From the NCBI GenBank assembly GCA_017472225.1, contig JAFUQS010000007.1:60833-124832 (forward strand): a stretch of 64,000 nucleotides of DNA, given 5' to 3'. A program made the position numbers and the translations under genes. Below, piece after piece: positions 1-64,000 of this stretch. Origin of the DNA: Clostridia bacterium. Its GTDB lineage: Bacteria > Bacillota > Clostridia > Oscillospirales > Acutalibacteraceae. How positions within the stretch are numbered: the stretch's first letter is position 1; every line of letters starts with the position of its first letter. The notes under the pieces were generated by a model, which did no database searches, was not told the DNA's origin, and was given only the letters and a program-made list of their open reading frames with translations.

Positions 1-1461
1 GGACTTAACGGCATGAGTCAGAATATGCATCTTTTTGTCAAGGAGCATATCGTCAGAGGCTATTGGAAGGACAGAGAGCGTCCTGTTCTCGTTAACAATT
101 GGGAGGCAACAACCTTCGGCTTCACCGAGAAGAAGATTCTTGACATCGCTGCTGCAACAAAAGAATTGGGCGGCGAGATGTTCGTTCTTGATGACGGCTG
201 GTTCGGCAAGAGAAATAATGACAAGGCAGGCCTCGGTGACTGGTATGTAAACAAAAAGAAGCTTCCCGGCGGAATTGACGGCCTTGCAAGAAAGGTCAAC
301 GAAATGGGACTTAAGTTCGGCCTTTGGGTTGAGCCCGAAATGGTAAATCCCAACAGTGATCTTTATCGTGCTCACCCTGATTGGGCAATGACCACTGATA
401 AATACACAGCCTCTCAGGGCAGAAATCAGCTCACTCTTGACCTTACACGTGACGAGGTCGTCGACTACATAATCAACACAATGACCGATGTTTTCCGTTA
501 CGGAAACATTGAGTATATCAAATGGGATAACAACAGGCAGTTCTCAGATGTTTTTTCAAGACGCAAGGATGCAAAAAGCGGTGAATATTTCCACAGATAT
601 ATTCTCGGCCTTTACAAAATCTGGGATGCTCTTACAAGCAAATTCCCCGAAATTCTTTTCGAAGCCTGCTCAAGCGGCGGCAACAGATTTGACCTTGGTA
701 CCTTCTGCTATATGCCTCAGTGTTGGACAAGTGACAACACAGACCCGCTCGACAGAATGTATATCCAGACAGGTACATCCTATGGCTATCCTCAGTCGGT
801 TATGACAATGCATGTTGCGGCAGCCTACAGCTTTGCAAACTTCAGACACTCCACAATTGAGCATCGCTTTAATGTTTCCGCTTTCGGTCTTCTTGGCTAT
901 GAGCTTGATGTTACCATGCTTTCAAAAACCGATAAAGCTTGTGTAAAAAAGCAGATAGAATACTATAAACAGCATCGCAGACTTCTGCAGTACGGTGAAT
1001 TTTCAAGAATCGGTGATATCTTCAAGGATGACAGAGCAATGTGGCAGATTACGAGTGCCGACAAGAGTGAAGCTATGTACGGATATTTCGTAAACAGAGT
1101 TACTCCCAACTGGGGCAATGATGTTATCAGAATGGTTGACCTTAATGAGGATTATACATATCATCTTTGTGTCCGTCCGCAGATTCTTCCTCTCAAAAAA
1201 TTCGGTGACATCATCAATGTTCCGCTTCCGAAGAAGCTTGATGTTGAAGACGGTAAGCTTTTTGATTTCCTTTGTGACACCGTCAGAATCAGAAACGAAA
1301 AGGAAGAATATACACTCGGCGGTGATATGCTCATGAACTCAGGCTTCAAGCCCAAGCAGCTTTTCAATTACAGTGGCTTCAATTTCTCCGATTCAAGAAT
1401 TATTCTTGATAACGATTCAAGAATTTATTATCTTAACAAAACGGGAGAAGCTTCTGAGTAA
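1..1461 (+). CDS. GH36 alpha-galactosidase, 5'-truncated by the window edge
   Basis: The reading frame is open from base 1, so the true start lies upstream; about 487 codons of a family usually near 730 residues remain. GH36 enzymes release terminal alpha-galactose from raffinose-type and host glycans by a retaining mechanism. Visible here are the (beta/alpha)8 barrel signature FVLDDGWFG, the nucleophile Asp in IKWDNN (codon at 526) and the acid/base Asp in TSDNTD (codon at 733), then the C-terminal beta domain. The missing part would be the N-terminal beta-sandwich. Its stop overlaps the start of the CBM9-like gene by one base, so the two are probably translationally coupled. No export signal can be assessed. 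Confidence 0.93.
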   Translation, partial: GLNGMSQNMHLFVKEHIVRGYWKDRERPVLVNNWEATTFGFTEKKILDIAAATKELGGEMFVLDDGWFGKRNNDKAGLGDWYVNKKKLPGGIDGLARKVNEMGLKFGLWVEPEMVNPNSDLYRAHPDWAMTTDKYTASQGRNQLTLDLTRDEVVDYIINTMTDVFRYGNIEYIKWDNNRQFSDVFSRRKDAKSGEYFHRYILGLYKIWDALTSKFPEILFEACSSGGNRFDLGTFCYMPQCWTSDNTDPLDRMYIQTGTSYGYPQSVMTMHVAAAYSFANFRHSTIEHRFNVSAFGLLGYELDVTMLSKTDKACVKKQIEYYKQHRRLLQYGEFSRIGDIFKDDRAMWQITSADKSEAMYGYFVNRVTPNWGNDVIRMVDLNEDYTYHLCVRPQILPLKKFGDIINVPLPKKLDVEDGKLFDFLCDTVRIRNEKEEYTLGGDMLMNSGFKPKQLFNYSGFNFSDSRIILDNDSRIYYLNKTGEASE

Positions 1462-2069
1462 TGAAAACTTATAACACTTATTCCTTTTCTGACAGTATTG
1501 ATTGGAGTATAGTTCCCGAAGAAAAGCTTGAATTTTCAAATTGGAATTCTGCCACAAGCTATAACACATATTTCAAAATGTGCTTTCTGCGTAAAAGCGG
1601 AATATATGTTAAAATGAGAACAGATGAAAGAAAGCTTCGTGCTGTTTGCCAAAAGCGTGATGACCCTGTCTGGCAGGATAGCTGCATGGAATTTTTCATC
1701 TGCGCTGTTGAGGGCAGGGAAGAATACATCAATTTTGAAATGAACAGTGTCGGTGCTTATCTTACGGAATTCGGAAAAGGAAAAAGCGACAGAGTATTTT
1801 TGCGCTGTTTAACCGAAGCTGAACCTGAAATCACCACTTCTGTTAATCCTGATGGCTGGTCGCTTGAGCTGTTTATACCGTGTGAGCTTATAAATGAGGC
1901 TTATAAAACAGATTTTGATGCAGGCGAATGCATATTAAAGGGTAATTTTTATAAATGCGGTGATGAAACCGAAAAGGTTCACTATGATTCTTACACTGAA
2001 ATGACAACACTGCCTCCCGGCTTTCACAATCCGGAGTGTTTTGCAGTGATAAAAATAATTGAAAGGTAA
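1461..2069 (+). CDS. CBM9-like carbohydrate-binding protein
   Basis: A 202-residue protein with the layout of the stand-alone CBM9-like domain found in glycan-utilisation clusters: an aromatic and acidic core with DDPVWQDSCMEFFI near residue 75, NFEMNSVGAYL near 97 and a PPGFHNPECF close near the C terminus. There is no signal peptide, so it is probably cytoplasmic. It starts on the last base of the alpha-galactosidase stop codon and ends 6 bp before the sugar kinase, which places it in that operon. The role is inferred to be binding or presenting oligosaccharides; no catalytic residues can be proposed. Confidence 0.75.
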   Translation: MKTYNTYSFSDSIDWSIVPEEKLEFSNWNSATSYNTYFKMCFLRKSGIYVKMRTDERKLRAVCQKRDDPVWQDSCMEFFICAVEGREEYINFEMNSVGAYLTEFGKGKSDRVFLRCLTEAEPEITTSVNPDGWSLELFIPCELINEAYKTDFDAGECILKGNFYKCGDETEKVHYDSYTEMTTLPPGFHNPECFAVIKIIER

Positions 2070-2075
2070 AGTAAA

Positions 2076-3191
2076 ATGAATAACATTGAAAAAGAACTGA
2101 TTGAAGTGTGCAGACACTTCAACATTGGCGGCGAATTTCATTCTTATAAAATTTTTACTGACGGACACATTAACACCACATATCTTGCAGAATTTGTTGA
2201 AAGAGGTAAGTTCCGCAAATTTCTTGTTCAGGGTATAAATGTTCATGTTTTCAAAAATCCTAAGGAGCTCATGGAAAACATAGTCGGTGTCACCGACTAT
2301 CTGAGGGGCAAGATAAGTGCCAGCGGCGGAAATCCTAAGCGTGAAACTCTTACCTTCCTTCAGGCTGATAACGGAAAGTATTATTTCTATCATCTCGGAA
2401 AATGCTGGAGAATTTACCATTTTATTGACCATTCCTACACAATCAATAAAATTGAGCAGCCTATCATATTTGAAAGAGCAGGCAAAAGCTTCGGACTGTT
2501 CCAGAAGCATCTTGACGGTTATCCCATGGATACACTTCATGAAACCATCAAGGATTTCCATAACACTCCCAAACGTATTGAAGCTCTTGAAAAATCAGTT
2601 GAGCTTGATACGGCAGGCAGAGCAAGCTTTGTCCGTGAAGAGATTGATTTTGTTCTTTCAAGAAAGAATGATGCAGAGATTATTATAAATCTCCATAAGG
2701 AAGGTCTTATTCCTCTTCGTGTTACACATAACGACACGAAGCTCAATAACATTCTTTTTGATGAAAAAACAGGCGACAGCATTTGTGTCATTGACCTTGA
2801 CACGATTATGCCCGGTTTTTCACTTTATGACTTCGGTGATTCAATCCGCTTTGGTGCAAACACAACAAGAGAAGATGACGATAATCTTGAAAATGTTAAT
2901 GTTTCTCTTGAGCTTTTCGAGGCCTTTACCCGTGGTTTCCTCAGCGCCTGCGCAAAGGATTTGACAGAAGCAGAGGTCAGACATCTTGCTTTCTCTGCAA
3001 AGCTCATGACCTTTGAGTGCGGTGTGCGTTTCCTGACGGATTATCTTGACGGTGATGTATATTTCAAAACGGCTTATCAGGAGCATAATCTTGTAAGAGC
3101 GAGAAATCAGTTCAAGCTTGTCAGTGAAATTGAAAATAATCTCACTGCAATGAATGAAATTGTAGACAGAATTTATAAGGAATACATTTAA
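2076..3191 (+). CDS. APH-fold sugar kinase, N-acetylhexosamine 1-kinase-like
   Basis: 371 residues with the aminoglycoside-phosphotransferase fold. The Brenner motif HNDTKLNNILFD (around residue 218) gives the catalytic Asp and the Mg-binding Asn, and IDLDT (around 240) gives the second metal ligand. The N-terminal FTDGHINTTY glycine-loop region resembles NahK (LnpB), which phosphorylates GlcNAc or GalNAc at C1 during salvage of lacto-N-biose and galacto-N-biose. Length and neighbours (alpha-galactosidases acting on mucin-type ends) agree with that substrate. Plain homoserine or choline kinase-like APH members remain possible. A GC-rich stem (3198-3225) without a clear T-run follows the stop. 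Confidence 0.8.
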   Translation: MNNIEKELIEVCRHFNIGGEFHSYKIFTDGHINTTYLAEFVERGKFRKFLVQGINVHVFKNPKELMENIVGVTDYLRGKISASGGNPKRETLTFLQADNGKYYFYHLGKCWRIYHFIDHSYTINKIEQPIIFERAGKSFGLFQKHLDGYPMDTLHETIKDFHNTPKRIEALEKSVELDTAGRASFVREEIDFVLSRKNDAEIIINLHKEGLIPLRVTHNDTKLNNILFDEKTGDSICVIDLDTIMPGFSLYDFGDSIRFGANTTREDDDNLENVNVSLELFEAFTRGFLSACAKDLTEAEVRHLAFSAKLMTFECGVRFLTDYLDGDVYFKTAYQEHNLVRARNQFKLVSEIENNLTAMNEIVDRIYKEYI

Positions 3192-3275
3192 TTTCACGCC
3201 CCGATGCAAAAAAATGTGTCGGGGCAGTTTGTATCTGCATAAAATGTACCGAGAGATAGTTTTTGAGGTGATTTT

Positions 3276-3515
3276 ATGCAAACGGAAAAAGATTTTCTTA
3301 AAAGACGGCTTGAAGAAGCTATTTTTCATTTCTGGCTTTTAAAAAAACATAGCGAAAAAATGCCTGAGGCTGAATTGAGCATCTCTCTGGCAGAAGAATA
3401 CAGAAAAAAATATGTTCATCTTATGAAGGAATATCTTCGTTTATTCGGTGAAGAATACATGAATGAAAATTTCGTGTGGAGTGAAGGTATAAACGACGGA
3501 TTCGGAAAGGAATGA
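3276..3515 (+). CDS. Small hypothetical helical protein
   Basis: 79 residues, highly charged and predicted by eye to be almost entirely helical (EEA, EKMPEAE, EEYRKKY). I do not recognise a family. It has a good GAGGTG site 6 bp before the ATG, and its stop overlaps a possible ATG of the following GH110 gene (3512), so it is likely expressed and coupled to that gene. No membrane segment or signal peptide is present. Its position inside a glycan cluster suggests an accessory role, but nothing in the sequence shows which. Confidence 0.65.
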   Translation: MQTEKDFLKRRLEEAIFHFWLLKKHSEKMPEAELSISLAEEYRKKYVHLMKEYLRLFGEEYMNENFVWSEGINDGFGKE

Positions 3516-3517
3516 AA

Positions 3518-5281
3518 ATGACAGAGTTTTTAATCAGACTCAGTGACAGAGGGGAGAAGGGCGACATAACCCGTTTTCTTCAGGATATTCTCCAAAAAGC
3601 AAGAAATACCGACGGAGAAAAGATTATCCGATTTGAAAAAGGTGAATACCATTTTTATGCTGATTTCACCGAAAAGCAGGTGATTTATGCCTCAAACACG
3701 GATTCAGACCGTTTTCCCGAAAAGAGGGCTGCGATTGATATTCATAAGCAGAAGAATCTAATCTTTGACGGTGGCGGTTCTGAATTTCTGATGCACGGAA
3801 AAATGATTGCTGTCAAGGTAACCGAAAGCGAAAATATAACACTTTCCGACTTTTCCTGGAATTTTCCGACGGCAGGAACACTTGAGATGAAGGTTGTCGG
3901 CGGCGGCAGATTTTTCACCGATTTCAGCCTCCCTGAAAAGGCACAGTGGAAAATCAAGGGAAATCAGCTTTTGTGGTTTGAGGTCAGTCCCTTTTCAGGT
4001 GACATGTATTGGTGCAACAGGGGACAAAGCGAGTCTCACTGCGTTGTGGTTCATGATACCGTCATGCACAATGTTGCAAGATATTCCTTGTCTGACGGGC
4101 CGTTTTTTATGGCAAGAAAAATCAGTAAGCTCGGTGAAAACAAGCTTCGTGTTCATTATTTCAGACCTGCTCCCGCACTTCATAAAAACGGCATGATTTT
4201 TGAAATGTGTACGAGCTATAAACGGGATTGTGTAGGCTCTTTTTTCTGTGACAGTAAAAACATATTTGTGAAAAATATAAATGTGCATTATATGCACGGC
4301 TTTGGTTGGTTGACACAGATGTGTGAAAATGTTGCTTTTCACAATTGCAATTTCAGACCGGAAAAAAATACAGACAGATTTTGCACCGGCTTTGCTGACC
4401 TTATTCATGTTTCGGGGGCAAAAGGTAAAATTCATATTGAAAATTGCAGCTTCTCAAATGCCCATGATGATCCCATAAATATACACGGAACATATACAAG
4501 AGTCAGAAAGGCGCTGACAAAAAATACACTGCTTGTTGAATATGTACATAACCAGCAAAACGGCTTTACACAGTATCATGCAGGAGATAAGGTTGTTTTT
4601 TATAAACGGGATACCCTTGAGCCTTTTCAGAACGAAAAGGAATTTACTGTAAAAAGCGTAATTAACCCATTGATTGACGGCAATTCAGTTAAAGAAATGA
4701 TTGTTGAATTTTATGAAGACATTCCCGACGCTGTTGCCGTAAAGGGCAGCTATGCCTGTGAAAATGTAACATATACTCCCGAGGTTTATATCGGCTCATG
4801 TCATTTTGATCTTATTCCGACAAGAGGGATACTCTGCACAACGAGAAAAAAAGTGTTGATTGAAAATAATGTTTTTGATGGTATGACAATGTCGAGCATT
4901 TATCTTTCAAACGATTGCAACAATTGGTACGAGTCGGGACCTATCAGGGATATGACAATAAGAGACAATGAGTTTTTCATAAGAAAATCACCGCACAAGG
5001 ATGTAAAAGCTGCTGTTTTCATTGACCCGATTGTTGCTGACGGAAAAGAAAAATGCCCGCAGATTCACAGTAATATTACGATTGAAAGCAATATCTTTCA
5101 TATGGAGCATGATAATGCTGTCAATGCGAAGTATTGTGAAAATCTTGTTATCAGGAATAATATTATTGATAAAATCCAATCTGATAACTGCGAAAGTGAA
5201 ATCAAGGCCTTCAGGTTGAATAACTGTAAAAATGCCGTTATTGAAAGCAATAAGCTTTGCGAAGGTGTATCAGATAGTTAA
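3518..5281 (+). CDS. GH110-type alpha-1,3-galactosidase (parallel beta-helix)
   Basis: About 587 residues with repeated beta-helix rungs (KNLIFDGGGS, ENITLSDFSW, KNIFVKNINV, ENVAFHNCNF, NLVIRNNIID). The signature HDDPINIHGTY near residue 318 matches the GH110 active-site region, where paired Asp residues act in an inverting mechanism. GH110 enzymes remove terminal alpha-1,3-galactose from blood-group B or linear B structures. The ATG at 3518 is preferred over 3512 because the GGAAAGGA site ends at 3511 and leaves normal spacing only for 3518. No signal peptide is seen, unlike exported Bacteroides members, so it should act on imported glycans. A different right-handed beta-helix hydrolase is the main alternative. 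Confidence 0.8.
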   Translation: MTEFLIRLSDRGEKGDITRFLQDILQKARNTDGEKIIRFEKGEYHFYADFTEKQVIYASNTDSDRFPEKRAAIDIHKQKNLIFDGGGSEFLMHGKMIAVKVTESENITLSDFSWNFPTAGTLEMKVVGGGRFFTDFSLPEKAQWKIKGNQLLWFEVSPFSGDMYWCNRGQSESHCVVVHDTVMHNVARYSLSDGPFFMARKISKLGENKLRVHYFRPAPALHKNGMIFEMCTSYKRDCVGSFFCDSKNIFVKNINVHYMHGFGWLTQMCENVAFHNCNFRPEKNTDRFCTGFADLIHVSGAKGKIHIENCSFSNAHDDPINIHGTYTRVRKALTKNTLLVEYVHNQQNGFTQYHAGDKVVFYKRDTLEPFQNEKEFTVKSVINPLIDGNSVKEMIVEFYEDIPDAVAVKGSYACENVTYTPEVYIGSCHFDLIPTRGILCTTRKKVLIENNVFDGMTMSSIYLSNDCNNWYESGPIRDMTIRDNEFFIRKSPHKDVKAAVFIDPIVADGKEKCPQIHSNITIESNIFHMEHDNAVNAKYCENLVIRNNIIDKIQSDNCESEIKAFRLNNCKNAVIESNKLCEGVSDS

Positions 5282-5344
5282 AATATAAAATTTATTATAA
5301 AAATTATATAAAATTTTACTAAAACTATTTATTTTTATGTTTAA

Positions 5345-5356
5345 ATCTGCTATAAT
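5345..5356 (+). promoter_or_regulatory. Extended -10 promoter for hpf
   Basis: TGCTATAAT (TATAAT at 5351-5356) is an extended -10 with a weak -35 (TTTATT near 5328). It lies about 70 bp before the hpf start, in very AT-rich DNA. Confidence 0.5.
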
Positions 5357-5428
5357 AAAATCGTAAGAAAGGTACCTTTTTAAAATACTTCTTGCAAAAG
5401 AAGTTTAATATAGAAAGGAGCTGACGAT

Positions 5429-5956
5429 ATGAAAATTACAGTTATCGGCAGAAAATGCACACCCAGAGATTCGTTCAAGGAAAGAGCAGAAAAAAGACTC
5501 AAAAAGGTTGAAAAGTTTTTTGGCTCGGATGCTGAGGCAAAGGTGACGGCAACGGTTGAAAAAAACGAGCAGATTGTTGAAGTTACCATTTTCCATGACG
5601 GAATCATATTCCGTTCACAGGAAAGAGCTCAGAATATGAACGATGCTCTTGACCGTTGTGCAGACTCAATTGTTCGTCAGATTCGGAAGAACAAGACAAG
5701 GGTAGAAAAGAAGCTTCGTTCGGGTGCGTTTGAAGCATACGATGCAATTGATGCTTTTGAGCCTGAGGATGATTATGATGTTGTCCGTTCAAAGGAAATT
5801 GCTCTCAAGCCCCAAAGTGTTGATGAAGCAATTCTTCAGATGAATCTTCTTGACCATCAGTTCTATGTGTTCCTTAACTCGGCAAATGATAAGATTTGTG
5901 TCGTGTATGCACGAAAGGATGGAGGCTACGGCTTAATTATTCCTGACATAGATTGA
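5429..5956 (+). CDS. hpf: Ribosome hibernation promoting factor, long form
   Basis: 175 residues, the usual size of long HPF in Firmicutes. The N-terminal RaiA/YfiA-like beta-alpha-beta domain (residues 1-100, starting MKITVIGRK) binds the 30S decoding region. The C-terminal domain (about 115-175, ending FLNSANDKICVVYARKDGGYG) dimerises two ribosomes into the 100S particle in stationary phase. It has an AAAGGAG site before ATG, its own promoter and its own terminator, so it appears monocistronic. Identification is firm from domain order and length. Confidence 0.93.
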   Translation: MKITVIGRKCTPRDSFKERAEKRLKKVEKFFGSDAEAKVTATVEKNEQIVEVTIFHDGIIFRSQERAQNMNDALDRCADSIVRQIRKNKTRVEKKLRSGAFEAYDAIDAFEPEDDYDVVRSKEIALKPQSVDEAILQMNLLDHQFYVFLNSANDKICVVYARKDGGYGLIIPDID

Positions 5957-5983
5957 TTTATTTTATAAAATGTGATACAATTT

Positions 5984-6013
5984 ATCCGCTGACGGAATGT
6001 CAGCGGATTTTTC
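5984..6013 (+). terminator. Rho-independent terminator after hpf
   Basis: ATCCGCTGAC and GTCAGCGGAT form a perfect 10-bp stem with a 5-nt loop, followed by TTTTTC. Confidence 0.88.
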
Positions 6014-6035
6014 TATATATTAAGGCAGGTTTAAA

Positions 6036-7151
6036 ATGAAAATAAATTTTGTAATTCCGTGTTTGTTGGGTCTTGAAAAGCTTATTGCGGACGAAATGAA
6101 GGAGCTCGGAGCTGAAAATGTTGTTTCCGAAAACGGCAGAGTTCTTTTTTCGGGTGATGAACATATTCTTGCAAGGGCGAATATATGCTCCCGCTATGCC
6201 GAAAGAATTCAGATTCTTGTCGGCACATTTGAGGCCCTCAGCTTTGAAGAGCTTTTTCAGGGCACAAAGTCACTTCCTTGGGAGCAGTGGATCGGCTCTT
6301 ACGATGCATTCCCCGTTAAAGGATATTCACTTAATTCAGCGCTTTTCAGCGTCAGCGACTGTCAATCAATTATCAAAAAGGCTGTTGTTGAAAGGCTGAA
6401 GTCAAAATACGGCATATCCTGGTTTGAGGAAACGGGTCCCGTACACCAGATTCAGTTTTCCATTATGAAAAACAAGGTTAGTCTTCTTCTTGACACTTCA
6501 GGCTACGGCCTTCATAAAAGGGGATACCGACTTGAATCAAACGGTGCGCCTATGAAGGAAACTCTGGCGGCATCACTTTGTAATCTTGCAAGGCTCAGAC
6601 CGTATCATACACTTTATGATCCAATGTGTGGCTCAGGTACTATTCTTATTGAAGGTGCAATGATGGTGAATAACATGGCTCCCGGAGTGAACCGTAACTT
6701 CACTGCCGAGCGTTGGGATCAGATTGATGAAAGCATCTGGCTTACGGAAAGGGAAAGAGCCCGTTCTCTTAAAACAACTGACAGTCAGTTTGTGGCATAT
6801 GGCTCTGATATTGACGAAAAAAGCCTTGAGGTTGCAATGGCAAATGCAAAAAGGGCGGGTGTTGAAAAATTCATCACTTTCGAAAAGCGTGACATCAGGG
6901 ATTTCAGGAAGAAAAGCGAAAAAGGTACTGTTATCTGCAATCCTCCCTATGGAGAGAGACTTCTTGACCTGAAGCAGGCCGAGGATTTATATAAAACCAT
7001 GGGTAAGTGCTTCAATCAGGAGCGTGGCTGGGCATATAATGTTATAAGCCCGAGTGAGGATTTTGAAGCCTTCTTCGGCAGAAAGGCAGATAAACGGAGA
7101 AAGCTTTACAACGGCATGATCAAATGTCAGCTTTATATGTACTTTAAATAA
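6036..7151 (+). CDS. THUMP-domain 23S rRNA (guanine-N2) methyltransferase, RlmL/YpsC type
   Basis: 371 residues with an N-terminal THUMP RNA-binding region (about 45-150) and a C-terminal Rossmann methyltransferase. DPMCGSGTILIE (about 193) is the SAM-binding motif and CNPPYGERL (about 305) is the N-methyltransferase NPPY catalytic motif. Members of this family, equivalent to the N-terminal half of E. coli RlmL, make m2G in 23S rRNA. The stand-alone form is the usual one in Firmicutes. It ends 11 bp before the ArsC-like gene and is probably cotranscribed with it. The exact target guanosine cannot be read from sequence. Confidence 0.85.
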   Translation: MKINFVIPCLLGLEKLIADEMKELGAENVVSENGRVLFSGDEHILARANICSRYAERIQILVGTFEALSFEELFQGTKSLPWEQWIGSYDAFPVKGYSLNSALFSVSDCQSIIKKAVVERLKSKYGISWFEETGPVHQIQFSIMKNKVSLLLDTSGYGLHKRGYRLESNGAPMKETLAASLCNLARLRPYHTLYDPMCGSGTILIEGAMMVNNMAPGVNRNFTAERWDQIDESIWLTERERARSLKTTDSQFVAYGSDIDEKSLEVAMANAKRAGVEKFITFEKRDIRDFRKKSEKGTVICNPPYGERLLDLKQAEDLYKTMGKCFNQERGWAYNVISPSEDFEAFFGRKADKRRKLYNGMIKCQLYMYFK

Positions 7152-7162
7152 GGAGAATAACA

Positions 7163-7510
7163 ATGCTTGTTTTATGGTATCCGAAATGTACAACTTGTCA
7201 GAAGGCTGTTAAATGGCTCAACGACAATGGCTTTACTTATGAACTCAGGGATATAAAAAACGAAAATCCATCCCTTGAAGAGCTTACCGAGTGGTATGAA
7301 AAAAGCAATCTTGAAATTAAGCGCTTTTTTAACACAAGCGGATTATTGTATAAGTCAATGGGGCTTAAAGAAAAGCTGGGCGACATGAATGATGAAGAAA
7401 AGCTCAGACTTTTGAGCAGTGACGGAATGCTTGTAAAAAGGCCACTTTTGATTTCAGAAAACGGCATTTTCCCGGGCTTCAGAGAAAAGGAATGGGAAAG
7501 GCTCAAATAA
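7163..7510 (+). CDS. ArsC/Spx-family thioredoxin-fold protein
   Basis: 115 residues starting LVLWYPKCTTCQKA. The CTTC pair (Cys9 and Cys12) gives a CxxC redox motif, followed by KRPLL and the FPGF tail of the ArsC/Spx/YffB fold. Many clostridial members are annotated arsenate reductase but are either redox regulators of RNA polymerase (Spx, MgsR) or unassigned thiol oxidoreductases. No arsenic-resistance genes lie nearby, so an arsenate role is unlikely. It has an AAGGAG site. Confidence 0.8.
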   Translation: MLVLWYPKCTTCQKAVKWLNDNGFTYELRDIKNENPSLEELTEWYEKSNLEIKRFFNTSGLLYKSMGLKEKLGDMNDEEKLRLLSSDGMLVKRPLLISENGIFPGFREKEWERLK

Positions 7511-7584
7511 AAAAATTTAAGCTTGATATAATGTTAACGGATTAAAGTTTAGATATAAAAATAAAAAAAGAAGGAGTTTCAGAT

Positions 7585-8277
7585 ATGAAAAACTTAAAAA
7601 ATATTCTTTGGGGCCTTGTGCTTATCGTGCTCGGTGTTCTTATCGGACTTGACACCTTTGAGGTTGTTGACATCAACTTCTTTTTTGATGGTTGGTGGAC
7701 ACTTTTCATTATTGTACCCTGCACAATTGACCTTTTCCGTGGCAGAGACAAAACCTTTGACCTTATCGGTATAGCTGTTGGTATATTTCTGCTTCTTGCC
7801 TGTCAGGAATACATCACATTTGAAATGCTTCTTAAGCTTATGCTTCCCACGATTCTTGTTGTAATCGGTCTTTCTCTTCTTTTCAGGGATACCTTTTTCG
7901 GCGGAAAGGTGGCAAAGCAAATCAAGCGTCTCAATGAAACAAAAACCGGTGGCAGAGAATATGCAGCAACCTTCTCAACTCAGCGTGTATCGGCAGTTGA
8001 CAACGAGGTCCTCGAATCAATGGACATAACAGCGGTTTTCGGTTCAGTCAAGTGCAATTTTGAAAACGCCGTTGTCAATCAGGACATTGTTATCAATGTT
8101 ACTTCTACCTTCGGTTCGGTTGAAATTTTTGCCCCCAAGGGTGTAAAAATAGTCACAAAGTCCACTTCGATTTTTGGAGGAGTATCGGATAAAACCGAAA
8201 CTGCCGAGCAGGATTTGAATATGCCGAAGATTTATGTGAATGCAGTTTGCATGTTCGGAGGAGTTGATATAATATGA
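7585..8277 (+). CDS. LiaF-like membrane protein
   Basis: 230 residues. Several hydrophobic helices lie in residues 1-110 (LiaI/LiaF-like transmembrane domain), followed by a soluble C-terminal beta domain with repeated FGSV/FGGV turns (TAVFGSVKC, TSTFGSVEIF, TSIFGGVSD, CMFGGVDII), typical of the LiaF cell-wall-active antibiotic response domain. LiaF restrains the LiaRS cell-envelope stress system in Bacillus; no lia kinase or regulator is in this window. The TGA overlaps the ATG of the next gene, which suggests coupled synthesis of a two-protein envelope complex. Confidence 0.78.
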   Translation: MKNLKNILWGLVLIVLGVLIGLDTFEVVDINFFFDGWWTLFIIVPCTIDLFRGRDKTFDLIGIAVGIFLLLACQEYITFEMLLKLMLPTILVVIGLSLLFRDTFFGGKVAKQIKRLNETKTGGREYAATFSTQRVSAVDNEVLESMDITAVFGSVKCNFENAVVNQDIVINVTSTFGSVEIFAPKGVKIVTKSTSIFGGVSDKTETAEQDLNMPKIYVNAVCMFGGVDII

Positions 8278-9089
8278 CATCGTTTCAGCGCAGAATAAGA
8301 GACCTTGCCAACCTTTTTGCGATTATTCTGATTGTCGGAATTTTTACGGGTGTTGCCGGTCTTCTGTTTGTTATAACCGGTGGCATGTCAATCAAAAATC
8401 ATGTTGTGGAACAGCAGCAGAATATTGAGTTTTCTGAAGTGTATGAAGGCATTGAAGAATTTGAAATTGACCTTGCCTCTGCAGAACTTATAATTGCGTC
8501 GGGCGATGAACTCAGGGTTGAAACTAACGACAGTTCGATCAGCATCAAGCAAAAGAAAAACAAGTTAAAAATTGAAGAAAATGGAAAGTTTTTATCTGTT
8601 TTTGATGATACATCTGTTATTTTGTATCTGCCGTCAGATGCGGTATACGAAAAGTTTAACCTTCAGTCCGGAGCCGGCTCTGTCAGTATTGATAAGCTTA
8701 CGAGCAAAAAAATGAACATAGAAGTCGGTGCAGGTGAAGCGACTGCACAGTATCTGCAGGCAATTACCTCTGCTGATATTGAAGTGGGCACAGGTGAAAT
8801 TTATATCACTGACGGTGACTTCAACAACCTTAAATTTGAAGTCGGAGTAGGGGAAGGCTATCTGAAGGGTGACCTTACCGGAAAGAACGAAATTGAAGTT
8901 GGAATCGGTGAGCTTGTATTTACCGCAAATTCACCAATAAGTGAATATACGGTTGAAGCTGAGACCGGAATCGGCAGCTTCACAATCGGTTCAGAAATAA
9001 TAACCGATAACTGTACAATCGGAAACGGCGCTAACATTATCGAAGTGAACGGCGGCATAGGAAGCATAAAGGTTGATTTTGCACAGTGA
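8274..9089 (+). CDS. DUF4097-type membrane-anchored beta-strand repeat protein
   Basis: 271 residues with one N-terminal transmembrane segment (about 13-38) and a long repetitive beta domain outside it: GAGSVSI, VGAGEATA, VGTGEIYI, VGVGEGYL, VGIGELVF, TGIGSFTI. Such DUF4097/DUF4098 adhesin-like domains often accompany LiaF and PspC-like proteins in envelope-stress loci. It overlaps the LiaF-like gene by 4 bases (ATGA) and is followed at once by a strong terminator, so the two form a bicistronic unit. The biochemical role is unknown. Confidence 0.75.
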   Translation: MTSFQRRIRDLANLFAIILIVGIFTGVAGLLFVITGGMSIKNHVVEQQQNIEFSEVYEGIEEFEIDLASAELIIASGDELRVETNDSSISIKQKKNKLKIEENGKFLSVFDDTSVILYLPSDAVYEKFNLQSGAGSVSIDKLTSKKMNIEVGAGEATAQYLQAITSADIEVGTGEIYITDGDFNNLKFEVGVGEGYLKGDLTGKNEIEVGIGELVFTANSPISEYTVEAETGIGSFTIGSEIITDNCTIGNGANIIEVNGGIGSIKVDFAQ

Positions 9090-9100
9090 GATAAAAAAGA

Positions 9101-9130
9101 AAAAAAGCAGTTCTCATGAACTGCTTTTTT
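9101..9130 (+). terminator. Rho-independent terminator after the LiaF/DUF4097 pair
   Basis: A perfect 13-bp stem (AAAAAAGCAGTTC with GAACTGCTTTTTT) and a TCAT loop. It ends in a T-run and can work in both directions. Confidence 0.9.
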
Positions 9131-9146
9131 CTTGTATACGAAAATC

Positions 9147-9171
9147 CCGAAACCGTTGTGGTTTCGGGGCG
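9147..9171 (-). terminator. Hairpin beyond the distal fMet tRNA tail
   Basis: On the minus strand CCCGAAACC and GGTTTCGGG pair around a 5-nt loop and are followed by ATTTTCG. It lies just past the duplicated tRNA-fMet tail at 9179. It is probably the original terminator of the tRNA-fMet gene, displaced by insertion. Confidence 0.5.
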
Positions 9172-9178
9172 CATTGTT

Positions 9179-9397
9179 GGTGCGGAGACAGGATTTGAAC
9201 CTGCAAAGGCCCTCTTGCGGTTCCCAAAATTTCTTAGTGCCTTGGAGCGGCACAGAAATTTTGACCGCTGCGCCATTTTGCTCTCGTTTCATCGTCCAAC
9301 GGACGCACTTCGGGCAAAATGCCCCGGGTTACACCCGTCGGTTGCAGAATTTTTAAATAAAAAAAGTACCCACCAATAGGTGAGTACTTAAAGCTGG
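9179..9397 (-). repeat. tRNA-tail mini-element, copy R1
   Basis: Read on the minus strand it starts behind a residual CGCACCA, then carries a terminator hairpin (AAGTACTCACC/GGTGGGTACTT plus T-run), a folded body (CCGACGG with CCGTTGG; GGGCA with TGCCC), the conserved module GCGCAGCGGTCAAAATT paired with AATTTTGGGAACCGC, and finally a copy of the tRNA-fMet T-arm and acceptor ending in CACCA. It is almost identical (a few substitutions) to 12607-12826 and related in plan to 60915-61133. It contains no plausible gene. Confidence 0.85.
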
Positions 9398-9430
9398 TGC
9401 GAGTGTTCATAAGGGATTAAAACTTCAAGT

Positions 9431-10432
9431 TTAGTACATTAACATATACGGATTATTACCCAAATATAATACATAAATATTCTCGGCTACTTTTCGCATC
9501 TCACAGTCTGCTTCATTGTCAATTGTTAGTGTGTCGCCGTTTAATTTCCATGTTCTGTTGTTTACATATCCGTATGTATCTCTGATTTTTCCGTTAGATT
9601 CAAACCAGAAAGTGCCTTTCCAATGTCCGACATCATCCCTTATAACGACATCCCATTTTTTTGTCAACACCTTGGTTATATTATCCCCGTTAACAACTGA
9701 ATAATCCTCCTTGTGTGCTCTGAAATAAGCCTGACCTTCATCTTTTTCAAAAGAAACCATAGCTAAATCAAGAGATATTTCAATTTCAGGATTTGTATAA
9801 GCCTCCCTGTCAGCAGAGGTAACGAGATATGTAAACTTTTCTGTTTTACCTTCCGAATTAGGAATTTTGAAAGTGATTTTAACATCAGCAGTCAAATCCT
9901 TTATTTCTGATTTAATATCTATGCGAGCACGGCGAGTCTCTTTTTCGCCAGTCAGAAGTAATAAATTATCACTGGGATCTGAATACCATTCACCGGCTTT
10001 TTTTGTTTTAAGACTTCCGTTAACATCCATATACTGCTCTTGCTCATATTGGAAGTAGGCTCCTTCATCCATAGCACTGTATTTCTTGTTTCCATATTCT
10101 ACTGAAGCAAAGGAACCTGTATGGAATTCACTGCTTGCTCTGTTTAAATTTGTTACAGTGTATGAAAAAGCAGCATATGTATGTCCAACAGGAGCAACAT
10201 ATGGATTATCATCATCTTCTTCGGGGTTATATTCTTTTGGTGTATAACGATTATCATCGTTTATGTTATTGAGGGCAACTGTAAACTCTGCCGCATTTAA
10301 GGTGAATTCAAAAATATCAGTTGAAACAGTATCTCCTAATTTGTAGTAGCTCGTATTGTCGCTCGATTTGCCACAAGCAGCAAAAGAAAAACATAAAACA
10401 GCAACTAAAACTAAAGCAATAATTTTTTTCAT
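9431..10432 (-). CDS. Secreted lipoprotein of unknown function
   Basis: 333 residues. It has a classic lipoprotein signal: MKK start, hydrophobic core, lipobox FAAC with the lipidated Cys at residue 20, then a polar linker. Residues about 28-200 contain an Ig-like beta region (GHTYAAFSYTVTNLN) resembling DUF4352-type extracellular domains. The C-terminal 80 residues (WKGTFWFESNGKIRDTYGY, then WKLNGDTLTI) look like a small beta-barrel. It has an AAAGGACG site. It is cargo of the tRNA-fMet island; the signal peptide closely resembles that of the lipoprotein at 59924 in the other island. Confidence 0.75.
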   Translation of the reverse strand: MKKIIALVLVAVLCFSFAACGKSSDNTSYYKLGDTVSTDIFEFTLNAAEFTVALNNINDDNRYTPKEYNPEEDDDNPYVAPVGHTYAAFSYTVTNLNRASSEFHTGSFASVEYGNKKYSAMDEGAYFQYEQEQYMDVNGSLKTKKAGEWYSDPSDNLLLLTGEKETRRARIDIKSEIKDLTADVKITFKIPNSEGKTEKFTYLVTSADREAYTNPEIEISLDLAMVSFEKDEGQAYFRAHKEDYSVVNGDNITKVLTKKWDVVIRDDVGHWKGTFWFESNGKIRDTYGYVNNRTWKLNGDTLTIDNEADCEMRKVAENIYVLYLGNNPYMLMY

Positions 10433-10510
10433 TTTTATCGTCCTTTTTATATTATTTGCGGAACTTTATGAACACCCACAAAACAGTTCACCTTTTTATC
10501 TCCGCAAAAT

Positions 10511-10541
10511 AAAAAAGTGCGTCAACCGAAGTAAACGCACT
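10511..10541 (-). terminator. Minus-strand intrinsic terminator inside the island
   Basis: AGTGCGT and ACGCACT pair around a 12-nt loop; on the minus strand a T6 run follows. It lies upstream of the lipoprotein gene and would isolate it from readthrough. Confidence 0.6.
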
Positions 10542-10563
10542 AAAAACGCAAACTCCGATTGTC

Positions 10564-10714
10564 GCCAAACAAAACCAGATAAATGGGAATGATAATCAAG
10601 CACACCATCTGTTGGAATTTGCATTTTAACAAATTCTAAATGGTATGCAAAAAGACATAGTATCCCTAAAAAAGAAAATACCATTCCCGTGACATTTATT
10701 TGGTTTTGTTTGGC
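10564..10714. repeat. Foldable 151-bp element with 22-bp terminal inverted repeats
   Basis: The ends 10564-10585 and 10693-10714 are inverted repeats with one mismatch (GCCAAACAAAACCA outermost). The stem continues inward through GGGAATG (10585-10591) and CATTCCC (10682-10688). A separate inner hairpin occupies 10604-10644 (ACCAT/ATGGT and GAATTTG/CAAATTC). No gene is visible. It could be a MITE-like element or a structured RNA; terminal target duplications are not evident. Confidence 0.65.
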
Positions 10715-10767
10715 ACGATTAGTATATCACAACATTTTGCAATATTTCAATACTTTTATAAAAAAAT

Positions 10768-10884
10768 CCCACTTGACAGCTTTGCAGTAATACTGAAAGT
10801 GTCATAGTGGGTTTATATACTTTGATGTGAGGATATAAAAAATTGAGTATTCACAGGTCAAATCCCTTATGAATACCCAATATG
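10768..10884 (+). repeat. Direct repeat copy A of about 115 bp
   Basis: It matches 12493-12607 nearly base for base. It contains an imperfect hairpin (CCCACT...AGTGGG at 10768-10811) and the dyad GTATTCA...TGAATAC (about 10847-10876) around AAATCCCTTA. The rest of 10433-10979 holds only the lipoprotein upstream region, the terminator, the folded element and this repeat. Confidence 0.85.
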
Positions 10885-10979
10885 AATAATAACGCAATTT
10901 TTGATACGGGTTGCATTGGGTTGCAAAGTTCCATTGAAATGCAACCGAAAACAAGTATGCAACCCGAAAAAATAGTTGA

Positions 10980-11654
10980 TTATCCGTACCTTGCAACTTC
11001 TTCTTTCGTATGAATATTGAAGATATGCATTATCCAACATCCGTATTTCCCTGGCTCTTGTGGTAACGGTTCTATTTCGTAATCATATTGCTCAAATTCT
11101 TTAAAAATTTCCACTGAATGTTTGCCAAGCATAGTTAGTGGGATCTCGCCATTTCGCCAGCATGCACCATAAGCCATCAACACTAACCAACATTGAACTG
11201 TATGAAAATAATCGTGTGTATACTCGTCGTAGGAAACTTTAAATGCTATGTATTCAAAAAGGGTTTCGTGTTCAGCAGGTATGAAATGGTTTGGGTCTCC
11301 ACCATTATCCAGAAGTAATCTCATAACTGACGCAGCAACATTGGGGGCATCAATCCACATAGCGTTCCACAACACATTATCATTGTCAAAAATAGTATTG
11401 GGATCAAGTCCAAATTCCAGTAGCATCTTTAGCGTTTTGACAACATAATTGCTGTGCATATTTTCAATACTTACAGACTCGACTTGAGGATCGAGAGCAT
11501 CCCTATATTCACAAAAGCACTCATCCGTAAAAGCAACAGCTAACTCCGCCAATTCTCCTTTTGCGAATTTTCGTGAAATCAAAAGGTCTCTGATTTTTCC
11601 TATGTTGGAGGGTTCTTGCTCAAAAGTTTCTTTGATCTGCTTAACTAAATTCAT
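10980..11654 (-). CDS. Ankyrin-like protein of unknown function
   Basis: 224 residues. Two segments resemble degenerate ankyrin repeats: MLLEFGLDPNTIFDNDN (about 77-93) and RLLLDNGGDPNHFIP (about 112-126), each with the L-L-x-x-G-x-D-P-N turn. The remainder is acidic and aromatic (DYFHTVQCWLVLMAYGACW). There is no signal peptide or membrane segment. A GAGGTG site precedes the ATG. Single-gene ankyrin-like and SMI1/DUF-type proteins in such islands are often orphan immunity or effector-binding proteins, but nothing here proves that. Confidence 0.65.
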   Translation of the reverse strand: MNLVKQIKETFEQEPSNIGKIRDLLISRKFAKGELAELAVAFTDECFCEYRDALDPQVESVSIENMHSNYVVKTLKMLLEFGLDPNTIFDNDNVLWNAMWIDAPNVAASVMRLLLDNGGDPNHFIPAEHETLFEYIAFKVSYDEYTHDYFHTVQCWLVLMAYGACWRNGEIPLTMLGKHSVEIFKEFEQYDYEIEPLPQEPGKYGCWIMHIFNIHTKEEVARYG

Positions 11655-11709
11655 ACAATCACCTCTTAATATTCTAATTATAACACACTATCTGTCCGAT
11701 TAAAAGGAC

Positions 11710-11790
11710 TTTGAAACTATTCTTTGGTTACGATGAAACTTTTCTCCTACGATGAAACTAATCTTGGGTACGATGAAATTATTCTTTTGA
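11710..11790. repeat. Four degenerate 21-bp tandem repeats
   Basis: Units of about 21 bp share TACGATGAAAYT followed by a T-rich run (11728, 11748 and 11769, with a weaker unit before them). GAGAAAAGTTTCA just after the array is the inverse of TGAAACTTTTCTC in the first clear unit. The array lies upstream of the ankyrin-like gene and may be a protein-binding or replication-type site. The stretch 11655-12069 has no gene besides this and the hairpin at 11947. Confidence 0.6.
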
Positions 11791-11946
11791 GAAAAGTTTC
11801 ATTGTGATTTGAGTGCGTGAAAAATGGGTAAGTTTGAGTCACTCAACTTCGACTTTCGCATGGTCAATTTTGATACAATGAAATTAATCTCATTTACAAA
11901 TATTCTGAAAAGCCTTGATTCCAAGCGACTTTTGACAAAAAGAAAA

Positions 11947-11979
11947 GGAACGCAAGTATCGTATCAATACTTGCGTTCC
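11947..11979 (-). terminator. Hairpin with 13-bp perfect stem
   Basis: GGAACGCAAGTAT and ATACTTGCGTTCC pair around a 7-nt loop; on the minus strand the stem is followed by TTTTCTTTTT. It stands directly behind a minus-strand GCACCA, the same arrangement as at the start of the tRNA-tail units. Confidence 0.7.
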
Positions 11980-12069
11980 AATATGGTGCGGATGTTCGTA
12001 AGGGATTGCACTATATATTTACTTTTATTTTCGGTTATGTTATACTTAACATAAAGTGAGGTGTTTTAT

Positions 12070-12477
12070 ATGACATTAGACGAAATTTATGAATCGTTTA
12101 TTTGGGATGCATCATACACTAATGAAGAATATGAATCTAAAATTACTATTGGTATAAACGAGGCAAAAAAGTATAAATACCTTTATCCTTTTATTCAACC
12201 AGTAATTCCCGAAAAATCAAAATGTATATGGGAACCGTGTGCAAGAGTTATAGCATTAAAATCTGATGAAGAACTCAAACCATATTTGTACTTATTATTT
12301 GAATGGTTACAAGATTTGAACTGGCCCGGTGCATATGTTATTTTTGACAGATTATTAAAAATGCCTTTTTCTTTGTTAGAAGATGTATTAAATCATTGTA
12401 AAAGGCAAGCTAAAAAAGAAAACGATGAGTTGTGGCTGATGGCTCTTGAAGATTTTAGTAAACAGATAAATTTATAA
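12070..12477 (+). CDS. DUF5071-like protein
   Basis: 135 residues from ATG 12070. An upstream in-frame GTG at 12061 lies inside the GAGGTG ribosome site (12058-12063), so 12070, six bases further on, is the start. The centre and C-terminal half (LYLLFEWLQDLNWPGAYVIF near residue 80) match the DUF5071 pattern of a WLQDxNWP core in an all-helical protein. DUF5071 proteins occur as singletons in accessory loci, often close to contact-dependent toxin-immunity genes; function is unknown. It ends 16 bp before the direct repeat at 12493. Confidence 0.7.
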   Translation: MTLDEIYESFIWDASYTNEEYESKITIGINEAKKYKYLYPFIQPVIPEKSKCIWEPCARVIALKSDEELKPYLYLLFEWLQDLNWPGAYVIFDRLLKMPFSLLEDVLNHCKRQAKKENDELWLMALEDFSKQINL

Positions 12478-12492
12478 TATACAACAAGACAA

Positions 12493-12607
12493 CCCACTTG
12501 ACAGCTTTGCAGTAATACTGAAAGTGTCATAGTGGGTTATATACTTTGATGTGAGGATATAAAAAATTGAGTATTCACAGGCAAATCCCTTATGAATACC
12601 CAATATG
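12493..12607 (+). repeat. Direct repeat copy B of about 115 bp
   Basis: This is the second copy of 10768-10884, with the same hairpin and GTATTCA/TGAATAC dyad. It runs directly into the tRNA-fMet tail that starts R2, so the repeat borders the presumed attachment site. Confidence 0.85.
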
Positions 12608-12826
12608 GTTGCGGAGACAGGTTTTGAACCTGCAAAGGCCCTCTTGCGGTTCCTAAAATTTCTTAGTGCCTTGGAGCGGCACAGAAATTTTGACCGCTGC
12701 GCCATTTTGCTCTCGTTTCATCGTCCAACGGACGCACTTCGGGCAAAATGCCCCGGGTTACACCCGTCGGTTGCGGAATTTTTAAATAAAAAAAGTACCC
12801 ACCAATAGGTGAGTACTTAAAGCTGG
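12607..12826 (-). repeat. tRNA-tail mini-element, copy R2
   Basis: Directly downstream of the intact tRNA-fMet gene on the minus strand. It has the same order as R1: GTACTCACC hairpin terminator, folded body, GCGCAGCGGTCAAAATT/AATTTT module, and a duplicated tRNA-fMet tail ending CCGCAACCA. The tail carries one T-loop change (TTCAAAACC instead of TTCAAATCC), so it is not a functional tRNA part. The unit length between CCA ends is 217 bp. Confidence 0.88.
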
Positions 12827-12900
12827 TTGCGGAGACAGGATTTGAACCTGCAACCTCCGGGTTATGAGCCCGACGAGCTACCGGGTTGCTCCACTCCGCG
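12824..12900 (-). tRNA. Initiator tRNA-fMet (CAT)
   Basis: 77 nt with encoded CCA. Anticodon CAT sits in a stem closed by GGG/CCC pairs, and the acceptor begins C1 opposite A72. The C1-A72 mismatch and the three G-C pairs are the hallmarks of bacterial initiator tRNA. T-arm GCAGG/CCTGT with TTCAAAT loop. This is the only intact copy here; two partial tails of the same gene lie at about 9179 and 12607. Confidence 0.97.
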
Positions 12901-12907
12901 ATATATC

Positions 12908-12956
12908 ACTTTCTCAAGTGCTTTGTCATTATATACTATTCGCTTGAGAAAGTCAA
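12908..12956 (-). promoter_or_regulatory. tRNA-fMet promoter spanned by an 11-bp inverted repeat
   Basis: Minus-strand TTGACT (12951-12956), 17-bp spacer, TATAAT (12928-12933). Perfect inverted arms ACTTTCTCAAG (12908-12918) and CTTGAGAAAGT (12943-12953) bracket the -10 and overlap the -35. Confidence 0.8.
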
Positions 12957-12983
12957 TATGTTTTTGAAAAAAAGTTTATTTTT

Positions 12984-14891
12984 TTATTCTGCTGCTTTTT
13001 TTGTCGTGGTTGGTGCAGTGGTGGTTGGCTTGGTTGTTGCTGCCTTGGTGGTTGTTTCTTTTTTGGTGGCAGCTTCCTTTTTTGTTGTTGTTTCTTTCTT
13101 GGTTGTTGCCTGTGTTGTTGTTTCGGGAACTTCATCCCAGACACTGAGAACAACAATTGTTCCCTTATCAACGGATTGTCCCGGGTCAACACTCATTGAG
13201 TAAACCTCATCTGGGGTTTTGTTTTCTTTGTTTTCAAGAAGCTCCTTTGAAACCTCAAGCTTTGCATCTTCAAGAATTTTTTTGGCTTCGTCAAAGCTCT
13301 TGCCCTTGACATCGGGGACAACTATCTGCTCTATGCCTGTGCTTACAACAAGAACAATTTCCGTGCCTACGGGAACACTTTCACCGGCTGTTGCATTCTG
13401 GCTGATTATTCCGCCTTTTTTAACGGTGTCACTTGCCTCTTCTTTGAATTTAAAAACAAAGTTTCTTTGGAAGGAATCGTTTGAAATAATATAATCATAT
13501 GTCAGCTTTGTGAAGTCGGCAACTGTTGCATATGATGTTTCACTTACTGACGGCATTTCTTCCGTTGTTGCGATGATCTGTTCATGCTCATCATCCTTTT
13601 CACGGTTGATAGGCAGGAAGGTCATTGAAGAAAATGCACTGTTCAGGAACGGAATATCAAAGCTTTTATATAGCACTGTTGTGTAAAGAACGCAGAAAAG
13701 AATTGAAATTACAACTGCTGCTGCAACGAATGTTGTAAAGCCAAGGGCAATAAATGATGAATTGCTTACCTTTTCCTCCTGCTTCTTTTTAGGAGCAGAG
13801 CGCTTAGCTTGTGCTTTTGCGGCAGTACCTTGTGAGGGCCTTTTTTGTCCGGTTGTCGGAGCAGCCTTTTTGCTTTGGGCAGATTTTGTCTGTTGAGTTT
13901 TCTTGTTCATATCGGGATTCCTTTTAATTTCGCTGTTGTCGGCTTTGAGGCAGGCAATAAGCTCGGCTGCCGATGAAATTCGGTTGTAGGGATAAACCGC
14001 CAGCGAGCGTGCAAGTGTATCAAGAACATTTTTTGGAATCGTTGATGCGATTGATGACGGGAGTGTAAGATTTTCATTCACAGCTCTGTCTGTAGCTTTC
14101 GGAAGCACTGAGCCGGTGATTGAATAATACATAACAGCCATAATTGAATATATGTCCGATTCTGCTTTTGCGAAGGAGGTTTCATAAATCTCAATTGCCG
14201 AAAAGCCCGCAACAGGCTTTGCATTGAGCTCCCTTATGTCGGAACGGCACTGAGGAATTGAAAATCCGGTGAGATTAAGCCTTCCGTCTGAGCCAACCTG
14301 AATTGTGGAGGGTGTAATTGAACCATGTACAATTCCTGCATTATGCAGGGACTTCAATGCATTCAGGAGGGGGATAAAAGCTGCCACAGCCTTACTGTAG
14401 CTTAAAGGCTTTCTCGTTTTTTCAAAATAATTTTTCAACGGCATACATTCCTTGCTTTCACAAATGCAGTACGCTGTTTCGTTTTCGCTCACAATGTCAA
14501 GCACCTTCGGAAGACATCTGACATCATCAAACATTCTGATTCCTCTCCAGAGGCTGAGAAAGCTTTCAAGGCAGCTTTCATAAAGAGCAGCAAATCCGTT
14601 AAGCGGACTTACAATGTTGTTCCCGTTCGCACGATGAGCAATTCTGTGAGGATAATATTCGCAAACGGTAACAGTTGTTTCGGTCTGCGTGTCAAGTCCG
14701 ATGTAGGTAATTGAATCATTTGCCATACCGAGTGCCTTGCCGATAAGGTATCTTCCCGCAACAGTCTGCCCCTGTGAAAGATAAGGAGAGAGCTGTTGTG
14801 TGTCGCCGGAATATTGGCAATGAGGACATATGGTTGCATCTGAATCAATAACTGACATACAACCCATGCAATATCGTTTGTTCTCTGACAT
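12984..14891 (-). CDS. Zinc-ribbon, kinase-like (pseudokinase), PASTA membrane protein
   Basis: 635 residues. An N-terminal zinc ribbon (Cys8, Cys11, Cys22, Cys25) is followed by a Hanks-type kinase fold (about 45-315), a K/Q/A-rich linker, one transmembrane helix (about 380-404), two extracellular PASTA domains (about 455-517 and 523-585) and a Thr/Lys-rich tail. The kinase lacks key catalytic residues: the beta-3 Lys position is Cys77, HRD is HGS (189-191) and DFG is TGF (208-210), so it is probably inactive. PASTA domains bind muropeptides or lipid II in PknB/PrkC, so a cell-wall-sensing scaffold is inferred. It has a GGAGG site and its own promoter. Confidence 0.88.
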   Translation of the reverse strand: MSENKRYCMGCMSVIDSDATICPHCQYSGDTQQLSPYLSQGQTVAGRYLIGKALGMANDSITYIGLDTQTETTVTVCEYYPHRIAHRANGNNIVSPLNGFAALYESCLESFLSLWRGIRMFDDVRCLPKVLDIVSENETAYCICESKECMPLKNYFEKTRKPLSYSKAVAAFIPLLNALKSLHNAGIVHGSITPSTIQVGSDGRLNLTGFSIPQCRSDIRELNAKPVAGFSAIEIYETSFAKAESDIYSIMAVMYYSITGSVLPKATDRAVNENLTLPSSIASTIPKNVLDTLARSLAVYPYNRISSAAELIACLKADNSEIKRNPDMNKKTQQTKSAQSKKAAPTTGQKRPSQGTAAKAQAKRSAPKKKQEEKVSNSSFIALGFTTFVAAAVVISILFCVLYTTVLYKSFDIPFLNSAFSSMTFLPINREKDDEHEQIIATTEEMPSVSETSYATVADFTKLTYDYIISNDSFQRNFVFKFKEEASDTVKKGGIISQNATAGESVPVGTEIVLVVSTGIEQIVVPDVKGKSFDEAKKILEDAKLEVSKELLENKENKTPDEVYSMSVDPGQSVDKGTIVVLSVWDEVPETTTQATTKKETTTKKEAATKKETTTKAATTKPTTTAPTTTKKAAE

Positions 14892-14929
14892 TGATAATTC
14901 CTCCTGTTTGTTTATTTTTACAACATATT

Positions 14930-14958
14930 ATTCTACAAAAAAACATATAAAAAGTCAA
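14930..14958 (-). promoter_or_regulatory. Promoter of the pseudokinase gene
   Basis: Minus-strand TTGACT (14953-14958), 17-bp spacer, TAGAAT (14930-14935). The -35 lies inside the terminator stem of the preceding small gene. Confidence 0.7.
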
Positions 14959-14982
14959 GCAAAGCTTAGTTTGCCTGACTTT
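14951..14982 (-). terminator. Terminator of the small SOS-type gene
   Basis: AAAGTCAGGCAAA and TTTGCTTGACTTT form a 13-bp stem with one mismatch, followed on the minus strand by a short T-run. Confidence 0.75.
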
Positions 14983-15001
14983 CATATGATATTAGGATTT
15001 T

Positions 15002-15235
15002 TTATGCGGCAATGCGTTGCTTTGTGCTTTTTGCTGCAGTGTGGGGTCTTTTTGTTCGGCTTTGCAAATTTGCTTTGCGGATCTCTGCTCTTCTTTTGGC
15101 TGCTTTTTTCTGTGCAATTTTTTTGTCAATTCTTTTTTCCAAAGCAATAAGCTTTTCTTCAAAGATGATTCCTAAAATAATAAGAGCGAGACATGTAAAG
15201 AAAAAGATTGAAAAAGATTCTAAAGTAGCAAACAT
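15002..15235 (-). CDS. Small single-pass membrane protein under a LexA-type box
   Basis: 77 residues: transmembrane helix at about 8-26 (IFFFTCLALIILGIIF), then a strongly basic tail (KRIDKKIAQKKAAKRRAEIRK). A perfect GGAGGT site precedes the ATG. The promoter carries a GAACATTCGTTC palindrome just after the -10. YneA of Bacillus, an SOS-induced division inhibitor, is also small with an N-terminal membrane helix, but this protein has no LysM domain and no similarity I can assert. An SOS-controlled envelope or division regulator is an inference. Confidence 0.7.
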   Translation of the reverse strand: MFATLESFSIFFFTCLALIILGIIFEEKLIALEKRIDKKIAQKKAAKRRAEIRKANLQSRTKRPHTAAKSTKQRIAA

Positions 15236-15254
15236 AATAATTACCTCCGTTGTC

Positions 15255-15266
15255 GAACATTCGTTC
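15255..15266. promoter_or_regulatory. LexA/DinR-type SOS operator
   Basis: GAACATTCGTTC matches the Gram-positive SOS consensus GAACNNNNGTTC exactly. It sits between the -10 (TATAAT, 15282-15287 on the minus strand) and the start codon of the small gene. A degenerate second site (GAACATTTGTAT) lies near 15309-15320. Confidence 0.75.
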
Positions 15267-15281
15267 TTTTGTTATGCTTTA

Positions 15282-15309
15282 ATTATAGCACCTTTTTTGC
15301 GAAAGTCAA
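15282..15309 (-). promoter_or_regulatory. Promoter of the small SOS-type gene
   Basis: Minus-strand TTGACT (15304-15309), 16-bp spacer, TATAAT (15282-15287). Confidence 0.75.
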
Positions 15310-15447
15310 TACAAATGTTCGATAAATTTTAATTTTGAGTCCTAAAAAACGGACTCACGCTTGTTTCGGGCAATTCAATTGAATTTCTTGTCAAAATATC
15401 TGCTCAAAATTTGTTGAATTTGCAATCGGGCTATTTTGTGCAAAAGA

Positions 15448-15476
15448 ATGACATCTTAAAAAAACTGTGTTATAAT
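15448..15476 (+). promoter_or_regulatory. Promoter of the hydrolase/GH-D unit
   Basis: ATGACA (15448-15453), 17-bp spacer, TATAAT (15471-15476). It lies 38 bp before the hydrolase start. The rest of 15310-15447 shows only a small GAGTCC/GGACTC hairpin near 15336. Confidence 0.75.
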
Positions 15477-15513
15477 CAATTATGTATAAATATATTGATG
15501 CGGAGGAGATTAT

Positions 15514-16449
15514 ATGTCATTTATCAAAAACGAATTTACATTCCCGTCTGTTTCGGGCCTTGCTGATATCCATGCAGCCTCTTATATTCCTGAAAACGGG
15601 GATGTCAGAGCAGTAATTCAGGTAGCACACGGTATGGCAGAGCATCTTGAACGATATGAAAAATTTGCATCATACCTTTGTGATAAGGGTATTGCTCTTT
15701 ACATAAACGATCATCTTGGTCACGGTCAGAGTATAACAAATGAAAAGGAACTCGGTTATTTCGGAAAAAAAGATGGCTGGAAGAACTTCGTTGAGGATTG
15801 TCATAAGCTTTCGCTTATTGCAAAAAAGGAAAATCCCGAAAAGCCCTTCTTCTTTTTCGGTCACTCAATGGGCTCTTTTGTTGCCCGTGCATATGCTTTG
15901 AATTATGCTGATGAAATAAACGGTGCTGTTTTCTGCGGAACAGCCGGTCCTAACCCTGCGGCGGGTGCCGGTATAGCCATTGCTAACCTTATAGCAAAAA
16001 TAAAGGGTGACCATTACAGAAGCCGTTTTATCGATAAAATGGGCTTTGGCACATATAACAGCAAATTCGAAGGCAGAACAGCCTATGATTGGCTTTCAAG
16101 GGACAACGATGAGGTTGACAAATACATTCTTGACCCGCTTTGCGGATATCTTTTCACAACCTATGGTTACCGTGACCTTTTCTCGGTGCTTAATTTTGTT
16201 TCCTCAAAGGAATGGTTCAGTAAGCTTTCAAAAGAGCTTCCGGTATTGATGATTGCCGGTGCAATGGATCCGGTAGGTGATTACGGAAAGGGTATTCAGA
16301 AGGTTGAACAGATGCTGAAGACAGAAGGCAAAAAGAATCTTAAAACAATTCTTTATCCGGATGCAAGACATGAGATTCTCAATGAAAAGGAATGCTTTGA
16401 GACTGTGTGTGAAGATATCACTGCATGGATTGATGCAAATATATCCTGA
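15514..16449 (+). CDS. Alpha/beta hydrolase, monoacylglycerol lipase/lysophospholipase-like
   Basis: 311 residues of the serine aminopeptidase S33 type. The nucleophile elbow GHSMGS (about residue 117) gives the catalytic Ser, NDHLGHGQS (about 70) is the family strand-loop, an acidic residue follows in AGAMDPVGDYG (about 250), and the His lies in PDARHEILNE (about 290). No signal peptide is present, so it is cytoplasmic. It is 21 bp upstream of the clan GH-D glycosidase and likely cotranscribed. Acyl glycerol or acylated sugar substrates are both possible. Confidence 0.85.
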   Translation: MSFIKNEFTFPSVSGLADIHAASYIPENGDVRAVIQVAHGMAEHLERYEKFASYLCDKGIALYINDHLGHGQSITNEKELGYFGKKDGWKNFVEDCHKLSLIAKKENPEKPFFFFGHSMGSFVARAYALNYADEINGAVFCGTAGPNPAAGAGIAIANLIAKIKGDHYRSRFIDKMGFGTYNSKFEGRTAYDWLSRDNDEVDKYILDPLCGYLFTTYGYRDLFSVLNFVSSKEWFSKLSKELPVLMIAGAMDPVGDYGKGIQKVEQMLKTEGKKNLKTILYPDARHEILNEKECFETVCEDITAWIDANIS

Positions 16450-16470
16450 TTTAAATCGGAGGAAGGACTT

Positions 16471-19101
16471 ATGACGGTCAATATCACGGAAAAATCATAT
16501 ATAATTGAAAATCAGTTTTTCAAAAAAGAGATTTTCACAAATAAAAAGAGAATAGCTTCCGGCAAAATTACCAACAAGCTCAGCGGCAGCTATCTCGACG
16601 GACTTGACAGAAGTGAGGAATTTCTTATTCAGTTCAAGTGCGGATTTTCAAGTCAGCTTGTGAAAGCATCTGAGCTTAAAATCAAAAAAGCAGACACAGA
16701 AGCCGAAGGCACTGTTGAAAGGCTGATTATAACCTTCAAAAGCATCAGGATAAGAAACAGTGATGTTGTGATAAAGGTGGTCTATGAAGCTTCACAAACA
16801 GATAAATTCTATAAAAAATATATTGACATATCCTTTAAAAAGCAAGGAAAGAAAAAAATAATACTTGATTTTATCGAGCTTGCAGATACCGAATTCGGCA
16901 CAAGTCTGAATTCATGGTGCTTGCCTGAACAGAAAAAATCACATATGCCGGGTATTGCCCTCAGCCTCGGGCAGCCTGTGTATGTTGACTCCTTCTATTT
17001 TGGCTGTGAATTTCCGGCTGCATACAGCACTATTAAAGATAACACAGTGTCGGTTCGTACCTATAGCGGAAAGACACTCGGTGAGCTTATAAAAGACGGA
17101 AGCTTCAAAAGCTATAAATATGTCTGTGGTGTTGCAGAAAGTGATAATTTTGCCGAGGTTCAGAAATCCTTCTTTTCATACATAAGGGGAATTTCAAAGC
17201 CTGTGAAGCTCAGAATACAGTATAATTCCTGGTTTGATAATATGCTTAATATCACCGAGGAGAATGTAACATCATCTTTCCTTGAGGTTGATAAGGGTCT
17301 TACCGGGTACGGTGTAAAGCCCATTGATTCTTTTGTTGTTGATGACGGATGGAACGATTACGGAAAGGGCTTCTGGACCTTTAACAGTAAGTTCCCCGAA
17401 AGACTTACACCCTTTATGAATCTTTCTGAGGCGCTCGGTTCACGCTTCGGTGTATGGGTAGGTCCGAGAGGCGGTTATACCAATGATACAATTAAATTTG
17501 CCCGTCATATTCAAAACGCAGGCAACGGATATGTGAATAAGTCTGCCCGTGATATCTGTGTGGCAAGTGACAAGTATTCAAGAAAAACGGGGGATATGCT
17601 TCTTGAATTCATGGATAGCTTTCATCTTAATTATTTCAAGCTTGACGGTTTTGCTCAGTTCCCCTGTAAAAATAAAAGGCATGACCATATGGTCGGTGGA
17701 TACAAAAATATGTATTTTTACACCGATGTGTGGGAAAAATGGCTTAATATTTTTGAAAAAATGGGTGAAAAAGGCGGCAATGATTTGTGGATAAATCTTA
17801 CCTGCTATGCTCCGCCGAGTGCCTGGTTCCTTCAGTGGGTCAACAGTGTCTGGATGCAGATCAGCGATGATATCGGATTCATCGGCAGTCACAAGGAAGT
17901 GTCCGACAAGGACAGAATGCTTTCTTACCGTGATGAAAGATACTTTGATTTTTACAGAAATCGCCAGTTCCAGTTCCCGCAAAGCTGTCTTTATAACCAT
18001 GACCCTATTTACGGCAATGAAGCAAAGGTTAAAATGACAGACGATGAATTCAGGGATTACCTTTTCACCATGGCAACAAGGGGAACGGCATTCTGGGAGC
18101 TTTATTACAGCCACAGCATGATGAACGAAGCTAAATGGCGCATTAACAGAAGCGTTCTCGGCTTTCTTGAGGATAACATGGAGGTGCTTTCAAATTCCGT
18201 TATTTTCGGCGGCAGACCTTCTCTTTCTCAGGTATACGGCTTCAGCTGCTTCAATGAAGCTGAAGGCATAGTGTCTGTTCGTAACAGCTCTGATAAGCAG
18301 ATGGAATATTCCCTCAGACTTGATGAAAACATTGGTGTCGGAAGACTTTTCAAAAAGAGCGGCATGACAACCGTTCTGCCTTATACAACTGAGCAGGTAA
18401 CTGAAAAATATGGCTACGGTGACACATTAACTGTTACACTTAAGCCTTATGAAACAAAGATATTCCACTTCAACAAGCCGTTGAAGCTGCTTAAAGTTGA
18501 TTATGTCAAGTCGATAAATGAGAATGAGCTTGAGGTCTCCTTCAATCAGTTTGTAAATGTTGGCAGTATCTCCTGCGATGAAAATAAAATCAAATCCGTA
18601 AAGCTTCTTGAGGATTATATGACAGCAGTTGTAACCTTTGAAAACGGATTCGGCAGAGAAAACAAGCTTACTCTTAACGGTGTCAGTGATATTATGGGTA
18701 ACAGTGCCGATATAACTCTGAATTTTGATTATTATGAAAACAACATAGTTGTTTACGGAATATCCGGAAATACAGATTTTTCGGTAAAAGCCACTCTTGA
18801 CGGAGAGAAGCCCTGTGTACTCATGAAGCAGGGCGGTGAGCTTTTGCTTGAGGTCTGTGAGGATGGTTATGTCCGCTTCAAGGTCGGTCTTGATGAGCTT
18901 CGCAGCCGTAAGACAGTGAAGGATGTTGTGCAGGTTACTGCTGTAAGGGAACGGAACGGTGTTCTCAAGCTTTACCTGAACGGAACACTTGACAGCGGCA
19001 AAAAATCCCTTAACACACATTTAAGCGGAGAAAATGCATACTGTTATGACAGCGGCAAGGTAAAGCTTTATAACAAAGCACTTGCATTTGACGAGGTTTA
19101 A
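16471..19101 (+). CDS. Clan GH-D (GH36/GH27-like) glycoside hydrolase
   Basis: 876 residues: an N-terminal beta-sandwich (about 1-240), a (beta/alpha)8 barrel (about 250-610) and C-terminal beta domains, the last lectin-like. Barrel motifs are FVVDDGWNDYG (about 286) and NYFKLDGFA, where Asp392 fits the nucleophile. The acid/base candidate is Asp466 or Asp467 in QISDDIGF. It differs clearly from the GH36 enzyme at the window start, so its substrate may not be a simple alpha-galactoside. It has no signal peptide. A GGAGGAAGG site precedes the ATG and a bidirectional terminator follows. Confidence 0.75.
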   Translation: MTVNITEKSYIIENQFFKKEIFTNKKRIASGKITNKLSGSYLDGLDRSEEFLIQFKCGFSSQLVKASELKIKKADTEAEGTVERLIITFKSIRIRNSDVVIKVVYEASQTDKFYKKYIDISFKKQGKKKIILDFIELADTEFGTSLNSWCLPEQKKSHMPGIALSLGQPVYVDSFYFGCEFPAAYSTIKDNTVSVRTYSGKTLGELIKDGSFKSYKYVCGVAESDNFAEVQKSFFSYIRGISKPVKLRIQYNSWFDNMLNITEENVTSSFLEVDKGLTGYGVKPIDSFVVDDGWNDYGKGFWTFNSKFPERLTPFMNLSEALGSRFGVWVGPRGGYTNDTIKFARHIQNAGNGYVNKSARDICVASDKYSRKTGDMLLEFMDSFHLNYFKLDGFAQFPCKNKRHDHMVGGYKNMYFYTDVWEKWLNIFEKMGEKGGNDLWINLTCYAPPSAWFLQWVNSVWMQISDDIGFIGSHKEVSDKDRMLSYRDERYFDFYRNRQFQFPQSCLYNHDPIYGNEAKVKMTDDEFRDYLFTMATRGTAFWELYYSHSMMNEAKWRINRSVLGFLEDNMEVLSNSVIFGGRPSLSQVYGFSCFNEAEGIVSVRNSSDKQMEYSLRLDENIGVGRLFKKSGMTTVLPYTTEQVTEKYGYGDTLTVTLKPYETKIFHFNKPLKLLKVDYVKSINENELEVSFNQFVNVGSISCDENKIKSVKLLEDYMTAVVTFENGFGRENKLTLNGVSDIMGNSADITLNFDYYENNIVVYGISGNTDFSVKATLDGEKPCVLMKQGGELLLEVCEDGYVRFKVGLDELRSRKTVKDVVQVTAVRERNGVLKLYLNGTLDSGKKSLNTHLSGENAYCYDSGKVKLYNKALAFDEV

Positions 19102-19104
19102 ACC

Positions 19105-19153
19105 AAATACAAGGAGCTGCAAAAAACGCAGGTTTTTTGCAGCTCCGTATTTT
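19105..19153. terminator. Bidirectional terminator between the GH-D gene and sigG
   Basis: GGAGCTGCAAAAAA (19113-19126) and TTTTTTGCAGCTCC (19133-19146) form a perfect 14-bp stem, flanked by A- and T-rich runs for both converging genes. Confidence 0.9.
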
Positions 19154-19155
19154 TG

Positions 19156-19938
19156 TTATATATATACCTTTCTGTGGCTCTTGATTTTATCAAGAGCACC
19201 CTTTTCAAGCCTTGAAACCTGTGCTTGCGAAATGCCGATTTCTGTTGCTACCTCGGTTTGTGTAAGGCCGTTCATAAATCTTAAAGACAGGATTTTCTTT
19301 TCTCTTTCAGGCAATTCATTTATAGCCTTCTTCATCAGAATCTCATCAATCCAGTTAACATCGCTGTGGCTGTCACCGATCTGGTCCATAACATATATAG
19401 TATCTCCGGCATCATAATAAACAGGCTCATAAATCGAAATCGGTTCAACAATTGCTTCAAGGGCAAGAACAACATTCTCTTTTTTTATACCCATTTCCTC
19501 AGCAATTTCCTCAACTGTAGGTTCTCTTTGTGTTTCTGCGATGATTCTTTCTTTAATCTGCATTGCATGATAGGCTGTGTCACGGATGGAACGGCTTACT
19601 CTTATCGGGTTGTAATCCCTCAAATAACGCCTTATTTCACCGATTATCATCGGTACCGCATAAGTTGAAAAGCGCACATTCTGACTTATGTCAAAATTGT
19701 CGATTGATTTGATAAGACCTATGCAGCCGACCTGAAACAGGTCGTCTAAGTTTTCACCCCGTGATGAAAAACGCTGAATGACACTGAGGACAAGTCTTAA
19801 ATTACCGTTTATAAGCTGCTCACGGGCGATTTTATCACCTTGATGACTTTTTTTCAAAAGTTCAATTTTTTCGCTTTCCTTGAGAAGCTTCAATTTTGAT
19901 GTGTCAATTCCGCAGATTTCAACCTTGTTGTAATACAA
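19156..19938 (-). CDS. sigG: Forespore RNA polymerase sigma factor SigG
   Basis: 260 residues from a TTG start (19938), which gives MYYNKVEICG as in known SigG. The GTG further upstream (19953) overlaps the GGAGGT site, so TTG is preferred. Region 2 holds GNLRLVLSVIQRF and DLFQVGCIGLIKSIDNFD, then FSTYAVPMIIGEIRRYLRD; region 4 ends ISQAQVSRLEKGALDKI. SigG drives late forespore genes. It usually follows spoIIGA-sigE in clostridia; here it stands alone between glycosidases. Confidence 0.95.
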   Translation of the reverse strand: MYYNKVEICGIDTSKLKLLKESEKIELLKKSHQGDKIAREQLINGNLRLVLSVIQRFSSRGENLDDLFQVGCIGLIKSIDNFDISQNVRFSTYAVPMIIGEIRRYLRDYNPIRVSRSIRDTAYHAMQIKERIIAETQREPTVEEIAEEMGIKKENVVLALEAIVEPISIYEPVYYDAGDTIYVMDQIGDSHSDVNWIDEILMKKAINELPEREKKILSLRFMNGLTQTEVATEIGISQAQVSRLEKGALDKIKSHRKVYI

Positions 19939-20008
19939 GTAAATTACCTCCACACGAATAAAAAATCCTGTCGAGATAAGTATTGACCTGTATTTTAATA
20001 TTTAGTAA

Positions 20009-20037
20009 TTGAAAAATTTTCTAATTTATGCTATACT
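20009..20037 (+). promoter_or_regulatory. Promoter of the GH2 gene
   Basis: TTGAAA (20009-20014), 17-bp spacer, TATACT (20032-20037). Confidence 0.75.
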
Positions 20038-20058
20038 GCCCGTATCTGTATTATATAG

Positions 20059-23091
<3,033 letters not shown>

Positions 23092-23123
23092 TAAAATACA
23101 CAAAAAAATTTATAATATTTGTT

Positions 23124-23166
23124 ACAATGAACTACCATTTTTTTCTTGAATATGGTAGTTCATTGT
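23124..23166. promoter_or_regulatory. 15-bp inverted-repeat operator over the iol promoter
   Basis: ACAATGAACTACCAT (23124-23138) and ATGGTAGTTCATTGT (23152-23166) are perfect inverted arms with a 13-nt loop. The -35 TTGAAT (23146-23151) lies in the loop, the right arm fills the 17-bp spacer, and the -10 TATAAT is at 23169-23174. Binding here would block RNA polymerase, so this is a likely repressor operator. Confidence 0.85.
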
Positions 23167-23238
23167 GTTATAATTACAACGATTGGGACTCAAAAATTCT
23201 CATTTCATAATTTTTAAAATTATCGGAGGCAAAAAATC

Positions 23239-24252
23239 ATGAAACAGTTAAACATTGGTATCATCGGCGCAGGCCGAATCGGAAAGGTACATATGCAGTC
23301 AATTACATATAACGTACCTTCAGCAAGGGTTCTCGGTATTACAGACGTTTTCAAGGACGGACTTCAGGAGCTTGCTGATAAGTACGGTATTCCCAAGGTA
23401 TATAACGATTACAAGGAAATGCTCGCTGACGACGAAATCGATGCAGTTCTTGTTTGCTCTTCAACAGACACACACGCTGACATTTCCATTGAGGCTGCAG
23501 AAGCCGGCAAGCATATTTTCTGTGAAAAGCCCGTTGACCTCACACCGGAAAAGGTTAAGGCTGTTATCGCTGCTGTTGAAAAGGCAGGCGTAAAGCTTCA
23601 GGTTGGCTTTAACAGACGTTTCGACCATAACTTTTCTCATGTTCGTTCACTTATCAATGAGGGCAAGGTTGGTAATCTTGAGCTTATTAAAATCACATCT
23701 CGTGACCCTGAGCCTCCCTCAGCAGAATATGCAGCTGTTTCAGGCGGTATGTTCCTTGATATGACAATTCACGATTTCGATATGGCACGTTTCCTTGCAG
23801 GCAGCGATGTTACAGAGGTATATGTAAACGCAACCTGTCTTGTTGATCCTGCAATCGGTGAAGCCGGCGATGTTGATACTGCTATCATCAACCTTAAATT
23901 TGAAAACGGAGCTCTCGGTGTAATCGACAACAGCCGCCGTGCAGCTTACGGTTATGATCAGAGAATCGAAGTTTTCGGCTCTCTCGGTGCAGCTATGGCA
24001 GCAAATGATACCCCCACCAATGTTACTGTTATGAACGCTGACGGCGTTACAACAGATAAGCCTCTTTATTTCTTCCTTGAAAGATATATGCAGTCATTCC
24101 GTGACGAAATGATACAGTTCGTTGATGCTGTTCAGAATGACAAGCCCACACCCACAACAGGTCTTGACGGCCTTAACTCAATTCTTGTTGCTCTTGCAGC
24201 TAAGAAGTCAGTTGCCGAAGGCAGAGCAGTCAAGATTTCAGAAATTGGCTGA
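23239..24252 (+). CDS. iolG: Inositol 2-dehydrogenase
   Basis: 337 residues of the Gfo/Idh/MocA family. The N-terminal NAD site is GIIGAGRIGKVH (8-19), EKP (about 96-98) carries the catalytic Lys, and GGMFLDMTIHDFDMARFL (about 173-190) contains the Asp and His that bind substrate in IolG. It oxidises myo-inositol to scyllo-inosose, the first step of inositol catabolism. It is the first gene of iolG-iolD-iolE behind the inverted-repeat promoter, with a strong GGAGG site. Confidence 0.92.
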   Translation: MKQLNIGIIGAGRIGKVHMQSITYNVPSARVLGITDVFKDGLQELADKYGIPKVYNDYKEMLADDEIDAVLVCSSTDTHADISIEAAEAGKHIFCEKPVDLTPEKVKAVIAAVEKAGVKLQVGFNRRFDHNFSHVRSLINEGKVGNLELIKITSRDPEPPSAEYAAVSGGMFLDMTIHDFDMARFLAGSDVTEVYVNATCLVDPAIGEAGDVDTAIINLKFENGALGVIDNSRRAAYGYDQRIEVFGSLGAAMAANDTPTNVTVMNADGVTTDKPLYFFLERYMQSFRDEMIQFVDAVQNDKPTPTTGLDGLNSILVALAAKKSVAEGRAVKISEIG

Positions 24253-24336
24253 ATTCTTTATAGGAGTGCTTTCTGAGGCACTCCTTAAAGTGTTTTATAA
24301 TGACATTTTATTTCCCATTAGAAAGGATTGATACAC

Positions 24337-26184
24337 ATGGTTCTTACAATGGCTCAGGCTCTGGTTAAGTTCCTTGATAATCAGTATGTCAGCTTTGACG
24401 GTAAGGAAACAAAATTCGTTGACGGAATTTTCGGTATCTTCGGTCACGGCTGCGTTGTTGGTATCGGACAGGCACTTGAACAGGGCGGTCACAACCTTAC
24501 ATATTATCAGGGCCATAATGAACAGGGTATGGCTCATGCTGCAATTGCATTTGCAAAGCAGATGAACAGACGCAGAATAATTGCCTGCACATCATCGATC
24601 GGACCCGGTGCGCTTAATATGGTTACAGCCTGCGGAACGGCAACAGCAAACAGAATTCCTTTGCTTGTTCTTCCCGGCGATACCTTTGCTTGCCGTCAGC
24701 CGGACCCTGTTCTTCAGCAGATTGAACAGCCCACAAGCTACGCTACAACTGCAAATGATGCCTTCAAGGCAGTTTGTAAGTATTGGGACAGAATTGAGCG
24801 CCCCGAACAGCTTATGACAGCTTGTATAAATGCAATGCGTGTTCTCACAGACCCTGCAGACACAGGTGCGGTGTGCATTGCAATGCCTCAGGATGTTGAA
24901 GCAGAGGCATTCGATTATCCCGATTATTTCCTTCAGAAGAGAGTCTGGTATATGGACAGACGTGTTCCTTCCGAAAGAGAAATTGATGCCGCTTGTGAAA
25001 TGATTAAAAACAGCAAGAAGCCTATGATTATCGTAGGCGGCGGTGTTACTTATTCCGAAAGCTACGAGTCAGTTCTCAGAATGGCTGAAAAATATAACAT
25101 TCCCATAGGTGAAACCCAGGCAGGCAAGGGACAGATACCTACAGACCATCCCCTCAATATGGGCGGATGCGGTGTAACAGGCGGTGCAGCTGCAAATGCA
25201 ATTGCCAAAAAGACGGACCTTGTTATTGCAATCGGTACAAGACTTACTGACTTTACAACCTGCTCTAAGTGGGGCTTCCAGAATCCCGATGTAAAGATGC
25301 TTTCAATCAATGTTTGCTCTTTTGATGCTTTCAAGATGGATGCAACTGCAGTTATTGCTGATGCCAAGGAATCTGTTGAAGCTATTATGTCTGAGCTTGA
25401 CGGATATAAATCAGAGTGGACTGATGAATACAAAGTTGCTAAGACCGAGTTTGAAAAAGAAATTGACCGTTGCTATAATGAGAAGCTTGACGGTGTTCTT
25501 TCTCAGAAAAGGGCTCTCGGTATTATTCACGAAACAATTGCCGATGATTCAGTTGTTATCGGTTCCTCAGGCTCACTTCCCGGTTGTCTTCAGAGAATAT
25601 GGAAGCCAAAGGCTCCTTACACTTACCATGTTGAATACGGATTTTCCTGTATGGGATATGAAATTTGCGGTGCACTTGGTGCAAAAATGGCTGTAGGAGA
25701 CAGGGAAGTATATACAATGGTCGGTGACGGCAGCTTCCTTATGCTTCACAGCGAATTGTATACTGCCGTTCAGGAAAACAAGAAAATCAATGTTATGCTC
25801 TTTGACAACAGCGGTTGGGGCTGCATTGAAAATCTGCAGAACGGACAGGGTACCGATACCTTCGGCACACGCTTCACAAGAAGAAACAGCAACAGCGGAC
25901 TTCTTGACGGTGAAGTTATTATGACCGATTATGCGAAAATCGCTGAAGGCTACGGCTGCAAGGCATACAGCATCAGAACAGAAGAGGAGCTTTATGCTGC
26001 AATTGAAGACAGTAAAAAGCAAACTGTTCCCACTCTTTTTGATATCAAGGTAGGTCATAAGACTATGACTGACGGATACGATTCCTGGTGGAGAGTCGGT
26101 GTTGCCGAGGTTTCGGAAAGTGAAAGAGTTCACGAGTGCTACGAGGATATGAAAAAGAATATCGAAAAGGCACGCTTATATTAA
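24337..26184 (+). CDS. iolD: 3D-(3,5/4)-trihydroxycyclohexane-1,2-dione hydrolase
   Basis: 615 residues from ATG 24337; the TTG at 24328 overlaps the AAAGGA site. It is a ThDP-dependent enzyme with the acetolactate synthase three-domain plan: the Glu of [11 protein letters not shown] (about 55) activates ThDP, and [13 protein letters not shown] followed by [13 protein letters not shown] (about 465-500) is the ThDP/Mg site. It opens the ring of the dione made from inosose to 5-deoxy-glucuronate. FGIFGHG and [10 protein letters not shown] are typical IolD segments. Confidence 0.94.
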
Positions 26185-26204
26185 AATTAAAGGAGATAAT
26201 AAAA

Positions 26205-27098
26205 ATGCTTAACAAAGAAAAAGTAAATCTTGCCATTGCACCCATTGCATGGACAAATGATGATATGCCCGACCTTGGCGCAGAAAACACCTTTGAACAA
26301 TGCGTGAGCGAAATGGCTCTTGCAGGCTTTACAGGCAGTGAAATCGGTAATAAATATCCCAAGGATGTTGAAACACTCAAGCATAAGCTTGAAGTAAGAG
26401 GTATGAGAATCTGTAACGCCTGGTTCTCTTCACTTCTTCTTTCAGAGGGCTATGAAGCAACAATTGAAGCCTTTATCAAGCACAGAGATTTTCTTCATGC
26501 TCTCGGCGCAAAGGTTATCGGTGCTTCAGAGCAGGGTAACAGTATTCAGGGCAAGGATGTAAGCATCTTCGGTGAAAAGCCTGTTTACACAGATGAACAA
26601 TGGGAGCTTATTGCTAAGGGCTTCAATGAAATGGGCAGACTTGCAAAGGAAAAGGGAATGTATTTCACAGTTCATCATCATATGGGCACAGGTGTTCAGA
26701 CTGCTGAAGAAATTGACAAGCTTATGGAGATTACAGACCCTGACCTTGTATACCTTCTTTTCGACACAGGTCACCTTTCATTCAGTGGCGAAGATGTAAT
26801 CGGCGTTCTCAAAAAGTATGTGCACAGAGTTAAGCATGTTCACCTTAAGAGCATCCGTAAGGATGTTATTGAAGATGCAAAGGTTAAGGGCTATTCCTTC
26901 CTAGATTCTGTCCGTGCCGGCTCATTCACTGTTCCCGGTGACGGTGACTTCGACTTTACTCCTGTTTTCGATGTGCTTGATGAAGCAGGTTATGAAGGTT
27001 GGGTTGTTGTTGAAGCTGAACAGGATCCTGCAATTGCAAACCCCTATGAGTATGCAGTTCTTGCAAGAAACTATATCAGAGAAAAGACAGGTCTTTAA
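26205..27098 (+). CDS. iolE: Myo-inosose-2 dehydratase
   Basis: 297 residues from ATG 26205 behind AAAGGAG. Xylose-isomerase-like TIM barrel beginning [19 protein letters not shown], typical of IolE. Metal ligands are suggested by the Glu in [21 protein letters not shown] and KHVHLKSI, with VVVEAEQDP near the end. It dehydrates scyllo-inosose to the trihydroxy dione, the substrate of IolD. iolB, iolC and iolJ are not in this window, so the pathway is incomplete here. Confidence 0.93.
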
Positions 27099-27162
27099 TA
27101 TCATAAAAATAAACACAGCATACGGGTTTTGTCCCGTATGCTGTCAGCTTTAAGGAGAAAAT

Positions 27163-28530
27163 ATGAAAAGCTTTAATTTTTATCATTTAACCGACCTTCA
27201 TTATTACGCTAATGAAAGAATCGGTTCAAGTGGCAAAACCTATGAAATGAAGTGTAAGCTTGACCAGAAATGTATGGCTGAAAGCGGCGCTATTATCGAT
27301 TCAGCATTCAAATCTGTAACAGATGATAAGGATACAGAAATTGTGCTTATTTCCGGTGACCTTACCTTTGACGGTGAACAGCAAAGTCATGACGCATTGG
27401 TGGAAAAGCTGCATAATTTAAAGAAAAACGGCAAAAGAGTTTTCATCACCTTTGCAACCCATGACTTTTATATGCATGCAAGAAAATATACCGACGAAGA
27501 AGGGGAAACAGAGCTTCCTAAATACACAAGAGCTGAGCTGAGAGCACTTTATAATGATTTTGGCTACAGTGAAGCCATTGCTGAGCACGAAAATTCATAC
27601 TCTTATTGTGTTCAGCTCACAGACGATGTACGTTTGCTTGCACTTAACGATGACGGTGATTTTGATGCTTTTTGCGGATATTACAACGACCTGTTGTTCT
27701 GGATTAAGGACCAGGTTGAGGATGCAAAGAAAGCCGGCTGTGAAATTTTTGCAATGACACATCACCCGGTCATTGAGCCATCACCGGTTTATCCTTTATT
27801 TTCCCACAAGGCAATGCTCGGCGGCTATGAATTCACAACACCTTACCTTGCAGATTTAGGCATAAGATATATCTTTGTCGGTCATACCCACATTCATGAT
27901 ATTGATTATATTGACACTAAGAAGGGCAACAGACTTTATCAGATAAATACTGCCGCTTTAACAGCTTATCCTCTTGCCTACCGTAAGGTTGAGTATTCAG
28001 ATAAAGGAATGGATATTAAAACGGTTCAGGTTAAGGATATCGACCTGGATTTAGGCGGAAAGGATGTTATTGAATATTCAAAGGAGCATTTCCTTTATAT
28101 GGTCAAAGGCGTTTTTGAAACTATTGAAAACGATTTTGAAACCTTCCTTGTTCTTGCTCAGGGCTTCAGCGGTGAAGAAGAAAAGCTTCGCAAAATGCAA
28201 CCTGTTTTGCAAAGAATCGGAAAAATAGCAAACGGTATGACCTTCGGAAAGCTTTGCAGATTTTTCGGATGCGGCAAAGATGTTGATCCGGCCATTGCCG
28301 ATTCTAAAATTGTTGAGTTTATCTGTCAGGTTATTCTCAATATGTATGGCGGTACGGAGAATTATTCACCAGATACTCCCGAATATAAGGCTTTTATTGC
28401 CGTTTGTAAAAAAGTCGGCAAGGTTGTAAAGCTCAAGGATCATAACAGAAATCCTGTTGATTTGGCTGAGCTTATTGCAGGAGTGCTTTATGACGGCGAA
28501 ATTGATGACTGGAACGCATTTTTAGAGTAA
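27163..28530 (+). CDS. Calcineurin-like metallophosphoesterase
   Basis: 455 residues. Metal-binding motifs appear in order: LTDLHYY (Asp, His), ISGDLTFDGE (Asp), ATHDFY in place of the usual GNHD, MTHHPV (His) and GHTHIHD. The Asn of GNHD is replaced by Thr. The C-terminal 200 residues are helical and unassigned. It lies 64 bp after iolE with its own AAGGAG site; a CAGCATACGGG stem in the gap has no T-run, so readthrough from the iol genes is possible. A role in phosphorylated inositol use is only a guess. Confidence 0.78.
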   Translation: MKSFNFYHLTDLHYYANERIGSSGKTYEMKCKLDQKCMAESGAIIDSAFKSVTDDKDTEIVLISGDLTFDGEQQSHDALVEKLHNLKKNGKRVFITFATHDFYMHARKYTDEEGETELPKYTRAELRALYNDFGYSEAIAEHENSYSYCVQLTDDVRLLALNDDGDFDAFCGYYNDLLFWIKDQVEDAKKAGCEIFAMTHHPVIEPSPVYPLFSHKAMLGGYEFTTPYLADLGIRYIFVGHTHIHDIDYIDTKKGNRLYQINTAALTAYPLAYRKVEYSDKGMDIKTVQVKDIDLDLGGKDVIEYSKEHFLYMVKGVFETIENDFETFLVLAQGFSGEEEKLRKMQPVLQRIGKIANGMTFGKLCRFFGCGKDVDPAIADSKIVEFICQVILNMYGGTENYSPDTPEYKAFIAVCKKVGKVVKLKDHNRNPVDLAELIAGVLYDGEIDDWNAFLE

Positions 28531-28631
28531 TGTGAAAGAAATAATGAACATAAATGTTACAAATCAAAGGTAAAATCGAAAAAAGGATTTCTTTAGATTT
28601 CTTGATAAAATTTTTAATCGGATGCATAAAA

Positions 28632-28660
28632 ACGGAGCAGTTTAAACTGCTCCGTAATTT
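28632..28660. terminator. Bidirectional terminator between convergent genes
   Basis: A 24-bp perfect palindrome centred on TTTAAA, with arms ACGGAGCAG and CTGCTCCGT, flanked by A-rich and T-rich runs. Confidence 0.88.
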
Positions 28661-28666
28661 TTATAT

Positions 28667-29692
28667 TTACTTTTCCCACTTCATAATGGTTTTACCAAAG
28701 GCCTTTTTCGTGTCAAGGTCGAACGCTTCAATCATATCCTTGATATTTCTTACGGGCTTTACAACGGATACCATATGGCTGAGGTATTCAACAATGTCGG
28801 GATATTCCTTATACATATCAACAGTCTTGACAAAGTCCTCACGACCGCTGCGGCTGCTGCCGAACATCCGGAGTCCTTTTTCAAGCATCATTCTTGTGTT
28901 GATGGGAACAGGGTATTCACTTACACCGAGAATTGAAATCGTACCTTCCGGGTTGATGTAATCAATAATCTGGCTGATTGCAGGTTGACATCCGTTTCCT
29001 CCCACACATTCAAAAGCGTGGTCAATCTTCATTCCTTCGGGAATATCGTTTGTAAGGAAGGTTTCATCCACAAAGGTGAAATCACTAAGCTTTTTCGGAA
29101 TAACGCCGAAAACATAAATTTTAGAATCGGGGAAGAATTTTTTAAGAAAGATACAGGTCATATAGCTGAGGTTTCCGTCGCCCCATACACCGATAACATC
29201 ACGTCTTGAGTGGGCGATTCTGTTGAAACGGCTGATGGCATGAACACTGACGGAAACGATCTCCGTAAAAGCGGCAACCTCCGGGTTAATGCCATCAGGA
29301 AGCTTTACAAGTCTGTCTGCTCTGATTGAAACATACTCTTGCATAAAGCCGTCAAAGCCACTTGCCCTGAATTTGCTTGAACGAAGATAGTTTTCTGCAA
29401 TAATTTCGTCTTCCTCGGTGGGGGTGTTGGGAATCATTACAACCATATCACCGGGCTTGAATTCCGGGTCAGGGGAGTAAATAACCTTGCCGACTGCTTC
29501 GTGAATAAGAGCCATAGGAAGCTTCTGAGCAAGAACCTTGGGATCTCTTGTTCCCTGAAAATATCTCTGGTCTGCGTTGCAGATTGAAAGATGTGTCGGT
29601 TTTACTATAATGTCGCCGCTGAAAATGTCGATATCGTCGAAAGCAATTTCAAATTTTCTCGGCTGAGTTAATCTGTAAACTGTATTAAGCAT
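28667..29692 (-). CDS. tarJ: Ribulose-5-phosphate reductase (TarJ-like)
   Basis: 341 residues, zinc-containing alcohol dehydrogenase fold. SICNADQRYFQGTR is typical of TarJ, with one metal Cys in CNADQ and IHEAVG in place of GHE; the nucleotide site is GVWGDGNLSYM. TarJ with TarI makes CDP-ribitol for ribitol-phosphate polymers: TarJ reduces ribulose-5-phosphate with NADPH. It lies 26 bp behind tarI in the same direction, which supports the assignment. Confidence 0.88.
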   Translation of the reverse strand: MLNTVYRLTQPRKFEIAFDDIDIFSGDIIVKPTHLSICNADQRYFQGTRDPKVLAQKLPMALIHEAVGKVIYSPDPEFKPGDMVVMIPNTPTEEDEIIAENYLRSSKFRASGFDGFMQEYVSIRADRLVKLPDGINPEVAAFTEIVSVSVHAISRFNRIAHSRRDVIGVWGDGNLSYMTCIFLKKFFPDSKIYVFGVIPKKLSDFTFVDETFLTNDIPEGMKIDHAFECVGGNGCQPAISQIIDYINPEGTISILGVSEYPVPINTRMMLEKGLRMFGSSRSGREDFVKTVDMYKEYPDIVEYLSHMVSVVKPVRNIKDMIEAFDLDTKKAFGKTIMKWEK

Positions 29693-29718
29693 TACTTTTT
29701 CCTTTCAGATTAAAGCAC

Positions 29719-30429
29719 TTATTTCTTTTCATCCTCTAAAAGAGCCATCGCAACTCTCAAATCATACGGATAGGTAATTTTGATGTTGTGAACTTCACCT
29801 TCGATAAGGTGTACATCATAGCCTTTCATACTGAAAATTTTGCAGGCATCTGTGAGAATATCCTTTTCTTCCTCGGTAAGGCTATAATATAAATCCTTAA
29901 GAAGCTTTGCCTTGAATGCCTGAGGAGTCTGTCCCTGATAAAGCTTGCTTCTGTCAGGGATATTGCTGATGGTTGTCTTGTTCTGGCTTTCAACAATTGT
30001 GTCTGTAGCGGGAACGACAGTATCAGTTGCACCGTATTTAAGGGCAGCTTCGATGTTTTCCTCAATAATTCTTGCCGTTACGAAGGGACGGACTGCATCG
30101 TGAGTCACAATAATTGTGTCATCATCAAGGCCGTCGGTTTCCTCGATATATTTGATGGCATTCATAATGGTTTCGTTTCTTGTGCTGCCGCCCTGAAGAA
30201 CGACAACTCTGTCATTTTCAGGAAGATGCTTTTTAAGAATGCTCTTTGTGTGGCTGACCCACTGGTCAGGGCAAAGGATTATAATCTTCTCAAAATAGCT
30301 GTTAACATAAAATTTTTCAACTGTGTGAGCGATAATAGGCTTGTTTTTTAATGTAAGATACTGCTTGGGCTTTTCAAGATTACCCATTCTGCTGCCGATT
30401 CCGCCGGCGGCGATAACTGCATATATCAT
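29719..30429 (-). CDS. tarI: Ribitol-5-phosphate cytidylyltransferase (TarI-like, IspD family)
   Basis: 236 residues from ATG 30429, which has a GAGGTG site; the longer frame from 30474 has none. The nucleotide-binding AAGGIGSRMG (about 6-15) with EKPKQYL is the IspD/TarI signature; VTHDAVRPFV (about 100) and the late EGEVHNIKITYPYDL close the active site. It transfers CMP to ribitol-5-phosphate. IspD is an alternative on fold alone, but the adjacent tarJ and LicD genes favour TarI. Confidence 0.87.
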   Translation of the reverse strand: MIYAVIAAGGIGSRMGNLEKPKQYLTLKNKPIIAHTVEKFYVNSYFEKIIILCPDQWVSHTKSILKKHLPENDRVVVLQGGSTRNETIMNAIKYIEETDGLDDDTIIVTHDAVRPFVTARIIEENIEAALKYGATDTVVPATDTIVESQNKTTISNIPDRSKLYQGQTPQAFKAKLLKDLYYSLTEEEKDILTDACKIFSMKGYDVHLIEGEVHNIKITYPYDLRVAMALLEDEKK

Positions 30430-30462
30430 TTGTTTCACCTCAATAACAAAATTTACTCTATT

Positions 30463-30491
30463 ATTATACAACATTAAAGTTTTTTGTCAAT
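30463..30491 (-). promoter_or_regulatory. Promoter of tarI-tarJ
   Basis: Minus-strand TTGACA (30486-30491), 17-bp spacer, TATAAT (30463-30468). It is divergent from the LicD promoter 40 bp away. Confidence 0.8.
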
Positions 30492-30530
30492 ACCGACAAT
30501 ATTCTGAGATGCTTATACAGGTTTAAAAGT

Positions 30531-30559
30531 TGACAAATAAATATAATAATAGTATAATG
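30531..30559 (+). promoter_or_regulatory. Promoter of the LicD fusion gene
   Basis: TTGACA (30531-30536), 17-bp spacer, TATAAT (30554-30559), both consensus. Confidence 0.85.
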
Positions 30560-30592
30560 CTGATAATTATAAAATTAAAGGAAAAGTGAATC

Positions 30593-32569
30593 ATGAATCA
30601 GTATTTTTATGATGAAATTAAGTGTATACAGACGGCTTTGACCGTGAAAAAAATGCACCCTAAGTTTTACTGTGGTAATGAAATAAACATCATTGCCGAT
30701 GAAAACGGACTTGCTGCTTATCTTGCCGGCTATTATATGTCAGTTTGCGAACAGAAGGACAAGGGTGTTGTAAATGTCATTCTTGAGGGCGAGTGCCGCA
30801 ATAAAAAGCTTTATGATGAAATTGCTGCCGAATTTTCAAGAAATTCAGAATTCAACATTTATTCCGATTATGATGAATATGTTAAGAATACGCACCATAA
30901 GGGAATTAAGCGTTTCTATTATTTTGCTAACCTTCAGCTTGATGAATACAAGGACGACAGCTTTGTGTCACAAAAGAAAGAGAATCTTGAAAAATGGACT
31001 GATTATTCCGTAAAAAATGACGGAAGATTTATGCTCATTCCCATTTTCAATTTTGAAAAGCCCTTTCCTCAGGGTGTAGCTGCTTGCTCGGAAAGAGAGC
31101 TTGAAGCAATTGCACTTTATGACAGTGATTTCCGTCAGGCTGCAATATCAGGTGAGCTTGAAGAAATTTGCAGAAAAAAATTCCATTCATCAAAGCAGTT
31201 TATGAAGGTTGTCCGTTTTGATAACATTTTTGGCCCTCTTGTTCAATCAACCTCAAAGCTCGGTCTTGATGAAATAATTGATGAGCTGCTTGAGGAAAAC
31301 AAAATCACCTTCAGAAGAAGCGATAATCAGGTTCATTTCACCGGCTGTTATATAAGACAAGCCGTAACCGCAATCCATTATGTTGATCTGATGGGCAACA
31401 CAGGTAATATATATAACGCTTCAAACTATCGCTTTACTCTTTATGACATAAAGAATATGCTTTATAAGAGCTTTGATTATAAGAAGCCTGAAATCTGCTT
31501 TGTTGATGACCTTGAGCAGAATGAAGCATGTGAAAAATATTATGAATGTCTCGGCAACATCAAAATCAAGAATCTTGGCTGGGCACAGGTTACTCCTTTG
31601 CAGGAGGCAATTTACAGAACAGCCCTTGCAAAAGCTTCAGATGAATACATCGGTGACTTTTATGTGAGCATATATCAGGGTAAGCTTGAAAGAATCAAGA
31701 AAATTGAAATGGATATTATGCGTGAGATTGACCGAATCTGCAAGGAAAACAACATCACTTATTTCCTTGTCGGCGGTACACTTCTCGGCGCTGTCAGACA
31801 CAAGGGCTTCATTCCTTGGGATGATGATATTGATATCGGTATGCTCAGAGAGGATTATGATAAGTTCCGTGAGGTCTGCCCGAGTGCTCTCAAGGAACAT
31901 CTCAGTTATCAGTCATATAAACAGGAGCCTTCTTCCCATTATATTTTTGATAAGGTTCGCCTTAAAGACACTTATTTCAATACCAAGTTTTCTAATCGCT
32001 TTGATGACATCCAGAACGGAATTTTTATTGATGTTCTTGTTTTTGATAAGACATCGAATTCAGCTTTTGGACAAAGGGCACATATCAAGCTCATCAAAAT
32101 TTTCAAAAGACTTATCAATGTCCGTTGGGTTAATATAGCGAGAGTCGGAATCCATTACAGAGCGTCCAAGCTCTTCCTTCCGCTTATGCGTAAAGTACCT
32201 TACGGGTTATATCATTTTTGTTTTGAAAAGGTTCTTCAGCTCTTCAAAAAGAAGAAAAACAGCGAATATATTATTGACGGTGTTGGTCTTAACCTTGAAA
32301 AGGGAGCTTTTCCGCTTTCCTGGTTCAACGAAACAATCGAGGTTCCTTATGAAGACATGACCTTTAAGATTCCTGTCGGTTATGACGGATATCTCAGAAA
32401 GTGGTACGGAGATAGATATATGGAGCTTCTTCCGCTTTCATCAAGAAATTCAGGTCACAAGCTTCTTCGCCTTGACCTTGGTAAATATCTTTTTGCTGAA
32501 ACAGAAAATATGAAGGCTCACGAAAATAATCTCCTTGGTGAGCTTTATGAAGAGCCTGTATCTGAATAA
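30593..32569 (+). CDS. NAD-epimerase-like/LicD fusion protein
   Basis: 658 residues in two parts. The first 340 or so resemble an extended SDR sugar epimerase (VVRFDNIFGP, YIRQAVTAIHYV, NIYNASNYRFTL), but no clear GxxGxxG nucleotide site remains. The second is a LicD nucleotidyl/phosphotransferase domain from about residue 370: VGGTLLGAVRHKGFIPWDDD and DIDIGM hold the metal-binding Asp residues. LicD proteins add phosphocholine or similar groups to surface polymers. Divergence from tarI-tarJ suggests decoration of a ribitol-phosphate polymer. Confidence 0.82.
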   Translation: MNQYFYDEIKCIQTALTVKKMHPKFYCGNEINIIADENGLAAYLAGYYMSVCEQKDKGVVNVILEGECRNKKLYDEIAAEFSRNSEFNIYSDYDEYVKNTHHKGIKRFYYFANLQLDEYKDDSFVSQKKENLEKWTDYSVKNDGRFMLIPIFNFEKPFPQGVAACSERELEAIALYDSDFRQAAISGELEEICRKKFHSSKQFMKVVRFDNIFGPLVQSTSKLGLDEIIDELLEENKITFRRSDNQVHFTGCYIRQAVTAIHYVDLMGNTGNIYNASNYRFTLYDIKNMLYKSFDYKKPEICFVDDLEQNEACEKYYECLGNIKIKNLGWAQVTPLQEAIYRTALAKASDEYIGDFYVSIYQGKLERIKKIEMDIMREIDRICKENNITYFLVGGTLLGAVRHKGFIPWDDDIDIGMLREDYDKFREVCPSALKEHLSYQSYKQEPSSHYIFDKVRLKDTYFNTKFSNRFDDIQNGIFIDVLVFDKTSNSAFGQRAHIKLIKIFKRLINVRWVNIARVGIHYRASKLFLPLMRKVPYGLYHFCFEKVLQLFKKKKNSEYIIDGVGLNLEKGAFPLSWFNETIEVPYEDMTFKIPVGYDGYLRKWYGDRYMELLPLSSRNSGHKLLRLDLGKYLFAETENMKAHENNLLGELYEEPVSE

Positions 32570-32582
32570 TATAATAAGGCAG

Positions 32583-32622
32583 GAGCTGTAAAAAAACACA
32601 GTTTTTTTACAGCTCTTTCTGT
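32583..32622 (+). terminator. Terminator after the LicD gene
   Basis: GAGCTGTAAAAAAA and TTTTTTTACAGCTC pair perfectly around a 5-nt loop, followed by a T-rich run. Confidence 0.88.
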
Positions 32623-32674
32623 CTTTAATGGTGAAAACAGTTGTTATTATTATATTAAAAATAGTTTCAGTTTC

Positions 32675-32703
32675 TTGACATAGGTTTTAAAAAATAGTAT
32701 TAT
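32675..32703 (+). promoter_or_regulatory. Promoter of the rnjA-ftsH operon
   Basis: TTGACA (32675-32680), 17-bp spacer, TATTAT (32698-32703). A second possible -10, TGCTATAAT, lies at about 32706-32714. Confidence 0.75.
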
Positions 32704-32794
32704 ATGCTATAATACTATTATTATGGGTAATTATGTATATAAGTAGAAACAGAATATATATTAAAATTTTTGGAAAAGGAGGTTTTCTATTTAG

Positions 32795-34657
32795 ATGAGC
32801 GAAAAAATGCAAAAGACACAAAAGAATGTAAACAGCTCAAAGACACAGAATAAACAGAATTCACAAAAGAAACAGAAGTCGAAAAATCAAACGACAGTAA
32901 AAGCTCAGGATAACCGTAACACATCAAAAGGGAAGTCCAAGCCCTTCTATTATAAAAAGAAGAAAAAGCAAAGCCGCAGTAAGGTGGAGCTTCCACCCTC
33001 AAAGCCGATAAGAATTGCTTTTCTCGGTGGACTCAATGAGGTCGGCAAGAATATCACGATGTTTGAATATAACGATGATATTATTCTTGTTGACTGCGGT
33101 CTTGCATTTCCTGATGAGGATATGCCCGGCATTGACCTTGTAATACCTGATTTCAGTTATGTTGAAAAAAATGCGGATAAGGTTAAGGGTATCTGTATAA
33201 CTCACGGCCATGAAGACCACATAGGTTCATTGGCATATCTTCTTAAAAATGTCAATGTTCCTGTTTACAGCACAAGGCTCACAAATGGCCTTATTGAAGG
33301 TAAGCTCAAGGAACACAATCTTTTGGGCAGTGCAAAGCTGAATGTTGTAAAAACCGGAGAATCCGTAAAATTGGGTGAATTTGAGGTTGAATTTATTCAT
33401 GTCAATCATTCAATTCCTGATGCTGTCGGTCTTGCTATTAAAACTGCCGGCGGAACTATTGTCCACACAGGTGACTTTAAAATTGACACAACACCAATTG
33501 ATGGCGGTATGATTGACATTGCCCGTTTTTCCGAGCTTGGAAAAGAAGGTGTGCTTTGTCTCATGGCTGACTCAACCAATGCAGAGCGACCCGGATATAC
33601 GGAAAGTGAAAGTAAGGTTGGTGCCTCATTTGATCTTCTTTTCAGAAAAGCAGGAAAAAGAAGAATAATTGTTGCAACCTTCGCATCAAATATTCATCGT
33701 GTTCAGCAGATTATCAATGTTGCTGAGCAGCTCGGAAGAAAGGTTGCTCTTTCAGGAAGAAGCCTTGAGAATGTTGTTGCCGTTGCGGCTGAACTCGGAT
33801 ATCTTCATGTTCCTGAGGGCATTCTCATAAAGCTTGACATGATAAATAAATATCCGGAAGAACAGATTGTTCTTATCACAACGGGAAGCCAGGGAGAGCC
33901 CATGTCCGCCTTAACGAGAATGGCTTTTTCTGACCATCGTAAGGTTGCAATCGGACCTAATGATTATGTAATAATTTCTGCAACCCCGATTCCGGGCAAC
34001 GAAAAAACCGTCAGCAGAGTAATCAATGAGTTGATGAAGCTCGGTGCTGAGGTGGTTTACGAAAAAATGTATGATGTTCATGTATCGGGTCATGCCTGTA
34101 AGGAAGAGCTTAAAATTATGCTCGGAGTTGTAAAGCCGAAGTATTTCGTGCCGGTTCACGGTGAACAGAAGCACCTCAGTAAGCACGCAGCTCTCGCCGA
34201 GTCGATGGGTATTCCATCTGAAAATATTATTGTTGCCGATAACGGAGCTCACCTTGAGGTGTGTGACAGCTATATCAAGAAAATAGGCACTGTTCCTGCA
34301 GGCAAAATTTTTGTTGACGGCTCAGGTGTCGGTGATGTCGGCTCCGTTGTTCTGAAGGACAGAAAGCATCTTGCCGAGGATGGTATTATCATTATTGTTG
34401 CAACAATCGACGGTGCTACGGGTGAGCTTGTTTCAGGCCCTGATGTTGTGTCACGTGGCTTTGTGTTTGTCAGAGAAGCCGGTGACCTTATGATTGATGC
34501 CGAAAACACGGCATATGAAACAATCATGCGTTGTTTTGACAGAAAAATCTATGATTGGGGCTCAATCAAATCAAGAGTCCGTGATGATGTTTCAAGACTC
34601 ATGTATGAAAGAACAAAAAGAAGCCCCATGATTCTTCCTATTTTTATGGAGATTTAA
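32795..34657 (+). CDS. rnjA: Ribonuclease J
   Basis: 620 residues. A Lys/Gln/Asn-rich basic extension (1-65) precedes the metallo-beta-lactamase/beta-CASP core. ITHGHEDHIG (about 133) is the metal site; HTGDFK, MADSTN and HVSGHA supply the remaining MBL and beta-CASP motifs. RNase J combines 5' exonuclease and endonuclease activities in mRNA decay. An in-frame TAG just before the ATG fixes the start, although the GGAGG site is rather far (about 13 nt). It heads a seven-gene unit that runs to ftsH. Confidence 0.93.
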   Translation: MSEKMQKTQKNVNSSKTQNKQNSQKKQKSKNQTTVKAQDNRNTSKGKSKPFYYKKKKKQSRSKVELPPSKPIRIAFLGGLNEVGKNITMFEYNDDIILVDCGLAFPDEDMPGIDLVIPDFSYVEKNADKVKGICITHGHEDHIGSLAYLLKNVNVPVYSTRLTNGLIEGKLKEHNLLGSAKLNVVKTGESVKLGEFEVEFIHVNHSIPDAVGLAIKTAGGTIVHTGDFKIDTTPIDGGMIDIARFSELGKEGVLCLMADSTNAERPGYTESESKVGASFDLLFRKAGKRRIIVATFASNIHRVQQIINVAEQLGRKVALSGRSLENVVAVAAELGYLHVPEGILIKLDMINKYPEEQIVLITTGSQGEPMSALTRMAFSDHRKVAIGPNDYVIISATPIPGNEKTVSRVINELMKLGAEVVYEKMYDVHVSGHACKEELKIMLGVVKPKYFVPVHGEQKHLSKHAALAESMGIPSENIIVADNGAHLEVCDSYIKKIGTVPAGKIFVDGSGVGDVGSVVLKDRKHLAEDGIIIIVATIDGATGELVSGPDVVSRGFVFVREAGDLMIDAENTAYETIMRCFDRKIYDWGSIKSRVRDDVSRLMYERTKRSPMILPIFMEI

Positions 34658-34659
34658 TT

Positions 34660-36618
34660 ATGAAAAAGCTCTGGAAGATATATGATTTGTCTTTGGTTTT
34701 CATTGTTGTTGCAGTTTGTTTTTGTGCAGTGACACTGATTTTTGACAGAAATCTTGCCATAATCGAATTTGTGTCGGTTTTTCTGTTCGCCATCGGCAAA
34801 TTCTGGTATCACAAAACTAAAAAAGAAAAGCTTCTGCATAAAATCAAAACCGTGTCCTCAGAGCTTGATTTTTCAGAGGGTAAGGCTTTTGAAAGACTTT
34901 CCGTTGCTTGTACTGTAATTGAGGAGGATGGCACGATCATCTGGCTTAATGACAGCTTCAAAACGGATTTTCGCATAGATGACAGCTTCAAGGGTTCAAA
35001 TCTTAAGGATATTGTCAGGCGTGACAACCTTGAAAAGCTTCTGCTCGGAGGCGGCTTCAAAATCAAAATTGATGCCTTGTATTTTTCCGTTTATTCAAGT
35101 GAAATTGATTTGACAGATGAAAAAATTTATCTTCTTTACTTTTTTGATGAAACGAAGCTTCGTCTGACGGAAAAAGAGTATTACGATTCCCGTCCGTCAA
35201 TTATGCTTTCGGTTATTGACAATGCCGATGAGATTTATCAGAACTTCAAGGAAAGCGATTGCGCCGCAATTTTCAGCCGTGTGGAGCAGATAATCGATGA
35301 TTGGGCAACCTCTTATGGTGCTTTATGCAGAAAGTTTTCCAATGCAAGAATGCTTATTTTTGTTGAAGAACGCTCACTGCAGAGGATGATAAATGATAAG
35401 TTTTCCATTCTCGATAAGGTAAGGGACTTCACATATGAGGGCAAAAATACGGATATAACCTTGTCAATCGGTGTCGGCAAGGAGGATAAGCTTATTGAAG
35501 CCAACAACTCCGCACGACAAGCTCTTGACATGGCGCAGAGCCGTGGCGGTGATCAGGTTGCTGTTAAGCACGAGGCACAGTATAAGTTTTTTGGCGGTGT
35601 TTCAGCAGGCCACGAAAAGAAAAATAAGGTCAGAACAAGGCTGATTGCAAAAACAATTGCAGAAATTATAAATGACAGTGAAAATGTGCTCATTATGGGT
35701 CACAGATTTTCTGATTTTGATGCCTTCGGAAGTGCCGTCGGAATGTACTGTATTGCCAACCACTTCGGTAAGAAGGCAAACATTGTTCTTAATCAGGATA
35801 ACACATTGGCTTTGCCGCTCGTGAAAAAATTCACGGAGCTTAAAGGCGATGGCATAATAATTTCTCCATCGGAGTCAAAGCAGTATGCAGGTACAAATAC
35901 CCTTCTTATTGTTGTAGACACTCACAAAAAAGATTTCACGGAAAACCCTGAGCTTGTCGATATGGCAACCAAGGTTATGGTTATCGACCATCACAGAAAA
36001 TCTGTCGGATATATTGAAGAAACGGTTATGTTTTATCATATGCCGAATTCTTCTTCTGCATCGGAAATGGTGACGGAAATCGCTCAATATGTTGACAGTA
36101 AGCCTGTTATCGACCCCTTTGCAGCGCTTGCTCTGTTTTCGGGAATTATGCTCGACACAAGGAATTTCATCTTAAGAGCAGGAGTGAGAACCTTTGAGGC
36201 TGCAGCATATCTTCGCTCAAGGGGTGCCAATACCGTTGACAGTAAAAAGCTTTTTTCAAACGATATGGAAATTTTCCGCCACAGAAATGCTATCATTGAT
36301 GCGGCATATACCTACAAGGAATGTGCCATATCCCTTTCACCTGACGGACTTCAGAATGTGCGTCTGATAACCTCTCAGGCTTGTGATGAAATGCTTAATA
36401 TCGAAGGTGTAAAAGCATCTTTTGTGCTTTATCAGAACGGTAAGGGCGTCAACATTTCTGCAAGAAGCTACGGTGAAATCAATGTCCAGCTTATTATGGA
36501 GGATATGGGTGGCGGCGGTCACCAGACAATGTCCGCCTGTCAGCTTGCTGATACAGATATGATTGAAGCGGAAATCAAGCTTCAGAATGCAATTGATAAC
36601 TATTTAAGTAATATATAA
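34660..36618 (+). CDS. gdpP: Cyclic-di-AMP phosphodiesterase GdpP
   Basis: 652 residues: two N-terminal transmembrane helices (about 8-48), a PAS-like domain (about 70-160), a degenerate GGDEF domain (about 165-310) and a C-terminal DHH/DHHA1 phosphodiesterase. Metal motifs are [18 protein letters not shown] and [17 protein letters not shown] is the DHHA1 end. GdpP cleaves c-di-AMP to pApA and so affects wall and osmotic homeostasis. It starts 2 bp after rnjA and is followed by rplI-dnaB, a common Firmicutes order. Confidence 0.95.
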
Positions 36619-36634
36619 TACGGAGGAACATAAC

Positions 36635-37075
36635 ATGAAAGTTGTATTAAAACAGGATGTTAAAGGCTTAGGCAAAAAAGGTGAGCTTGTTAACACATCG
36701 GACGGTTACGCAAGGAATTTTCTTTTCCCGAAGGGTCTTGCATGCGAAGCCAATGCACAGAGCATGACCGAGCTGAAAAACAGAGAGCAGTCTGAAAAAT
36801 ACAGAATTGAAACCGAAACTGCTGCAGCAAAAAAAGCGGCTGCCGAAATCTCAGGCAAAACAATAAGAATTACCGCAAAGGCAGGCGCAAACGGTAAGCT
36901 TTTCGGCTCCGTAACCTCAAAGGAAATTGCCGAGAAAATTACCAAGGAATTCGGTATTAAAACTGATAAGAGAAAAATTGTTGTTGACGACATTAAGCAG
37001 TTCGGTACTTATGAATTTGAAATCAAGCTCTATACCGGTATTTCAGCAAAGCTTTTTGTAATGGTAGGGGAATAA
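36635..37075 (+). CDS. rplI: 50S ribosomal protein L9
   Basis: 146 residues, the usual L9 length. The N-terminal domain [20 protein letters not shown] with [12 protein letters not shown] binds 23S rRNA; a long connecting helix rich in Ala/Lys/Glu and the C-terminal domain ([14 protein letters not shown]) follow. It lies between gdpP and dnaB, the conserved gene order, with a GGAGG site. Confidence 0.97.
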
Positions 37076-37111
37076 TTAAAAATAAGTTCGTCCAAAACGG
37101 GGTGACAGAAA

Positions 37112-38496
37112 ATGAATTCAACAAATTCCTTCACATCGCTTGAAGATGTGAATATGCCATATTCCCTTGAAGCTGAGCAGGCTGTGCTTGGTTCGATTCT
37201 TATAGAGCCATCGTGCATAACACAGGTGCTTATTCTTGTTAAGCCTGAATATTTTTATCTTCCACAGCACAGATCTATTTTCACAATTATGCAGGAGCTT
37301 GACGCTCTTGGCAATAAAATAGACCCGCTTATTGTTCTTGAAAAGCTAAAAAGCGAAAAGGTTTATGATGATGCAAACGGAAAAAAATATCTCTTTCAGC
37401 TTGCCGATCTTGTACCTTCAACGGAAAATGTTGAGGCTTACTGTAATATTATCCGTGAAAGATATTATAAAAGAGCGCTTATCAATGTTTCAAAACCATA
37501 ATTGACGATGCAGCCAATTCTGATGAGCAGGCGGACCTGCTTTTGGAATCTGCCGAGCAGAAGATTTATGATATCCGTCAGGGCAGAGTTACAAGAGGAC
37601 CCGCAAAAATCGGCGATATAATCGTCAATGAGGTTTATGATAAGCTTCAGAAGCTCAGCTCACCGGATAAGGATAAATACAAAGGCTTCACAACCGGCTT
37701 TGTTGACCTTGATAAAGCTATCACAGGTCTCAATAGGTCTGACCTTATAATTATCGGCGCCCGTCCCGCTATGGGTAAAACAAGTCTTGCTCTTAATCTT
37801 GCAAGAAACACTGCCATGATGGGCAAAAAGAAGGTGCTTTTCTTCTCTCTTGAAATGACAAAGGAGCAGCTTGCACAAAGGGTGCTTTCAACAGAAGCAA
37901 GAGTTGAAAGCACGAAAATGAGAACGGGTAACATCTCAAGTGATGAGTGGGCAAAATTAGCTACCGCAACAGCTCTCCTGAGTAACTGTGAGCTGTATTT
38001 TGATGATACATCGAACATGACGGTTTCTGAAATGAAATCAAGAATCAGACGTCTTCGTGATGTTGACGCTGTTTTTGTTGATTATCTGCAGCTCATGAAA
38101 AGCGGCGGAAGGGTTGAAAGCCGTGTTCAGGAGGTTTCTGAAATAACAAGAAATCTCAAGCTTATGGCAAAGGACCTCAATATTCCCGTTGTTGTTCTCG
38201 CTCAGCTTGCAAGAACAACAGAGGGCCGTGGAAAATCACACAAGCCTCAGCTTTCTGACCTTCGTGAATCAGGTTCAATTGAGCAGGATGCTGATATCGT
38301 AATCATGCTTTACAGAGATGAATATTATGCTTCGGAAAAGGATGGTGCCCCCGAGGAGGCTGAAAGACCGCCCGTTAATGAAGCAGAATTTATAATTTCA
38401 AAGAACAGACACGGTCCCACAACAACCATTAAGGTTGCATGGAACGGTGATTACACCTTGTTCTCAAATCTGGAGACAATCCGAAATGATATGTAA
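37112..38496 (+). CDS. dnaB: Replicative DNA helicase DnaB, frameshifted as sequenced
   Basis: Two overlapping reading frames together encode a complete DnaB. 37112-37501 gives the N-terminal primase-binding domain (SLEAEQAVLGSIL) and stops after INVSKP; from about 37495 the next frame continues with TIIDDAANSDEQADLL and the RecA-like domain (Walker A GARPAMGKTSLALN, Walker B FVDYLQLM). One missing A in the run at 37492-37495 (AAAA in place of AAAAA) explains the break. DnaB is essential, so a base-call error is the likely cause. Confidence 0.93.
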
Positions 38497-39790
38497 AGTT
38501 AAACGAACAATTGAAAAATACGATCTTCTCTCACAGGTGAAAACGGTTGCCGTCGGAGTATCGGGCGGAGCAGATTCAATGTGTCTTCTCAGTATTTTAG
38601 GTTCATTAAAGGAAGAATATGGTATTATTATAAAAGCCGTTCACCTGAATCATAACCTGAGAGGAGAGGAGGCAAAACGGGATGAAAGCTTTGTTAGGGA
38701 GTATTGCGCACTTCATGGCATTGAGCTTGCCGTTTTCAGCGAGGATATAGCTGCACTTTCCAAAAAAACGGGAATGGGAGAAGAGGAGTGCGGCAGAATG
38801 ATTCGTTACCGTGTTTTTGGTGAAATGAACTGCGATGCTGTTGCAACTGCCCATTCTCTTTCAGACAGTATTGAAACTCTGCTTTTTAATCTGAGTCGTG
38901 GTACAGCTTTGAAGGGGTTATGCGGAATTCCTGCAAAAAGAGAGCCGAATATCATAAGACCGCTTATCGAATGTACACGGAAAGAAATTGAAGATTACTG
39001 CGAAAAAAATCATGTTCCCTACATAACTGATTCTTCAAATCTTTCTGATGATTACATGAGAAATCATATCAGACATAATCTTATACCCGATATTTCAAAA
39101 ATAAATGAGGGTTATGAAAATAATATTGCAAGATGCATAAGTTCACTCAGCGAGGATGATGATTTTTTAACCCGTGAAAGTGAAAAGCTTCTGAAGGAAA
39201 GCAAAACGGACGAAGGCTATAAGCCGAGCGTTTTGAAAAAAGCTCATCCGGCAGTGCGCAAAAGGGCTTTGGCTCATATTTTAAAAAGTAATATGAACAA
39301 GAGCACCGAAAACAGACATGTTGAGCTTTTTAATGAAATCGTTATGAAGTCCGGCGGAAAAATTGAAATCGGTACGGACTTGTATATTTCAGTGAAAGGT
39401 GATATAATCTTTTTTCAGCAGCGCTGCGAAGCTGACGGAAAATGGATAAGTGAATTCATCGGTGACAGAACTGAAACGCCATACGGTGTTTACAGGCTTT
39501 GCAGTTCCGACAAAAAAGAAGCAAACGCAATTGATGCCGATAAACTTCATGATAAGCTGTATCTTTCATCAAGGATGCAAGGGGATAGCTTCACCTTCAG
39601 AAAAAGAGGAATGACAAAAAGCTTGAAAAAGCTTTTCAATGAAATGAAAATTCCGCAGGAAAACAGAAACCGCATTCCCGTGCTTCATGACGGTCAGAAT
39701 GTGGTCTGGGTTGAAAATGTGGGAGTCAATGCGTTTTATACACCGGACGAAAAAACCAAAAATATTATCATAATAAAGAGGGAAGGATAA
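38486..39790 (+). CDS. tilS: tRNA(Ile)-lysidine synthetase
   Basis: 434 residues from ATG 38486, overlapping the dnaB end by 11 bases. The N-type ATP pyrophosphatase P-loop is GVSGGADSMCLL (about 27-38), with AVHLNHNLRGEEAKRDE and NLSRGTALKGLCGIP following, then TilS substrate and C-terminal domains (FTFRKRGMTKSLKKLFNE). It converts C34 of tRNA-Ile2 (CAT anticodon) to lysidine. A possible substrate tRNA lies at 63771. Confidence 0.93.
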   Translation: MICKVKRTIEKYDLLSQVKTVAVGVSGGADSMCLLSILGSLKEEYGIIIKAVHLNHNLRGEEAKRDESFVREYCALHGIELAVFSEDIAALSKKTGMGEEECGRMIRYRVFGEMNCDAVATAHSLSDSIETLLFNLSRGTALKGLCGIPAKREPNIIRPLIECTRKEIEDYCEKNHVPYITDSSNLSDDYMRNHIRHNLIPDISKINEGYENNIARCISSLSEDDDFLTRESEKLLKESKTDEGYKPSVLKKAHPAVRKRALAHILKSNMNKSTENRHVELFNEIVMKSGGKIEIGTDLYISVKGDIIFFQQRCEADGKWISEFIGDRTETPYGVYRLCSSDKKEANAIDADKLHDKLYLSSRMQGDSFTFRKRGMTKSLKKLFNEMKIPQENRNRIPVLHDGQNVVWVENVGVNAFYTPDEKTKNIIIIKREG

Positions 39791-39795
39791 ATAAT

Positions 39796-40350
39796 ATGCT
39801 TAAGGACATTAAAGAAGTTTTTTTCTCCAAAGAAGAAATTCAGGGAATGGTAAGTCGCATCGGTAAACAGATAAGTGAGGATTATAAGGACAAGAATCTT
39901 CTGTTGGTTTGCGTTCTCAAGGGCTCAGTCTGTTTTATGTCCGATCTTATGAAAGAAATCACAATTCCTTGCAAAATTGATTTTATGGAAGCTAAAAGCT
40001 ATGGCGCAGCAACCGTAACCTCGGGTGTTGTCAATATTTCGAAGGATATTGTTTATGATATTTCCGATTATGATATTCTTCTCATTGAGGATATTTTTGA
40101 CAGCGGCAGAACTCTTGAGAAGCTTACTCAGATTCTTTCCCACAGAAATCCGAAAAGTGTAGCTTGCTGCTCACTTCTCGATAAGCCCGAAAGAAGAGCA
40201 GAGGGCGTAAAGCTTGAGCTTAAGTATACAGGCGCACAGGTACCGGATGCCTTCGTTGTTGGCTACGGTCTTGATTATGATGAATATTACCGTAACCTTC
40301 CTTTCATCGGAGTTCTCAAACCGGAAGTTTACACTGAAATAAAGGAGTGA
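39796..40350 (+). CDS. hpt: Hypoxanthine phosphoribosyltransferase
   Basis: 184 residues. The PRPP-binding motif [14 protein letters not shown] (about 94-107) and [14 protein letters not shown] (about 35) are typical, and [20 protein letters not shown] near the end is the guanine/hypoxanthine recognition segment. It salvages hypoxanthine and guanine. The tilS-hpt-ftsH order is conserved in Firmicutes; gaps here are 5 and 7 bp. Confidence 0.95.
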
Positions 40351-40357
40351 ATACCTA

Positions 40358-42295
40358 TTGAATAACAACAGCAGCAATACCAACAAGGCAGCGCCCAAAT
40401 GGGGCAATTATCTCTATCTCATCGTGCCTATACTGCTCATTATAACAATGGCATATGTAATAGGCGATAAAACCCGCCCCGAAAAACCTCAGTATTATGA
40501 AATTGTAAGCAGCTTCAGAAACGGTCAGGTGACAGAGTATTCTCTTAATCTTGGCAGTGGTGCTCTTGAATATAAGCTCAAGGGCAACGATGAAGAAAAT
40601 AAATATACGGTTCCCAATGTAGATATTTTCCTTAACGATGTTCATAATTACATCACTGCATATAACCTTGAAAATCCCGATGCTCCCATTAAGTACGACT
40701 ATATAAGAGGTTCTTCGGGTTCTTGGTGGGCAAGTATGCTTCCGACCCTGATTTTAACCGTTCTTATGGTTGCAGGCGTTGCACTTATGTACCGTAAAAT
40801 GGGCCAAAGCATACAAAACGAGAATAATCGTACCTTGGCATTCGGCAAGGCGAGAATCAAGCTTGGAAAAGATCAGAAAACCAAAACAACCTTCAAGGAT
40901 GTTGCCGGTGCCGATGAAGAAAAGGCTGAGCTTGAAGAAATAGTTGAATTTCTTCGTTCGCCTGATGATTTCAGCGCTTTGGGTGCAAGAATTCCCAAGG
41001 GTGTTCTTCTTGTCGGCCCTCCGGGTACAGGTAAAACCCTTCTTGCAAAGGCTGTGGCAGGTGAAGCAGGTGTACCCTTCTTCTCAATTTCAGGCTCTGA
41101 CTTTGTTGAAATGTATGTTGGTGTCGGCGCTTCAAGAGTCCGTGACCTTTTTGAACAGGCAAAGAAGAATTCTCCTTCAATTCTTTTCATTGATGAAATT
41201 GATGCCGTTGGTCGTCACCGTGGCGCCGGTATGGGAGGCGGACATGACGAAAGAGAGCAGACCCTCAATCAGCTTCTCATTGAAATGGATGGCTTCGGTG
41301 CAAATGAAGGCGTTATTATAATTGCCGCAACAAACCGTCCCGATATCCTTGACCCTGCGCTTTTAAGACCCGGCAGATTTGACCGTCAGCTTACAGTAGG
41401 TTATCCCGATGTCAAGGGCAGAGAAGATATTCTTAAGGTTCATGCAAGAAATAAGCCCCTTGCACCTGATGTCAGACTTTCTGTTGTTGCCCGTTCAACT
41501 GCAGGCTTCACCGGTGCTGATCTTGAGAATCTTCTTAATGAGGCAGCTCTTCTTGCTGCAAGAAGAAAGAAAAAAGCAATCACCATGCTTGAAATTGAAG
41601 AAGCAACAATCAAGTGTGTTGTGGGTACTGAAAAGAAATCAAAGAAAATCAGCGATAAAGAAAAGAAGCTTACAGCTTACCACGAAGCAGGCCATGCTCT
41701 TGCTACTTATTACACTCCCGATCAGGATCCTGTTCATCAGATTTCCATCATTCCCAGAGGTATGGCAGGCGGCTACACCATGTCCCTTCCCTCTGAGGAC
41801 AGAAGCTACCGTTCAAAGCAGGATATGCTTGATGACATAGTTGTACTTCTTGGCGGTCGTGTTGCAGAGGCTGTTGTTCTCGGTGATATTTCAACAGGTG
41901 CCTCAAACGACATTGAACGTGCAACAGAGATTGCTCGCAACATGGTAACCAAGTATGGTATGAGTGAAGCCCTCGGACCGATTATGTTCGGTTCATCTGA
42001 CCGTGAGGTTTTCCTTGGCAGAGATTACAGCAGCATGAGAAACTATTCCGAATCTGTTGCTTCCGATATTGATGCCGAAATCAAGAAAATCATTACTTAT
42101 TGCTATGATAAGTGCCGTGAGATTATTGAAACAAACCGTGAAAGACTCAATGTTGTTGCTGAGTATCTTATTACTAATGAGAAAATCGACGGACCTGATT
42201 TTGAAAAGCTCATGAAGGGCGAAAGTATTTCTGATGAAAAAGCACAGGAAGAAAGTGCTGAAGCATCAGCCGACAACGAAAAAACAGAGAATTAA
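40358..42295 (+). CDS. ftsH: ATP-dependent zinc metalloprotease FtsH
   Basis: 645 residues from a TTG start with AAAGGAGTG upstream. Two transmembrane helices (about 17-35 and 124-145) flank an extracytoplasmic domain. The AAA module has Walker A GPPGTGKT, Walker [11 protein letters not shown] and the second region of homology [18 protein letters not shown]; the protease has HEAGH. It degrades misfolded membrane proteins and regulators. Last gene of the rnjA operon, followed by a strong terminator. Confidence 0.97.
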
Positions 42296-42305
42296 GAATG
42301 ATTTA

Positions 42306-42342
42306 ACGGACTGACGCAATTTTGTGCGGCAGTCCGTTTTTG
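42306..42342 (+). terminator. Terminator after ftsH
   Basis: ACGGACTG (42306-42313) with CAGTCCGT (42330-42337) plus inner CGCA/TGCG pairs, followed by TTTTTG. Confidence 0.85.
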
Positions 42343-42367
42343 TGTACAAGATATTGTGATAAAATAC

Positions 42368-42396
42368 TTGCCCTTGAGAAAAGTTTGTGATATACT
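42368..42396 (+). promoter_or_regulatory. Promoter of the UppP-like gene
   Basis: TTGCCC (42368-42373), 17-bp spacer, TATACT (42391-42396). Confidence 0.6.
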
Positions 42397-42438
42397 TTAA
42401 TTTGATAAATTATGATTGACTTGGTATGGAGGACATAT

Positions 42439-43287
42439 ATGTTAGAGTATATTAAAATTCTGATTCTGGCAATTTTTACGGGCGTGTCGGCACCCTTGCC
42501 CACATCCTCTGCTGCTCATTATTCTTTTATGAACTGTGTTCTTAATTTTTCGTCTGATGAAGCACTTTTAGGCTTTTATTATTCGGTTTTTATGCTTGTT
42601 GTTGCTTTTGTTGTTTTCTTTGCACTGAGAAAAATCTACATAAAAGCTGCAAAATCGCTTTTTTCAAAATCCAAGGATAAAACCACACTCGCTTATAAAA
42701 AACGTCAGAAGAACATTTTTCTTTCAATGCTGCCGTCATTGATTCTGTTTATTCCTGTTTCATCTGACACACTTTTGTGCGATTATTTTGAAAAATTCCT
42801 TTCACCTAACAGCCTTCTTGTAATTTGCATAGCTTCTGTTGTGTGCGGACTTTTTCTTGTGATTTCCATCTGGTACACAAATAAAGGTGATAATACCAAG
42901 AAAAGAGGAGGCACCACAAGGGATGTAATGAGAATGTCCGTTTATAATCTTGTTTCTCATATGATACCCGGGCTTTCCAAGGTTTCCCTTTCTGCAACAA
43001 ACCTTCTTATATGTGATGTTGAACCGAAGGTTATTACAAGAGAAATTTTCCTTTATCTTGCCCCGCAGATTTTTCTTTTTAATCTCATTAAGGTTGTGAG
43101 AGCGCTTGTTGGCGGACTTGTTTTTGACCCTGTCACTTTGATTATAGGTATTGTTGCTGTCGCCTTGTCAAGTGCTTTGATTGTTTCTCTTTCCGGCAAG
43201 GTAAACATGAGAAAGCTTTATGCTTTTTTCAGCGTTTATTCAATCGCTTTCGGTATTTTTACGGGCATAAGTTCCTTCATTCTTTAA
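42439..43287 (+). CDS. Divergent UppP/BacA-family membrane protein
   Basis: 282 residues from ATG 42439 (GGAGG at 42427), with about eight hydrophobic helices. It aligns by eye with undecaprenyl-diphosphatase: motif 1 is GVSAPLPTSSAAHY where UppP has an E-x-LPISSSGH pattern, and motif 2 is IPGLSKVSLSAT where UppP has PGxSRSGxT. The motif 1 Glu and the motif 2 Arg are replaced, so the classical phosphatase chemistry is doubtful. It may be a transporter-like or altered-substrate member. It lies directly upstream of ftsK. Confidence 0.7.
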   Translation: MLEYIKILILAIFTGVSAPLPTSSAAHYSFMNCVLNFSSDEALLGFYYSVFMLVVAFVVFFALRKIYIKAAKSLFSKSKDKTTLAYKKRQKNIFLSMLPSLILFIPVSSDTLLCDYFEKFLSPNSLLVICIASVVCGLFLVISIWYTNKGDNTKKRGGTTRDVMRMSVYNLVSHMIPGLSKVSLSATNLLICDVEPKVITREIFLYLAPQIFLFNLIKVVRALVGGLVFDPVTLIIGIVAVALSSALIVSLSGKVNMRKLYAFFSVYSIAFGIFTGISSFIL

Positions 43288-43308
43288 TAAACGGAGAGTA
43301 TAAATAAT

Positions 43309-46215
43309 ATGGCAAATACAAAATCAAATAAAACCGGTGGTGCAAAAAAGAAAACTGCAACCAAAAAATCCGGTGGCGGAAAAGGTAAATCCGCAAAAAG
43401 TAAAACAAAGGTAGTCGGCAAAAATGCCGGTGAAAGACTCAGCCTTTTGGAAACACACCGCAATATAGTTATGCTTATTTATCTTGCTTTAGGTGTGATT
43501 TTCGGCTGTTTTGCATTTATCGGCGGCTCAAATATCTGGGAAACTGTCAGAGCTGCTCTTTTCTCCTTCTTCGGTATCGGCTTATACATTCTTGTGGCTT
43601 TTCTTGTGGTTGTCGGAATAAGAATTGCTTTGGGCAACCTGAAAAAAAGTCTTATTAAAACAAATTTATCGGGAGCATTTTTAATTATAATGTTCCTGTC
43701 CTTTGTTCATCTTTTCAACTATACTGTCGGCGATGGCGGAATGGCTGAATGGCGTGAGCATCTTTCTCACGCTGCCGGAACAGGCTGGGATATGGGTGTA
43801 AATTCCTTCCATTGGTGCGGAGGTATTATCGGAGCTGTTGTCGGTGGTCTTCTTCTTGAGGGATGCGGCAAAGCGGGTGCTTTTGTTATTGTAGGAGCAC
43901 TTTTAATTGTAAGTATTCTCGTTTGCTTCGGCATCGGTCTTAATTCTGTCGGAAATGTTGTTTCAACCTTTATCAACAAGAGTAAAGACAAAATAGATGA
44001 GACAAATGAAAACACAAAAATCAGGCTTGATGAGAAAAAAAGACTTCGTGAAGAAAAGAAAAAGCTTGAAGAAGAACAAAGAGCTCTTGAAAGCGAAGAA
44101 AATATTGATGAAAATGAGGAATCAGAAGAATATTTTGCCGAAGAACAGCTTGAAACTGATTCAAATTCTGCAGTGGGAATTTTTGATTTCAACGAAACAG
44201 AAATTGAAAATGATCCTCTGAAAAATAAAGAGGAACCCGTAAAGCCTGCTGCACCCTTTAAGAGTAAGCAAAGCAATACTCCTATTTCAAATCAGACATA
44301 CAAGAGGACTCTTAAGCCCTACAGACCTGATGAAAATGTATTCACTTATCCTGATAAAAATGCCTCAGTATCAACGAGCAGAAGCGAAACGAATATAAGA
44401 TTTTCGGGTGACGACCTTATTTCTGCGGGTGCAAAAAGAACCGAAGACGCTTTCGGAAATGCCTATAAAACAAATAAGGAGGAAGAAGTACTTCCTGTCG
44501 ATTACGAAGAAATAAAAGAAAATATTGAGGAAGGTATTTTTATTGATGTTGACGATGAATTTGCCGACAGAAGGGAAGAGCTTTCCACAAAAGCGAAAAA
44601 AATTGTTAATGATGCGGCTGATTCTGCAGCGGCTGTGAGAAAAAAGAACATGGATGAAGTCAACAATTTTGTTGAAGAAAAGAAAACCAAAAGGGAATAT
44701 ACTCTTCCTTCCATCGATTGCCTCAATGAACCTAAGTTCGGCAGTGAGGAGAACTATGCCGAGGAAATGAAGATGACAGCGAGAAAGCTTGTCGATGTTC
44801 TGAAAAGCTTTGGAGTTGAAACAAAGCTTATCGGTGTTTCAAGAGGACCTTCCGTAACAAGATACGAGCTTTCACCGGCTCCGGGCGTTAAAATCAGCAA
44901 AATCACAAATCTTGCCGATGATATTGCACTCGGTCTTGCATCATCGGGCGTTCGTATTGAAGCTCCGATTCCCAATAAGTCAGCCGTCGGTATTGAGGTT
45001 CCGAACAAGAGCCGTGCAACGGTAACAATGAGAGAAATGGTTTCATCGGAAGAATATAACAAAGGCAAAAACAGCGGTAAGCTTCTTAATGTTGCACTCG
45101 GTAAGGATATCACAGGTAATATCACCTGCGCAGACCTTTCAAAAATGCCTCACCTTCTTATTGCGGGTACAACAGGCTCAGGTAAATCTGTCTGCCTCAA
45201 TGTTATGATTGCAAGTATTCTTTATAATGCGACACCTTCTCAGGTCAAGCTTCTGATGATTGACCCCAAGCAAGTTGAATTCACTGTTTATAACGGCATA
45301 CCCCACCTTCTTGTTCCGGTTATCTCTGATGCAAGAAAGGCAGCCGGCTCTCTTGCATGGGCTGTTGGTGAAATGGATAGCCGATATAAGACTTTTTCAT
45401 CCTGTGCCGTTCGTGACATCGCATCTTACAACAAATATGCTGAAGAACATCCCGAGCTCAATTTGCAATATATGCCGCAGATTGTGATTTTTATTGACGA
45501 GCTCAACGACCTTATGATGGTATCACCTAAGGAGGTTGAAGATTCAATCTGCCGTCTTGCGCAGAAGGCGAGAGCAGCGGGTATGCACCTTGTTGTTGCA
45601 ACGCAAAGACCTTCTGTTGATGTTATCACAGGTATCATCAAGGCTAACATACCTTCAAGAATTTCTCTTTCGGTTTCATCACAGGTTGACTCAAGAACAA
45701 TTCTTGATGCCATCGGTGCCGAGAAGCTTCTTGGTAACGGTGATATGCTCTTTAACCCCGTTGGTATGTCAAAGCCTGTCCGAATTCAGGGCGCATATCT
45801 TTCCGATACAGAAATTGAAAAGATTGTTACCTTTATAAAGAACCAGGAAAATGCTGAATATGACGACGGAATTATGGAAGAAATTGAGAAGAATGCAGTT
45901 GTTGATACAAAGAAAAAGTCGTCTTCGTCAGTGGCGGGTGACGATGCTGATAATCAGTACGATGTTCTTATTGAAGATGCAATGAACATTGTAACTGAAC
46001 TGAATTCTGCTTCAACAACGGTTATTCAGAGAAAGCTTTCTGTCGGATACGCAAGGGCTGCGAGGATTATGGATCAGCTTGAGCAGCTTGGCTATATTTC
46101 ACCGGCAGAAGGCAACAAACCAAGACGAGTTCTTGTTTCAAGGGCTCAGTATCTTGAAATGCGTGCAGGTGCCGATAATGTTGGCAACGATGATTTTGAT
46201 GTTTTATCTGACTGA
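43309..46215 (+). CDS. ftsK: DNA translocase FtsK/SpoIIIE
   Basis: 968 residues. A Lys/Ala/Gly-rich N terminus (1-45), about four transmembrane helices (50-220), a long charged linker (about 225-480), then alpha, beta and gamma domains. Walker A is GTTGSGKSVCLN (about 623-634), Walker B VIFIDELNDLMM, and the winged-helix gamma domain ends VGYARAARIMDQLEQLG. It pumps chromosomal DNA through the division or sporulation septum. Whether it acts as FtsK or SpoIIIE cannot be told from one copy. Confidence 0.95.
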   Translation: MANTKSNKTGGAKKKTATKKSGGGKGKSAKSKTKVVGKNAGERLSLLETHRNIVMLIYLALGVIFGCFAFIGGSNIWETVRAALFSFFGIGLYILVAFLVVVGIRIALGNLKKSLIKTNLSGAFLIIMFLSFVHLFNYTVGDGGMAEWREHLSHAAGTGWDMGVNSFHWCGGIIGAVVGGLLLEGCGKAGAFVIVGALLIVSILVCFGIGLNSVGNVVSTFINKSKDKIDETNENTKIRLDEKKRLREEKKKLEEEQRALESEENIDENEESEEYFAEEQLETDSNSAVGIFDFNETEIENDPLKNKEEPVKPAAPFKSKQSNTPISNQTYKRTLKPYRPDENVFTYPDKNASVSTSRSETNIRFSGDDLISAGAKRTEDAFGNAYKTNKEEEVLPVDYEEIKENIEEGIFIDVDDEFADRREELSTKAKKIVNDAADSAAAVRKKNMDEVNNFVEEKKTKREYTLPSIDCLNEPKFGSEENYAEEMKMTARKLVDVLKSFGVETKLIGVSRGPSVTRYELSPAPGVKISKITNLADDIALGLASSGVRIEAPIPNKSAVGIEVPNKSRATVTMREMVSSEEYNKGKNSGKLLNVALGKDITGNITCADLSKMPHLLIAGTTGSGKSVCLNVMIASILYNATPSQVKLLMIDPKQVEFTVYNGIPHLLVPVISDARKAAGSLAWAVGEMDSRYKTFSSCAVRDIASYNKYAEEHPELNLQYMPQIVIFIDELNDLMMVSPKEVEDSICRLAQKARAAGMHLVVATQRPSVDVITGIIKANIPSRISLSVSSQVDSRTILDAIGAEKLLGNGDMLFNPVGMSKPVRIQGAYLSDTEIEKIVTFIKNQENAEYDDGIMEEIEKNAVVDTKKKSSSSVAGDDADNQYDVLIEDAMNIVTELNSASTTVIQRKLSVGYARAARIMDQLEQLGYISPAEGNKPRRVLVSRAQYLEMRAGADNVGNDDFDVLSD

Positions 46216-46241
46216 TTTTCAGTTCATTAAAAGGATTATTT

Positions 46242-48128
46242 ATGAATGATTTTTTACCCCTTAAAAAAGAAGATGCACTGAAAAGAGGGTGGGATGAGGT
46301 AGACTTTGTCTATGTAATCGGCGACGCTTATGTTGACCACCCTTCATTCGGTCCTGCGATAATATCTCGTGTGCTTGAGCATAACGGCTTTACTGTTGGC
46401 ATTATCTCACAGCCTGATTGGCGCAGCGCAAATGATTTCACCGAATACGGAAAGCCGAGACTCGGCTTTTTCGTGTCTTCCGGCAACATTGACTCAATGG
46501 TTGCTCATTATACTGCCGCAAAGAAAAAGCGCAGCGATGATGCCTATACCCCCGGTGGAAAGGCTGGTTCAAGACCTGACAGAGCAGTAATTGTTTATTG
46601 CAACAGAATCCGTGAAGCCTACGGGGATATTCCTATAATAATCGGTGGCCTTGAAGCGTCACTTCGACGCTTTGCTCATTATGACTATTGGGATGATAAA
46701 ATACGCCGTTCAATCATTTTTGACTCACAGGCAGACCTGATATCCTACGGAATGGGTGAAAAACAAACCGTTGAAATAGCTGAAAGGCTTCGCAACGGTG
46801 AAAGTATTTCTGAAATCCGTGATGTGAGAGGAACTTGTTATATCTGTGATGTCAAGGATACGCCGTTAACGGGTGCAGAATGTCCCTCTTATGAAAATGT
46901 TGTCAGAAGCAAAAAGGAATATGCTGTTTCCTGCCGTATTCAACAGGATGAACAGGATCACATAAGAGGAAAGCTCATCAAGCAGCGTCACGGAAACAAA
47001 ATGCTTGTTCAGAATCCACCTATGCCTCCGCTTACCACTGAAGAATTAGACGAAATATACGCTCTGCCTTATATGAGAACATATCATCCTTCATATGAAG
47101 AAAAGGGTGGTGTGCCCGGAATTGAGGAGGTTCGTTTTTCAATCACTCACAACAGAGGCTGTTTTGGTGGCTGCAACTTTTGTTCAATTGCTTTTCATCA
47201 GGGAAGGTATGTTACTTCAAGAAGCAAAGAATCTATCCTGGCAGAGGCAGAGCTTCTCACAGGACTTCCCGACTTCAAGGGTTATATTCACGATGTCGGC
47301 GGTCCGACGGCTAATTTCAGGCAAACCTCATGTGAGAAACAAAAAACAATGGGTCTTTGCAAGGGCAAAAAATGTCTTGCACCAAAGGTTTGTCCTGCTC
47401 TCAAAGCAAATCATGAGGAATATGTTGATATACTTCGTTCAATGAGGAATATCAAAGGAATAAAGAAGGTATTTATCCGTTCGGGCATAAGATATGACTA
47501 TATGCTTCAGGATAAAGACGAAACCTTTTTCAAGGAACTTATCAGATATCATGTCAGCGGTCAGCTTAAGGTTGCACCGGAGCATTGCTCTGCTATGGTC
47601 CTTGAAAAAATGGGCAAGCCTTATATTGACACCTATGTTAACTTTTCAAAAAGGTATTTTGAGCTGAGCAAAAGTGTCGGTAAGGAGCAGTATCTTGTTC
47701 CTTATCTCATGTCTTCTCATCCCGGCTCGAGACTTGATGATGCAATTGAACTTGCTCAGTTCCTGAAAAAAAGAAATATCAGACCTGAACAGGTTCAGGA
47801 TTTTTATCCCACTCCGGGAACAATTTCAACCTGTATGTTTTATACGGGGCTTGACCCTTATACAATGAAAGAGGTTTTTGTTGCAAAAACTCCCGAGGAA
47901 AAAGCTATGCAAAGAGCTCTTTTGCAGTATTATAATCCTGCCAATAAACAGATTATTATTAAAGCTCTGAAAAAAGCGGGCAGGTACGATCTGATCGGTA
48001 AAGGTGAAAAATGTCTTGTTACAGAGGATAGAAATTCGCTGACACCGAATAAAAACAGAGCAAATCAACGAAACCAAAAAAAGGACGGTTATAATTATGG
48101 CAAGACGAAGAAGGGGAAGAAAAGGTAA
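46242..48128 (+). CDS. YgiQ-family radical SAM protein
   Basis: 628 residues. The N-terminal UPF0313 part starts FLPLKKEDALKRGWDEVDFVYV. The radical SAM cluster motif is RGCFGGCNFCS (CxxxCxxC, about residue 305), with a further Cys-rich stretch CKGKKCLAPKVC and the YgiQ tail FYPTPGTISTCMFYTG. The C-terminal 40 residues are Lys/Asn-rich. The family is universal in clostridia but its reaction is not established to my knowledge. It overlaps the next gene by 32 bases. Confidence 0.88.
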   Translation: MNDFLPLKKEDALKRGWDEVDFVYVIGDAYVDHPSFGPAIISRVLEHNGFTVGIISQPDWRSANDFTEYGKPRLGFFVSSGNIDSMVAHYTAAKKKRSDDAYTPGGKAGSRPDRAVIVYCNRIREAYGDIPIIIGGLEASLRRFAHYDYWDDKIRRSIIFDSQADLISYGMGEKQTVEIAERLRNGESISEIRDVRGTCYICDVKDTPLTGAECPSYENVVRSKKEYAVSCRIQQDEQDHIRGKLIKQRHGNKMLVQNPPMPPLTTEELDEIYALPYMRTYHPSYEEKGGVPGIEEVRFSITHNRGCFGGCNFCSIAFHQGRYVTSRSKESILAEAELLTGLPDFKGYIHDVGGPTANFRQTSCEKQKTMGLCKGKKCLAPKVCPALKANHEEYVDILRSMRNIKGIKKVFIRSGIRYDYMLQDKDETFFKELIRYHVSGQLKVAPEHCSAMVLEKMGKPYIDTYVNFSKRYFELSKSVGKEQYLVPYLMSSHPGSRLDDAIELAQFLKKRNIRPEQVQDFYPTPGTISTCMFYTGLDPYTMKEVFVAKTPEEKAMQRALLQYYNPANKQIIIKALKKAGRYDLIGKGEKCLVTEDRNSLTPNKNRANQRNQKKDGYNYGKTKKGKKR

Positions 48129-48990
48129 GCACAGTATTCTCATCACTGTTATTGTTATTATTCTTATAGCTCTTGGCGCCGGAATTGAAAAAACAGGAGT
48201 CGGAGATGTCAATCCGTATTCATCAAAGGATGCCTATGTGCATTTTATAGATGTCGGTCAGGGATCATCTGCATTGATTCAGGTCGGCTCAAAAGGAATT
48301 CTTATTGATGCCGGCGAAACAGATTATGGCGACTATGTTGTTGAATATCTTAACTCATGCGGTATTGAAGAGCTCGAATATGTCATTGCTTCCCATCCTC
48401 ATTCTGACCATATCGGCGGAATGTGTGATGTACTTGACAGCTTCACCGTCGGAGAATTTATAATGCCGCTGCTTACAGAAATCAACATTCCCACCACCAG
48501 AGTTTATGAAAATATGCTGAACAGCCTTTTTGACAAGGATATTACCATAAGCGTGGCAGAGGTTGGGGCAAAATATGAAATTGAAGGAGCTTCTCTTGAA
48601 ATTTTCGGACCTGTCGAGCAGACTATTGATTTAAATGATATGTCAGTTATATGCAAGGTAAATGTCAACGGAACTGAATTTATGTTCCTTGGCGATGCCG
48701 AAAAGCCTGAGCTGTCATCGGTTTATAATTCAGTTGCTCTTGATTTCGAAGCAGATGTTATTGCAATGGGTCACCACGGCAGCAGTACATCCATCCACAA
48801 AAAATTTCTCAATGCGGTTGATGCGGATGTTGCTGTTATAAGCTGCGGTAAGGATAACTCCTACGGACATCCGAATGAGGAAGCTCTGGAATACATTGAC
48901 CAAGCAGGTATGACGCTTTACAGAACCGACTATGAAGGCGACATTGTGTTTAAATGCACCGAAGGCGGATATGAAAGGATAGAAAACTGA
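48097..48990 (+). CDS. ComEC-like MBL-fold hydrolase, membrane-anchored
   Basis: 297 residues: a basic start (RRRRGRKGK), one transmembrane helix (about 11-28), then a metallo-beta-lactamase domain with FIDVGQGSSALI, the metal motif SHPHSDHIGG, FLGDAE and MGHHGSS. This is the MBL part of ComEC without its channel. Such single-domain proteins are extracellular DNases or phosphodiesterases of uncertain role. It overlaps ygiQ at its start and the DUF3006 gene by one base at its end. Confidence 0.85.
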   Translation: MARRRRGRKGKHSILITVIVIILIALGAGIEKTGVGDVNPYSSKDAYVHFIDVGQGSSALIQVGSKGILIDAGETDYGDYVVEYLNSCGIEELEYVIASHPHSDHIGGMCDVLDSFTVGEFIMPLLTEINIPTTRVYENMLNSLFDKDITISVAEVGAKYEIEGASLEIFGPVEQTIDLNDMSVICKVNVNGTEFMFLGDAEKPELSSVYNSVALDFEADVIAMGHHGSSTSIHKKFLNAVDADVAVISCGKDNSYGHPNEEALEYIDQAGMTLYRTDYEGDIVFKCTEGGYERIEN

Positions 48991-49217
48991 TGAAATATAC
49001 AGTTGACAGGATAACAGACGGTGTGGCAGTTCTCGAAAAAGAGGATATGAGCCATGTTGAAGTATCCGTGAAGCTTTTACCTTACAATATAAAAGAGGGG
49101 AGTATCCTTGTTTTTGACGGCAGCTCATATACCGTCGATCACACACTTGAAGCCGAAAGAAGAAGAATGCTTCTTCAAAAGCAAGAGGATTTGTTGAAAA
49201 AGTCAAAAAAACAATAA
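48990..49217 (+). CDS. DUF3006 protein
   Basis: 75 residues: YTVDRITDGVAVLEKED (about 3-19), an SH3-like small beta domain typical of DUF3006, then a charged helix (EAERRRMLLQKQEDLLKKSKK). DUF3006 genes commonly follow a ComEC-like MBL gene, as here with a one-base overlap, so the two products probably work together. No catalytic residues are evident. Confidence 0.82.
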   Translation: MKYTVDRITDGVAVLEKEDMSHVEVSVKLLPYNIKEGSILVFDGSSYTVDHTLEAERRRMLLQKQEDLLKKSKKQ

Positions 49218-49235
49218 AAAATTTGTGAAAATTAC

Positions 49236-49264
49236 TTGCATTTTAAAAATGCTTGTGATATACT
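49236..49264 (+). promoter_or_regulatory. Promoter of rpsB-tsf
   Basis: TTGCAT (49236-49241), 17-bp spacer, TATACT (49259-49264). Confidence 0.7.
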
Positions 49265-49289
49265 CATCAAGATAACGCACGCAAAGGGA

Positions 49290-49330
49290 TTGGTATGCCG
49301 GTTTCGCCCCGTCGGGGTGTGCATGCTTTT
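49290..49330 (+). promoter_or_regulatory. Structured rpsB leader
   Basis: Between promoter and rpsB, GTATGC and GCATGC enclose an inner stem CGCCCC/GGGGTG with a GTC loop. Ribosomal protein S2 leaders that bind S2 are known in several bacteria; this two-part stem is a candidate autogenous control site. Confidence 0.55.
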
Positions 49331-49369
49331 GAACTTGCGGTGGTTAAAAAACAAAAGGAGGACATAACA

Positions 49370-50101
49370 ATGTCAGTAGTATCAATGAAACAGCTTCTTG
49401 AAGCAGGTGTACATTTCGGTCACCAGACAAGAAGATGGAACCCGAAAATGGATCAGTACATTTTCGCAGAAAGAAACGGAATTTACATCATCGACCTTCA
49501 GAAGACAGTGAAGAAGCTTGAAGAAGCTTATTCCTTCATCAAGGAAGTTTCCGAAAATGGCGGTGAAGTTCTTTTCGTAGGCACAAAGAAGCAGGCTATG
49601 GATTCAATCAAGGAAGAAGCTATCCGTTGCGGTATGCCTTTCGTTAACGCTCGTTGGCTCGGCGGTATGCTCACAAACTTCCAGACAATTCAGAAGAGAA
49701 TCAAGAGACTTGCTCAGCTCAAGGCTATGGAGCAGGACGGCACTTTTGCACTTCTTCCTAAGAAGGAAGTTATCAAGCTCAACCTTGAAATTGAAAAGCT
49801 TGAAAAGTTCATGGGCGGTATCACAGAAATGAAGAAGCAGCCCGCTGCACTCTTCATCGTTGACCCCAGAAAAGAAAGAATCGCTGTTGCTGAAGCTCAC
49901 AAGCTCGGTATCCCCATCGTTGCTATCGTAGACACAAACTGCGATCCCGATGAAGTTGACTATGTAATCCCCGGTAATGATGACGCTATCAGAGCTGTAA
50001 GACTTATCGCAGGTGCTATGGCTGACGCTATCATCGAAGGCAGACAGGGTGAAGCAAACGCTCCCGCAGTTGAAGCTGCAGAAGAAGCTGCTGCTGAATA
50101 A
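49370..50101 (+). CDS. rpsB: 30S ribosomal protein S2
   Basis: 243 residues from ATG 49370 behind AAAGGAGGAC; an upstream in-frame extension (from 49295) runs through the leader and is not coding. It begins [24 protein letters not shown], with [21 protein letters not shown] and the late [25 protein letters not shown], all typical S2 segments. Paired with tsf as in most bacteria. Confidence 0.97.
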
Positions 50102-50167
50102 TTAAAATAACAGACCACGTTAATTGCGTGATTTCTTTTACAGAAGATATAATAGGAGGAATTTATT

Positions 50168-51271
50168 ATGGCATTTACAGCTAAAGACGTACAGGCTCTT
50201 CGTGAGAAGACAGGCGTAGGTATGATGGATTGTAAGAAGGCTCTTGTTGAAGCTGACGGCGATATCGATAAGGCTATTGATATTCTCAGAGAAAAAGGTC
50301 TTGCTTCTGCTGCTAAGAAGGCAAGCCGTGTAGCTGCTGAAGGTGTTGTTGCTGCTTACAGTGACGCTAACGCCGGTGCTCTTGTTGAAATCAACTGTGA
50401 AACAGACTTCGTTGCTAAGGGTGAACCGTTTGTAAACCTTGCAGCTAAGGTTGTTAAGACTGTTGTTGCTGCAAAGCCTGCTGATGTTGAAGCTCTTCTT
50501 GCTACAAAGGCAGTTGACTCAGACAAAACAGTTGACGAAGAAGTTCAGGAGGTTTTCCTTGCTCTTCGTGAAAATATGAAGGTTCGCAGATTTGCTCTTG
50601 TTGAAGGTCATACTGCAACATATATCCATGCCGGCGGTACAGTTGGTGTTATTGTTGCATTTGATGTTGATGATGCAACTGCAGCTAATGACGAATTTGT
50701 TGCAATGAGCAAAAACGTAGCAATGCAGATTGCTGCTATGAACCCCGAATATTTGAGCAAGGCTGATATTTCCGAAGAAGAGATGGCTAAGATGAAGTCA
50801 ATTACAATTGACAGTGCTCTTAACAAGCCTGAATCACTTCCCGTTCCCATTCTCAACAGCATCATTGAAGAAGCAACTGCTGATAAGAAGTGGAGCGATG
50901 AGGATATCGCTATTTATAAGGGTCTTGATCAGAAGCAGAGAAAGAACTTTATCAACTTCATTTCCAAGGAAGCATTGGCTGCTCTTGCTGAGATTGCAGT
51001 TTCTCACAAAGCAGAAATTTCTGAAAACAAAATCTTTGTTGGTCTTGTTCAGGGCCGTATCGCAAAGCAGATCAAGGAAGTTTGTCTTCTTGAGCAGACA
51101 TTTGTTCGTTCAGATCTTTTTGACGGCGATGTTAACGGTTATGTAAATTCAGTGGCTAAGGCTCTCAATACTGAAGTTAAGATTTCAAGCTTTGTTCGTT
51201 TCGCTAAGGGCGAAGGTATTGAAAAGAAGGTTGACGATTTCGCTGCAGAAATCGCATCAATGGTTAAATAA
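50168..51271 (+). CDS. tsf: Elongation factor Ts, long form
   Basis: 367 residues, clearly longer than the usual 280-310. The N-terminal UBA-like domain (VQALREKTGVGMMDCKKAL) and the core TDFVAKGE motif that contacts EF-Tu are intact, and the C terminus has VCLLEQTFVRSD. The extra length lies at about 205-285, with sequence such as KKWSDEDIAIYKGLDQKQRK between the two core halves. EF-Ts exchanges GDP for GTP on EF-Tu. It has a GGAGG site and is followed by a terminator. Confidence 0.95.
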   Translation: MAFTAKDVQALREKTGVGMMDCKKALVEADGDIDKAIDILREKGLASAAKKASRVAAEGVVAAYSDANAGALVEINCETDFVAKGEPFVNLAAKVVKTVVAAKPADVEALLATKAVDSDKTVDEEVQEVFLALRENMKVRRFALVEGHTATYIHAGGTVGVIVAFDVDDATAANDEFVAMSKNVAMQIAAMNPEYLSKADISEEEMAKMKSITIDSALNKPESLPVPILNSIIEEATADKKWSDEDIAIYKGLDQKQRKNFINFISKEALAALAEIAVSHKAEISENKIFVGLVQGRIAKQIKEVCLLEQTFVRSDLFDGDVNGYVNSVAKALNTEVKISSFVRFAKGEGIEKKVDDFAAEIASMVK

Positions 51272-51288
51272 TCTATTTGACAATCAGA

Positions 51289-51318
51289 AAGGTACATCCT
51301 TTGCGATGTACCTTTTTT
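51289..51318 (+). terminator. Terminator after tsf
   Basis: AAGGTACATC and GATGTACCTT form a 10-bp stem with a 6-nt loop and a T-run. Confidence 0.9.
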
Positions 51319-51378
51319 ATGTTTGAAAATTTTATGCAAAAATATTGCTGATATATTACATAAATATTCAAGTATCTC

Positions 51379-51436
51379 TTGACTTTTATGCAAATTTATG
51401 TATAATAAACAAAGATATTTGCATATAAATGCGAAT
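51379..51436 (+). promoter_or_regulatory. argC promoter with possible ArgR sites
   Basis: TTGACT (51379-51384), 16-bp spacer, TATAAT (51401-51406). Downstream, 51417-51436 is an imperfect 20-bp palindrome (ATTTGCAT...ATGCGAAT), and upstream a CATAAATATTCA stretch near 51359 resembles ARG-box half sites. ArgR/AhrC control is an inference. Confidence 0.6.
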
Positions 51437-51461
51437 CATATTATTTTAAGAAGGTATTCCC

Positions 51462-52388
51462 ATGGTTAAGGTTTTTATTGATGGTCAGGCTGGCACAACG
51501 GGTCTTCAGCTCAAAAAGAAGCTTTTGAGCCACCCTTATGTTGAGCTGATTGAAATTGAAGAAGAAAAGCGAAAGGATGCTGCCGAAAGGCAGAAGCTGA
51601 TGAATTCAGCCGATGTTGTATTTCTCTGTCTTCCCGACGCTGCGGCTGTTGAGGCGGTTAAGCTTGTCACTAATCCGGATACAGTTATAATTGATGCAAG
51701 TACCGCACACAGAACAAACAGTGAATGGACATACGGCTTTCCTGAGCTTTCACAGAGTCATTTCAACAATATAAAAACATCAAAACGGATTGCTAATCCG
51801 GGTTGCCATGCTACCGGCTTTATTTCAATTGTATATCCTCTTGTTGCCGGTGGAATTATGCCCAAGGATTATCCCGTAACTGCTCACAGTATTACAGGCT
51901 ACAGTGGTGGCGGAAATAAAATGATAGGGGAATATGAAAATGAAAACAGACCGTCTGATTATGACAGTCCACGGCAGTACGGTCTGACACAGTGCCATAA
52001 GCATTTGCCTGAAATGCAGAAAATTACCGGACTTGATACAATACCTGTATTTAATCCGATTGTCAGTGATTTTTATTGTGGTATGGCAGTTTCTGTCCCT
52101 GTTCACACAAAGCTTTTGAAGAACAAAATGACTGTTTACGATATGAAGGCTTATTTTGTGAATTATTATAAGGAAAGTAAATTTATAACAGTGCATAGCG
52201 GACCTGAAAACGGCTTTTTACCTGCCACAGGTCTTGAAGGCACAAATAATTTAAGAATATATATCTGTGGCAATGATGAACGAATGACCTTAACGGCGGT
52301 TTTTGATAATCTCGGCAAGGGTGCTTCATCGGCGGCAATTGAAAATATGAACATAGCAATGGGCTTTGATGAAGCCACTGCTTTATAA
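51462..52388 (+). CDS. argC: N-acetyl-gamma-glutamyl-phosphate reductase, short type
   Basis: 308 residues, the short ArgC class. The NADP site is FIDGQAGTTGLQL (5-17), and the catalytic Cys is in NPGCHATGF (about 111-119). The short type is typical of proteobacteria but also found in some clostridia. It performs the third step of arginine synthesis. First of four arg genes spaced 9-12 bp apart, with its own promoter. Confidence 0.93.
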   Translation: MVKVFIDGQAGTTGLQLKKKLLSHPYVELIEIEEEKRKDAAERQKLMNSADVVFLCLPDAAAVEAVKLVTNPDTVIIDASTAHRTNSEWTYGFPELSQSHFNNIKTSKRIANPGCHATGFISIVYPLVAGGIMPKDYPVTAHSITGYSGGGNKMIGEYENENRPSDYDSPRQYGLTQCHKHLPEMQKITGLDTIPVFNPIVSDFYCGMAVSVPVHTKLLKNKMTVYDMKAYFVNYYKESKFITVHSGPENGFLPATGLEGTNNLRIYICGNDERMTLTAVFDNLGKGASSAAIENMNIAMGFDEATAL

Positions 52389-52400
52389 GGAGGCAGAACA

Positions 52401-53615
52401 ATGAATTATATAAATGGTGGTGTAACTGCACCGAAAGGCTTCACAGCATCAGGAATACACTGTGGAATCAGAAAAAATCAAACCAAAAAGGACCTTGCCA
52501 TGATTAAAAGCGAGGTGAAATGCACTGCTGCGGCTGTTTATACACAGAACAAGGTATACGGTGCTCCTATTACCGTAACAAGAGAAAACATTTCTGATGG
52601 CTTTGCACAGGCTGTTATTGTCAATAGCGGCAATGCAAATACCTGCAACAGTGACGGTGTTGAAAAAGCAAAACTTATGTGTGAAATTGCATCTGAGGCT
52701 TTGGATGTGGCTTCAACCGATGTTATCGTTGCTTCAACGGGCGTTATAGGTATGACTCTTGATGTTACGCCTATCGCCAACAGTGCCAAAGAGCTTGCAG
52801 GTCAGATGAGCCATGACGGTGGTCACGATGCAGCCGAAGCTATTATGACAACAGATACTATTTCAAAAGAATGTGCAGTTGAGCTTGAGCTTGGAGGAAA
52901 AAATGTTACAATCGGTGCTTGCTGTAAGGGCTCGGGTATGATTCATCCCAACATGGCAACCATGCTCTGCTTTATGACAACGGACTGCGCAATCAGCTCT
53001 GATATGCTTCAGAAGGCACTCAGCTCAGTGGTTTGCGATACATTTAACATGATTTCTGTTGACGGCGACACATCTACAAATGACATGGTTTCAATTATGG
53101 CTAACGGAAAAGCTGAAAATCCGGTTATTGACAGTGAAAATGATGATTACAAAGCATTTTGTGAAGCTCTTATGTCTGTTTCCGTTAAGCTCTCCAAGCT
53201 TATCGCCGGTGACGGTGAAGGAGCCCAGAGACTTCTTGAGTGTACCGTTAAGGGTGCGCCCGAAATTCAAACGGCAAAGAGCATTGCAAAAAGCATCATC
53301 TGTTCTTCTCTTGTAAAAACAGCCATGTTTGGCGCAGATGCTAATTGGGGCAGAATTCTGTGTGCAATCGGCTATACTCCGGGTGAATTCAGCGTTGACA
53401 CAATTGATGTATATCTTTCATCATGCAAGGGTACAGTCAAGGTGTGTGAAAAGGGATATGGAATTGAATTCTCCGAGGAAAAGGCGAAAGAGATTCTTCT
53501 TGAGGATGCAATCAGTCTTCTTATTGAAATGAATCAAGGTCAGTGTGAAGCTACCGCATGGGGCTGTGACCTTACATATGACTATGTTAAAATCAATGGT
53601 GACTATCGTACATAA
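52401..53615 (+). CDS. argJ: Bifunctional glutamate N-acetyltransferase ArgJ
   Basis: 404 residues. The self-cleavage site is in KGSGMIHPNMATMLCFMTTD (about 178-197), where the Thr of MATML becomes the nucleophile of the beta subunit. It recycles the acetyl group from N-acetylornithine to glutamate. VNSGNANTCN and MFGADANWGRI are typical. Having ArgJ with argB and argD indicates the cyclic acetyl pathway. A GGAGG site precedes the ATG. Confidence 0.95.
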   Translation: MNYINGGVTAPKGFTASGIHCGIRKNQTKKDLAMIKSEVKCTAAAVYTQNKVYGAPITVTRENISDGFAQAVIVNSGNANTCNSDGVEKAKLMCEIASEALDVASTDVIVASTGVIGMTLDVTPIANSAKELAGQMSHDGGHDAAEAIMTTDTISKECAVELELGGKNVTIGACCKGSGMIHPNMATMLCFMTTDCAISSDMLQKALSSVVCDTFNMISVDGDTSTNDMVSIMANGKAENPVIDSENDDYKAFCEALMSVSVKLSKLIAGDGEGAQRLLECTVKGAPEIQTAKSIAKSIICSSLVKTAMFGADANWGRILCAIGYTPGEFSVDTIDVYLSSCKGTVKVCEKGYGIEFSEEKAKEILLEDAISLLIEMNQGQCEATAWGCDLTYDYVKINGDYRT

Positions 53616-53627
53616 TGAGGTGTAAAA

Positions 53628-54497
53628 ATGGGTGAGAATATTATAACAGACAGCATGAAAGCGCAGGTTCTTACGGCTGCTCTTCCGTATATCCAGAAAT
53701 ATTACGGAAAAACCGTTGTAGTTAAATATGGCGGAAATGCCATGATAAACCCTGAGCTTAAGCAGGCGGTTATGAGCGATATTATTCTGCTTTCTTTGGT
53801 TGGTATAAAAATTGTCCTGATTCATGGCGGTGGTCCTGAAATCAGCGGTATGCTCGGTAAACTTGGCATAGAATCAAAATTCGTTAACGGTCTTCGTTAT
53901 ACCGATAAGGAAACTGCAGAAATTGTTCAGATGGTACTTGCCGGAAAAACCAACAAGGATTTGGTTTCTCTTATTGAAGTCAGTGGCGGCAAGGCAGTGG
54001 GTCTTTGCGGAATTGATGGTGCAATGATCAAGGCTGAAAAATTAGTTGATGGCTTTGATTATGGCTATGTTGGTGAAATTGTTTCTGTTGATCCGAAGCC
54101 CATTATTAAGATTCTCGAGGAAAATTATATTCCTGTTATCGCAACTGTTGGTATCGATGATGAGGGTCAGGTGTACAATATCAACGCAGATACCGCAGCA
54201 GCTGAGATTGCGGCTGCACTTCATGCGGAGAATATTATCACTCTGACGGATATTCCCGGACTTTTAAGAGATGTGAATGACCCTTCAACGCTTATTTCAC
54301 ATATCAATGTTGATGATGTGGAGGCGCTTATTGAAAGCGGTATTATTTCGGGCGGTATGATACCGAAAATGAAAAGCTGTGAAAAAGCAGTGCGTTCGGG
54401 TGTTAACAAAGCAGTTATGATTGACGGCAGAGTACCGCATTCAATTCTGATTGAAATGTTTTCTGATGAGGGTATTGGTACTCTTATGACAAAGTGA
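53628..54497 (+). CDS. argB: Acetylglutamate kinase
   Basis: 289 residues of the amino acid kinase fold. VVKYGGNAM (about 26-34) is the phosphate-binding Lys/Gly region, LIHGGGPEIS (about 63-72) the substrate loop, LTDIPGLLRD and IISGGMIPKM the C-terminal nucleotide motifs. It phosphorylates N-acetylglutamate, the usual feedback-controlled step. It follows argJ by 12 bp. Confidence 0.96.
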   Translation: MGENIITDSMKAQVLTAALPYIQKYYGKTVVVKYGGNAMINPELKQAVMSDIILLSLVGIKIVLIHGGGPEISGMLGKLGIESKFVNGLRYTDKETAEIVQMVLAGKTNKDLVSLIEVSGGKAVGLCGIDGAMIKAEKLVDGFDYGYVGEIVSVDPKPIIKILEENYIPVIATVGIDDEGQVYNINADTAAAEIAAALHAENIITLTDIPGLLRDVNDPSTLISHINVDDVEALIESGIISGGMIPKMKSCEKAVRSGVNKAVMIDGRVPHSILIEMFSDEGIGTLMTK

Positions 54498-54506
54498 GGT
54501 TAAATT

Positions 54507-55688
54507 ATGAGTGAATTTGAAAAAATCAAATCTCAGGATGACTCTTATGTTGCCCATACTTATGGCAGATTTCCTGTTGCAATAAAGCAAGGCAAGGGTG
54601 CGACGTGTTTTGATTTTGATGGAAAAAAATATATAGATTTTTCAAGTGGTATCGGTGTCAATTCACTTGGCTTTTGTGATGAAGGTTGGGTAAATGCCGT
54701 AACACAACAGCTTAATACACTTCAGCACATTTCAAATCTTTATTACACCGAGCCATGCTCTGTAGCTGCAAAGCTTCTTTGTGAAAATACAGGCATGAAA
54801 AAAGTTTTCTTTTCAAACAGTGGCGCTGAGAGTAATGAAGGCGCAATCAAGTGTGCAAGAAAGTATAGCTATACAAAATACGGCAACGGAAGAAGCAAGG
54901 TTATAACTCTTGTCAATTCTTTCCACGGCAGAACCGTTACAACGCTTGCCGCAACCGGACAGGATGTTTTTCATAATTTTTTCTATCCCTTCACAGAAGG
55001 CTTCGAGTTTGTTCCGGCAAATGATATTGAAGCACTTAAAAATGCACTTGATGATACGGTTTGCGCTGTTATGATGGAGCTGATTCAAGGTGAGGGTGGC
55101 GTTATGCCCCTTGATAAAATATATGTTGAGCAGGTAAGTGAGCTTTGCAAAAATAACGATATCCTTCTTATTATTGATGAGGTTCAGACAGGTGTCGGCA
55201 GAACGGGAAAGCTTTTTGCTTTTCAGCATTTTGATATTAAACCCGATATTGTTACTACTGCGAAAGGCTTAGGCGGAGGACTTCCTTTGGGCTGTGTCAT
55301 GTTCGGTGAAAAAACGGAAAATACCTTTGTACCGGGAGATCACGCAACAACCTTCGGTGGAAATCCTGTTGCAACAGCCGGTGCGGGATATATACTCGGT
55401 AAAATGGATAACGACTTTTTAAATGAAGTTGGCAGAAAAGGGGAGTACATCAAACAAAAAATTCTCAAAATGCCTTATGTTGAAGGCGTCGACGGTATGG
55501 GAATGATGTTAGGTGTCAGACTCGAAGACGGCATTAAAGCTGCCGATATCGTAAAAAAAGGCATAGAGTTTGGTGTTCTCGCTTTAACCGCAAAAATCAA
55601 AATTCGTCTTCTTCCTCCGCTTACTATCAGCTACGAGGAAATTGATGAAGGTCTTGCAGCTATCGAAAAAGCTTTGAAAGAGATATAA
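54507..55688 (+). CDS. argD: Acetylornithine aminotransferase
   Basis: 393 residues, class III PLP aminotransferase. The PLP Lys lies in TTAKGLGGGLPLG (about 250-262); LLIIDEVQTGVGRTG (about 216-230) holds the cofactor Asp; FSNSGAESNEGAIK and SFHGRT bind phosphate. It makes N-acetylornithine. Last gene of argCJBD, followed by a strong terminator; argF, argG and argH are not in the window. Confidence 0.95.
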   Translation: MSEFEKIKSQDDSYVAHTYGRFPVAIKQGKGATCFDFDGKKYIDFSSGIGVNSLGFCDEGWVNAVTQQLNTLQHISNLYYTEPCSVAAKLLCENTGMKKVFFSNSGAESNEGAIKCARKYSYTKYGNGRSKVITLVNSFHGRTVTTLAATGQDVFHNFFYPFTEGFEFVPANDIEALKNALDDTVCAVMMELIQGEGGVMPLDKIYVEQVSELCKNNDILLIIDEVQTGVGRTGKLFAFQHFDIKPDIVTTAKGLGGGLPLGCVMFGEKTENTFVPGDHATTFGGNPVATAGAGYILGKMDNDFLNEVGRKGEYIKQKILKMPYVEGVDGMGMMLGVRLEDGIKAADIVKKGIEFGVLALTAKIKIRLLPPLTISYEEIDEGLAAIEKALKEI

Positions 55689-55719
55689 AAAAAGAGAGAG
55701 AAGCCTCTCTCTCTTTTTT
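55689..55719. terminator. Terminator after argD
   Basis: AGAGAGAG and CTCTCTCT arms around AAGC, flanked by A- and T-runs, so it can serve both directions. Confidence 0.85.
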
Positions 55720-55748
55720 GTCAGGGTGGATGAGTTGTAATCCGAACC

Positions 55749-56045
55749 CTATTCTGTTGGGTGTAATCCGGTTGTGGTTTCATCCGACGGATTTGTCGTG
55801 TTTTCAATATCCGGACTTTGTGTTGTGATATCAGAAGTGGTTGCCGATGTTTTCGAGTCGGTTATAGGTTCGGGTTGTTGGAATTTTTCTGATGTCAAAG
55901 AAATAATCAGGCAGAATAAAACAATAAAAATCACAAGCGCATAAAGGAAAGAAACACCTATCTTATCATTTTGACTATTCTTTTTTGTGTGGCTCTTTTT
56001 CTTACCGCTTTTTTTAACATTTTTATTAAGTGATCTGATTTTCAT
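55749..56045 (-). CDS. Small single-pass membrane protein
   Basis: 98 residues: a basic Lys/Asn/Ser N terminus (1-30), one transmembrane helix (about 32-52, FLYALVIFIVLFCLIIS), then a Thr/Ser/Glu/Pro-rich extracellular tail (TTSDITTQSPDIENTT). An AGAGGA site precedes the ATG. The composition is like spacer regions of envelope proteins; no family is recognised. It converges on argD and ends before the tRNA-Pro locus. Confidence 0.6.
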   Translation of the reverse strand: MKIRSLNKNVKKSGKKKSHTKKNSQNDKIGVSFLYALVIFIVLFCLIISLTSEKFQQPEPITDSKTSATTSDITTQSPDIENTTNPSDETTTGLHPTE

Positions 56046-56194
56046 TTTATAAATCCTCTCAACAGTAAAATCAATATTATCATGCTTATATGATACTAAA
56101 AAAAGTTTTTATCTTCAAGTGTAAATTCAAAATATTTAAATTCCGGCGTGAAATATGACAGTAAAAAATATTTTCTTAAAATGGGAAAAAACAG

Positions 56195-56223
56195 TTGATT
56201 TTTTTAATTGTTTAATGTATAAT
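56195..56223 (+). promoter_or_regulatory. tRNA-Pro promoter
   Basis: TTGATT (56195-56200), 17-bp spacer, TATAAT (56218-56223), 16 bp before the tRNA. Confidence 0.75.
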
Positions 56224-56239
56224 ATCAAAAGTTACACAG

Positions 56240-56316
56240 CGGGGTGTGGCGAAGTTTGGTATCGCGCTTGGTTCGGGTCCAAGAGGCCGGGGGTTCGAAT
56301 CCCCCTACTCCGACCA
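56240..56316 (+). tRNA. tRNA-Pro (CGG)
   Basis: 77 nt with encoded CCA. Anticodon stem CTTGG/CCAAG with loop TTCGGGT, anticodon CGG (56274-56276). Acceptor CGGGGTG pairs with TACTCCG through two G-T pairs. The displaced 3' half at 60868-60914 (ending CACTCCG) pairs better with this 5' half, so the present 3' half was probably brought in by the integrated element. Confidence 0.95.
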
Positions 56317-56321
56317 ACGGA

Positions 56322-56363
56322 AAAAGCCTTGAAACTCAACGAGTTTCAAGGCTTTTCCTTTTT
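56322..56363. terminator. Terminator at the left end of the element
   Basis: AAAAGCCTTGAAACTC and GAGTTTCAAGGCTTTT form a perfect 16-bp stem with an AAC loop, then CCTTTTT. It ends tRNA-Pro transcription. Confidence 0.9.
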
Positions 56364-56394
56364 GGAGATACCCTCTGCGAACTGCACCAAAACA

Positions 56395-56420
56395 CAAAAA
56401 GCGCACAAAAAAGCGCACAA
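56395..56420 (+). repeat. Left arm-type integrase sites
   Basis: Two direct copies of AAAAAGCGCACAA with a 12-bp period. The same core recurs at the right end (60675-60719), the arrangement expected for arm-type sites of a lambda/Tn916-type integrase. Confidence 0.7.
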
Positions 56421-56475
56421 CTTTCGGAAAAGGCGTTTGAAAGCCACCGATGCACCGCAAGAAAGGGTGTATCTT

Positions 56476-57702
56476 ATGGCAGCAATCCGAGAGAACAAAA
56501 AGAATGGTAAAGTGGTTTCCTATCGCTTCACAACCTGTTTGGAGCGGGACGCACAGGGCAAACAGATACGGCGTTACGCCACTTGGACGCCACCCGAGGG
56601 TCTGACCCCCGCAAAGGCAAAGAAAGCCGCAGAACGGGCAGCGGACGCGTGGGAACAGGAAACGCGCAAGGAATACCAAGAGGAAAAGAAAGCGGCGGCG
56701 TGCGGTATGGCGTACAATCTACCGCCCGAGAAGCGGCGGGATGATTTCTGTGCCTTTGTCAATGATGTTTGGCTCCCGCTCCATGTGCGCGGCGGCAACT
56801 GCAAGCCGACAACCGTGGCGTACTACAAGAATATCGCAAAGGTTATCACAGACTACTTCGGTGGCTGCGTGCTGCAAGAGATAAGTCCCATCCAAATCCA
56901 AAAGTACCTTGTGTATCTGCAAACAGGCTACAAGACCCCACAGGGCAAGCCGCTTGCCCCTAAATCTGTTCGACACCACTACGGCACACTCACAAATATC
57001 TTCGGCTACGCGGACAAGCAAGAGATGATAGTAAAGAATCCGATGCAGCGCGTGGATGCTCCCAAAAAGGTCAAGAAAGCGGTGGATGCACTCACCCAAG
57101 AGCAAGCAAGCCGATTCTTTGAAGCACTCCCCGCGTGTGACCTCGATTTCCGCTGTATGCTGCACCTCTTTATCACTACTGGAATACGACGCGGCGAATG
57201 TATGGGAATCAAGTGGCGGGATTTGGATTTCAAACGCGGCACGGTCACCATAGCGCGCTGCGTGACCTACACGCCCGAATGTGGTGTGATAGTCAGCACT
57301 CCAAAGACAGAGAATAGTGTCCGCACAATCCCGCTGATGCCCTCCACGGTCAAGTTACTCCAAGAGTGGAAGAAGCAGACACAGGCAGAACACCCCGGCA
57401 CGATACTCAAAGACGCATTTCTGTTTCCAAAAGGCAAAGATGTGTTTGAGCCGCGCGACCCGAACTCCATCACGCGGCGCGTCAAGCGGTTTATGGTAAA
57501 GAACGACTTTCCCGACCTGTCCCCACACGATTTGCGGCACTCCTGCGCCACGCTCCTGCTTGCCGAGGGCGCAGACATAAAGAGCGTACAGGAAATCTTG
57601 GGACACGCGGATGCAAGTACGACCCTCGACTATTATGTAAAGACCGACTTGCAGCAAATGAAAGCAGCAACACAAAAATACGCCGCCGCGTTCAATCTTT
57701 GA
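56476..57702 (+). CDS. int: Tyrosine-recombinase integrase (Tn916/ICE type)
   Basis: 408 residues from ATG 56476, preceded by AAAGGGTG. The frame is open further upstream through the tRNA, but that part is not coding. Residues 1-60 resemble the AP2-like arm-binding domain; about 95-190 is the SAM-like core-binding domain (FCAFVNDVWLPLHV); the catalytic domain holds Arg in TTGIRRGE, HDLRHS with the next His/Arg, LGHADASTT and the nucleophile Tyr in LDYYVKT. It should catalyse insertion into tRNA-Pro, where it sits 160 bp from the junction. Confidence 0.93.
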   Translation: MAAIRENKKNGKVVSYRFTTCLERDAQGKQIRRYATWTPPEGLTPAKAKKAAERAADAWEQETRKEYQEEKKAAACGMAYNLPPEKRRDDFCAFVNDVWLPLHVRGGNCKPTTVAYYKNIAKVITDYFGGCVLQEISPIQIQKYLVYLQTGYKTPQGKPLAPKSVRHHYGTLTNIFGYADKQEMIVKNPMQRVDAPKKVKKAVDALTQEQASRFFEALPACDLDFRCMLHLFITTGIRRGECMGIKWRDLDFKRGTVTIARCVTYTPECGVIVSTPKTENSVRTIPLMPSTVKLLQEWKKQTQAEHPGTILKDAFLFPKGKDVFEPRDPNSITRRVKRFMVKNDFPDLSPHDLRHSCATLLLAEGADIKSVQEILGHADASTTLDYYVKTDLQQMKAATQKYAAAFNL

Positions 57703-57727
57703 AAACGCGCAGCGGACAAGACGGAAA

Positions 57728-57759
57728 GGGACGGGAGAACAAATCTCCCGCCCCTTTTT
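57728..57759. terminator. Bidirectional terminator between int and the GIY-YIG gene
   Basis: CGGGAGA and TCTCCCG, extended by GGG/CCC, around a 5-nt loop, with T5 on the plus strand. The GIY-YIG stop codon overlaps its edge. Confidence 0.85.
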
Positions 57760-58177
57760 ATATTATCTGTTGCAAGACTTCTCTTGCATTGACTTCGTTG
57801 TTATCGTATTTCTTCCAATCCTCTGCTTTTGGTATCTGCGTGTTTAGGATTGGCTTGTGGCGGCGTATGTATTCGCCCTCTTTTTCTCCGATTTCTACAA
57901 GTTGATTTGTGATGCCTTTACTCTTGGCATAATAAAGCACATCAAAGGTTATCGGATGCCCCTTGCGCTGTGCTTCCGCGATAATGCGGTACTTCTTTTC
58001 GCTGTCCGTTTTGATACCCACATAATGCTCTGCAATCCGTCGCAGCATATTTGCGCTTTTGCCGATATAAACAATGTCCGCGTCTATCTTGATGCAGTAT
58101 ATTCCCGCGTGGCGGTACTTGTCCGCAAGTCCCTTGCGCTCCATCCACGCAACTGTATTCTCTACATAGTTACCCAT
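57758..58177 (-). CDS. GIY-YIG nuclease-domain protein
   Basis: 139 residues. GIYCIKIDADIVYIGKSANM (about 25-44) is the GIY-YIG motif with spacing close to the family's, followed by LRRIAEHY with the catalytic Arg, and a later Glu-rich helix (VEIGEKEGEYIRRHKPILN) holding the metal-binding Glu and the terminal Asn. Single-domain GIY-YIG proteins in mobile elements may nick or cut DNA; the target is unknown. Its start overlaps the stop of the winged-helix gene (TAATG). Confidence 0.82.
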   Translation of the reverse strand: MGNYVENTVAWMERKGLADKYRHAGIYCIKIDADIVYIGKSANMLRRIAEHYVGIKTDSEKKYRIIAEAQRKGHPITFDVLYYAKSKGITNQLVEIGEKEGEYIRRHKPILNTQIPKAEDWKKYDNNEVNAREVLQQII

Positions 58178-58779
58178 TAGAACTCAAATACCGCCTGTTT
58201 CTTTTGCTCTATTGGCTTGGGTCTGTTCTTCCCCTCTGCTACTGGACGAGGGATGGTAACTTCCTTTACTTTTGGATAGAATACGGTCACTTCTTCGGAT
58301 TCATCATTATTATTTATTCCCGCATTATCTGTCAAATCATTATTATATATTTCTATCATATCCCCCGTACCATTTGTAACGCCCTGCGGCTGCTCCTGTC
58401 CGTCTGCCGTACATTCCTCGAAATCTTGACCGTTATCCGTCATATCTTTTTTGGTCTGCGTGGCGGTCTGTGGGACTTCATAGAAATCGTATGTGTTGCC
58501 CCCGGCGGGGACGAGATACCCCATATTCACAAGTTTCTTGAACTGGTCACCATAGGTAGAGCGTGCCATCCCAATATCCCGCGTGATTGCAGCGGGAGAA
58601 AGGGCGAATGTGTAGTTGTCTGCATTGGCAGCAAGATACAGATACAACCGTAGGGCGGGCGCGCCGAGGATACGGGATGCAGCCATCCAATTCTCATTCT
58701 TGATACCGAGAAAATCTTTTGAAACGCGTTCCCGATGTACGCGCACAATGCGCTGATTAGGATATGTAATAGGTGGCAT
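58177..58779 (-). CDS. Winged-helix DNA-binding protein, replication-like
   Basis: 200 residues from ATG 58779 with a GGAGG site. Residues about 20-95 form a helix-turn-helix region (LYLYLAANADNYTFALSPAAITRDIGMARSTYGDQFKKL style, broken here for length: AAITRDIGMARSTYGDQF), as in replication initiators and element regulators of Firmicutes. The C-terminal half is acidic and low-complexity (NNDLTDNAGINNNDESEE). Position beside iteron-like repeats at 59345 hints at initiation, but a transcriptional regulator is equally possible. Confidence 0.65.
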   Translation of the reverse strand: MPPITYPNQRIVRVHRERVSKDFLGIKNENWMAASRILGAPALRLYLYLAANADNYTFALSPAAITRDIGMARSTYGDQFKKLVNMGYLVPAGGNTYDFYEVPQTATQTKKDMTDNGQDFEECTADGQEQPQGVTNGTGDMIEIYNNDLTDNAGINNNDESEEVTVFYPKVKEVTIPRPVAEGKNRPKPIEQKKQAVFEF

Positions 58780-58792
58780 TGCATTTCCTCCA

Positions 58793-59047
58793 TTACTGGC
58801 ACAGGCTATCAATCGCCTGTTTCAATTCCTTGATTTCCATTAGAGCCTTTTGGATATCAACACTCACAGAAATACGCTGCAATACTCTTTCGGTGATTTC
58901 ATCAATCAACTGTTCCCGCTCACGCTGCGCGTTCAATTCCTGCATAAACATTTTGTGCTGAATGTCTAACCGCTCATTGACATCATCAGTCATATTGAAA
59001 ACGAACTTCTGTCGGTCAAATAAACTCATAGGATAGTTTTGATACAT
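58793..59047 (-). CDS. Small coiled-coil protein
   Basis: 84 residues from ATG 59047, which has an AAGGAG site; longer starts lack one. Long amphipathic helices rich in Glu/Gln/Arg (VNERLDIQHKMFMQELNAQR, IDEITERVLQRI, MEIKELKQAIDSL) suggest a coiled-coil. No family is recognised. It is the first gene of a minus-strand unit with the winged-helix and GIY-YIG genes and has a clear promoter at 59114-59142. Confidence 0.6.
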   Translation of the reverse strand: MYQNYPMSLFDRQKFVFNMTDDVNERLDIQHKMFMQELNAQREREQLIDEITERVLQRISVSVDIQKALMEIKELKQAIDSLCQ

Positions 59048-59113
59048 TTGATATTTCTCCTTTTTCTCACTTTTATATCTTGAAAACATACTTTTCTTTT
59101 GTTTTCTATAATT

Positions 59114-59142
59114 ATTATACAATATTTTTCATAAAAAATCAA
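59114..59142 (-). promoter_or_regulatory. Promoter of the minus-strand element operon
   Basis: Minus-strand TTGATT (59137-59142), 17-bp spacer, TATAAT (59114-59119). Confidence 0.75.
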
Positions 59143-59344
59143 AAAAGGACGGTCAGCGGACACATCGGAGAAATTGACCGGGTGGCGGGTGGTATTACGG
59201 GAGAAAAATATTTTTGCACCCCCGGTTGCTTTATGCGTGACCCGCGCTCCCTCGAAATCGGTTTTGATTTTCACCGTTTCCGTTGTGTCCGTGCTGATTT
59301 TCTCTGTATCTCCCGGAATCAGCAATAATCCACGCCTATTTCCG

Positions 59345-59384
59345 CAGAATCAGCCGGAATCAGACGGAATCCAAAAGAATCTAT
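59345..59384. repeat. Iteron-like 10-bp tandem repeats
   Basis: Four head-to-tail units with exact 10-bp period: CAGAATCAGC, CGGAATCAGA, CGGAATCCAA, AAGAATCTAT. One more CGGAATCAGC lies at 59314. Helically phased repeats suggest a protein-binding or origin site. The rest of 59143-59434 shows no gene I can support. Confidence 0.6.
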
Positions 59385-59434
59385 GTGAATTGTTAGGAAA
59401 TCAAACTTTTTTCGGGAAAATCCGCGAAAATACT

Positions 59435-59510
59435 TGACTTTTGATATATATATATATTAGAATGTACGAAAAGGGGTGCAATTTCGCACTTCTTCGTACA
59501 TTTTTGTTTT
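59435..59510 (+). promoter_or_regulatory. Promoter plus leader hairpin before the small plus-strand genes
   Basis: TTGACT (about 59435) and TAGAAT (about 59459) with an 18-bp AT-repeat spacer. Right after it TGTACGA and TCGTACA with inner GTGC/GCAC form a hairpin (59464-59499) followed by a T-rich run, so most transcripts could terminate before the first gene: a candidate attenuator. Confidence 0.55.
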
Positions 59511-59524
59511 TAGGAGGAATCCCT

Positions 59525-59731
59525 ATGCGCTTTACCATCGACACCGAACTGGAAAGAATCATTGTCCCCGACACCTTTTTCAATCAGATTGACAAGATGA
59601 ACGCAATTCTGATTGCCAACGGCGCAGAGGACAAGAAAATCGACTATGTTGAGTACATCAACGCCGCAATCGTCAAGGCACAGAAGCACGCCCCTGTCCG
59701 CAAGGCGGATGTGAAGTCTTTGAAGAGATAA
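59525..59731 (+). CDS. Small element protein
   Basis: 68 residues from ATG 59525 behind AGGAGG; an upstream extension crosses the leader hairpin. Sequence features: RFTIDTELERIIVPDTFF, then NAILIANGAEDKKIDYVEY and a basic tail (KADVKSLKR). It might be a small DNA-binding or relaxosome-type accessory protein, but no motif proves it. It is 1 bp from the next gene. Confidence 0.6.
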   Translation: MRFTIDTELERIIVPDTFFNQIDKMNAILIANGAEDKKIDYVEYINAAIVKAQKHAPVRKADVKSLKR

Positions 59732-59732
59732 T

Positions 59733-59918
59733 ATGGCGAAACGAGTAACCGAACAAGAGAAAGAAAAAATGTGGCGGCTGTATCAAGAAACTCCCAACTA
59801 TACCAAGGTTGGAAAGATGGTCAAGCGCGACCCCGGCACAGTTTCCAAGTATGTGCGGGAGTATGAAGCCGCTATCCGTGCGGCGGCTGTTGTTCTCCAC
59901 GCAAAAGAAAAGGAGTAA
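59733..59918 (+). CDS. Small helix-turn-helix protein
   Basis: 61 residues. QEKEKMWRLYQETPNYTKVG followed by KRDPGTVSKYVREYE reads as a resolvase/transposase-type helix-turn-helix (helix 2 near 21-28, recognition helix near 35-45). Likely a DNA-binding regulator of the element. The stop codon shares its last base with a possible ATG of the lipoprotein frame, so coupling is likely. Confidence 0.65.
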   Translation: MAKRVTEQEKEKMWRLYQETPNYTKVGKMVKRDPGTVSKYVREYEAAIRAAAVVLHAKEKE

Positions 59919-59923
59919 TGAAA

Positions 59924-60622
59924 ATGAAGAAAATTATTGCGCTGCTCTTGGCAGCTATTATGTGTCTGTCCTTGATTGCTTGTGGTGGCAATAATGCACC
60001 CGAAACAAACGAAACGCCTACCGAAACCACAGCACCCGAAGAAGTCAAAATGAGTAAGGATGAAATGTTAGCTATTGCAGAGGAATACACCGCTGGCGAT
60101 ATTCAGAATGATTCTATCGAAAATATCGCAAGAGCAAAGCAGAAGTATTGCAACAAAACCATCCTGCTTTCTGGAACTGTAAGAAATATCCAAGAAGATT
60201 ATATCGAACTATCCGCAATGTATAGCGCAAACTACATAATTGATGTATATCTCTCCCTTGATGAACTGGTATTGTTAGAGCAAGGGCAATACATTACTGT
60301 TGTTGGTACTACCACAGACGAAATTATTGATGCGTCGGAAAATGTTGCAGAATACACTTTCGATTATAGCCACTACCAAATGCCCGATGCTTATTTTGTA
60401 AAGGACACGCTTGAAGTAACAGGTATTCTAAAAGGTGTTAGCAATAGTTATGCTCCCGCTTTCAATATCCAAATTGGTGAAAGCAATGTATTGAAACTGA
60501 TTTATTTTGCCGAGAGTGTAGATACAAGCACACTTGAATACGGACAGGAAATCACATTTGTTGCAAAGGCAGTTAGCAAAAACGATAATTGGCATTATTA
60601 TGATGCAGAAATAATTGGCTAA
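59924..60622 (+). CDS. Element-encoded lipoprotein with OB-like domain
   Basis: 232 residues from ATG 59924 (AAAGGAG at 59908 gives good spacing; the ATG at 59918 is too close). Signal peptide MKKIIALLLAAIMCLSLIAC with the lipid Cys at 20, a Thr/Glu/Pro linker, then two OB-like beta domains (TILLSGTVRNIQEDYIELSA and DTLEVTGILKGVSN), similar to tRNA_anti-like lipoproteins in Firmicutes. Surface-exposed; the role could be exclusion or binding, unproven. A strong terminator follows. Confidence 0.75.
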   Translation: MKKIIALLLAAIMCLSLIACGGNNAPETNETPTETTAPEEVKMSKDEMLAIAEEYTAGDIQNDSIENIARAKQKYCNKTILLSGTVRNIQEDYIELSAMYSANYIIDVYLSLDELVLLEQGQYITVVGTTTDEIIDASENVAEYTFDYSHYQMPDAYFVKDTLEVTGILKGVSNSYAPAFNIQIGESNVLKLIYFAESVDTSTLEYGQEITFVAKAVSKNDNWHYYDAEIIG

Positions 60623-60626
60623 TAAG

Positions 60627-60662
60627 AAAATAGCGCGGGGCATTAGTCCCGCGCTATTTTCT
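60627..60662. terminator. Terminator after the element lipoprotein
   Basis: AAAATAGCGCGGG and CCCGCGCTATTTT form a perfect 13-bp stem with an 8-nt loop. Confidence 0.88.
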
Positions 60663-60674
60663 TGTGACGCACAC

Positions 60675-60719
60675 GCAGCGCACAAGACGCGAAAAAAGCG
60701 CACAGATTTGTGCGCTTTT
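60675..60719. repeat. Right arm-type integrase sites
   Basis: Three copies of the AGCGCACA core: GCAGCGCACAAG (60675), AAAAAAGCGCACAGA (60692) and an inverted AAAAGCGCACAAA (60707-60719). They mirror the two at 56395. Confidence 0.7.
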
Positions 60720-60867
60720 CGTTAGATTCCGCTTGCTTTTGGAACTGATTTATGATACAATAATTGTGTCAAAAACATCGGTAATTCGGTGGAATCAAGG
60801 CGTTTTCCGTCCCGCGTTATGCGGATTCGCGGCTGTTGCCGCAAGCCGTAATAACGCATCGTGCGAC

Positions 60868-60914
60868 GGTTCGGGACCAAGAGGCCATGGGTTCAAGTCC
60901 CGTCACTCCGACCA
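60868..60914 (+). other. Right attachment site with displaced tRNA-Pro 3' half
   Basis: GGTTCGGGACCAAGAGGCC repeats the anticodon arm of tRNA-Pro (one difference, A for T), followed by the T-arm and acceptor ending CACTCCGACCA. There is no 5' half, so it is not a tRNA gene. Confidence 0.88.
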
Positions 60915-61133
60915 TTTTTAGAAAAGTACTCACTTTCAAGTGGGTACTTTTTTATAGGCCGATTGGTCCCGAACCAATGTGAGGGACCAGGCATTGAGCA
61001 TGACCGCCGCCAGTGGCGGACAAAGGGAATGCGAAATGGCGCAGCGGTCAAAATTCGGCGATGTGAATAACGAGCAACGAATTTTGGGAACCGCAAGAGG
61101 TAGCCATGGGTTCAAGTCCCGTCACTCCGACCA
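60915..61133 (+). repeat. tRNA-tail mini-element at tRNA-Pro, copy M3
   Basis: 219 bp between CCA ends. Begins with the hairpin GTACTCAC/GTGGGTAC and a T-run, then body stems (TTGGTCCC/GGGACCA-type and CCGCC/GGCGG), then the module GGCGCAGCGGTCAAAATT with AATTTTGGGAACCGCAAGAGG, and a second tRNA-Pro tail identical for 30 bp to that ending at 60914. The order and size match the fMet copies; the body sequence differs. Confidence 0.85.
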
Positions 61134-61143
61134 GTGAAAAGTA

Positions 61144-61181
61144 CCGCAACGTTAGAGAAATCAAGCGTTGCGGCTATTTTT
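61144..61181 (+). terminator. Displaced tRNA-Pro terminator
   Basis: CCGCAACG and CGTTGCGG pair around a 14-nt loop, followed by TATTTTTTT. It stands behind the last tRNA-Pro tail and is probably the gene's original terminator. 61182-61299 holds no gene. Confidence 0.75.
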
Positions 61182-61299
61182 TTATTTGTTTGTTTTTTTG
61201 TCATACAACCTCATTTTTTGCAATATTTTTTTCAATTGCATACAAATTGCATACATTGTTTACGGTCAACAATTCAATCAAAACAAATATATATTATTA

Positions 61300-61335
61300 A
61301 ACCCCCTCCGCATTAAAACGGAGGGGGTTACAGCT
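61300..61335 (-). terminator. Terminator after the alcohol dehydrogenase gene
   Basis: AACCCCCTCCG and CGGAGGGGGTT pair perfectly around 8 nt; the minus-strand side continues TTTAATAATA. Confidence 0.75.
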
Positions 61336-61350
61336 ATAATATGCATCTAA

Positions 61351-62526
61351 TTAAAAATCAACTTCTGTGTCATAATAGCAGCATTTGAGGAGCTGTGCCA
61401 TTTGTTCGGGGTTGATTTCTCTGGGATTGGAGCCTGTGCAAGCATCACCAACAGCAAGCTCAGCAACAGTGGGAAGCTTTTCAAGGAATTCAGCCTCATC
61501 AATAATTCCACCTTCATAATCCTTGATACAAGAGGGAATTTCGAGAGCTTTGTTCATTTCGTTAATTTTGTTGATAAGAGCATCAACAGTGGGTTCAAGA
61601 CCGATGAAGGCAGCAATTTCTGCATATCGCTTAGCTGCAGTTTCGTTCTTTGAATTGAACTTGATAACCTTGGGAAGATACATAGCATTTGCACAGCCGT
61701 GTACAATGTGTCCTCCGGAGAAGGCTGCGCCGGTTTTGTGTGCCATTGAGTGAACAATGCCAAGAAGGGCGTTTGAGAAAGCCATACCGGCAAGACACTG
61801 AGCATTGTGCATTCTTTCACGGGCTTCCATACAACCGTTGAATGAAGGAATGAGATATTCAACGATCATTTTAATTGCATGAAGTGCAAGAGGATCAGTA
61901 TAGTCACAGTTAAGTGTTGAAACATAAGCCTCTATTGCATGGGTGATTGCATCCATACCTGTGTGTGCTGTAAGCTTTTTGGGCATGGTTTCTGCAAGTG
62001 CAGGGTCAACAATTGCAACATCAGGAGTAATATTGAAGTCTGCAAGGGGATACTTAACACCTTTCTGATAGTCTGTGATAACTGAGAAAGCTGTAACCTC
62101 GGTTGCAGTGCCTGAGGTTGAGGGGATAGCACAGAACTGAGCTTTTGTGCGAAGGGTTGGGAAATTGAAGGGAATGCAAAGATCAGCAAAGGTTGTGTCG
62201 GGGTATTCATAGAATGCCCACATTGCTTTTGCAGCATCAATGGGTGAGCCACCACCGATTGCAACAATCCAGTCGGGTTCAAAGGCTCTCATTGCTTCTG
62301 CACCCTTCATAACTGTTTCAACTGAGGGGTCAGGTTCAACACCTTCAAAAAGTTGAACCTCCATACCTGCTTCATTAAGGTTTGCAACAACCTTGTCAAG
62401 GAAGCCGAATCTCTTCATGCTGCCGCCACCGGTTACAACGATTGCTTTCTTGCCCTTAAGTGTCTTAAGAGCATCAAGTGCATCCTTACCGTGATATAAG
62501 TCTCTGGGAATAGTGAATCTTGCCAT
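61351..62526 (-). CDS. Iron-containing alcohol dehydrogenase
   Basis: 391 residues of the group III Fe-ADH family. NAD binding: VAIGGGSPIDAAKAM (about 91-105) and STSGTATEVTAFS (about 139-151). Metal ligands lie in GMDAITHAIEAYVS (Asp, His) and HSMAHKTGAAFSGGHIVHG (two His). Related enzymes reduce butanal, lactaldehyde or 3-hydroxypropanal; the substrate here is unknown. A GGAGG site precedes the ATG. It lies 101 bp from the LysR gene in the same direction. Confidence 0.92.
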   Translation of the reverse strand: MARFTIPRDLYHGKDALDALKTLKGKKAIVVTGGGSMKRFGFLDKVVANLNEAGMEVQLFEGVEPDPSVETVMKGAEAMRAFEPDWIVAIGGGSPIDAAKAMWAFYEYPDTTFADLCIPFNFPTLRTKAQFCAIPSTSGTATEVTAFSVITDYQKGVKYPLADFNITPDVAIVDPALAETMPKKLTAHTGMDAITHAIEAYVSTLNCDYTDPLALHAIKMIVEYLIPSFNGCMEARERMHNAQCLAGMAFSNALLGIVHSMAHKTGAAFSGGHIVHGCANAMYLPKVIKFNSKNETAAKRYAEIAAFIGLEPTVDALINKINEMNKALEIPSCIKDYEGGIIDEAEFLEKLPTVAELAVGDACTGSNPREINPEQMAQLLKCCYYDTEVDF

Positions 62527-62627
62527 TTAAATTTCCTCCTATAATTTAATATAGTAATTCTATCATGCACAGGAATATTTTTCAAGTGAATAAGAATAAT
62601 AATTATTGAATTTATTCGGCGAATTTT

Positions 62628-63587
62628 TTAATAAGATGTTAAGCATGGCTGTTTGTCAAGTCTGCTGATATATATGTCTCTTGATTTTTTTAGATAGGAA
62701 ATAAAGCGTTCGTCGAGCTCTGAAAGCTTATATCCGTTTCTGTAGATAAGAACATCTTTATACACCTTCTCATCAACAGAGGTCTGAATTTCAACAAGAC
62801 CGTATTTTTTCAGAGTCTCGTCAGGGATAGGGGATACCCACATGAAGGTGTTGGGTACTCTTGAGAGAATTTCCATCTGACTTGCTCTTTCAAATACATA
62901 TATTCTTTTATCAACTGATTCTGAGAGCTCAGCTTTTTTTACATCAATTAAAGGCATTGAGGGTACATAAGGGTCGGCGTGACAAACTTCGATGAATTCG
63001 GCAAGATCCTGCGAGGTTATATTATCCATGCGTGCAAGAGGACTTGTTTCTGATGTTATGAGCACATAAGAAAATTCAGTGATGGTTTCACTTACAAGCT
63101 TTTTATCCTTGAACATAATATTATAATGTTCATCAAAGGTAGACTTGTACCTGACTATACCGAGATTATAGTCCTCACGAAGAACATTGTTGATAGTTTT
63201 CATTGAATTGGTTTCTTTATAAAAAAATTCAGCGGGTGAGCCGATTTTAATTTCTTTTGAAAACTCAGTAAAGGCATCTGCAATGTAGCTTGCCCTCGGA
63301 ACGCTTACCGAAAACTGCTGAACCTTTCTTTTGCCGTTGATGTAAATATCCTCAACCTGTTCAACCTGTGCAATAATACGGCGGGCGTATCTTAAAAACT
63401 CCTCACCGTCATCGGTTACGGTAATGCCCTTTGAGGTTCTTTTAAAAATTGTGATTCCTATATGCTCTTCGAGTTCTTTGATTGCACGGCTGAGGTTAGG
63501 CTGGCCCATATACAGGTTTTCTGCTGCTTTGCTTATGGATTTTGTTTTTGCAATTTCCGTTGCATACTTCAGATGAAGAATATTCAT
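62628..63587 (-). CDS. LysR-family transcriptional regulator
   Basis: 319 residues. The N-terminal winged helix-turn-helix is KSISKAAENLYMGQPNLSRA followed by IKELEEHIGITIFKR, the standard LysR signature, and the remainder forms the two-lobed effector-binding domain. It is codirectional with and just upstream of the alcohol dehydrogenase gene, so control of that gene is plausible though LysR targets are more often divergent. GAGGG site before ATG. Confidence 0.92.
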   Translation of the reverse strand: MNILHLKYATEIAKTKSISKAAENLYMGQPNLSRAIKELEEHIGITIFKRTSKGITVTDDGEEFLRYARRIIAQVEQVEDIYINGKRKVQQFSVSVPRASYIADAFTEFSKEIKIGSPAEFFYKETNSMKTINNVLREDYNLGIVRYKSTFDEHYNIMFKDKKLVSETITEFSYVLITSETSPLARMDNITSQDLAEFIEVCHADPYVPSMPLIDVKKAELSESVDKRIYVFERASQMEILSRVPNTFMWVSPIPDETLKKYGLVEIQTSVDEKVYKDVLIYRNGYKLSELDERFISYLKKSRDIYISRLDKQPCLTSY

Positions 63588-63718
63588 AAACTTCCCTCGT
63601 TTACATAATAATTTTTGTTTTTCACTTAATTATTAGATTAACATACACTCGAAAATTTATCAATAGAAACACAGTTTAAAATTATAAATATAGTTTTTTA
63701 AAAAATTCAAAAAATCTC

Positions 63719-63747
63719 TTGACAAATATATTCTGGTTTGGTATACT
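63719..63747 (+). promoter_or_regulatory. Promoter of the tRNA pair
   Basis: TTGACA (63719-63724), 17-bp spacer, TATACT (63742-63747), 23 bp before the first tRNA. Confidence 0.85.
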
Positions 63748-63770
63748 ATCTCAAGTCAGCAGACAACTAT

Positions 63771-63847
63771 GGGCCATTAGCTCAGTTGGTTAGAGCAACC
63801 GGCTCATAACCGGTCGGTCCGGGGTTCGAGTCCCTGATGGCCCACCA
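63771..63847 (+). tRNA. tRNA with CAT anticodon (elongator Met or Ile2)
   Basis: 77 nt with CCA. Acceptor GGGCCAT pairs with ATGGCCC; anticodon stem ACCGG/CCGGT; anticodon CAT. It lacks the initiator C1-A72 mismatch. GGCTCATAACC resembles tRNA-Ile2 of Bacillus, whose C34 becomes lysidine by TilS (present here), but elongator Met cannot be excluded. Confidence 0.9.
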
Positions 63848-63861
63848 TAATTTGATTACAT

Positions 63862-63937
63862 AGGGGTATAGCTCAGTTGGTAGAGCAGCGGTCTCCAAAA
63901 CCGCGTGCCGAGGGTTCGAGCCCTTCTGCCCCTGCCA
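63862..63937 (+). tRNA. tRNA-Trp (CCA)
   Basis: 76 nt with encoded CCA. Acceptor AGGGGTA/TGCCCCT, anticodon loop CTCCAAA giving CCA, discriminator G73. It is 14 bp after the previous tRNA under the same promoter. Confidence 0.96.
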
Positions 63938-63942
63938 AAGAA

Positions 63943-63986
63943 AAGTCCGAAAAACCTTGATTTTACAAGGGTTTCGGGCTTTTTTC
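63943..63986 (+). terminator. Terminator after the tRNA pair
   Basis: AAGTCCGAAA with TTTCGGGCTT and inner CCTTG/CAAGG, followed by T6. Confidence 0.88.
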
Positions 63987-64000
63987 ATACCTAAAATCAA

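Follow-up and report, generated by a model that had tools for sequence, protein, structure and literature searches.

A two-hairpin palindromic element at tRNA gene loops of gut Clostridia, apparently a family of mobile DNA

A non-coding element of about 110 bp, here named E, recurs at tRNA loci of Clostridia, where it can be drawn as two adjacent hairpins and is accompanied, at most of its copies, by part of a tRNA gene. It was encountered in a 64-kb stretch of DNA from a Clostridia bacterium (the window), and we propose that E is probably a non-autonomous palindromic mobile DNA that works as a folded single strand, is mobilised in trans and is specialised on tRNA genes. The proposal is argued from features legible in the sequences themselves, namely the copies, their tRNA targets and orientation, the empty sites, the fold and the absence of a recurrent neighbour gene.

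The window contains three copies of E, each within a longer unit (A, B and C; Table 1) measuring 218, 217 and 219 bp, respectively, from CCA end to CCA end. On a common plan E is followed by a tRNA 3′ remnant, and each unit has a terminator-like hairpin of the form AGTACTCAC..GTGGGTACTTTTTT, a stem module and a tRNA tail; the length of about 218 bp is that of E, the terminator and the tRNA remnant together. Units A and B are near-copies, with 214 identities, 3 mismatches and 1 gap. Unit C has the terminator type, module and layout in common with them and aligns to A with 143 identities and a score of 131, where the best of 200 letter shuffles of C reaches 97.5. The repeated non-coding units at tRNA loci described in an earlier note on this DNA are therefore real. 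The note had placed them between consecutive tRNA CCA ends; of the three, A alone directly adjoins an intact tRNA gene, a tRNA-Met(CAT) of the initiator type as judged by eye from its first and last acceptor bases. Before unit B come 3.2 kb of other DNA and then a 9-nt tail resembling that of tRNA-Leu (CTCGCACCA, 9395-9403), and before unit C a tRNA-Pro 3′ half. The constant size is a local matter, as neighbouring copies elsewhere lie 108, 111, 169, 203, 205, 213, 290, about 356 or 824 bp apart. Two further strong copies of the module are found in the same genome, at tRNA-Leu(CAG) and tRNA-Pro(TGG).

Table 1. Positions of the three units and of the adjoining tRNA features in the window. R1, a covariance model, was made from the five copies found in this genome.
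Feature	Position	Strand	Basis
Unit A	12606-12823	minus	
Intact tRNA-Met(CAT)	12824-12900	minus	ARAGORN and Rfam
Unit A, terminator-like hairpin AGTACTCACC..GGTGGGTACTTTTTTT	12788-12817	minus	sequence
Unit A, fold-back S′, weak inverted copy of tRNA positions 39-51	12762-12774	minus	score 8 (weak)
Unit A, element E (hairpin 1, P1-P2-H1; hairpin 2, P3)	12640-12750	minus	R1, 104.6 bits (copy used in model building)
Unit A, fMet 3′ remnant (tRNA positions 48-77), CCA end	12606-12635	minus	sequence comparison
Unit B	9178-9394	minus	
Unit B, terminator-like hairpin	9359-9388	minus	
Unit B, S′, inverted copy of tRNA positions 39-53	9333-9347	minus	score 10
Unit B, element E	9211-9321	minus	R1, 108.3 bits (copy used in model building)
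Unit B, fMet 3′ remnant, end CTCCGCACCA, one A short of the tRNA	9178-9206	minus	
Intact tRNA-Pro(CGG), locus of unit C	56240-56316	plus	ARAGORN
tRNA-Pro 3′ half before unit C	60870-60914	plus	
Unit C	60915-61133	plus	
Unit C, terminator-like hairpin AGTACTCAC..GTGGGTACTTTTTT	60925-60953	plus	
Unit C, S′, inverted copy of tRNA-Pro positions 29-49	60957-60977	plus	score 16
Unit C, element E	60992-61100	plus	R1, 100.9 bits (copy used in model building)
Unit C, tRNA-Pro 3′ remnant (positions 47-77), CCA end	61103-61133	plus	

On the minus strand the order is tRNA-fMet, unit A, about 3.2 kb with ORFs, and unit B. This intervening cargo (9395-12605) has boundaries of its own, which are the Leu-like tRNA tails ATCCGCACCA (11984-11993) and CTCGCACCA, and its start, TATTGGGTATTCATAAGGGAT, is repeated (12585-12605 and 10862-10882); at loci L063 and L282 a start like it comes after a tRNA gene or tail. 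The plus-strand series begins with tRNA-Pro(CGG) and runs through a stretch containing a tyrosine integrase (56467-57702) and the tRNA-Pro 3′ half, probably the right end of the integrase-bearing element, to unit C. The integrase stretch (56316-60914) also holds a GIY-YIG-like ORF at 57758-58177 (21.6 bits, with the Pfam cutoff at 22.6) and a tRNA_anti-like ORF at 59918-60622.

The covariance-model search that the earlier note had suggested places E in many genomes. R1, which its five source copies match by construction, has matches in 94 of 250 genomes of the same family at an E-value of 0.001 or below, with up to 16 per genome among the best 16 candidates scored. The refined model R2 matches 56 of 391 genomes of the class, several by short matches alone, which may belong to a second element type considered below; at an E-value of 1e-5 or below it matches 5 of 398 genomes of the phylum. 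Two of these five lie outside the class, and one of the two (L303) is a full copy of E 3′ of a tRNA-Met gene. The records among the matches listed are Clostridia assemblies, nearly all of them from animal guts going by their names, and one match came from viral contigs, which were scanned with a single exact pattern.

Flanks were analysed for 129 distinct copies, obtained from 148 matches after duplicates and copies near locus ends were dropped; three short R1 matches were set aside and later found to resemble the second type. A tRNA remnant (score at least 14 within a 60-nt flank) adjoins 91 of the 129 copies; among the controls, none of 516 shuffled flanks and 3 of 319 genomic segments reach this score. 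The remnants are of tRNA-Leu, Pro, Ser, Trp, Met and Asn. The copies fall into two mirror layouts, the U type with a 5′ tRNA half (44 copies) and the D type with a 3′ half (47). An intact tRNA gene of the same kind lies within 600 bp of 43 of the 44 U-type copies, downstream in 42, and of 28 of the 47 D-type copies, upstream in 26. All 71 of these intact genes are oriented like E; in the copy-by-copy comparison of flanks only the two copies at L148 have a neighbouring tRNA in the opposite orientation. The 19 D-type copies with no intact gene of the same kind within 600 bp count against our preferred reading, and contig ends and cargo may account for some of them. In the D-loop, E is inserted after GGCAG or GGTAG (Leu, Pro and Asn), and elsewhere it lies in the anticodon loop (Pro and Met) or the variable region (Trp, Ser, Pro and Asn). 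At L116 an almost complete tRNA-Ser is split across one full and one partial copy of E. The earlier note had seen tRNA tails as the attachment sites, of which the link with tRNA stands; E enters the loops, however, and the piece retained is a 5′ half about as often as a 3′ half. Further copies thus exist, they are linked with tRNA genes and one local duplication does not explain them, yet 38 of the 129 have no recognisable tRNA remnant. Some of the 38 adjoin terminator-like hairpins (by eye). Separately, at L062, L068, L069 and L093, E of genomes G138 and G224 lies in a partly common non-tRNA context (CAGTACCTC..) with no Rfam match.

Empty sites, which the earlier note had proposed to look for in close strains, are present in genomes of the same genus. 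The tRNA-Leu(GAG) loci of G224 (L279 and L280) have no R2 match, while in its congener G138 one such gene (L097) holds a 173-bp insert after GGCAG. Besides E, the insert comprises a short stretch and the tRNA 5′ half for a second time, together with some bases from upstream of that half, so that the gene behind the insert is whole again. At L278, the second Leu(GAG) gene of G138, the insert measures 172 bp and is identical to the first at 168 positions. By eye, L280 has its upstream flank in common with L097 and its downstream flank with L278; each G138 locus therefore matches L280 in one flank only, and rearrangement is mixed into the comparison. The retained tRNA part leaves an intact tRNA gene, as at these empty and filled sites, and no insertion lacking a second tRNA copy was seen among the E loci compared. 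No R2 match is present at the fMet locus of either G138 or G224, where the upstream gene is the one seen in the window. At a syntenic Leu(CAG) gene both genomes carry two copies of E, alike within each genome, and hairpin 1 differs between the genomes (L080 and L099).

Copies of E also stand in tandem. At L216 two different copies adjoin head to tail, repeating every 111 bp with no host DNA between them, and at L155 two like copies have a period of 108 bp. Such arrangements suggest that E alone can be the moving unit. Other tandem units, of about 200 bp (L067 and L075), also carry terminator, promoter or tRNA pieces, and at L151 three copies of E are spaced about 356 bp apart, both intervals holding an intact tRNA-Met gene; here the 5′ part of a tRNA precedes the first copy and its 3′ part follows the last.

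These larger units would suit an alternative in which the tRNA loci are arrays of cassettes and E serves as a recombination site, in the manner of a folded phage att or an integron attC. A tyrosine recombinase supplied in trans would insert into the tRNA loops circles composed of E, half a tRNA and a terminator, at times with genes as well. The tandem units with a terminator or promoter, the intact tRNA-Met genes between the copies at L151 and the ORF-bearing cargo between E units, both in the window and at L063, are consistent with such arrays. So are the filled Leu(GAG) sites, at which an intact tRNA is rebuilt; integrative elements do likewise on insertion. However, no recombinase family recurs within 4 kb of E, the attC boxes are absent from its conserved columns, E stands in tandem by itself with no cargo, and the cargo in the window is bounded by short Leu-like tails and not by E. 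We therefore regard this alternative as unlikely. Its fullest version is no less so: the tRNA genes of gut Clostridia would carry a cassette system in which circles of E, a tRNA part and a terminator or promoter, in some cases with genes or an entire tRNA gene, rebuild the tRNA each time, the arrays being anchored on tRNA genes as integron arrays are on attI.

In the D type, E is often preceded by a fold-back, S′, that is an inverted copy of an arm of the tRNA concerned (score at least 10 in 33 of 47 copies, compared with 0.7% for other tRNAs); in the U type S′ is found in 6 of 44 copies. S′ often bridges the insertion point and is plain to see at L169 and L303; it may be a template-switch scar, a part of the fold or a guide. 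An RNA-guided reading was appealing since S′ often spans the uninterrupted site, and was set aside since S′ is clear in the D type only. The fold-backs could also mean that E is passive, with tRNA genes breaking and duplicating by template switching, S′ as the scar, and E simply captured and then spread by gene conversion between tRNA genes. Besides the inverted copies, the tandem duplication of flanking host DNA, the near-identical inserts at both Leu(GAG) genes of G138 and the differing hairpin 1 at the one syntenic Leu(CAG) locus would fit this. Passive spread appears rather unlikely, given that one sequence of about 110 bp is found at six tRNA types, at defined loop points and in one orientation, and occurs as well at sites with no tRNA remnant and head to tail with itself.

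The fold of E was derived from an 81-row MAFFT alignment, prepared from 141 copies by removing near-alike sequences; six odd matches had been dropped by hand, and one was at a locus end. The fold comprises 29 pairs in two hairpins, P1-P2-H1 and P3; in the latter a GGN bulge is conserved and the tip varies. The paired columns are complementary in 97.1% of 2348 cells, compared with 75.0% after shuffling and 35-50% after sliding; both sides change in 20 of the 29 pairs, and the covariation score is 0.556 against 0.131. G-U pairs make up 30 of 2349 cells. The variation at the base of hairpin 2 is understated because the collecting pattern fixed it (80 of at least 115 stretches collected with the pattern were used); P1, P2 and H1 were not fixed. 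Among the variable pairs of E there are 27 G-U and 63 other mismatches, so that G-U is 27 of 90 non-Watson-Crick pairs. In 88 tRNAs of the same loci, with stems placed by distance from CCA, the corresponding figures are 31 and 6 in the acceptor stem and 59 and 8 in the T stem. Strong covariation almost without G-U points to selection on DNA pairing rather than RNA, and the stems of E are apparently selected at the DNA level. GNA-triloop hairpins (CGC-GAA-GCG and similar) adjoin E, and hairpins of this kind are very stable in DNA.

A structured RNA tied to the tRNA genes, which the earlier note had offered as its other reading, is accordingly less likely. As an antisense, decoy or processing signal E would act on the adjoining tRNA, its mobility being incidental; the strong covariation and the G.A mismatches between P1 and P2 in the alignment also fit an RNA, a U-type E, lying between a tRNA 5′ half and the intact gene, may be co-transcribed with the latter, and D-type copies often hold an inverted copy of the tRNA arm. 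The near-absence of G-U pairs, the position of D-type E behind a terminator-like hairpin (by eye), the copies with no tRNA remnant, the patchy distribution across genomes and the lack of a match in Rfam make such a role quite unlikely. Rfam gave nothing but tRNA matches at the gathering threshold and, over E, nothing credible at a lax threshold, where the hits other than tRNAs scored below the curated values; no covariance model of a group I or II intron or of another known RNA family matches E. The tRNA mimic also considered in the earlier note finds no support and was rejected, as GCGGU pairs with ACCGC in all 81 aligned sequences (in part of which the collecting pattern fixed these letters), the covarying pairs differ from the cloverleaf, and ARAGORN and Rfam report no tRNA in E; a T-box likeness of GGNACCGC, noticed by eye, was dropped since its N does not track the tRNA discriminator (by eye).

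No protein family recurs beside E. In a survey of ORFs of at least 90 aa, up to 4 kb away where the loci reach, with the window left out and some loci representing the same place twice, the largest family occurs at 7 of 122 loci. None of the recurrent families is an integrase of E's own, and the integrase of the window belongs to the different stretch before unit C. With the further copies, the remnants and the empty sites, this leaves the earlier suggestion of a non-autonomous mobile unit linked with tRNA genes well supported.

Y1 transposases overall are weakly associated with E, which is present in 57 of 127 genomes with and 37 of 123 without them (p 0.02). By strength of the Y1 match, E is found in 26 of 77 genomes with strong, 9 of 18 with middle and 22 of 32 with weak matches, and the enrichment in the weak class led us to test for RAYT. 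Two comparisons served as controls: the strong, IS200-type matches are neutral (26 of 77 against 68 of 173), and E is depleted with IS110 (6 of 38 against 88 of 212). A RAYT-like protein was detected in 67 of the 250 family genomes; E is present in 47 of these 67 and in 47 of the 183 others (odds ratio 6.8, p 4e-10), in a test chosen after seeing the data and on genomes that are not independent. By genus the figures are 34 of 48 and 23 of 87. Half of the E-positive genomes (47 of 94) thus have RAYT, including that of the window, with a RAYT-like Y1 protein at G000:C84:17202-17681. Three RAYT-like proteins that were tested match NF047646 (REP_Tyr_transpos) with 68-77 bits, below the cutoff of 80. 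Some E-rich genomes have no detected RAYT (G068 with 16 matches, G053 with 10 and G003 with 6, where at most 16 were scored per genome), and 31 loci of about 3 kb around Y1/RAYT genes contain no credible match to E; one of the five that were inspected has a REP-like palindrome of its own flanking the gene. RAYT, being associated with E and not adjacent to it, is a lead and not a finding. Several RAYT-like proteins (L256, L270, L274 and others) show by eye a variable stretch (VGRGLAPAE, VGAATCRP and similar), which may be a translated palindrome within the gene.

Taken together, these data lead us to propose the following model for E as mobile DNA. The non-coding element, of about 108-125 bp, would be active as a folded single strand of two adjacent hairpins, with the GGN bulge and an AAGAG end as its conserved marks. 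It would insert behind G and in a single orientation, at GGYAG^ in the D-loop, at GGG^ in the anticodon loop and in the variable region. In the insertions that survive, an intact tRNA of the same kind usually adjoins E, with the E-bearing 5′ half placed 5′ of the intact gene in the U type and the E-bearing 3′ half placed 3′ of it, behind an extra terminator, in the D type, as though the loop had received E along with half a tRNA; the units would later multiply in tandem. We infer a single-stranded intermediate and mobilisation in trans; the enzyme would recognise folded single-stranded DNA, and the foremost candidate is a RAYT-like HUH (Y1) transposase.

Two related hairpins were noticed. A second element type has hairpin 1 in common with E, by eye, and a different 3′ domain (GAAGAAACAAGGAG..TATGTTT.TGA). 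It lies at tRNA-Asn in the genome of the window (L028, about 205-323; L029, minus strand) and elsewhere at tRNA-Trp (L082, about 880-1180), at tRNA-Pro (L098, about 1430-1540) and at L304; a pattern search for it gave three places. A third hairpin insert, GGTCTCGGCTGCCGCC..ACACCCGC, occupies the T-loop of three tRNA remnants (L064, L145 and L040) and also lies inside a RAYT-like gene (L267).

E is best read as a new family of mobile palindromic DNA that specialises in tRNA loops. A search of titles and abstract openings, mostly outside subscription journals, found no such element described; non-autonomous hairpin elements are known already, and going by those titles the tRNA niche, the adjoining intact tRNA and the two-hairpin architecture are new. 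Although tRNA genes are essential, they are the main home of this hairpin element, which more than a third of the species sampled from the family carry, and its integration chemistry would leave tRNA function whole. E may be a natural source of tRNA gene duplication, of broken tRNA genes and perhaps of gene cargo at tRNA loci in gut bacteria, may explain odd tRNA remnants in annotations, and is a clear instance of secondary structure on which selection apparently acts in DNA.

Several known systems resemble E in part. Rickettsia palindromic elements are palindromic, of about its size and located inside genes; E is set apart from them, by description only, in being centred on tRNA and adjoined by an intact tRNA. 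Phages, islands and ICEs insert in tRNA genes, often at loop positions, and like E leave an intact tRNA, but E has no integrase, measures about 110-220 bp, occurs in tandem copies and retains the 5′ half about as often as the 3′ half. Integron attC sites are folded DNA with a variable tip and bulged bases, in tandem units with cargo, and E has the same features, with cargo in some units; it differs in taking tRNA loops as targets and in showing neither attC box (RYYYAAC and GTTRRRY) in its conserved columns. REP elements carry a GTAG or CGTC tag 5′ of the hairpin, which is absent from E in the 81-row alignment, where G and C precede hairpin 1 and GGCGCA precedes hairpin 2. REP elements and REPINs with their RAYT transposases (PMC3733652) are nevertheless among the closest known systems. 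E differs in its length of about 110 bp, its two different hairpins and its centring on tRNA loops, and it does not lie beside RAYT genes, unlike the repeats that flank the transposase gene. Both are small, palindromic, non-coding hairpin DNAs that are non-autonomous and multi-copy, and a RAYT-like HUH enzyme is detected in many, though not all, of the genomes that carry E.
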